From a virus, in the IMG/VR virus record IMGVR_UViG_3300045999_001352, positions 1 to 20,799 of that record: DNA of 20,799 nt. One strand, 5' to 3'. This document shows, piece after piece, positions 1 through 20,799 of this stretch. The position numbers were made by a program, and so were the translations under genes. Below the pieces are notes generated by a model. That model had not been told where the DNA came from, searched no databases, and saw nothing but the letters and a program-made list of their open reading frames with translations. The first letter of the stretch is position 1; each line of letters starts with the position of its first letter.

Positions 1-207
1 GTGCGTCAGCATTTTGGTACGGCTGGCTGCGGGACGATTTACAAAACCGCTGGCGAAGGTCGAGTGCCACTTTATGCTGCACCACAGCGTGAATGGGTTG
101 GGTTGACTGATGATGATATAGATGACGTTCAATACAGCGTTGACTGTCGTTTGTACAGAGACTATGCAAGAGCTATTGAAGCCAAGTTAAAGGAGAAGAA
201 CACATGA
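1..207 (+). CDS. Small conserved phage protein, probably cut by the left window edge
   Basis: The reading frame is open from the first base and ends at TGA 205-207. The first codon is GTG, but because the frame is open to the left this need not be the true start, so I treat the gene as 5'-partial. The visible 68 residues contain an EWVGLTDDDI segment in the middle and a C-terminal ARAIEAKLKEKN tail, a combination I recognise from many short phage proteins of unknown function. The next gene has the same two landmarks (EWVDLTDEEI and RAI...KLRDKN), so the two look like diverged tandem duplicates. The stop overlaps the next start as ATGA, implying translational coupling. Function is unknown. Coding status is well supported by the overlap chain and the family-like motifs. 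Confidence 0.75.
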   Translation: MRQHFGTAGCGTIYKTAGEGRVPLYAAPQREWVGLTDDDIDDVQYSVDCRLYRDYARAIEAKLKEKNT

Positions 208-413
208 ACACGGTAGGCGATGGATCAAACGGCTACCCAATAAGTAGGATGAGGCTATACAAAGAATGGGTTGATCTGACCGACGAGGAAATACTGGCAG
301 ACGATGTGTTGCGCTATCACTTTGCATTAAATGGTGGTGCTGGCCCAATATCTAAAAAGGGTAGGGCAATCATCGCTGCAGTTAATGATAAGTTGCGCGA
401 CAAGAACTCATGA
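204..413 (+). CDS. Small conserved phage protein, paralogue of the preceding gene
   Basis: This 69-residue protein starts at an ATG that overlaps the upstream stop (ATGA) and ends with a TGA that overlaps the downstream start in the same way. It therefore sits in a translationally coupled chain leading into the initiator-like gene. It shares with its upstream neighbour an EWV-x-LTD-(D/E)(D/E)-I segment and a C-terminal RAI-...-KL-(K/R)-(E/D)-KN-(T/S) ending, and differs in a Gly-rich insert (LNGGAGPISKK) before the tail. I know of no function for this family. Position and coupling suggest early or replication-phase expression, which is inference only. Confidence 0.75.
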   Translation: MNTVGDGSNGYPISRMRLYKEWVDLTDEEILADDVLRYHFALNGGAGPISKKGRAIIAAVNDKLRDKNS

Positions 414-1342
414 ATGCACTACCGTCCAATGTGGTGGACTTCAAGCTACCCAAAAAGCCCAAGGTAAAGGAGAAGGAAGCACTGCCAGACCAGCGCAGGA
501 TGACTGTCATGCCCATCAGAGCCATCACAGACAAGCGCATCACCGATGGCATGTTCAGGACATTGGCACTGGTCTGCAGTTACGTCAACAGAGCTGGGAT
601 TACCTGGGTAAGCCAAGCCAGGTTAGCCAAGGACACAGGAACCAGTCGCCAAGCCATCAGCAAGCAGCTGGTCAAGCTCAGAGCTCTAGGCTACATCGAG
701 ACAGTCTCCAAGGCATTCAAAGGCGTAAAGCCTGACACAGTGCGAGTTATCTTCGACCCAACTATTGACGCAGAGACAGCCATCGCAGTAACCAGCTCCA
801 TTGAAGACACCAGGCCACCAGAGATGAAAAGACAACAACAGAAAGAGCTAGACAATACCATCGACATCGAAGGGTTGAAGCGAATCAACGACATGATCAA
901 AGGCGTTGTCAAACCCATGAACCCACCACTAAAGGAATATCAAATGCCTAACAATAGAGATACCATCACAGTCGCCAAGATGAAGAAAGAGATAGCAAAG
1001 CATAAACAAAAGACAACCTCAGGTGCAACCCTAGAAGTTGCACCTACTGCTCAAATAATAGGCAGCCATACGCAACCTTATACGCAACCTCCAGAGGTTG
1101 CACATAACGAGGAAGAACGTAGTATTAGGTTAACCTTAAGTATTATTAATAAAGAATTAAATATAAGTTTAAATAATATTGAGGTTAACCTTATAGGCAA
1201 CCTAGAGTTGACAGATGTCGAGTTGACAATGGCATGTAGGATGTTAGTAGAACGCTATCAATCCGAAGGACTTACCATTCCGACAAGCTCTGAGCAGGTA
1301 ACACATGATCTGCTTGTGATTGCCGTGGATGTCATGAAGTGA
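410..1342 (+). CDS. Winged-helix DNA-binding protein, putative replication initiator
   Basis: This 310-residue protein has a clear winged helix-turn-helix at about residues 45-115. Residues 64-99 read WVSQ-x-LAKDTGTSRQAISKQL, then KLRALGYIE, a classic recognition helix followed by the wing. A basic N-terminus (KLPKKPKVKEK) precedes it, and a polar, probably flexible linker (about 130-235) leads to a C-terminal domain of about 75 residues. This layout, an N-terminal DNA-binding domain, a linker and a C-terminal part, resembles lambda O-type and phage replisome-organiser initiators. The stretch encoding the linker and early C-terminal part carries an origin-like repeat array (1021-1228), which strengthens the initiator reading. 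A transcriptional regulator with a wHTH is the main alternative. The start is fixed by the ATGA overlap with the preceding gene. I see no helicase or primase motif. Confidence 0.7.
   Translation: MNALPSNVVDFKLPKKPKVKEKEALPDQRRMTVMPIRAITDKRITDGMFRTLALVCSYVNRAGITWVSQARLAKDTGTSRQAISKQLVKLRALGYIETVSKAFKGVKPDTVRVIFDPTIDAETAIAVTSSIEDTRPPEMKRQQQKELDNTIDIEGLKRINDMIKGVVKPMNPPLKEYQMPNNRDTITVAKMKKEIAKHKQKTTSGATLEVAPTAQIIGSHTQPYTQPPEVAHNEEERSIRLTLSIINKELNISLNNIEVNLIGNLELTDVELTMACRMLVERYQSEGLTIPTSSEQVTHDLLVIAVDVMK
1021..1101. repeat. Iteron-like cluster of GCAACC/GGTTGC repeats
   Basis: Within the initiator-like gene there is a perfect 9-bp inverted repeat, AGGTGCAAC (1021-1029) and GTTGCACCT (1037-1045), with a 7-nt spacer. 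It is followed by two tandem 12-bp units beginning ATACGCAACCT (1068-1079 and 1080-1091). The second unit forms the left arm of a perfect 8-bp inverted repeat, GCAACCTC (1084-1091) and GAGGTTGC (1094-1101), with a 2-nt centre. A further GCAACCT lies at 1197-1203. The shared core GCAACC therefore recurs five times, on both strands. Such density is not explained by the protein sequence, which here is a low-information linker. I read it as binding sites for the wHTH protein encoded by the same gene. Confidence 0.7.
1127..1228. other. Candidate replication origin: AT-rich unwinding element between palindromes
   Basis: The 12-mer AGGTTAACCTTA occurs at 1127-1138 and again at 1182-1193. Each copy contains the 10-bp perfect palindrome AGGTTAACCT. 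Between them, positions 1137-1180 hold only three G/C bases in 44, by far the most A+T-rich stretch in the region, although the frame stays open. Just downstream GAGTTGACA repeats at 1205-1213 and 1220-1228. Together with the GCAACC cluster upstream, this gives the repeats-plus-unwinding-element plan of lambda-type origins, which also lie inside the initiator gene. That it works as an origin is inference; the repeats and composition are seen directly. Confidence 0.5.
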
Positions 1343-1602
1343 TGATGCTGTTTCCGCGGGTTCTAAGGCACCTACAAGGCGACAACAGGTGGCAAGTAAT
1401 AGGCAGACATGGGTAAGGGTAGATCGTGGCTTGTAGAGCGTTTAAATCGGTGTGTACAAATCCCAATCGAACGTATGGGTTTTGGACAGGGGGGGCGGCT
1501 TGACGTGTCTAGGCTCGAGCGGGGTAGCGCAGACCTATGCGGGAGTGCATCCTTGTTATCAATCCGATACTATCCGTTGTCAAAAAGGCACCCCTTGCCC
1601 CT

Positions 1603-1627
1603 CCCCCCGTCGGTAGCGCTTGGGGGG
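1603..1627 (+). other. C6/G6 hairpin
   Basis: CCCCCC (1603-1608) can pair with GGGGGG (1622-1627) across a 13-nt loop that contains the palindrome AGCGCT. There is no immediate T-run, since CTCCCTCGCAATTTTT follows, so it is not a textbook terminator. It is a very stable structural element in a non-coding region just upstream of the terminase genes. Confidence 0.45.
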
Positions 1628-1643
1628 CTCCCTCGCAATTTTT

Positions 1644-1670
1644 CCTCACCTTTTTGGGTGATGGGTTTTT
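1644..1670 (+). terminator. Possible intrinsic terminator before the packaging operon
   Basis: TCACC (1646-1650) pairs with GGTGA (1657-1661) around a T-rich loop. CC (1644-1645) may extend the stem to GG (1663-1664) over a one-base bulge. The stem is followed by five T (1666-1670). It lies between the end of the replication module and the first packaging-region gene. The stem is short, so confidence is moderate. Confidence 0.4.
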
Positions 1671-1693
1671 AACTTTACTTAAAGGAAAGCAAC

Positions 1694-1963
1694 ATGGCGT
1701 ATGAACATAAGCCTGGCAATGGTAGTGCGTTTGCCAACAAGGAAAAGAAAGAGGATTGGCATGCAGACTTTAGAGGCGATGTGATGTTGCCTGATGGCAG
1801 CATTCATTACTTGGATGTTAAGCCTGCTGTGACTCAGGCTGGTGAGACGTATTACCGGGTCAAGATTGGTGGCGTTAAGGTTGCCAAGGGTGCTGCGCCT
1901 ATGTCTGGCCACAACCAGGCGAAGTCTAATGGCTACCAGAACGATTCGGATATACCCTTCTGA
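1694..1963 (+). CDS. Small phage protein with an SSB-like acidic C-terminal tip
   Basis: This 89-residue protein is preceded by an AAAGGAAAG ribosome-binding site at 1680-1688. It opens with YEHKPGNGSAFANKEKKED, an N-terminus like that of short phage and bacterial proteins which usually read ALFKN-x-KK-x(n)-DY-x-G. Its body is predicted beta-rich (FRGDVMLPDGSIHYLDVKP, ETYYRVKIGGVKV). It ends NDSDIPF, closely resembling the acidic DDIPF tip by which SSB recruits replication proteins. A full SSB OB-fold is not evident and the length is half that of SSB. Roles in DNA replication or as a small beta-barrel nucleic-acid protein are inferences. The stop overlaps the terS start (TGATG), so it is co-translated with the terminase genes. 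Confidence 0.7.
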   Translation: MAYEHKPGNGSAFANKEKKEDWHADFRGDVMLPDGSIHYLDVKPAVTQAGETYYRVKIGGVKVAKGAAPMSGHNQAKSNGYQNDSDIPF

Positions 1964-2379
1964 TGGCACGTCCTAAGCAAACCAATGTAATCCCTCCAAT
2001 GACCAATTGGGGTGGTGTCAGGAGCGTGCAGAGGCGCTTGGAGAGGTCTGCGACGATTCTGGATAACCGTGAGGCGGTGGCGTATGCTTTGCTGTGCATG
2101 GCCAATACCAAACTCACTGACATTATGGAATGGGATGAGGCTGGGAATGTAACGGTAAAGCCGTCTAGCAAGATTCCTGAACATGCGTTGCAGTCAATCA
2201 AGAAGGTATCGGTGAAGACTGACAAGGACGGCAACAACCTGTTGGAGATTGAGCTGTACGATAAGGTGGGTGTGTTGCGTCTGCTGGCCAAAGCGAGTGG
2301 ATTACTTGATAACCCGGACGATAACTCTGACAGGCCATCTGTGATTGATGTCAATGTGATGGCACCACCAGCCGAATAA
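1963..2379 (+). CDS. terS: Terminase small subunit (putative)
   Basis: This 138-residue protein lies immediately upstream of the large terminase and overlaps the preceding stop by one base. The N-terminal half (about residues 17-60) looks helical and could hold the DNA-recognition helices. The C-terminal half contains an E-x-x-x-YDKVGVLRLLAKASGLL motif (about residues 95-113), the pattern I associate with small terminases, where a substrate-like YDK-x(3)-L-x-x-L-x-K segment precedes an acidic, Pro-rich tail (here DNPDDNSDRPSVIDVNVMAPPAE). The family role is recognition of the viral packaging site and loading of the large subunit. Identification rests on position and this motif; sequence identity in the family is always low. 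Confidence 0.75.
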   Translation: MARPKQTNVIPPMTNWGGVRSVQRRLERSATILDNREAVAYALLCMANTKLTDIMEWDEAGNVTVKPSSKIPEHALQSIKKVSVKTDKDGNNLLEIELYDKVGVLRLLAKASGLLDNPDDNSDRPSVIDVNVMAPPAE

Positions 2380-2397
2380 TGAGTCTTTGGAGGAAAC

Positions 2398-3948
2398 GTG
2401 GCAAAAACAAAAGAACAATCAGAGAAAGTGCTGGTGGGTGGGTTGAATCTGGACTTCAGCAAGTCTCCAGTGATCTACGATTTCATCAGGAGCAACGCGT
2501 TTGTGCAGGGGATCATGGGGCCGGTGGGGTCGGGCAAGTCGTATGGCTGCGCAAGCAAGATCTTTATCAAGGCAGTTCAGCAGAAACCCTCACCGATAGA
2601 CAACATCAGGTACAGCCGGTTTGCGGTAGTCAGAAACAGCTACCCAATGCTGAAGACAACGACGATCAAAACCTGGATTGATCTGTTCCCTGAGTCTACA
2701 TTCGGGCCACTGCTCTGGACTCCACCGATTACCCACCACATAAGATTGCCAGCAAGGGGTGACGCTGCAGGCATAGACTGCGAAGTTATATTTCTAGCCC
2801 TAGACCAGCCAAAAGACGTTAGAAAGCTGCTCTCTTTAGAGCTAACAGGTGCCTGGGTGAACGAGGCTAGAGAGCTCCCAAAAGCAGTGATTGATGGGCT
2901 GACACATAGGGTTGGCCGGTATCCAACCAAGCGCGATGGCGGCCCCACCTGGCACGGTATCTGGATGGATACCAACCCAATGGATGACGACCACTGGTGG
3001 CATCGCATGGCAGAGAAGGAGAAAATGACAGGTGTCTATGCCTGGAAGTTCTTTAAACAACCAGGCGGCATTATGGAAGTCGCTGCTGACGATCTGCCAG
3101 ACAATCCAGAAGCCAACGACCATATTTTTTCTGCTAGTAAGTGGTGGAAGGTCAACCCAAAAGCTGAAAACATCAACAACCTACCACCAGGCTACTACCA
3201 GCAAATGCTGCTAGGTAAGAATCTGGACTGGATCAAGTGCTATGCAGGTGGTCTGTACACCTATGTCCAGGAAGGTAGGTCAGTATGGCCAGAATATGAG
3301 GATGGCACCATGTCTGGCGACACAGACATCGACCCTACCGTACCAATTCAGGTCGGTCTTGACTTCGGTTTAACACCCGCTGCTACCATCGGACAGCGCC
3401 TAGCCAATGGTCGCTGGGTCATCCACCATGAGATCGTCACCTTTGATATGGGCTTAGAGCGCTTTGGCCACCAACTGCTAGCCGAGCTCAACCAACTCTA
3501 CCCAAACCACCAAGTAATGATATGGGGCGACCCAGCCGGTATGGCACGCGATGCTATTTATGAAGTGACTGCCTTTGATTACTTGAAAACACTTGGCCTG
3601 CGAGCGCAACCCACTGCCAGCAATGATTTTAAAGTGCGAAGAGAAGCAGCAGCAGCACCCATGCAGCGCTTAATTAACGGCAAACCAGGCTTGATCGTCA
3701 ACCGATCCTGCAAGCTATTGCGCAAATCATTAGCCGGTGGCTATCACTTTAAACGTATTGCCGTCGGTGCCGGTCAAGAACGCTTCAGAGATGCACCCAA
3801 TAAAAATGAACACTCACACATCGGTGACTCATTTGGCTATCTCATGCTGGGCGGTGGCGAATACAACCGCATGACCAGGACTCACCAGCTCGGCGGCAGA
3901 CCATCACCACAAACCAGCGCCAACACAGACTTTGATGTGTTTGCTTAA
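2398..3948 (+). CDS. terL: Terminase large subunit (packaging ATPase/nuclease)
   Basis: This 516-residue protein starts at GTG 2398, supported by GGAGG at 2389-2393. An upstream ATG (2379) lies in another frame. The ATPase domain has a Walker A GPVGSGKS at residues 41-48, a Walker B-like LTGAWVNEARE with candidate catalytic E156, and a coupling-type DTNP at 191-194. The C-terminal RNase H-like nuclease shows three acidic positions in expected contexts: D322 (VGLDFG), D378 (WGDPAG) and D477 (HIGDSFGYL). Length is normal for the family. It pumps DNA into the prohead through the portal and cuts the concatemer. The ATPase and nuclease motifs all look intact. It lies directly before a promoter and the five-gene cassette rather than directly before the portal. 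Confidence 0.95.
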   Translation: MAKTKEQSEKVLVGGLNLDFSKSPVIYDFIRSNAFVQGIMGPVGSGKSYGCASKIFIKAVQQKPSPIDNIRYSRFAVVRNSYPMLKTTTIKTWIDLFPESTFGPLLWTPPITHHIRLPARGDAAGIDCEVIFLALDQPKDVRKLLSLELTGAWVNEARELPKAVIDGLTHRVGRYPTKRDGGPTWHGIWMDTNPMDDDHWWHRMAEKEKMTGVYAWKFFKQPGGIMEVAADDLPDNPEANDHIFSASKWWKVNPKAENINNLPPGYYQQMLLGKNLDWIKCYAGGLYTYVQEGRSVWPEYEDGTMSGDTDIDPTVPIQVGLDFGLTPAATIGQRLANGRWVIHHEIVTFDMGLERFGHQLLAELNQLYPNHQVMIWGDPAGMARDAIYEVTAFDYLKTLGLRAQPTASNDFKVRREAAAAPMQRLINGKPGLIVNRSCKLLRKSLAGGYHFKRIAVGAGQERFRDAPNKNEHSHIGDSFGYLMLGGGEYNRMTRTHQLGGRPSPQTSANTDFDVFA

Positions 3949-3972
3949 TGTAGATGCTGGCAATATGATTGA

Positions 3973-4000
3973 TTGATGTGTCTTTTAAACTCAATAGAAT
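3973..4000 (+). promoter_or_regulatory. Sigma70-like promoter upstream of the small-gene cassette
   Basis: TTGATG (3973-3978), 16 bp, TAGAAT (3995-4000). The -35 matches TTGACA at four of six positions and the -10 matches TATAAT at five of six. It lies in the 86-bp gap after terL, 34 bp before a gene with a strong GGAGGT ribosome site (4025-4030). The promoter ahead of the capsid gene has the same TAGAAT box and the same 22-bp box-to-box phase. Confidence 0.55.
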
Positions 4001-4034
4001 GCAAATAATACAATAACCGCAAACGGAGGTTTAA

Positions 4035-4487
4035 ATGGCTTTTCCTTTAGCATTAGCAATCATAGCTGGGGCAAGCGCTTATTCTGCATACGAAGGAAGT
4101 AGAGCTCGTAGCGATGCAGAAAGAGCCCAAAAGAAAGCACTGCAACAACAAAAGGTTGACGCAGAAGCGATGCGCACAGAAGTAGCAAAGCAAACTGCAG
4201 AATACGCAAAGCAATCTACATCACTGCAACAGCAATCAGATATTGCTCGCCAACAGTTTGACGCTGCACAGCTGCAGTACAAGGAAAACAAAATGGCAAT
4301 GGAGCAGAAAGCCCAAGAAGTGCAAGCTGCTGTGGATGAAGAGCGCCGTAAAGCAGCTGCCTCAGAAGCATCTGCGCTGAAAGCTCGCACCCGCGGTGGC
4401 CGACGCTCACTACTCTCGCAAGAACGGATGACACCAGAGCTCGGTGTTGAGAGCATATCTCTAAGCCCAGGCATGAGACTGCAGTAA
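4035..4487 (+). CDS. Coiled-coil protein of unknown function, N-terminal hydrophobic segment
   Basis: This 150-residue protein has a strong GGAGGT ribosome site at 4025-4030. Residues 2-18 (AFPLALAIIAGASAYSA) form a short hydrophobic segment, possibly a membrane anchor or a small-residue helix. Residues about 25-125 are a long, Ala/Gln/Lys/Glu-rich helix without Gly or Pro, almost certainly coiled coil. The tail is basic and Gly/Arg-rich (RTRGGRRSLLS), followed by a short hydrophilic end. I know similar R/G-R-x-SLL tails from small phage proteins encoded near the portal but cannot name a function. The position between terL and portal suggests a head, connector or packaging accessory. The stop overlaps the next start (TAATG). 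Confidence 0.8.
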   Translation: MAFPLALAIIAGASAYSAYEGSRARSDAERAQKKALQQQKVDAEAMRTEVAKQTAEYAKQSTSLQQQSDIARQQFDAAQLQYKENKMAMEQKAQEVQAAVDEERRKAAASEASALKARTRGGRRSLLSQERMTPELGVESISLSPGMRLQ

Positions 4488-5143
4488 TGGCTACCCAATA
4501 CCAAAAGCGCATGATGACGCGCAAGAGCTCAGACTTAACCAGGTTAGCAGAGCAATTCAAAAAGAATATTGAAGCATCTACCGGTGAATATGAGTCTGCT
4601 TTTTCTGCTTATCAACAGCAAACAGAAGAAGCGCTGGCTCCGTATGAAACTGCGACTAAGCAATACAAAGAAATACAAATGCCAGCATACGAAAGCGCAA
4701 AGGCTGCGTATGAGGAAAAGCTAAAACAATTTAACGAGTCTTTGTCTAATTTCCAAGCAAAAACAAAAATTGATGCTAGTAATGTTGACGTAAGAATAGA
4801 TCCAGTTAATTTTAATCCGTTCCAAATATTTACAGTTGATGGTCAAAAAATTGACACAAGAAAATTACCTTCTGGATATTCTATTGAAAATGCACCAAAA
4901 GGTACTAAGGGTAGATTCTATGATTTGTACAAAGATAATCCAGTGCCTACATTTTCTGAAAAAGCACCATCAGCACCATCAGCACCACAAGCTCCGCAGG
5001 TAGCTGGATTTGATGAGACTAAGTTTGAACAAAAGCGCGGTCAACTTCAACAAGAGTTTCAGCGCGAAGTCGGTGAACGTAAAGGAGCGCGGCTGGCAGT
5101 CGTCGGTCGCAAAGGAGCAAGACCATTGATGCAGGATAAATAA
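4487..5143 (+). CDS. Coiled-coil protein of unknown function with basic C-terminus
   Basis: This 218-residue protein starts on the TAATG overlap with the previous gene. Residues 1-95 are helical and coiled-coil-like (repeated A-x-x-x-Y/E-x-x patterns, for example YESAFSAYQQQTEEALAPYETA). A middle part (about 100-150) looks like a small beta domain (FNPFQIFTVDGQKIDTRKLPSGY). A Pro/Ala/Ser linker (SAPSAPQAPQ) follows, then a short amphipathic helix and a basic tail (ERKGARLAVVGRKGARPLMQ). The plan of coiled coil plus Arg/Gly-rich tail parallels its upstream neighbour, although I see no clear sequence homology. The segment around 4740-4960 is noticeably more A+T-rich than the flanks. Function is unknown; a virion or connector-associated role is guessed from position. 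Confidence 0.8.
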   Translation: MATQYQKRMMTRKSSDLTRLAEQFKKNIEASTGEYESAFSAYQQQTEEALAPYETATKQYKEIQMPAYESAKAAYEEKLKQFNESLSNFQAKTKIDASNVDVRIDPVNFNPFQIFTVDGQKIDTRKLPSGYSIENAPKGTKGRFYDLYKDNPVPTFSEKAPSAPSAPQAPQVAGFDETKFEQKRGQLQQEFQREVGERKGARLAVVGRKGARPLMQDK

Positions 5144-5301
5144 TGGATAAAGTTCATAAAGTAATGCGCGAATACAAAGCCGGCACATTAAAAAGTTCAA
5201 GCGGAGATAAGGTCGCAAGCAGAGATCAAGCTATTGCAATTGCTTTGTCAGAACAGGAAAGATCTAAACGTAAACGCGGATTGATGAAGGAACAAAAATG
5301 A
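5143..5301 (+). CDS. DUF6496-type small basic protein
   Basis: Translating the frame from ATG 5143 (on the TAATG overlap with the upstream stop) gives 52 residues ending at TGA 5299-5301. The core VHKVMREYKAG, TLKSSSGDKV and QAIAIALSE matches, from memory, the small family annotated DUF6496, found in phages and bacteria, whose function is not known to me. The protein is strongly basic, ending SKRKRGLMKEQK, so nucleic-acid binding is conceivable but unproven. It overlaps the next gene by ATGA and belongs to a run of three tiny coupled genes before the portal. Confidence 0.8.
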   Translation: MDKVHKVMREYKAGTLKSSSGDKVASRDQAIAIALSEQERSKRKRGLMKEQK

Positions 5302-5456
5302 AAGAGGTATGGGATAAGCCACGACCAAAAGATTTAGGCAAATCAAAAGAGTTGAGCGGATCTGAAAAGCGTAGCGCTATGCGTAGAGCTCAAAAGGCAG
5401 GCAGGCCCTATCCTAATTTGATCGACAACATGGCAGCAGCGAAAGAGAAAAAATGA
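5298..5456 (+). CDS. Small conserved basic protein of unknown function
   Basis: The ATG at 5298 overlaps the preceding stop (ATGA). The frame encodes 52 residues and closes at TGA 5454-5456, which overlaps the next ATG the same way. The sequence has a KEVWDKPRPKDLGK start, a helical RSAMRRAQKAG centre and an AGRPYPNLIDNMAAAKEKK end. I recognise the RPYPNL-(I/V)-DNMA signature as recurring in short phage and prophage proteins, often next to DUF6496 genes, but no function is known to me. The high Lys/Arg content suggests contact with nucleic acid or with acidic protein surfaces. Confidence 0.75.
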   Translation: MKEVWDKPRPKDLGKSKELSGSEKRSAMRRAQKAGRPYPNLIDNMAAAKEKK

Positions 5457-5632
5457 AAATTGAAATCTCACTTGAGAAAGAACACGAAAAAGAAGATAAG
5501 CCAATGGCTGGTGAACTTAGTCCAGAGCAAAAAGCTGCTATTGCCAAGAAGATTAAAAAGAACATTGCATTAAGTCGCATGGAAAGATCATTGCTCTCTG
5601 GCTATTTACTTGAAGATAAAGAGGAAGATTAA
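5453..5632 (+). CDS. Small charged protein of unknown function
   Basis: This 59-residue frame starts on an ATGA overlap and stops with TAA 5630-5632, immediately abutting the portal ATG at 5633. The protein is very rich in Lys and Glu: an N-terminal EISLEKEHEKEDKP, a helical LSPEQKAAIAKKIKK, then LSRMERSLLSGYLLEDKEED. Gly and Pro are rare, so it is probably all-alpha. The perfect coupling on both sides is the main reason to call it real. No family is recognised. Confidence 0.7.
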   Translation: MKIEISLEKEHEKEDKPMAGELSPEQKAAIAKKIKKNIALSRMERSLLSGYLLEDKEED

Positions 5633-7225
5633 ATGGAATACAAGGTGCCAGTAGGTGGTAAGCGATTAAAGCCAGAGGAGATCCTTAAACGGCAGGATAT
5701 TGCACAGCGTAAAAAAGATGAATTTCAAACGCTGTATCAGGACGCTTATGAATTTGCTTTGCCCCAGCGCCAACTGTATGGCGTATGGGAAGGTGGCGCA
5801 ACAGGCACCAAGAAGATGGCGCGAGTATTTGACTCGACAGCTATCAACTCGACCCAGCGGTTTGCCAATAGACTGCAATCGGTAGTCTTTCCTCCGCAGC
5901 GCAAGTGGTCGCGCTTAGAGCCAGGCGTACAAATACCTGACGATCAAAAGCCAAATGCTCAAGAAGTGCTCGATGCCTACAGTGAAAAAATGTTTGCTGT
6001 ATTGCGTCAGTCTAATTTCGACATTGCTATCGGTGAGTTCTTACTAGACCTGGCAGTCGGTACTGCCTGCATGATGGTGCAGCCTGGTGATGATGTCAGC
6101 CCAATTAACTTCGTGCCAGTGCCATTGTTTTTGGTGGCGTATGAAGAAGGTGCAAACGGCCAAGTAGATAACGTCTACCGCCGTATGCGCTTAAAAGGCG
6201 AATCAATTATCCGTCAATGGCCAGACGCGAAAATACCACCAAACCTACAAAACAAGATCGACCAAAAGCCAACAGACGATATTGAGCTGGTTGAAGCAAC
6301 AATCTATGACCATAAGCGTGGTGACTACTGTTATCACGTTATTTGGAAAGAAGGCAAAGACGAGCTGGTATACAGGCGCAAACCATATTCACCTTGGGTG
6401 ATCTCTCGCTATATGAAGGTGGCCGGCGAGATCTATGGCCGTGGCCCATTGCTGACTGCTTTGCCAGACATTAAGACACTAAACAAAACCATTGAGCTGC
6501 TATTAAAGAATGCTTCGTTAGCAGTAGCAGGTGTTTACACAGCTGCAGATGATGGCGTATTGAATCCCAACACAGTAAAGATTGTGCCTGGTGCCATTAT
6601 CCCTGTTGCACGCAATGGTGGCCCACAAGGCCCAGCACTGCAGCCACTGCCACGCGCTGGTGACTTCAACGTATCACAGCTGGTGATCAATGATCTGCGC
6701 AGTAATATCAAGCGCATATTGTTAGATGAGTCTTTGCCACCAGACAATATGTCTGCCAGGTCTGCAACTGAGATTGTCGAGCGCATGAAGGAGCTCGCAC
6801 AAAACCTTGGCTCGGCGTTTGGTCGCTTGATCAATGAAACAATGATCCCGCTGGTCACAAAGATTCTCGAAGTAATGGATGAGCGCGGCTTGATCATCAT
6901 GCCGTTGCGCGTTAATGGCTTAGAGATCAAGGTAACTCCTGTTGCTCCGCTGGCAATGGCTCAGAACATGGAAGAGGTTAATGCCATCCTGCAATATGCC
7001 CAGCTGATGCAGACGTTTGGTGCCGATGGCCAGCTCGCCCTAAAGAATGATGCTGTGGTTGATTACATTGGCGACAAGCTGGGTGTACCTTCTATTGTGC
7101 GCAATGACGCAACCGAGCGTGCTGTACTGATGGAGGAAGCCCAAGCTCAACAGCAACAGGCAATGGCTATGCAAATGGCAGCTATGCAGCAAGGACAACC
7201 ACCAGCCGAAGGGATGCCCCAATGA
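5633..7225 (+). CDS. Head-tail connector (portal) protein, T7 gp8-like
   Basis: This 530-residue protein is the normal length for the podovirus head-to-tail connecting family. Diagnostic segments include the N-terminal FALPQRQLYG, RVFDSTAINSTQRFANRLQSVVFPPQRKW (about residues 64-92), the central PYSPWVISRYMKVAGEIYGRGP, and the stem region DNMSARSATEIVERMKELAQNLGSAFGRL, which all fit T7-like portals. The C-terminus is an unstructured Gln/Met/Ala tail (from about 500). A dodecamer of this protein forms the vertex through which DNA is packaged and ejected and to which the tail binds. It overlaps the next gene by ATGA (7222-7225). Confidence 0.95.
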   Translation: MEYKVPVGGKRLKPEEILKRQDIAQRKKDEFQTLYQDAYEFALPQRQLYGVWEGGATGTKKMARVFDSTAINSTQRFANRLQSVVFPPQRKWSRLEPGVQIPDDQKPNAQEVLDAYSEKMFAVLRQSNFDIAIGEFLLDLAVGTACMMVQPGDDVSPINFVPVPLFLVAYEEGANGQVDNVYRRMRLKGESIIRQWPDAKIPPNLQNKIDQKPTDDIELVEATIYDHKRGDYCYHVIWKEGKDELVYRRKPYSPWVISRYMKVAGEIYGRGPLLTALPDIKTLNKTIELLLKNASLAVAGVYTAADDGVLNPNTVKIVPGAIIPVARNGGPQGPALQPLPRAGDFNVSQLVINDLRSNIKRILLDESLPPDNMSARSATEIVERMKELAQNLGSAFGRLINETMIPLVTKILEVMDERGLIIMPLRVNGLEIKVTPVAPLAMAQNMEEVNAILQYAQLMQTFGADGQLALKNDAVVDYIGDKLGVPSIVRNDATERAVLMEEAQAQQQQAMAMQMAAMQQGQPPAEGMPQ

Positions 7226-7485
7226 GTTGGGATGAATTAGATAACATAGATCAAACCAGCGATATTCGCGCAGTGACACAGCAGCGCGAAGACATTGCCA
7301 AACTATGCTTGCGTGTATTTACGTCAGAAGATGGGCTGGCAATAATGAAGTGGTTAGATCAAATGTATGTGGACGTACCTGTCGCCGTGCCAGGTAACGA
7401 CCCCTCGTATGCTTTCTTTGCTGAAGGGCAGAGAACAGTTATACGAGATTTGAAAGCACGGATCTTACAAGCTAGGAATTTATGA
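7222..7485 (+). CDS. Bbp19-like small phage protein
   Basis: This 87-residue protein contains the pattern F-x-SEDG-x(3)-MKWL, then VPVAVPGNDPSYAFFAEGQRTVIRDLKARI. It fits the short family represented by Bordetella phage BPP-1 Bbp19, typically encoded between portal and scaffold/capsid genes, as here. The conserved GN/GD-x-x-x-AFF-x-EGQR-x-V part is the signature I rely on. Its biochemical role is not known to me; the location implies a head-morphogenesis accessory. Both ends overlap neighbours by ATGA, so stoichiometry is probably tied to portal and scaffold translation. Confidence 0.8.
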   Translation: MSWDELDNIDQTSDIRAVTQQREDIAKLCLRVFTSEDGLAIMKWLDQMYVDVPVAVPGNDPSYAFFAEGQRTVIRDLKARILQARNL

Positions 7486-8270
7486 CTACCGACACAGCAA
7501 CCGTCGAGCCCGGCACCGGCTTACTTGACAGTGTGACGCTCGAAGATACAACTAAGCCTGAATCTAAAGAAGCAGTATCAATAGATCATAAGACAGTAGA
7601 AACACCCACAGGTTCGGCATCAGACACTGGTGCGCCTAAAGTAAAGCCTGAGTTTCTCCCCGATAATTTTTGGGATAACGACAAAGGCGAAGCTAACCTG
7701 GAAGCTATGAGCAAAAGCTGGTCTGATTTGCGCAAGCAGATTAGCCAGGGCAAGCACAAAGCACCAGCCGATGGCAAGTACGACACTAGCAGCTGGGGTG
7801 ATGATGCATCCGATAACCCAATGGCCGGCACATTGGTTGATTGGGCAAAAGAGAACGGCTTATCGCAAGCTCAGTTTGACGACTTGGTGGGAACACTCAA
7901 GGAAAAATCACAAGAGCTTATGGGTGATGTGGGTGTGGACGCAGCCCAAGAAATGAAAATGCTAGGCCCTAATGGCCAGGCTTTGGTCAATGGCATGGCA
8001 GATTGGGCTCGCGGCTTAATCCAGAAGGGCATATGGGGTTCCGAAGATTGGGATGAATTTAAAATCATGGCAGGCACAGCTCGCGGCATAAATATGCTGG
8101 CTAAGTTGCGCGAAGGCTATGAGGGTAGATTGCCTATCGAAACAGAACCAATGGATGGTTTGCCTAGTAAAGATGAGCTTTATCAAATGGTGGCAGATAA
8201 GCGCTACAATACAGACGCAGCCTACCGGCAAAAGGTAGAAAAAATGTTTGCCCAGGTAGTAAAAGATTAA
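7482..8270 (+). CDS. Capsid assembly scaffolding protein
   Basis: This 262-residue protein lies directly between portal/Bbp19 and the major capsid gene. It is acidic, with an unstructured Thr/Pro/Asp-rich N-terminus (1-50). The conserved-looking PEFLPDNFWDNDKGE segment and the LEAMSKSWSDLRKQI helix (about 52-87) are a hallmark of T7 gp9-type scaffolds. A mostly helical body follows, with a basic-acidic mixed C-terminal helix (DAAYRQKVEKMFAQVVKD) of the type that docks coat protein. It guides coat assembly and leaves the prohead. The gene starts on an ATGA overlap and is followed immediately by tandem terminators, so it is the last gene of its transcription unit. Confidence 0.85.
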   Translation: MTTDTATVEPGTGLLDSVTLEDTTKPESKEAVSIDHKTVETPTGSASDTGAPKVKPEFLPDNFWDNDKGEANLEAMSKSWSDLRKQISQGKHKAPADGKYDTSSWGDDASDNPMAGTLVDWAKENGLSQAQFDDLVGTLKEKSQELMGDVGVDAAQEMKMLGPNGQALVNGMADWARGLIQKGIWGSEDWDEFKIMAGTARGINMLAKLREGYEGRLPIETEPMDGLPSKDELYQMVADKRYNTDAAYRQKVEKMFAQVVKD

Positions 8271-8277
8271 ATCTCGC

Positions 8278-8310
8278 AGCTGTGTCTTCTTGGTGGTCGC
8301 CACAGCTTTT
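8278..8310 (+). terminator. Intrinsic terminator, first of a tandem pair
   Basis: A perfect 7-bp inverted repeat, AGCTGTG (8278-8284) and CACAGCT (8301-8307), encloses a 16-nt loop and is followed by TTT (8308-8310). It begins 7 nt after the scaffold stop codon. The T-run is short, so it may act as a pause or partial terminator together with the next hairpin. Confidence 0.6.
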
Positions 8311-8339
8311 AGCCCCGGTCTATGTGCCGGGGTTTTTTT
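8311..8339 (+). terminator. Intrinsic terminator, second of a tandem pair
   Basis: CCCCGG (8313-8318) pairs perfectly with CCGGGG (8327-8332) across an 8-nt loop, followed by seven T (8333-8339). This is a textbook rho-independent terminator. It separates the scaffold transcript from the capsid transcript. Confidence 0.88.
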
Positions 8340-8355
8340 ATATCAATCGCATGTA

Positions 8356-8383
8356 TTGCAAAATGTTAAATGGATAATAGAAT
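8356..8383 (+). promoter_or_regulatory. Sigma70-like promoter for the capsid unit
   Basis: TTGCAA (8356-8361), 16 bp, TAGAAT (8378-8383). Box phase and -10 sequence are identical to the promoter after terL. It lies just after a strong terminator and about 140 bp before the coat gene, where a dedicated promoter is expected. The -35 is weak (four of six). Confidence 0.55.
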
Positions 8384-8525
8384 TGCCGGCATGGCATACC
8401 GGTAACACGGCCCAAACCTGTGGCGAGATACCACCGAATGGCTGACGTAAACAGCAAGCACAGGCCCGTACTGCACGGCTCACCGACGCGAAAACCCATG
8501 ATCACTTAACCGAACGAGGTAAATA
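8384..8525 (+). other. GC-rich, potentially structured capsid-gene leader
   Basis: This is the 5' leader between the promoter and the coat start. Several complementary pairs are visible: CCTGTG (8417-8422) with CACAGG (8459-8464); GTGG (8420-8423) with CCAC (8431-8434), which is mutually exclusive with the first; CCGT (8466-8469) with ACGG (8475-8478); and CGG (8476-8478) with CCG (8483-8485). CACGGC is repeated at 8406 and 8474. It holds a 23-codon open frame, ATG 8438 to TAA 8507-8509, ending just before the coat ribosome site (GAGG in CGAACGAGGTAAATAATG). That frame has no good ribosome site of its own. A stabilising or regulatory 5' UTR is plausible; a known RNA family is not recognised. 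Confidence 0.45.
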
Positions 8526-9380
8526 ATGGCTATTAGTCTATCTAATGCTTTCGTTACACTCTTCGACGCAGAGGTCAAACAGGCTTACCAGGGCAAAGCA
8601 ATGCTGGTGGGTGCTGTGCGTCAGCGTCGTGGTGTAGAAGGCTCATCTGTAAAATTTCCTAAAGTTGGCAAAGGCGTTGCTACTGCACGCGTGACCCAAA
8701 CTGATGTAACTCCAATGAATGTTGGCTTTTCCAATGTAACTTGCACACTGCAAGATTGGAACGCAGCTGAATATTCGGATATATTTTCGCAGGCTAAAGT
8801 TAACTTTGACGAGCGCTCTGAGCTCTCTCAAGTTGTTGGCGCTGCTATTGGCCGTCGTCAAGATCAATTGATCTTGGATGCGTTGGCTGCTGCAACAAGC
8901 ACAGGCACTGTGGCTAATTCAATTGGTGGTTCTAATACCAATATGAATATTTCCAAACTGCGTGAAGCTGCAAAAATATTGAACGCTAAGAACGTGCCTT
9001 CGGATGGTCGTCACATCATCATCCACGCAAATTCGTTGGCATCAATGCTTGAGCAGACTTCGGTAACGTCGTCTGACTTTAACTCTGTGAAGGCTTTAGT
9101 GCAGGGCGAGATCTCGACATTTATGGGCTTCCAATTCCACATCCTGGGCGACCGCACAGAAGGTGGTTTGCCTATTGATGGTTCGTCAGATCGTACGCTC
9201 TACGCTTTCCACTCGCAGGCGATTGGTTACGCTGAAGGCATAGCACCTAAAACTGAGATCAACTACATTCCTGAGAAAACCAGCTGGCTAGTAAATGCAC
9301 TGTTCTCTGCAGGCTCTGTTGCGATTGATAGTGAAGGTATCGTTAAAATCACAGCCCGCGATACTGCGGCTGCGGCTTAA
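8526..9380 (+). CDS. Major capsid protein
   Basis: This 284-residue protein follows scaffold and precedes a decoration-type protein. Features that fit HK97-fold coats of environmental podoviruses are the N-terminal LFDAEVKQAYQGKA, then VRQRRGVEGSSVKFPKVGKG, the VTPMNVGFSNVTCTLQDWNAAEYSD-type strand-rich part, the long spine-like helix QVVGAAIGRRQDQLILDALAAA, and LREAAKILNAKNVPSDGRHIIIHANSL. Residues near 240 (ALFSAGSVAIDSEGIVKITA) fit the common closing beta segment. It is shorter than T7 gp10 (about 345). Codon use looks biased toward efficient translation, and it sits in its own promoter-terminator unit with only the next gene, as expected for the most abundant virion protein. Confidence 0.9.
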   Translation: MAISLSNAFVTLFDAEVKQAYQGKAMLVGAVRQRRGVEGSSVKFPKVGKGVATARVTQTDVTPMNVGFSNVTCTLQDWNAAEYSDIFSQAKVNFDERSELSQVVGAAIGRRQDQLILDALAAATSTGTVANSIGGSNTNMNISKLREAAKILNAKNVPSDGRHIIIHANSLASMLEQTSVTSSDFNSVKALVQGEISTFMGFQFHILGDRTEGGLPIDGSSDRTLYAFHSQAIGYAEGIAPKTEINYIPEKTSWLVNALFSAGSVAIDSEGIVKITARDTAAAA

Positions 9381-9394
9381 AGGAGGGCTGACTA

Positions 9395-9673
9395 ATGGCT
9401 TACTCTGCAGATGGCTTTACCACCTACCACGCAGCCAAGCGCGGCAATGCGCCGTCGATGTATGCCTATAAAACGGCTGACAGCATTGCTGATGTAAACA
9501 CCAGCGGTTATTTCAACTCGTTGGCAAATACGCTTGAAGTTGGCGACGTTATTCACTGCGTGACTTCGACTGGCACAACAGCCGTCGTCACTCTGGTGTA
9601 TGTCGTATCCAATGCAAGTGGCGTTGTGGATGTGACTGATGGCACGACTCTGTCGGCCACCGACGGCGACTAA
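9395..9673 (+). CDS. Capsid decoration/cement-type small protein (putative)
   Basis: This 92-residue protein starts 14 nt after the coat stop behind a near-perfect ribosome site (AGGAGG at 9381-9386), so strong expression is expected. It reads AADGF-like at the start (YSADGFTTYHAAKRGNAPSMYAYKTADSIADVNTSGYFNSLANTLEVGDVI in pieces), with the Y-x-T-x-D-x(2)-A-x-V-x(2)-SGYFN and L-x-VGDVI patterns. I associate these with small beta-sandwich proteins encoded directly after coat genes. They are usually annotated as decoration or head-fibre proteins. The remainder is beta-strand/Thr-Val rich and ends in an acidic ATDGD. The function is inferred from family resemblance and position. Confidence 0.7.
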   Translation: MAYSADGFTTYHAAKRGNAPSMYAYKTADSIADVNTSGYFNSLANTLEVGDVIHCVTSTGTTAVVTLVYVVSNASGVVDVTDGTTLSATDGD

Positions 9674-9695
9674 CCTGTCGGTACTGTAGTGTTGA

Positions 9696-9727
9696 GGGCT
9701 GGTCTTTTATAAGGCCGGCCCTTTCTT
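9696..9727 (+). terminator. Intrinsic terminator closing the capsid unit
   Basis: GGGCTGGTC (9696-9704) pairs with GGCCGGCCC (9713-9721) over an 8-nt loop: nine base pairs including two G-T wobbles, followed by TTTCTT. It is placed after coat plus decoration genes, the same site as the T7 late terminator after gene 10. Partial readthrough is presumably needed for the tail genes, since no promoter is evident in the 17 bp before the next start. Confidence 0.85.
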
Positions 9728-9743
9728 ACGTTAAGGGGTTCTA

Positions 9744-10358
9744 ATGGCTGCAGGTGATACTGGCGTTTCAATTTGTGCTGATGCTCTGATATTGCTTGGA
9801 GCAGAGCCTATTTCATCTTTTAATGATGGAACAGATGAGTCAAATTCGTGTGATCGTTTGTACCCTGACACGCGTGACTCCACATTGGTAATGTATCCTT
9901 GGTCATTCAACACCAAGAAAATACAATTAGCACGACTACTTACAGCACCAAATTCAGTTTGGAAATATGCATACCAGTTACCTGGTGATCGGTTAGCCAG
10001 CCCACGCGCTGTATATGAAAGCGCCAACCCAGGCGCATCAGTACAAAAGGATTGGGAAATACAAGGCGATCAATTACTGGCAAACCTAGAATCTGTTTTT
10101 ATAGACTATCAATATTCAGCCGGTGAGTTTGCCTGGCCACAGTATTTTGTGCAGCTAATGAAATACATGATGGCTTGGCACTTGGCCGAGCCGATAACTG
10201 AGCAGCAAGACAAATCATTGCGCTGGGAGCGTAAAGCTGTGGGTGATCCATCAGAAAATGGTAGAGGTGGGTTTTTCCGTACAGCCACGCAGATCGACGC
10301 GCAAGGTCAACCGACAAGAGCAATTGAAGACTACACACTAATAGCAGTGAGGAACTGA
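9744..10358 (+). CDS. Tail tubular protein A, T7 gp11-like
   Basis: This 204-residue protein has the right length and position for the adaptor (gatekeeper) protein that binds the portal. The N-terminal VSICADALILLGAEPISSF, the R-(L/D)-YPDTRDSTLVMYPWSFNTKKIQLARL block and the GDRLASPRAVYES segment are typical of gp11-like adaptors, as is the C-terminal helix region EFAWPQYFVQLMKYMMAWHLAEPIT. The ribosome site is AAGGGG upstream of ATG 9744. Its stop overlaps the next start (TGATG), coupling it to tail tubular protein B, its assembly partner. Confidence 0.9.
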   Translation: MAAGDTGVSICADALILLGAEPISSFNDGTDESNSCDRLYPDTRDSTLVMYPWSFNTKKIQLARLLTAPNSVWKYAYQLPGDRLASPRAVYESANPGASVQKDWEIQGDQLLANLESVFIDYQYSAGEFAWPQYFVQLMKYMMAWHLAEPITEQQDKSLRWERKAVGDPSENGRGGFFRTATQIDAQGQPTRAIEDYTLIAVRN

Positions 10359-12346
10359 TGCCGCGTTTTGTAGACTTCACCACAAACTTTAGCACCGGCG
10401 AATTAGATCCGCTGTTGCGTGCTCGCGTGGATCTGCAGGCATATGCTAATGCTTTGTCTAAGGCTACGAATGTATTGATCCAGCCGCAAGGTGGATTGCG
10501 TCGTCGACCTGGCTTAAAGCATATTTATGAATTACCAAACACCAGCACAGAGTCTGCCGGCAATGGTGTGCGCATGGTTTCATTCCAGTTCTCTGTCGAT
10601 GATTCCTACATGCTTGTTTTTACGCACAACAGAATGTACGTCATTAAAAATGGCGTAGTACAAACAAACATCAATGGCAGTGGCAATCCATACCTGACAA
10701 CCACCATAGGCAGCACCATTGTTGACGATATGTGCTGGACGCAATCAGCAGATACTTTGATTGTTGTGCATCCTGATATTCAGCCGGTAAGGATTACCAG
10801 AACAAGCGACACCGCATGGACATCTACAACCATTACATTTGATAGCATTCCAAAATATGCTTTTACATTAACAACTACAACACCAACTTCTGGCCATTTA
10901 ACACCGAGCGCTGTTTCAGGTAATGTGACTTTAACTTCGCAGAACTCTGCTTTTTCTGCGTCAAGTGTGAATCAGTATATAAATGCATCACCACAAGGTA
11001 GGGCTAGAATTGTTGAATATGTTAGCAACACTATTGTAAAAGCCGTGGTTGAATATCCGTTTTTTAATACTAGCAATATTCCGCAAGGAAGCTGGGAAGT
11101 TGAAAGTGGATATGAGGATGTGTGGTCAAGCGCTAAAGGTTGGCCGCGCACGGTTACATTCCACGAAGGACGATTATATTTTGGCGGGTCTAAGTCTAGG
11201 CCGTCTACGGTATGGGGTAGCAAGATCGGTTTGTTTTTTGATTTTGTGCCAAACGAATCATTAGATGATGATGCTGTTGAGGCCACGCTAGACACTAACG
11301 ATCTAAACGTCATTATTGACATTGTTAGCTCGCGTGACTTCCAGGTATTTACTACTGGCGGTGAATTCTATGTACCACAGCAGGGAACAGATCCAATCAC
11401 TCCGCTTACCTTTACGTTTAAGAATGTCAGCAGAAATGGATCTAAGCCTGGCACGCGGGTGCAATCGGTTGAGTCTGGCTCTGTCTACATCCAGCGCCAA
11501 GGCAAATCACTTAATGAGTTTGTCTTCTCTGATACTCAGCTCACTTACATAACGCAGCGCATATCATTGCTGGCTGGACATCTACTTAAAAGCCCACAGC
11601 GCATTGCATTACGCAGAGCATCAAGCACAGATGAATCAGATCTCCTGCTGATGACAAACACTAGCGATGGCAGCATGGCTATATTCTCAATTATGCGTAG
11701 CCAGCAAATTACATCGCCAAGTGAGTTCACTACTGACGGTGAATTTATTGATGTTGGCGTAGATGTGACGCAAATTTATGTAGTTACTAAACGCGTATTT
11801 AATGGCACAACAAGGTACTTTATTGAGCAGTTCAAAGACGACTTGTATACAGATTGTGCATTTGTGGGCGCATCAGCCGGTGGCGTTGGCAGTGGCTTGC
11901 CGCACATTGGTAAGTCGCTTAATGTGATTACCGATGGCGTGCCACAATCAAATGAAACAGTTAGCGCTGGTGGCGCTGTGACGTTTGATCGTGAATCAAC
12001 AACCAGCTATGAGGTTGGCTTGCCGATTACTGTGTACGTCAAAACCATGCCGGTTGAAATTAAATTACAGACAGGCAGCAGGGTATCGTTTAAAAAGCGT
12101 ATTGTGGAAATTAGTGCAGTGCTTAAAGATACACAGCATATGCTAATGAATGACCAACCGGTTATTACTAGGACGCTTGATAATCCTTTGCTTGATTTAG
12201 CGGTGCCTACATTTACAGGGATTAAGCGCGTCAATGGCGTGCTTGGTTATCGTAATGAGCAGGCAATTGAGGTGGCACAAAACCTTCCGTTAAAAATGAA
12301 TTTGCTTGGACTCGATTATAGAGTCGCCGTTTATTCAGGAACATAA
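10358..12346 (+). CDS. Tail tubular protein B (nozzle), T7 gp12-like
   Basis: This 662-residue protein begins PRFVDFTTNFSTGELDPLLRARVDLQAYANALSKATN, followed by QPQGGLRRRPGLKHIYEL, a combination diagnostic of the gp12-like nozzle family. Also typical are SFQFSVDDSYMLVF, DTLIVVHPDIQPVRITR, GWPRTVTFHEGRLYFGGSKSRPSTVW-type strands and the beta-propeller-like repeats that follow. It forms the distal tube below the gp11-like adaptor and holds the DNA in until adsorption. The start overlaps the previous stop by one base and is backed by GAGGA. Confidence 0.92.
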   Translation: MPRFVDFTTNFSTGELDPLLRARVDLQAYANALSKATNVLIQPQGGLRRRPGLKHIYELPNTSTESAGNGVRMVSFQFSVDDSYMLVFTHNRMYVIKNGVVQTNINGSGNPYLTTTIGSTIVDDMCWTQSADTLIVVHPDIQPVRITRTSDTAWTSTTITFDSIPKYAFTLTTTTPTSGHLTPSAVSGNVTLTSQNSAFSASSVNQYINASPQGRARIVEYVSNTIVKAVVEYPFFNTSNIPQGSWEVESGYEDVWSSAKGWPRTVTFHEGRLYFGGSKSRPSTVWGSKIGLFFDFVPNESLDDDAVEATLDTNDLNVIIDIVSSRDFQVFTTGGEFYVPQQGTDPITPLTFTFKNVSRNGSKPGTRVQSVESGSVYIQRQGKSLNEFVFSDTQLTYITQRISLLAGHLLKSPQRIALRRASSTDESDLLLMTNTSDGSMAIFSIMRSQQITSPSEFTTDGEFIDVGVDVTQIYVVTKRVFNGTTRYFIEQFKDDLYTDCAFVGASAGGVGSGLPHIGKSLNVITDGVPQSNETVSAGGAVTFDRESTTSYEVGLPITVYVKTMPVEIKLQTGSRVSFKKRIVEISAVLKDTQHMLMNDQPVITRTLDNPLLDLAVPTFTGIKRVNGVLGYRNEQAIEVAQNLPLKMNLLGLDYRVAVYSGT

Positions 12347-12347
12347 T

Positions 12348-12977
12348 ATGGCAGATCCAATTTTAGCCGGTGCAAATTTTATTGCTGCCTATGGCCAAGC
12401 CCAGGCACAGCAAGCTGCCGCTATTCAACAGCAGACAGGCTACTTACTGCAGGCAAGAAATACGCTGGCTGTGTCAGAAGTTAATGCCACATTTTCACAG
12501 CAACACGCAAACATTCAGGCTGGTCGCACATTAAAGCGAGCAGAAATTGATGCAATGAATTATCAGATTGCTGGTAATACATTGTTAAAAAACATGCGAG
12601 CAGTAAATGCTTCTGTTCGCGCTAGAGCTGCGGCATCTGGTATTTCATTTGGCGAAGGTTCTGCTGCTGCTATCCAGCAACAAAATATAGCAAACACAAT
12701 GTTTGATGTTGGTATTACTGATTTAAGCGCATTGACTGCACGCATAATGGGTTTTGAAGATGCGTCTGCAATGATGCAGTCAACAGAGATACAGAACATT
12801 GTTAATCAGTTTTCTGCGAAACAGCAAACAGGTCAGTACAATTTGGCGGCATCTGCTGCGCGTAGCACTGGTGGTTTAATGGCTACGCAAACGCTTATTA
12901 GGGGCGGCATTGATGCTTACAAAGTAGGCAGCGGTGACGCTCCTAAAACCGCAAAAGCTCCTTCTACTTTAGGTTAA
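12348..12977 (+). CDS. Internal virion protein, T7 gp14-like
   Basis: I place the start at ATG 12348, giving 209 residues, because it sits one base after the tail tubular B stop with AGGA at 12337-12340. An in-frame ATG at 12306 would add 14 residues deep inside the upstream gene. The sequence is Ala/Gln-rich and helical (GANFIAAYGQAQAQQAAAIQQQ; ARNTLAVSEVNATFSQQHANIQAG). It contains the RAAASGISFGEGSAAA segment that corresponds to the gp14-type (A)SG-x(5)-GS landmark, followed by a second long helix. Gp14-like proteins are ejected first and make a channel in the outer membrane. Length (T7 gp14 is about 196) and position fit well. Confidence 0.78.
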   Translation: MADPILAGANFIAAYGQAQAQQAAAIQQQTGYLLQARNTLAVSEVNATFSQQHANIQAGRTLKRAEIDAMNYQIAGNTLLKNMRAVNASVRARAAASGISFGEGSAAAIQQQNIANTMFDVGITDLSALTARIMGFEDASAMMQSTEIQNIVNQFSAKQQTGQYNLAASAARSTGGLMATQTLIRGGIDAYKVGSGDAPKTAKAPSTLG

Positions 12978-12979
12978 AT

Positions 12980-14764
12980 ATGGCTACTAGATTGATGTCA
13001 GGTCAGGTGCAAGCTAGGCAAGTCGGTAATGTGCCGATGAAAGAGATTAGCCAACAGCAAACCAATTTTATGGTTGCGGCTAATGTTCAGTCACGAGAGT
13101 CCGACACGCTTGCGCAAATCTTAAATGACATGAGGTCTACTGTTTTAGAATTTAGCGGTAAAAAACGTATGAAAGAGGGTTTGCAATATGTAGCAGAAAA
13201 TCCAGTAACAAGAGAACAAATAGATTTAGCAGCTGGTGGAATTATTAGTCCTACGCTTGGCGGTGGGATTGGTAAAGAATCAGGAGACTTGCCTAGCTTT
13301 TTTAATCAAGCTGTTCAAGAAGCAAGAAGCGCAGAACTTACTAATCATTTTTTAATTGAAGGAAAAACAGTTCTTTCTAGATTGTTAAACAATCTTGAAA
13401 ACAATCGTCCTGGTGTAACACCGGAATCAATTAAAACAGAAATTACTTCTGTAACTAAAGGTCTTTCAAAAGCGTTATCAGCCGTAGACCCAACAGCCGC
13501 AATAAAGCTCCAAGCATCTATGGCTACGCATGGTAATGCAGTTTTAAATGCGGCGTATGAATTCCAACTTAAAAAAAATAAAGAGTTAAATGAAATAAAA
13601 TTTTATGGAAGTATTGAAGATGACAAAAAAAGACTTAAAGATGTAATTAAAAATGGAGCCACTGTTGACCCGCAAACTAATTTGCCAATAACAGTTGATG
13701 ATCGTCTAAATCAAATACGCGAAGAAACTCTTAGCGCGGCGATTACTCTTGGCGACGCAAACATATACAAAGAACATCTTGGAAAAATTGATGGTTTTAT
13801 ACTTAATGCAAAAATAAATGTAATTAGTGAACATTTATTGGGTGATAAGTTTTTGAATGATCCATCAAAAACTTTAACAGATATTCGTGATAGGACTATT
13901 GATAAGTATGGTGATTTGTTAAAAACTCTTGATTCTGACTCTATTAAAAAAATCACTGCTGATTTTATGATTGCATCTAATACTAGAGAGGAATTAAAAA
14001 GAAACAAACGCGATGAAGAAAAGCGCAATGGAGAAGCTGCTGCAATCAATTTGTTAGAGCAGATATATCCAATTAAAGATCCAAAAAATCCAACGCGCAT
14101 GGCATTAGTAAAAAAACTAATGGAGTTGCCACCTGGCTCACTACCAATTGGAACAATAAAAGATCTTCTTGAGCCAGAGAAAGAAGGCGAAGGAAATCCG
14201 CTTGCTGAATACAATGCATTGGGAATGATATTTGATAACAAGATCACAACCAAAGAACAGCTAGATAGAATCCCAGGTTTAAATGCAAGACAGCGCTTAT
14301 CGTTATTAAAGGCACTACGCACAGAAAATAAAGAAGGTTTGCGCACACTTGATACTGGTTTAAATAAATTAGCAGGTTTCCCAACGGAGCCTGGAGGATT
14401 GTTTGTTATTGACAAGAAAAGCGAAGAGTTTAAACGCAAACAAGAATTAAAAGTTAGGGCTGCTGAAATTGAAAGAGACGCCAATAACGAAGGTAAGGTG
14501 TTGACTGAGGCACAGATAATCGACAAGATGGAAAAAGAAATTCTCGAAAAGAGAAATTCAGTAGAAGCAAAACAAGCAAAAGAATCATTGGATAATTTTG
14601 TCAAAGATAAGGCTGGAAAAATAAAGCCTGATCGTGATTGGATTACAGGGCCGGTTAATAAGCAAACATTGCCAGCGCTAAGAGAAAAGGCCAAAGGCGA
14701 TCAAAAGAAACTACGGCAGATCCAAGAGATTGAGCGCTTGTTAAAAGTGTCAGAAGGAATCTAG
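12980..14764 (+). CDS. Internal virion/ejection protein, T7 gp15-like by position
   Basis: This 594-residue protein is predicted almost wholly helical, with long Lys/Glu-rich stretches (for example KRNKRDEEKRNGEAAAINLLEQIYPI and the C-terminal region from 470). The N-terminus (RLMSGQVQARQVGNVPMKEISQQQTNF) resembles the start of gp15-like or stabilising internal proteins of environmental podoviruses. It lies between the gp14-like protein and two larger ejection proteins and starts 3 nt after the previous stop. T7 gp15 is longer (about 747). Much of the gene, roughly 13190-14130, is clearly more A+T-rich than its neighbours, with AAA/ATT/TTA codons preferred. That may mean a different history or weak constraint. 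The functional call rests on gene order and fold character, not on a decisive motif. Confidence 0.65.
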   Translation: MATRLMSGQVQARQVGNVPMKEISQQQTNFMVAANVQSRESDTLAQILNDMRSTVLEFSGKKRMKEGLQYVAENPVTREQIDLAAGGIISPTLGGGIGKESGDLPSFFNQAVQEARSAELTNHFLIEGKTVLSRLLNNLENNRPGVTPESIKTEITSVTKGLSKALSAVDPTAAIKLQASMATHGNAVLNAAYEFQLKKNKELNEIKFYGSIEDDKKRLKDVIKNGATVDPQTNLPITVDDRLNQIREETLSAAITLGDANIYKEHLGKIDGFILNAKINVISEHLLGDKFLNDPSKTLTDIRDRTIDKYGDLLKTLDSDSIKKITADFMIASNTREELKRNKRDEEKRNGEAAAINLLEQIYPIKDPKNPTRMALVKKLMELPPGSLPIGTIKDLLEPEKEGEGNPLAEYNALGMIFDNKITTKEQLDRIPGLNARQRLSLLKALRTENKEGLRTLDTGLNKLAGFPTEPGGLFVIDKKSEEFKRKQELKVRAAEIERDANNEGKVLTEAQIIDKMEKEILEKRNSVEAKQAKESLDNFVKDKAGKIKPDRDWITGPVNKQTLPALREKAKGDQKKLRQIQEIERLLKVSEGI

Positions 14765-14765
14765 C

Positions 14766-16649
14766 ATGGCATACAGCCCGATTGAACAGCGTTATATTGA
14801 CATGATGGTAGAGAGTTATTTCCCTACCGCGCAGCCTGAGCCTATGGTCGAAGAAGAGCCAAGCCTGGAAGGCGTGCAACTTGCTGCAGGCCCAAGTGAT
14901 ACGCGCACAGATGCTCCTGCTAATGTTGGCAGGGCAAAGGCACCGACAACTCCAGAGCAAGCAGCCGATCTAATGCGTAGCATGCCATTGGAAACGCAAT
15001 CGCAAATGATCATGCGCAGAATTGCCGAAGATCAAAAGGCTGGTATTAGTGGTGCTGTTATTCCAAAAGATAGGACGATGCGTCAAAATATGGTCAGTGG
15101 TATGCAGCAAATGCTTATTGATAATACAGGCATGGACAATGCACGCGCACGCAAATTATCTGAAACAATGTTTGGTGGCGAAAGCTCTGGCATACCGTTA
15201 GGTATTGGCTTGATAGATTTAACTCCTTTTGTAATTCCATTTGCGGCACAAGAAGCTGGTATATCAGCCGGTGAAGCTAAAGAAGCCGCAGCAAGTGGTG
15301 AATATGGAACGGCTGCACTAAAGTATGGTGAAGGCATACTGCAATCATTAGATACCGCACCTGGTATTGGGCTTGCAATTAAAGGAGGTGAAGCAGTTGT
15401 TAAAGGATTGGCTCCTGCGGCTGCAGATGTAATTGAAATGGGATTGCGTAAAGCTGGAATGATTATGGACATCACTCCAGAAGGCCCTGCTCAAGTTGTA
15501 ATACCTGTAAAGGTTGGTGAGCGTGAGGTAAAGATCCCAGCAAATCAAGCGGCAACTTTACAAAAAGCTCTTAAAAATTTAACTCCAGAAGAGCAAGCAA
15601 AATTCAGATCTGATACTGCATCTAAATTTGTAAATATCTTAAAGCAGTTACCAAGCAAAGAAGAGTTTGGCGCTGCTTCTATTGCAGGCAAAGCAAAGAA
15701 GGGATGGTACGAGGGAAGCACTCAGGCAATCGTGCAAGTGTTTGGCCCTGACTCCTCTCGCTTTGCGGCATTGCTCTCTGCTACCAGCCCACAAACTAGC
15801 GTTGAATCAAATCTATTTAACGCGCTACAAGTTTGGAAAAACTGGACTGCAGCAGGTAGACCAACTGATCGTGAATCAATTGTGCGGGTAATGGGTCAAA
15901 GCGTGCAAGGCAGCAAAGGCGAAGAGTCTGTGCTTGATGCTTGGATCAATAATAGCGTGCGAGCTCTATCTGCAGAAGACCCATCAACAGTTGTGCTATC
16001 TGGCCCCAAAGTAAATAGTTTTATGCTGAACTTGCAGGGCAATGTTAATGAAGTGACAAATGATGCATGGATGGCGGCATTTACTTATGTTGACCAGAAC
16101 TTGTTTAGTGGATCATTGACGAAGGGTGGAGATCCAGGTAAAGGCCCAGGCTACATTGCAATGAATGCAAGGGTGCGCGAAACTGCAACATATCTTACAA
16201 AAATTACTGGTGAAACATGGACACCAGCCGAGGTTCAAGAGACAATTTGGTCATGGGCAAAAACCCTATATGAGACAGCTGGCGCAAAAGGTGAGAAGCG
16301 GTCAGCTGTTCAGCTTATCCAGGACAATGCAATTACTGATGAACTAATTGCGGCTACTCCAGACTTTAGGACACTTTTCTATGATGAACGATTCGCCCCA
16401 ATCCTTGAACAAGCAGGATACTCAGACCAGCTCTCTCAACTCAGAGCAGCTACTTCAGGATCTGATGCTACAGCAGGAGCAAAAAAACCCGGATCTAGCG
16501 GCCAAGCAAGCTCGGTTGATGCAGATTCTCAAAGGAAGTACCTCGAACGAAATGCCAAGCGCTTAGATAAGCTGCGAGCTGATCGAGAGAAGGAGGCTGC
16601 TGCAAAAGCAAAAGCCAAAACACAAACCCCAACTGGAGGTGTTGAGTAA
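14766..16649 (+). CDS. Internal virion protein with a HhH-GPD DNA glycosylase-like domain
   Basis: This 627-residue protein has an acidic, Pro-rich N-terminus, an Ala/Gly-rich hydrophobic region (about 142-230) that could insert in membranes, a conserved-looking domain (about 300-505), and a Lys/Ala-rich helical tail. I recognise the domain from other podovirus virion proteins (SPQTSVESN, LSGPKVNSF, EVTNDAWMA, GKGPGY, TGETWTPAEVQET). It resembles endonuclease III-type glycosylases: ALLSATSPQTSVESN is like Nth VLLSAQATDVSVNK, and LSGPK(V) followed by TNDAW matches LPGVGRK(T) followed by VDTH. K415 and D433 are 18 residues apart, as are Nth K120 and D138. The hairpin is two residues shorter than GVG-x-K, and there are no cysteines for a 4Fe-4S cluster. 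It is placed among ejection proteins, with a TAATG overlap to the next gene. Enzymatic activity is inference. Confidence 0.65.
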   Translation: MAYSPIEQRYIDMMVESYFPTAQPEPMVEEEPSLEGVQLAAGPSDTRTDAPANVGRAKAPTTPEQAADLMRSMPLETQSQMIMRRIAEDQKAGISGAVIPKDRTMRQNMVSGMQQMLIDNTGMDNARARKLSETMFGGESSGIPLGIGLIDLTPFVIPFAAQEAGISAGEAKEAAASGEYGTAALKYGEGILQSLDTAPGIGLAIKGGEAVVKGLAPAAADVIEMGLRKAGMIMDITPEGPAQVVIPVKVGEREVKIPANQAATLQKALKNLTPEEQAKFRSDTASKFVNILKQLPSKEEFGAASIAGKAKKGWYEGSTQAIVQVFGPDSSRFAALLSATSPQTSVESNLFNALQVWKNWTAAGRPTDRESIVRVMGQSVQGSKGEESVLDAWINNSVRALSAEDPSTVVLSGPKVNSFMLNLQGNVNEVTNDAWMAAFTYVDQNLFSGSLTKGGDPGKGPGYIAMNARVRETATYLTKITGETWTPAEVQETIWSWAKTLYETAGAKGEKRSAVQLIQDNAITDELIAATPDFRTLFYDERFAPILEQAGYSDQLSQLRAATSGSDATAGAKKPGSSGQASSVDADSQRKYLERNAKRLDKLRADREKEAAAKAKAKTQTPTGGVE

Positions 16650-19600
16650 TGGCCTCACTTGAACAGCGCCTAGCATCTATATTGCCAGCCCCAGCCCAAG
16701 CGGCTACTGGCGAAATTTCGCTTGAGCCGTTACCTATTGAAGAGCCTGCAGAATCACCAGACATGCCTACTGGTGAGCCTGGCTCTCCTGACATGGATGG
16801 CATGCAGGTTGCCGGCCTTGGTTCAATTCTGCGCAAAGCAGTTACCGAAATAAATCCTAGTGCTGGTAGAAAAATATTACCTAGAAAAGAATTTGTAGCT
16901 CCAGCTCGACTTAAAAATGAATCCGAAGCGGTTTACGCAAAACGAGTTATTGCAGAGCGCGATGCTTTTAAAGCAGAGCAGGCTGATGAATTAAGATTAC
17001 CAGAAGCTGGAAAAGTTGGATCTCAAACAATTATTCCAGAGGCTAGTGAAAAGTTAACTGAAAAAGTTGGCAAAGCCATTAAGGCACGCAAAGCTGGCGG
17101 CGCTGAAATGAGAACTGGAAAGCCAAGCCCAAGCGCAGAAGAGGCGGCAATGGGCGTGCCTGTTGAGCCATTTAATCTATCGCGTTACCAGACAGATGAT
17201 GCAGCCGCTGTGGTTGGTGGTGTGGCTGATGCGCTTAATATTAAAACCAAGCGTGTTACGTTTGATGAAATTAAGCAGAAAGCAGAAGCCAGCGGCATCA
17301 GCGAATCATTCCTTGCACGCTTAGTTACTCCTGATGGTGGCATGCTGCCAAGTGCAGTTGATACCTACAAAGCATTGCAGGTATTGGAGTCTAGTTCTAC
17401 TGAGTTGGATCGCTTATTCAAGCTGGTTGATTCTGGTCTGGCTACCGATGTAGATAAGCTGGCATTGCGGCAGCAGATTGCTTTCCACGGCTTAGTACAA
17501 AAAGGTGTAAAGGGTATTCAAACAGAAACAGCTAGAGCTCTGGCTGTCATGCGCATCCCACGCGATGGCAAGTCTCAAGCATTGAAACAAGTATTAGATG
17601 AGTTTGGTGGAGAGAATGCATTAACGGATATGGCCAGGTCTTATCTGTCGCTTGAAACACGCGCAGCCAAAAACGCTATGGTTGAAAAATCCATGATGTC
17701 TGGTGTTAAGGATATTTGGATGTCAACGTGGATCAATGGCCTACTATCGTCGCCTGTGACCCATGCCAAAAACATAATGTCTAATTCTCTGTTTGGTCTG
17801 TACCAGATTCCAGAGCGATTGGTTGCTGGCCTATATTCAAATTATTTACCAAACAAATTAAGAGCTGGCGAATTGCCACCAGGTTTGCGCTGGTTTGGTG
17901 ACCGGGTGCCAGGTAGCGAAGCGCAGCGCATTGAGCTGGATGAGGCTCTAACAATGACGCTATCCTTACGCAATGCAATTGCAGAGGGTTTTGAGTTGGC
18001 CTCCAAAGCGTGGAAGTCAAACACTCCGCAAATGGATATTGCCAGCAAAGTAGAACTCAGCCGACAGCCTATGGAAAGCATGGGCGAATCATTGCAGCGT
18101 ATGACTGGTGCCAGTGCGGATAGCTGGATCGGCAAAGGCATGGACTACTACGGCACCGCAATCACTTTTCCTGGTCGTGCATTGATGACTGAGGATGAGT
18201 TTTTTAAAGGTGTGCTTTACCGTATGGAAATGAATACGCAGGTGACGCGGCGATCAAAACAAATATATCGCGAATCGCTTGCGTCTGGCATGAATGAACA
18301 AGATGCAATTGCAAAAGCTACCAAAGAAGCCGAGGATTTGCTGGCTAACCCACCGCGGGATTTAGATGAAGCGGCAATGGAGTTTGCCAAGCAAGGCACT
18401 TTCCAAGCTGATTTACCACCAGCACTAGCTCAATTACAGCGCGTGTTTAATCACCCGGTTGGTAAAATTATTGTGCCATTCTTTAAAACACCGGCAAACA
18501 TTGGTCTTAATGTAATTGAGCGCACACCGTTTGCGCCGCTGTCATCTAGGTGGCAGAAGGCGATTGCAGCTGGGGGGCCAGAGCGCGACATGGCATTGGC
18601 CAAAGTATCGTTAGGGTCTACTGTATTAACCGGTTTTGCATTTTGGGCGGCAGAAGGCAATTTAACAGGCAGAGGGCCAGAGCGCAAAGAAGAGCGCGAA
18701 GCATTGCTGCGAACAGGTTGGCAACCATACAGCATGAAGCTGGGTGATAAATGGTATAGCTTCCAAGGTATGGAGCCAATCGGCGCGTTAATGGCCATTG
18801 CTGCTGACTATGCTGAGTATGCCAAACATGAGCCCGATGCCACCAAGGTTGAAGAGGTATTTCTTGGTGCAACCTATGGCCTGTATGAGTACCTGAAAGA
18901 GCAGCCTTATTTGCAAGGTATTGCCGATGTTGGCAAGCTAATTGGATTTAATGAATCTGGCCGGGTAGATGGTGAAAAGATAGTCAACGGTCTGACCAAG
19001 CAGTTTGGCGGGTTCCTAATTGGTGGATCACCAGGCGGGGCATACAGCTCATCAGTGGCAGCTATAGATCGTTTACTAGATCCAACCAAGAAAGATACCA
19101 AAGCTAATCCAGATTTACCTATGGGGGTGCGTGGTTTTGTTGAGGCATTCAATCAATACCGCAGCCGGTTGCCATACTTTAGCGAGTCGGTGCCTGAATC
19201 ATTAAACCTATGGGGCGACACCATGAAGCGCAGCCAGGGCAATTTGCTTGAGCTGGTTCTGCCGACTAAAGTATCGCCTGATCAATTCTCAGAGGTTGAT
19301 GATTTGCTGGTGGAGATTGGTTCACCCATTGGTGTGCCTGATCGAAAAACATCATTCACGGTTGGCCAGGGAGAAGGTTCGATTTCATCGCCGATTGAAT
19401 TAGCCCCGGAACAATACAATCGACTACTAGAAATTTATGGCAAGGAAACACCAGCCAAACAAGCCATTCTTGACACTATGAATATGCCTGGCTTTGAACG
19501 GCTGCCATTGGATCAAAAGCAGAAGACGGTGCAGAAAATACACAGTCAGTTTATGAGTTTTGCAAAACAAAAGCTGATGGCTGAGTACCCGGAAATACAA

Positions 19601-19663
19601 GACAAAATCATGGATATTGGCGAGGCTAGGCAATCGTACGGTATCTATTACAAACCTGATTAA
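16649..19663 (+). CDS. Large internal virion (DNA ejection) protein, gp16-like by position
   Basis: At 1004 residues this is the largest protein in the window and the last of the ejection block. It overlaps the previous stop by one base, with GGAGG upstream. The N-terminal 170 residues are acidic then Lys-rich and probably flexible. A helical core spans about 340-860, with hydrophobic stretches at 651-665 (AKVSLGSTVLTGFAF) and 710-722 (PIGALMAIAADYA). The block GWQPYSMKLGDKWYSFQGMEPIG (in parts, residues 690-712) is a landmark I know from large internal proteins of many podoviruses. I find no lytic transglycosylase (SLT) catalytic pattern, which T7 gp16 carries at its N-terminus, so peptidoglycan cutting must come from elsewhere. 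Its first 55 residues share a layout with the preceding protein. Confidence 0.75.
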   Translation: MASLEQRLASILPAPAQAATGEISLEPLPIEEPAESPDMPTGEPGSPDMDGMQVAGLGSILRKAVTEINPSAGRKILPRKEFVAPARLKNESEAVYAKRVIAERDAFKAEQADELRLPEAGKVGSQTIIPEASEKLTEKVGKAIKARKAGGAEMRTGKPSPSAEEAAMGVPVEPFNLSRYQTDDAAAVVGGVADALNIKTKRVTFDEIKQKAEASGISESFLARLVTPDGGMLPSAVDTYKALQVLESSSTELDRLFKLVDSGLATDVDKLALRQQIAFHGLVQKGVKGIQTETARALAVMRIPRDGKSQALKQVLDEFGGENALTDMARSYLSLETRAAKNAMVEKSMMSGVKDIWMSTWINGLLSSPVTHAKNIMSNSLFGLYQIPERLVAGLYSNYLPNKLRAGELPPGLRWFGDRVPGSEAQRIELDEALTMTLSLRNAIAEGFELASKAWKSNTPQMDIASKVELSRQPMESMGESLQRMTGASADSWIGKGMDYYGTAITFPGRALMTEDEFFKGVLYRMEMNTQVTRRSKQIYRESLASGMNEQDAIAKATKEAEDLLANPPRDLDEAAMEFAKQGTFQADLPPALAQLQRVFNHPVGKIIVPFFKTPANIGLNVIERTPFAPLSSRWQKAIAAGGPERDMALAKVSLGSTVLTGFAFWAAEGNLTGRGPERKEEREALLRTGWQPYSMKLGDKWYSFQGMEPIGALMAIAADYAEYAKHEPDATKVEEVFLGATYGLYEYLKEQPYLQGIADVGKLIGFNESGRVDGEKIVNGLTKQFGGFLIGGSPGGAYSSSVAAIDRLLDPTKKDTKANPDLPMGVRGFVEAFNQYRSRLPYFSESVPESLNLWGDTMKRSQGNLLELVLPTKVSPDQFSEVDDLLVEIGSPIGVPDRKTSFTVGQGEGSISSPIELAPEQYNRLLEIYGKETPAKQAILDTMNMPGFERLPLDQKQKTVQKIHSQFMSFAKQKLMAEYPEIQDKIMDIGEARQSYGIYYKPD

Positions 19664-19696
19664 ACTAGTAAAATTTTGGTAAGGAAGGATTAAATT

Positions 19697-20799
19697 ATGC
19701 CAGTGCCAATTAGTAATGTGACCAGACGCGCAGTCTATGCGCCCAGCGGTGCTGGAGGCGCTGGCCCATATTCATTCACGTTTGAGATCTTGGCAGCTGC
19801 TGACATTGCCGTCTATAAAGATGACGTCCTACTGACGCTGACAACTCATTACACTGTCACGATTAACGCTAATGGAACCGGCTCAGTAACTATAACTTCT
19901 GCCGGCCTGGCATTGGCTCCGGTGTCGCCGACTCAGTATGCAATCGTAGGCAACAGAACAATTCAGCGCACAAGTGATTTTGTAACTGGTGGTGATTTCT
20001 TTGCTAACACGTTAAACGACGAGCTCGACCAGCAAACAATCTTTGCCCAGCAAAACTCTGAAGGGTTAGCCAGGGCTCTGCAGGCACCACAAACAGACCC
20101 GACATCAATCAACATGACGCTGCCACGCAAGGCAGATCGTGCTGGTAAGTACCTAGCCTTTGATGCAAACGGCAACCCTGAGCCTGGCCCAACTTCTACT
20201 GCTGTTGATGAAGTCGCAGCCATAGCAGATGAGATCCAAGCAGTGGCAGCCATTGATAACCAGGTTGCTACTGTCGCAGGTCAATCGGCCAGCATAGCTA
20301 CACTAGCTCCTATATCAGCAAGCATCACTACTGTTGCTGGCATATCGTCGAGCGTAGTAACTGTAGCCTCACTAAACTCTGCACAGCTCACAGCGCTTGC
20401 AGGTGCTACTGCCAATATGGCGGTGCTTGCTCCTATCGCTACACAGATTACAAATGTATCAAGCATCAGCACTCAGGTGGTACAGGTCGCTGCGCTTAGT
20501 TCGACAAACTTAAATGCTGTTGCGGCACAGACTGCAAACATTGCAGCTCTCGGCCCTATCAGTCCACAGATAACCACAGTTGCTGGTCAGTCGGCACAGA
20601 TCAGTACAGTGGCAGGACAGTCTACCCAGATCGGAGTGCTAGCATTACGCAGCGCTGATATAGCAGCACTTGGCCCTATTAGTGCTGACATTACCACCGT
20701 AGCTACAAATATTGGTGCGGTTCAAAGTGCTAGCGTAAATGCTTTGTCTGCTCAGTCTGCAGCTACATCAGCAAGTGTAAGTGCATTATCTGCAACCAA
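19697..20799 (+). CDS. Tail fibre protein, T7 gp17-like N-terminus, cut by the window end
   Basis: ATG 19697 is preceded by AAGGAAGG (19681-19688). The frame stays open to the last base, giving 367 codons of a 3'-partial gene. Residues 1-140 fit the T7 gp17 N-terminal attachment domain: RRAVYAPSGAGGAGPYSFTF, a short strand-rich part with DIAVYKDD, LTTHYTV, V-x-ITSAGLAL, then IVGNRTIQRTSDFVTGGDFFANTLNDELDQQTIF. This domain docks the trimeric fibre to the tail. Residues 180-342 are a strict ten-residue repeat with the pattern [ILVM]-x-x-[VL]-[AGS], consistent with a trimeric rod. The receptor-binding tip lies beyond the window. The gene is 33 nt after the ejection block. Confidence 0.9.
   Translation, partial: MPVPISNVTRRAVYAPSGAGGAGPYSFTFEILAAADIAVYKDDVLLTLTTHYTVTINANGTGSVTITSAGLALAPVSPTQYAIVGNRTIQRTSDFVTGGDFFANTLNDELDQQTIFAQQNSEGLARALQAPQTDPTSINMTLPRKADRAGKYLAFDANGNPEPGPTSTAVDEVAAIADEIQAVAAIDNQVATVAGQSASIATLAPISASITTVAGISSSVVTVASLNSAQLTALAGATANMAVLAPIATQITNVSSISTQVVQVAALSSTNLNAVAAQTANIAALGPISPQITTVAGQSAQISTVAGQSTQIGVLALRSADIAALGPISADITTVATNIGAVQSASVNALSAQSAATSASVSALSAT
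20234..20722 (+). repeat. Sixteen-fold decapeptide stalk repeat in the tail fibre
   Basis: Hydrophobic anchors of the motif [ILVM]-x-x-[VL]-[AGS] fall at fibre residues 180, 190, 200, 210, 220, 231, 241, 251, 261, 272, 282, 292, 302, 312, 322 and 332. The step is ten residues except for two eleven-residue steps. Typical units are ITTVAGISSS, IATLAPISAS and ISTVAGQSTQ. The repeat is seen at protein level; the DNA is diverged between units, so it is old or selected against recombination. Confidence 0.85.

Follow-up and report, generated by a model that had tools for sequence, protein, structure and literature searches.

Origins of replication that lie inside the gene of their own initiator are, to our knowledge, known from phage lambda and a few plasmids, in which only a handful of variants occur. 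Covariation of initiator residues with the iteron sequence is known for Rep of the geminiviruses. In lambda, as also in Stx phages, iterons and an AT-rich tract are located in the middle of the initiator gene O, with the iterons 5' of the AT tract (PMC7466680). In the plasmid initiator pSK41 Rep, the origin boxes lie centrally in the rep gene, the linker encoded by the origin is dispensable and the C-terminal domain is thought to contact the host replisome, and the N-terminal domain of the hybrid pPR9 Rep is an HTH_36 domain (PMC5703833). The Methylophilales phage MEP301, an isolate that is discussed below, has been published as a phage without DNA and RNA polymerase (PMC8024684).

The locus described here is part of a 20,799-nt stretch of viral DNA (IMG/VR record IMGVR_UViG_3300045999_001352), hereafter the window. 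Positions 1014-1203, within an initiator-like gene, hold a repeat array that is conserved beyond coding need, covaries with residues 80 and 85 of the encoded protein and is accompanied by an AT tract. We consider this region the most likely origin of the phage (probability roughly 0.86), at which the winged helix-turn-helix (wHTH) domain of the protein would bind the array, the AT tract would open and the host replisome would be recruited. A search of mainly non-subscription literature found no account of the origin of this family or of the residue-to-base code reported below, and as far as that search reaches both this initiator family and its natural two-residue code appear to be undescribed.

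The initiator-like gene and its neighborhood

The gene (410-1342, plus strand) encodes a protein of 310 aa composed of a wHTH domain, a disordered linker and a small helical C-terminal domain. In Pfam it matches HTH_36 (PF13730) over residues 43-96 (4e-8, 33.4 bits against a gathering cutoff of 25), and several PHROG replication-initiation families are matched as well, the top one being PHROG 678, "replication initiation O-like" (2e-9); NCBIfam gave no match above cutoff. The AlphaFold2 model of the protein (mean pLDDT 71.9, pTM 0.38) shows the wHTH, with its helices and wing, at residues about 37-113, a small, helical C-terminal part and, at residues 202-232, a low-confidence linker that is Q/P-rich and predicted to be disordered. 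The C-terminal domain is poorly conserved, its alignment being short. The codons of the predicted recognition helix, which contains the covarying residues 80 and 85, span 638-679 on the plus strand (residues 77-90; 80-93 in the AlphaFold2 model). Among the top Foldseek matches of the wHTH in the PDB are plasmid initiator structures (4pt7/4pql/5kbj), although these are weak (E 4.6e-3, none reaching 0.001), and VIA-align Z-scores of 8.2-9.2 for pSK41-type Rep structures are tied by unrelated wHTH proteins.

Directly 3' of the gene is a non-coding block of about 350 bp (1343-1693), the position and sequence blocks of which are kept across 13 relatives; it precedes SSB-like and small terminase genes and has no Rfam match, and MEP301 has a similar C-rich block after its initiator homolog. 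A packaging site and a terminator or leader are candidate functions for this block. On the other side, positions 1-413 contain two short neighboring ORFs of 68 and 69 aa without a confident family match, the C-terminal halves of which look alike, so that the pair is possibly a duplicated small early gene.

The repeat array and the AT tract

Five exact GCAACC/GGTTGC cores are present, at 1025, 1072, 1084 and 1197 on the plus strand and at 1096 on the minus strand, and the array further includes a degenerate AAGTTGC at about 1035 and a CAACC at 1014. From left to right, the sites are organized as an inverted pair, AGGTGCAAC-N7-GTTGCACCT, with perfect 9-bp arms and a 7-nt spacer (1021-1045), two tandem 12-bp sites, ATACGCAACCT(T/C), starting at 1068 and 1080 on the plus strand (1068-1091), and a second inverted pair, GCAACCT-N4-AGGTTGC, with perfect 7-bp arms and a 4-nt spacer (1084-1101), which has the second tandem site in common and resembles inverted pairs also present in relatives. 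A solo site, ATAGGCAACCT, lies beyond the AT tract on the plus strand (1193-1203); a downstream site of this kind is common in relatives. The AT tract itself (1137-1180), the proposed unwinding element, contains 3 G/C in 44 bp and occupies an equivalent position in the homologous genes. Palindromic copies of AGGTTAACCTTA mark its left (1127-1138) and right (1182-1193) edges; the window has no further copies, both contain a 10-bp palindrome, and the left one, whose role is putative, is not general in the family. The first-pass annotation of the window had listed the five cores, both inverted repeats, the 12-bp tandem and the two AGGTTAACCTTA copies, all of which were recovered within a base of where it had placed them. 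It had also described a stretch of 44 bp with three G/C between these copies, which is correct for the two 44-mers that begin at 1136 and 1137 (3 G/C each, the lowest GC of all 44-mers in the window) but not for the interval strictly between both 12-mers, which is 43 bp long and has 4 G/C.

The repetitiveness of the gene exceeds what its protein sequence imposes, with 48 8-mer repeat pairs observed versus 17.9 +/- 5.4 (maximum 32) in 200 synonymous-codon shuffles, none of which reaches 48. The density of CAACC/GGTTG peaks at the array, with 6 per 200 bp versus a window mean of 0.6. Rfam gave no match on the window. The left half of the array consists of codons of linker residues, and the protein would tolerate the repeats because the putative origin DNA encodes a disordered linker.

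Conservation of the array among relatives

Five viral-contig scans yielded 301 homologous loci, reduced to 135 by removal of near-duplicates, of which 125 are full-length genes. In 104 of the 125, the linker has more 7-mer repeats than all 60 synonymous shuffles, versus 13 of 125 for the wHTH part, and a set of 44 diverse genes contains 167 copies of CAACCT/AGGTTG in this region, compared with 35.8 +/- 5.3 after synonymous shuffling. The sites use all three reading frames and both strands. All 125 genes have their lowest-GC 45-mer in the final third, at 75-79% of gene length (5-95% range; 68-92% over all genes), and in 114 of the 125 it is lower than in all 100 shuffles. Conservation of the repeats beyond the need of the protein, a comparison suggested with the first-pass annotation, is thus borne out, as most of the 125 genes carry their excess repeats at a corresponding position.

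In three of four close relatives, the synonymous sites of the array have hardly changed relative to the window. Comparison with L002, L003 and L004 gives one synonymous change in 72 array codons versus 34-36 in the 238 other codons, a deficit with a Fisher p of about 0.001 in the two relatives tested (L002, 34/238; L003, 36/238); for the fourth, L001, the deficit is not significant (3/72 versus 18/238, p 0.43). In most relatives the array is not the sole repeat-rich 250-bp window, since tail-fibre-like loci about 20 kb away rank higher. A cumulative GC-skew analysis of five genomes of about 33-34 kb (G001, G003, G009, G010 and G012), read as closed maps with 127 bp of overlap between their ends and classed as linear by IMG/VR, speaks neither for nor against an origin at this place: the raw skew climbs along almost the entire genome, and after detrending three of these genomes have their minimum 1.7-4.7 kb upstream and the other two at a distance of about 22.7 kb. 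Among the GTDB genomes, the search for prophages with a homolog gave a single weak match, on an Anaerolineales MAG contig.

Covariation of the recognition helix and the iterons

The iteron core varies between clades, and within one genome the sites have a common core. The base that precedes CAACC follows residue 80: with Q80 it is A in 306 of 319 sites, with R80 it is G in 182 of 211, and with K80 it is T in 66 of 96, the remainder being mostly A. Residue 80 is in fact the best of 199 alignment columns at predicting this base (NMI 0.569, the next column reaching 0.325). Residue 85 is associated with the core itself, which is GACAC in 14/14 genes with N and CAACC in 105/105 genes with K or R. 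The residue-80 rule is broken most clearly by L066 and L067, which have an R80 helix yet GACAACC/GTCAACC cores (gene nt 600-720); an L034-like group, with K80 and mixed T/A, also departs from it. The series is extended by a group (L289-L335) with a more divergent KQQVARAM helix and GACAAC repeats at the same place, in one member of which (L335) the repeats are of the GACATC type. In a BLOSUM62 alignment with a CRP fragment, residues 80 and 85 stand opposite R180 and R185 of CRP, two residues that contact bases.

Some 400 bp separate helix and iterons, which lie within a single gene and are therefore inherited together, a linkage that inflates any association. Linkage alone is nevertheless argued against because the remaining columns of this block have much lower scores. 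The covariation moreover survives a tree-based test, for which the columns of helix and linker were left out of the tree. About 8 independent pairs are concordant and 0 discordant for R versus G (median p 0.008), about 6 and 0 for R/Q versus G/A (median p 0.03), and residue 85 and the CAACC/GACAC core each change 8 times on the tree, all 6 of their independent pairs being concordant (p 0.031). At the level of sequence, the covariation thus lends indirect support to binding of the repeats by the protein. We put at even odds the broader idea that the family is a natural initiator-origin library with a two-position code (position 80: R-G, Q-A, K-T; position 85: K/R-CAACC, N-GACAC), in which a recombinable one-gene cassette would let phages switch replication specificity and so avoid interference with relatives.

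Proposed mechanism and alternative explanations

Protein binding, unwinding, recruitment of the host and origin activity are proposed by analogy with lambda O and pSK41 Rep (PMC7466680, PMC5703833). In this model, the wHTH domain (residues about 37-113) would bind the array of roughly 10-12-bp sites, which in the clade of the window have a consensus near ATAxGCAACCT and occur as inverted pairs and tandem copies, with a single site past the AT tract. Once assembled on these sites, the complex would melt the 44-bp tract, after which the replicative helicase or primase of the host would be recruited by the C-terminal domain. Dependence on the replisome of the host is probable, because the sampled relatives yielded neither a phage polymerase nor DnaB or a loader: DnaB_C was matched in 0/20 relatives, DNA_pol_A and a DnaC/IstB-type ATPase in none of 15 and the lambda-P family loader (PF06992) in 0/15, with a positive lambda control, several of these relatives being possible fragments. 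An origin of this type had been called unusual beside a T7-like virion module. This holds only in part: the portal is indeed T7-like (PF12236), but the sampled relatives are without a Pol A or DnaB match, and MEP301, the nearest isolate, is published as lacking DNA and RNA polymerase alike (PMC8024684). The closest near-complete relative, G001 (L088), has a leftward operon on its minus strand (2848-6001) with RecT-like, RecE/YqaJ-like and serine recombinase genes, and also a RusA-like protein; it is a phage without a recognized polymerase.

Other functions could be imagined for such an array. Repressors also have wHTH folds, and two weak promoter-like matches lie on the minus strand at 1200-1160, as would suit an operator through which the protein controls transcription, either its own or that of a promoter inside the AT tract. 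This is unlikely, as promoter-like matches are at chance (3 found versus 3.4 expected), the sites are 600 bp inside coding sequence, a pronounced AT minimum at a constant position is not required of an operator and the PHROG matches are replication initiators. A role of the array in packaging (pac/cos) or partition, its location in this gene being accidental, seems quite improbable. A small terminase gene is indeed nearby (1963; a weak Terminase_2 match), but the array covaries with the helix of the initiator itself, not with the terminase, and a stronger candidate for packaging is the non-coding block 1343-1693, which is closer to the terminase gene and also retained in MEP301; for partition, a partial scan of the early proteins recognized no partition gene.

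The Q/P-rich, predicted disordered linker raises the further question of whether the repeats could be a mere by-product of a repetitive low-complexity peptide, without a role as DNA. This is very hard to reconcile with repeats that exceed synonymous shuffles, use all three frames and both strands and have core changes tied to helix residues. On the evidence counted against each, the operator, the packaging site and the peptide by-product were rejected as the main reading. The reading as a lambda-like origin inside the initiator gene, already proposed in the first-pass annotation, is supported by the excess repeats, their placement in homologs and the covariation of core and helix.

Comparison with known systems

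The nearest isolate is MEP301, whose gp55 (MW452941) is about 38% identical to the initiator in its wHTH part and whose virion module and gene order up to the small terminase are as in the window. However, gp55 has 201 aa and no evident iteron array or linker, and MEP301 was dropped as an origin reference because its homolog is shorter and without the array. The geminivirus Rep differs by its unrelated fold, its rolling-circle initiation and the location of its iterons outside the gene.

The locus resembles lambda O in its in-gene iterons and AT tract, its DNA-binding N-terminal part and the position of iterons 5' of the AT tract. In contrast to lambda O, which is matched by PF04492 (Phage_rep_O) at 5.7e-36, the initiator described here has no match to this family at E <= 1, and hhalign found no similarity between it and lambda O, the latter represented by a single sequence. 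Lambda iterons are tandem 18-19-bp inverted repeats, whereas the sites here are shorter and mix inverted pairs with a 12-bp tandem, a further site lying past the AT tract; lambda also has a P-type loader, and none was found in 15 relatives. With pSK41 Rep (RepA_N) it has in common an N-terminal domain of the wHTH type, for which the structural match is tied by unrelated wHTH proteins, a putative origin in the middle of the gene, a linker encoded by this DNA and a C-terminal domain that may engage the host replisome, and with pPR9 Rep an HTH_36 N-terminal domain. It differs from pSK41 Rep in having no RepA_N (PF06970) match at E <= 1 and a smaller, poorly conserved C-terminal domain. By analogy, the initiator would work like lambda O and pSK41 Rep, and by domain tests it is a member of neither family.

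The in-gene origin architecture is already known, and what is new here is a member with a natural specificity series. More than 100 natural variants combine differing recognition helices with differing iterons in one gene, so that a joint change in the specificity of initiator and origin can be tested by single residue or base swaps. A function and a replication mode would also be given to an abundant group of uncultured freshwater phages in which no polymerase A or replicative helicase of their own has been seen, and these phages would stand beside lambda and pSK41 as a further case of an initiator that carries its origin within its own gene.

Follow-up and report, generated by a model that had tools for sequence, protein, structure and literature searches.

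A predicted HhH-GPD glycosylase-like domain in an exchangeable cargo slot beside an internal virion protein gene

The gene at 14766..16649 (+) of the DNA studied here, which comes from an uncultured virus of bacteria, appears, on balance, to encode a protein of ejection type that carries an HhH-GPD DNA base-excision enzyme, most like the 8-oxoguanine glycosylases, as its C-terminal cargo. The window, that is, the whole stretch of 20,799 nucleotides that was analysed, is positions 1 to 20,799 of the IMG/VR record IMGVR_UViG_3300045999_001352. The gene, here called the slot gene, is an open reading frame (ORF) of 627 aa composed of an N-terminal part, an HhH-GPD-like cargo domain and a short C-terminal tail. 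The N-terminal part (residues 1-278; 14766..15599, +) is the constant part of the slot gene and presumably its virion or ejection part, the domain (residues 279-528; 15600..16349, +) was recognised through an AlphaFold2 model and VIA-align, and the tail (residues 529-627, plus the stop codon; 16350..16649, +) follows from the ORF. In Pfam, residues 279-528 are assigned to DUF7178 (PF23802; 34 bits against a cut-off of 27), which has no function stated there, and in PHROGs the slot gene matches phrog_3842 (E 5e-9). Judged from the predicted structures, the domain almost certainly has the HhH-GPD fold and its active-site residues, and it is likely to be an active base-excision enzyme.

The PHROGs matches along the window name a terminase (2398), a head-tail adaptor (5633), a head assembly protein (7482), a major head protein (8526) and tail proteins (9744 and 10358). 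Upstream of the slot gene are a gp14-like candidate internal virion protein (12345..12977, +; phrog_418 'internal virion protein', E 3e-4) and a 594-aa gene (12980..14764, +) that is placed at the gp15 position by gene order and has no family match below E 0.1. Downstream is a gp16-like internal virion protein of 1004 aa (16649..19663, +; phrog_6651 'internal virion protein', E 2e-33), followed by a tail fibre-like gene (19697). The gp16-like protein matches the internal virion protein of Methylophilales phage MEP301 at 30.8% over 72%; MEP301 has the same gene order, and a 161-aa gene of unknown family occupies the slot.

The AlphaFold2 model of residues 279-542, built with 33 relatives, reached a pLDDT of 91.1 and a pTM of 0.88. 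Its best VIA-align match was the OGG2 of T. maritima (Z 11.4, 183 residues, rmsd 3.7), followed by M. jannaschii OGG2 (11.1), MagIII (8.2) and hOGG1 (7.8), and then by AGOG (7.7), MutY (7.5) and EndoIII (6.6), values to be read with the caution that Z below about 13 can be common among helical proteins. Rows 1-19 were all HhH-GPD proteins, 18 of them named glycosylases and row 16 a Pyrococcus 'hypothetical protein'; the phage glycinyltransferase PUGT took rows 20-21 (Z 5.2 and 4.8), and the first unrelated row had Z 4.5. Foldseek found nothing significant for this model in the PDB (best E 0.76, unrelated), and in a viral set its hits were other phage proteins that lack a known function or bear polyvalent names. 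As a replicate, a standalone sister domain was modelled from 45 IMG/VR sequences, the slot type being absent among them, with a pLDDT of 96.2. The first ten Foldseek hits for the sister were 8-oxoguanine glycosylases, with E 5.6e-3 (probability 1.00) for the best and thus no E under 0.001, and VIA-align placed SsOgg, an OGG2, first (Z 13.0), with HhH-GPD proteins in all 50 of the best 50 rows and endonuclease III reaching up to 10.5.

The original prediction had read the domain as endonuclease III-like and had staked this on an HhH-GPD topology. The all-helical two-subdomain fold of that superfamily is present in the predicted structures of both the window domain and the sister, so the fold inference holds; endonuclease III as the closest relative does not, as OGG2 and OGG1 rank above it. 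In these models the nearest structural kin are the 8-oxoguanine glycosylases, not endonuclease III, and a special kinship with the latter was rejected on this ranking and on the missing Fe-S cysteines. Residues 279-528 contain no cysteine and so hold no Fe-S cluster, as had been cautioned from the start, and the Pfam profile EndIII_4Fe-2S matches Nth and none of the DUF7178 proteins tested. The accompanying caveat on the hairpin was also borne out: L-S-G-P-K stands where Nth has L-P-G-V-G-R-K, and model helices 113-124 and 136-145 flank this hairpin, two residues short of the G-h-G type.

The conserved residues of the domain fall at the places expected of a base-excision active site. The short hairpin G413-P-K415 and F419 (16002..16022, +) carry the predicted catalytic lysine and, at K+4, a predicted base-stacking phenylalanine; D433-A-W435 (16062..16070, +) holds the predicted catalytic aspartate and the D+2 His/Trp; and Q491-x3-W495 (16236..16250, +) is the predicted base-pocket pair at the place of hOGG1 Gln315/Phe319. 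The VIA-align ranges end in the C-terminal helix, which fixes the register there provided that no gap lies inside. Residue 223 of the window model falls on hOGG1 325 (or 221 on 323) in all five mammalian OGG1 rows, and the 223-on-325 register puts Q491 on hOGG1 315 and W495 on hOGG1 319. The sister shows the 315/319 register in 30 of 34 mammalian OGG1 rows, four being off by three residues, and its Gln/Trp pair lies on OGG2 194/198 in 4/4 OGG2 rows. The available text of a review (PMC3397491) describes the moving base-pocket pair as Gln315/Phe319 in hOGG1, Asp194/Trp198 in MjaOGG2 and Asp218/Trp222 in AGOG, and has hOGG1 His270, two residues after Asp268, contacting phosphate. In the bacterial OGG1 sequences examined, VDVW or IDIW stands at the Asp268-His270 place. 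In Pab-AGOG, Trp212 and Phe146, the latter at K+4 from the catalytic Lys142, sandwich the base (PMC9638937, text available in part).

The motifs from which the domain was proposed, LSGPK and TNDAW with K415 and D433, lie where they had been placed, in the region 15663-16280 (residues 300-505 of the ORF 14766-16649, +), and the Lys-Asp distance of 18 equals that of K120/D138 in E. coli Nth. The helix quoted with them, ALLSATSPQTSVESN, is present, but at residues 335-349, one past the position that had been given. By themselves these motifs resemble Nth no better than chance would allow: no ungapped 15-mer shares more than 7 identities with E. coli Nth, a value of at least 7 was reached in 95 of 200 shuffles of the protein, and a lysine with an aspartate at +18 is found three times in the protein (K101, K311 and K415). 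The resemblance exceeds chance because of the invariance among homologues and the predicted structures.

Recognition from sequence alone was tried and given up, as searches of the PDB, PF00730 and NCBIfam gave no sound HhH-GPD match. The PF00730 (HhH-GPD) profile gives no hit in the window at E <= 10, so the domain is not filed under that family, and phmmer and profile searches of PDB sequences returned no HhH-GPD entry. The best PDB profile row was an oxidoreductase (E 0.0067), and influenza haemagglutinin rows appeared too; all were taken as chance. The NCBIfam family 'N-glycosylase/DNA lyase' matched weakly in one of 19 proteins (E 0.16), unrelated families giving better weak matches. Profile-profile comparisons (18 + 28; six alignments were inspected and the others judged by score) were weak against HhH-GPD, with a probability of at most 20 apart from a broad-profile control. 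Lysine fell on lysine and aspartate on aspartate in five of the six inspected alignments, while that of the profile A1 with Nth paired an unrelated stretch. The broad 80-member DUF7178 profile scored 22.8 against the HhH-GPD set (60 column shuffles: median 11.6, maximum 19.4), and profile A4 scored 17.9 against the same target, within the shuffle range (maximum 19.4). As the sequence profiles are this faint, we base the relation on the structures and the residues instead of the profile scores.

We looked at how far these residues are kept, K415 and D433 in particular, whose free variation would have counted against the original prediction. An IMG/VR scan with residues 279-528 gave 126 relatives, of which 80 were kept; K415 and D433 were constant in 65/65 aligned rows of these relatives, and likewise in the 26/26 and 216/216 rows of two further sets. 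In the set of 26, eleven columns are invariant: W314, Y315, S341, P342, N349, K415, F419, V430, D433, Q491 and W495. The set of 216 comprises the distinct sequences of at least 150 aa among 341 matched ORFs, the remainder being short or duplicate. All 216 have F419 and S341, P342 and N349 (loop and helix at the position of the Nth 'LLSAQ' helix; 15786..15812, +), 215 have Q491 and W495 (one gap each), and W314-Y315 (15705..15710, +) is kept in 214 and 215, respectively. The D+2 residue is His in 135 and Trp in 81, and the lowest identity to the window among the homologues with the invariant residues is 16%. Most of the 216 were gathered by pattern scans (EVTNDAWM, DGHAYSVW, VQETIWSW and QAITW forms), so the invariance of D433 and of Q491/W495 is partly due to selection, as the patterns contained these residues; K415 was in no scan pattern and F419 only in FYQCIIGK, as its first residue. 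The same residues are conserved in the 19 proteins of alignment A2, which were gathered by tblastn. The domain dN/dS was 0.03-0.04 in four of seven pairs, the other three being saturated, and the domain is under strong purifying selection.

In named phages, DUF7178 occurs as standalone proteins of about 200 aa, 155 records matching one such protein used as a single query. Pfam assigned DUF7178 to 33/33 members of alignment A1 and to all seven named-phage proteins tested, and identity between the window and 19 standalone proteins is 15-24%. Depositors have named some standalone members 'N-glycosylase', 'glycosylase', 'DNA glycosylase' or 'N-glycosylase/DNA lyase', and others 'hypothetical protein', 'endonuclease', 'glycosyltransferase' or 'portal protein'. 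As some actinophage and cyanophage records name glycosylases, the nature of the family was already suspected by annotators. A pattern scan of bacterial and archaeal genomes from 84,980 species gave only four loci, so the slot-type domain is essentially viral. No match was obtained by tblastn of the full-length protein against phages or by a plasmid search using one relative.

We scanned IMG/VR with the gp16-like neighbour of the slot gene and obtained 66 loci, 54 with an adjoining slot ORF and 12 without one under the limits set. This set is free of pattern bias, since it was collected through the neighbouring gene and the domain was not used; it was not dereplicated and includes near-identical contigs (L396/L397, L398/L399 and others). 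The N-terminal profile (residues 1-232) matches 49 of the 55 slot ORFs (the 54 plus the window), of which 29 are also its seeds and several match partially, and the 237-aa slot genes (L395, L398 and L399) have little beyond the N-terminal part. The signature K-x3-F / D-x-[HW] / Q-x3-W, a pattern written after the alignments had been seen, occurs in 35/55 slot ORFs against 1/2750 shuffles, and its full form is missing from the other 20. A motif search and cargo-group profile comparisons were used in place of a mafft alignment in which K and D were misplaced in three groups. By BLAST the 35 ORFs form four clusters of 20, 7, 6 and 2, the cluster of seven holding the window type and the visibly different L410 type. 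The five ORFs of the L390 type show by eye K-x3-F, an Asp and H-x3-W, with marginal profile scores. Of the remaining fifteen, five (175-237 aa) hold hardly any cargo or none, and two carry a domain of the ParB C-terminal type (phrog_2579, E 1e-35, in the one tested). The other eight, four of the L408 type and four singletons (L392, L400, L440 and L452), have matches to PHROGs that are unknown or weakly matched.

Cargo-group profiles were compared with shuffle controls (25 per group, and 60 in a separate control of the L427 group). Against DUF7178 the groups scored 128 (L394), 96 (L410), 43 (L427) and 30 (L389, over 33 columns only), with shuffles reaching at most 19-23; the L390 group was marginal (21.6 vs 19.1), and the control groups L408 and L400 stayed within their shuffles. 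Against the HhH-GPD set, L410 (29.1; shuffles 25.6), L427 (26.2; 20.5) and L390 (23.5; 21.6) exceeded the shuffles, L394 was marginal (19.0; 18.8) and L389 fell below them (19.4; 21.3). In the 60-shuffle control of the L427 group the observed score was 26.8 and the maximum 21.0. A full GVGxK hairpin and VVDIH are present in the L427 type, whose match to DUF7178 has a probability of 70-74; with this hairpin and match, the type appears to form a link to classical HhH-GPD proteins. Between the window and locus L003, the cargo is identical at 249 of 250 residues and the N-terminal part at 136 of 261, with synonymous differences of 0.04 and 0.58, respectively; a shared cargo on a divergent N-terminal part marks a recombination joint. 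The gene is a cargo slot beside an internal-virion-protein gene, in which related viruses exchange versions of the domain. A bolder reading, about which we are evenly divided at best, is that of a dedicated slot in the ejection module, with a constant N-terminal part and an exchangeable C-terminal enzyme, loaded repeatedly with different HhH-GPD glycosylases (four clusters, and likely a fifth) and occasionally with other DNA-acting domains or none, by which podovirus-like virions would inject a base-excision enzyme whose specificity is exchanged like polymorphic toxin tips.

In many relatives the domain lies inside ORFs of 1000-3600 aa. Eight of these giant ORFs were scanned: ART-PolyVal was found in four (three over the cut-off), three of which also carry LPD22, LPD37 or LPD38, and the other four had DUF7178 and no other Pfam domain within the retrieved flank to which the scan was limited. 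One 2963-aa ORF (L153) combines DUF7178 (813-1039), ART-PolyVal (1617-1780) and a gp16-like region (2175-2956, E 1e-47); such a gp16-like fusion was seen in 1 of 98 giant ORFs, many of which are the same contig twice. Polyvalent proteins have been argued to enter cells with phage DNA, and LPD38 is listed as phage-only (Iyer et al. 2017, PMC5512222, as far as its text was available); 'glycosylase' is absent from the available main text of that paper. Some giant homologues share this ART-PolyVal/LPD company, and L060, L044, L057 and L153 have the several domains by which polyvalent proteins are defined, whereas the window gene is small, with a single cargo and a single recognised Pfam domain. 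From the gene order, the phrog_6651 neighbour, the one fusion and the polyvalent company in some giants, we infer that the slot protein belongs to the virion or ejection apparatus. The domain is probably carried in the virion, and the swapping of versions within the slot gene suggests its entry into the cell along with the viral DNA.

Under this reading, the N-terminal part (1-278) would put the protein among the gp14/15/16-like ejection proteins, and the cargo would pass into the cell together with the DNA. A base, perhaps a purine, would be flipped into a pocket of F419, W495 and Q491; D433 would activate the attack, K415 would be the nucleophile and may then nick the strand, and W435 would contact a phosphate. 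That the substrate is a purine or 8-oxoG-like is a tentative suggestion, of lower probability because no counterpart of the N7-H reader of OGG enzymes was located in the domain. The role may be either the repair of lesions that the packaged genome gains outside cells or the removal of bases from host or rival DNA. Several versions swapped in one slot tilt slightly towards host or rival attack or lesion-specific variants, and with version exchange and empty slots an accessory, conflict-like trait fits slightly better than housekeeping repair.

The enzyme could be active yet not virion-borne, encoded beside virion genes and acting in the infected cell. In the phage records examined, standalone DUF7178 genes do have early or accessory genes around them; in S-CBP2, S-CBP42 and P-SSP10, for instance, the RNA polymerase gene is close by. 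We consider this first alternative unlikely, since the N-terminal part to which the domain is joined here is shared by the great majority of slot genes, between the same two neighbours, and the domain is once fused to a gp16-like protein. Less probable still is a fold retained solely to bind DNA or abasic sites, packing or guiding DNA in the virion. The domain does lie among structural genes, and inert HhH-GPD homologues exist (Mag2 entries titled 'glycosylase homolog'), but the lysine, aspartate and pocket residues stay invariant down to the most distant homologues, they are kept in standalone proteins outside structural modules, and the slot occurs without cargo too.

Of much the same low probability is a fold that builds or rewrites a modified base, as does PUGT, the 5-PmdU glycinyltransferase of phage PaMx11. 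PUGT appears in the structural list, and its sequence shows by eye GFK and, 16 residues on, FDNA; however, 19 other rows rank above it, profile scores to it are low, its D+2 residue is by eye not His/Trp, and an enzyme carried in the virion would be at work before progeny DNA synthesis or apart from it. A chance likeness of an unrelated helical domain would agree with short motifs within chance and with sequence profiles weak on their own, but two models from separate alignments lead to the same family with the pocket residues in register, and we regard it as very improbable. A virion-borne base-excision enzyme is the reading we prefer.

The domain resembles OGG2, OGG1 and AGOG in predicted fold, in the Lys/Asp pair, in the aromatic residue at K+4, in His/Trp at D+2 and in the Gln/Asp-x3-aromatic pair of the C-terminal helix. 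It differs from the OGG entries in its shorter hairpin, in an identity of only 7-15% in structural alignments and in having no OGG1 N-terminal domain; the hairpin of AGOG is an example that the HhH-GPD hairpin can differ. With endonuclease III (Nth) it shares the fold and the Lys/Asp pair at +18, and it departs from it in the lack of an Fe-S cluster, a lower structural rank and OGG-type pocket residues. The phage proteins of about 200 aa in DUF7178/phrog_3842 are of the same family with the same invariant residues, but they stand alone, whereas the domain of the slot gene is cargo in a gene of ejection type. Glycosylases of the T4 endonuclease V type also act at the phage-host front, as an ordinary phage gene. 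Endonuclease V has a different fold. Brig1 is a glycosylase at the same front too, but a bacterial defence enzyme with active-site Y121/E147 (PMC11078745, available text).

Within the literature searched, from which subscription papers and preprints were largely outside, there was no mention of DUF7178, and searches of the same scope on HhH-GPD with phage and virion gave nothing on a virion-borne HhH-GPD domain. The phage papers that pair an internal virion protein with a DNA glycosylase concern, in their available text, pyrimidine-dimer glycosylases as separate genes, one of them being that of roseophage CRP-810 (PMC11288001). No description of the ejection slot and its swapping was found in that literature. 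If the reading is right, these phages would deliver base-excision chemistry with their DNA, ahead of any gene expression, whether to mend at once a genome harmed in sunlit water or to attack the DNA of host or rival. The reading would assign a role to DUF7178, which well over a hundred phage records contain, with the residues to mutate named, and one genetic slot would provide a natural collection of enzymes that are exchangeable and probably injected.

Across loci L389-L454, the ORFs occupying the slot between the gp15-like gene and the gp16-like internal virion protein gene ranged from 175 to 978 aa, with a constant N-terminal part and an exchangeable C-terminal cargo; three of them, each of 237 aa, encoded almost nothing beyond the N-terminal part. 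As the cargo of the window's slot gene (14766-16649) was identical to that of locus L003 at 249/250 positions and the N-terminal part at only 136/261, the domain border marks a recombination joint. The window also carries a replication-initiation O-like gene (410-1342; phrog_678, E 2e-9) upstream of the packaging genes.

DUF7178, the cargo domain of the window, bears conflicting product names in public phage records, namely glycosylase, N-glycosylase/DNA lyase, endonuclease, glycosyltransferase, portal protein and hypothetical. In L153:5559-14447, a single ORF of 2963 aa fuses it to ART-PolyVal and to the gp16-like internal virion protein.

Among other cargo types, L396:5418-6572, tested for a type shared with L397, matched phrog_2579, a ParB C-terminal-domain family; DdrB-ParB is one of the phage polyvalent protein domains catalogued by Iyer et al. 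(PMC5512222). The 800-aa cargo type in the slot ORFs of L390, L391, L430, L438 and L450 possibly holds a variant site (NKVVSF...VIDR...HWETW), with marginal scores. The L427-type cargo (L427:5572-7998, L455-L467) has a complete GVGxK hairpin and VVDIH, and from its sequence appears to be an intermediate form linking DUF7178 to the classical HhH-GPD enzymes.
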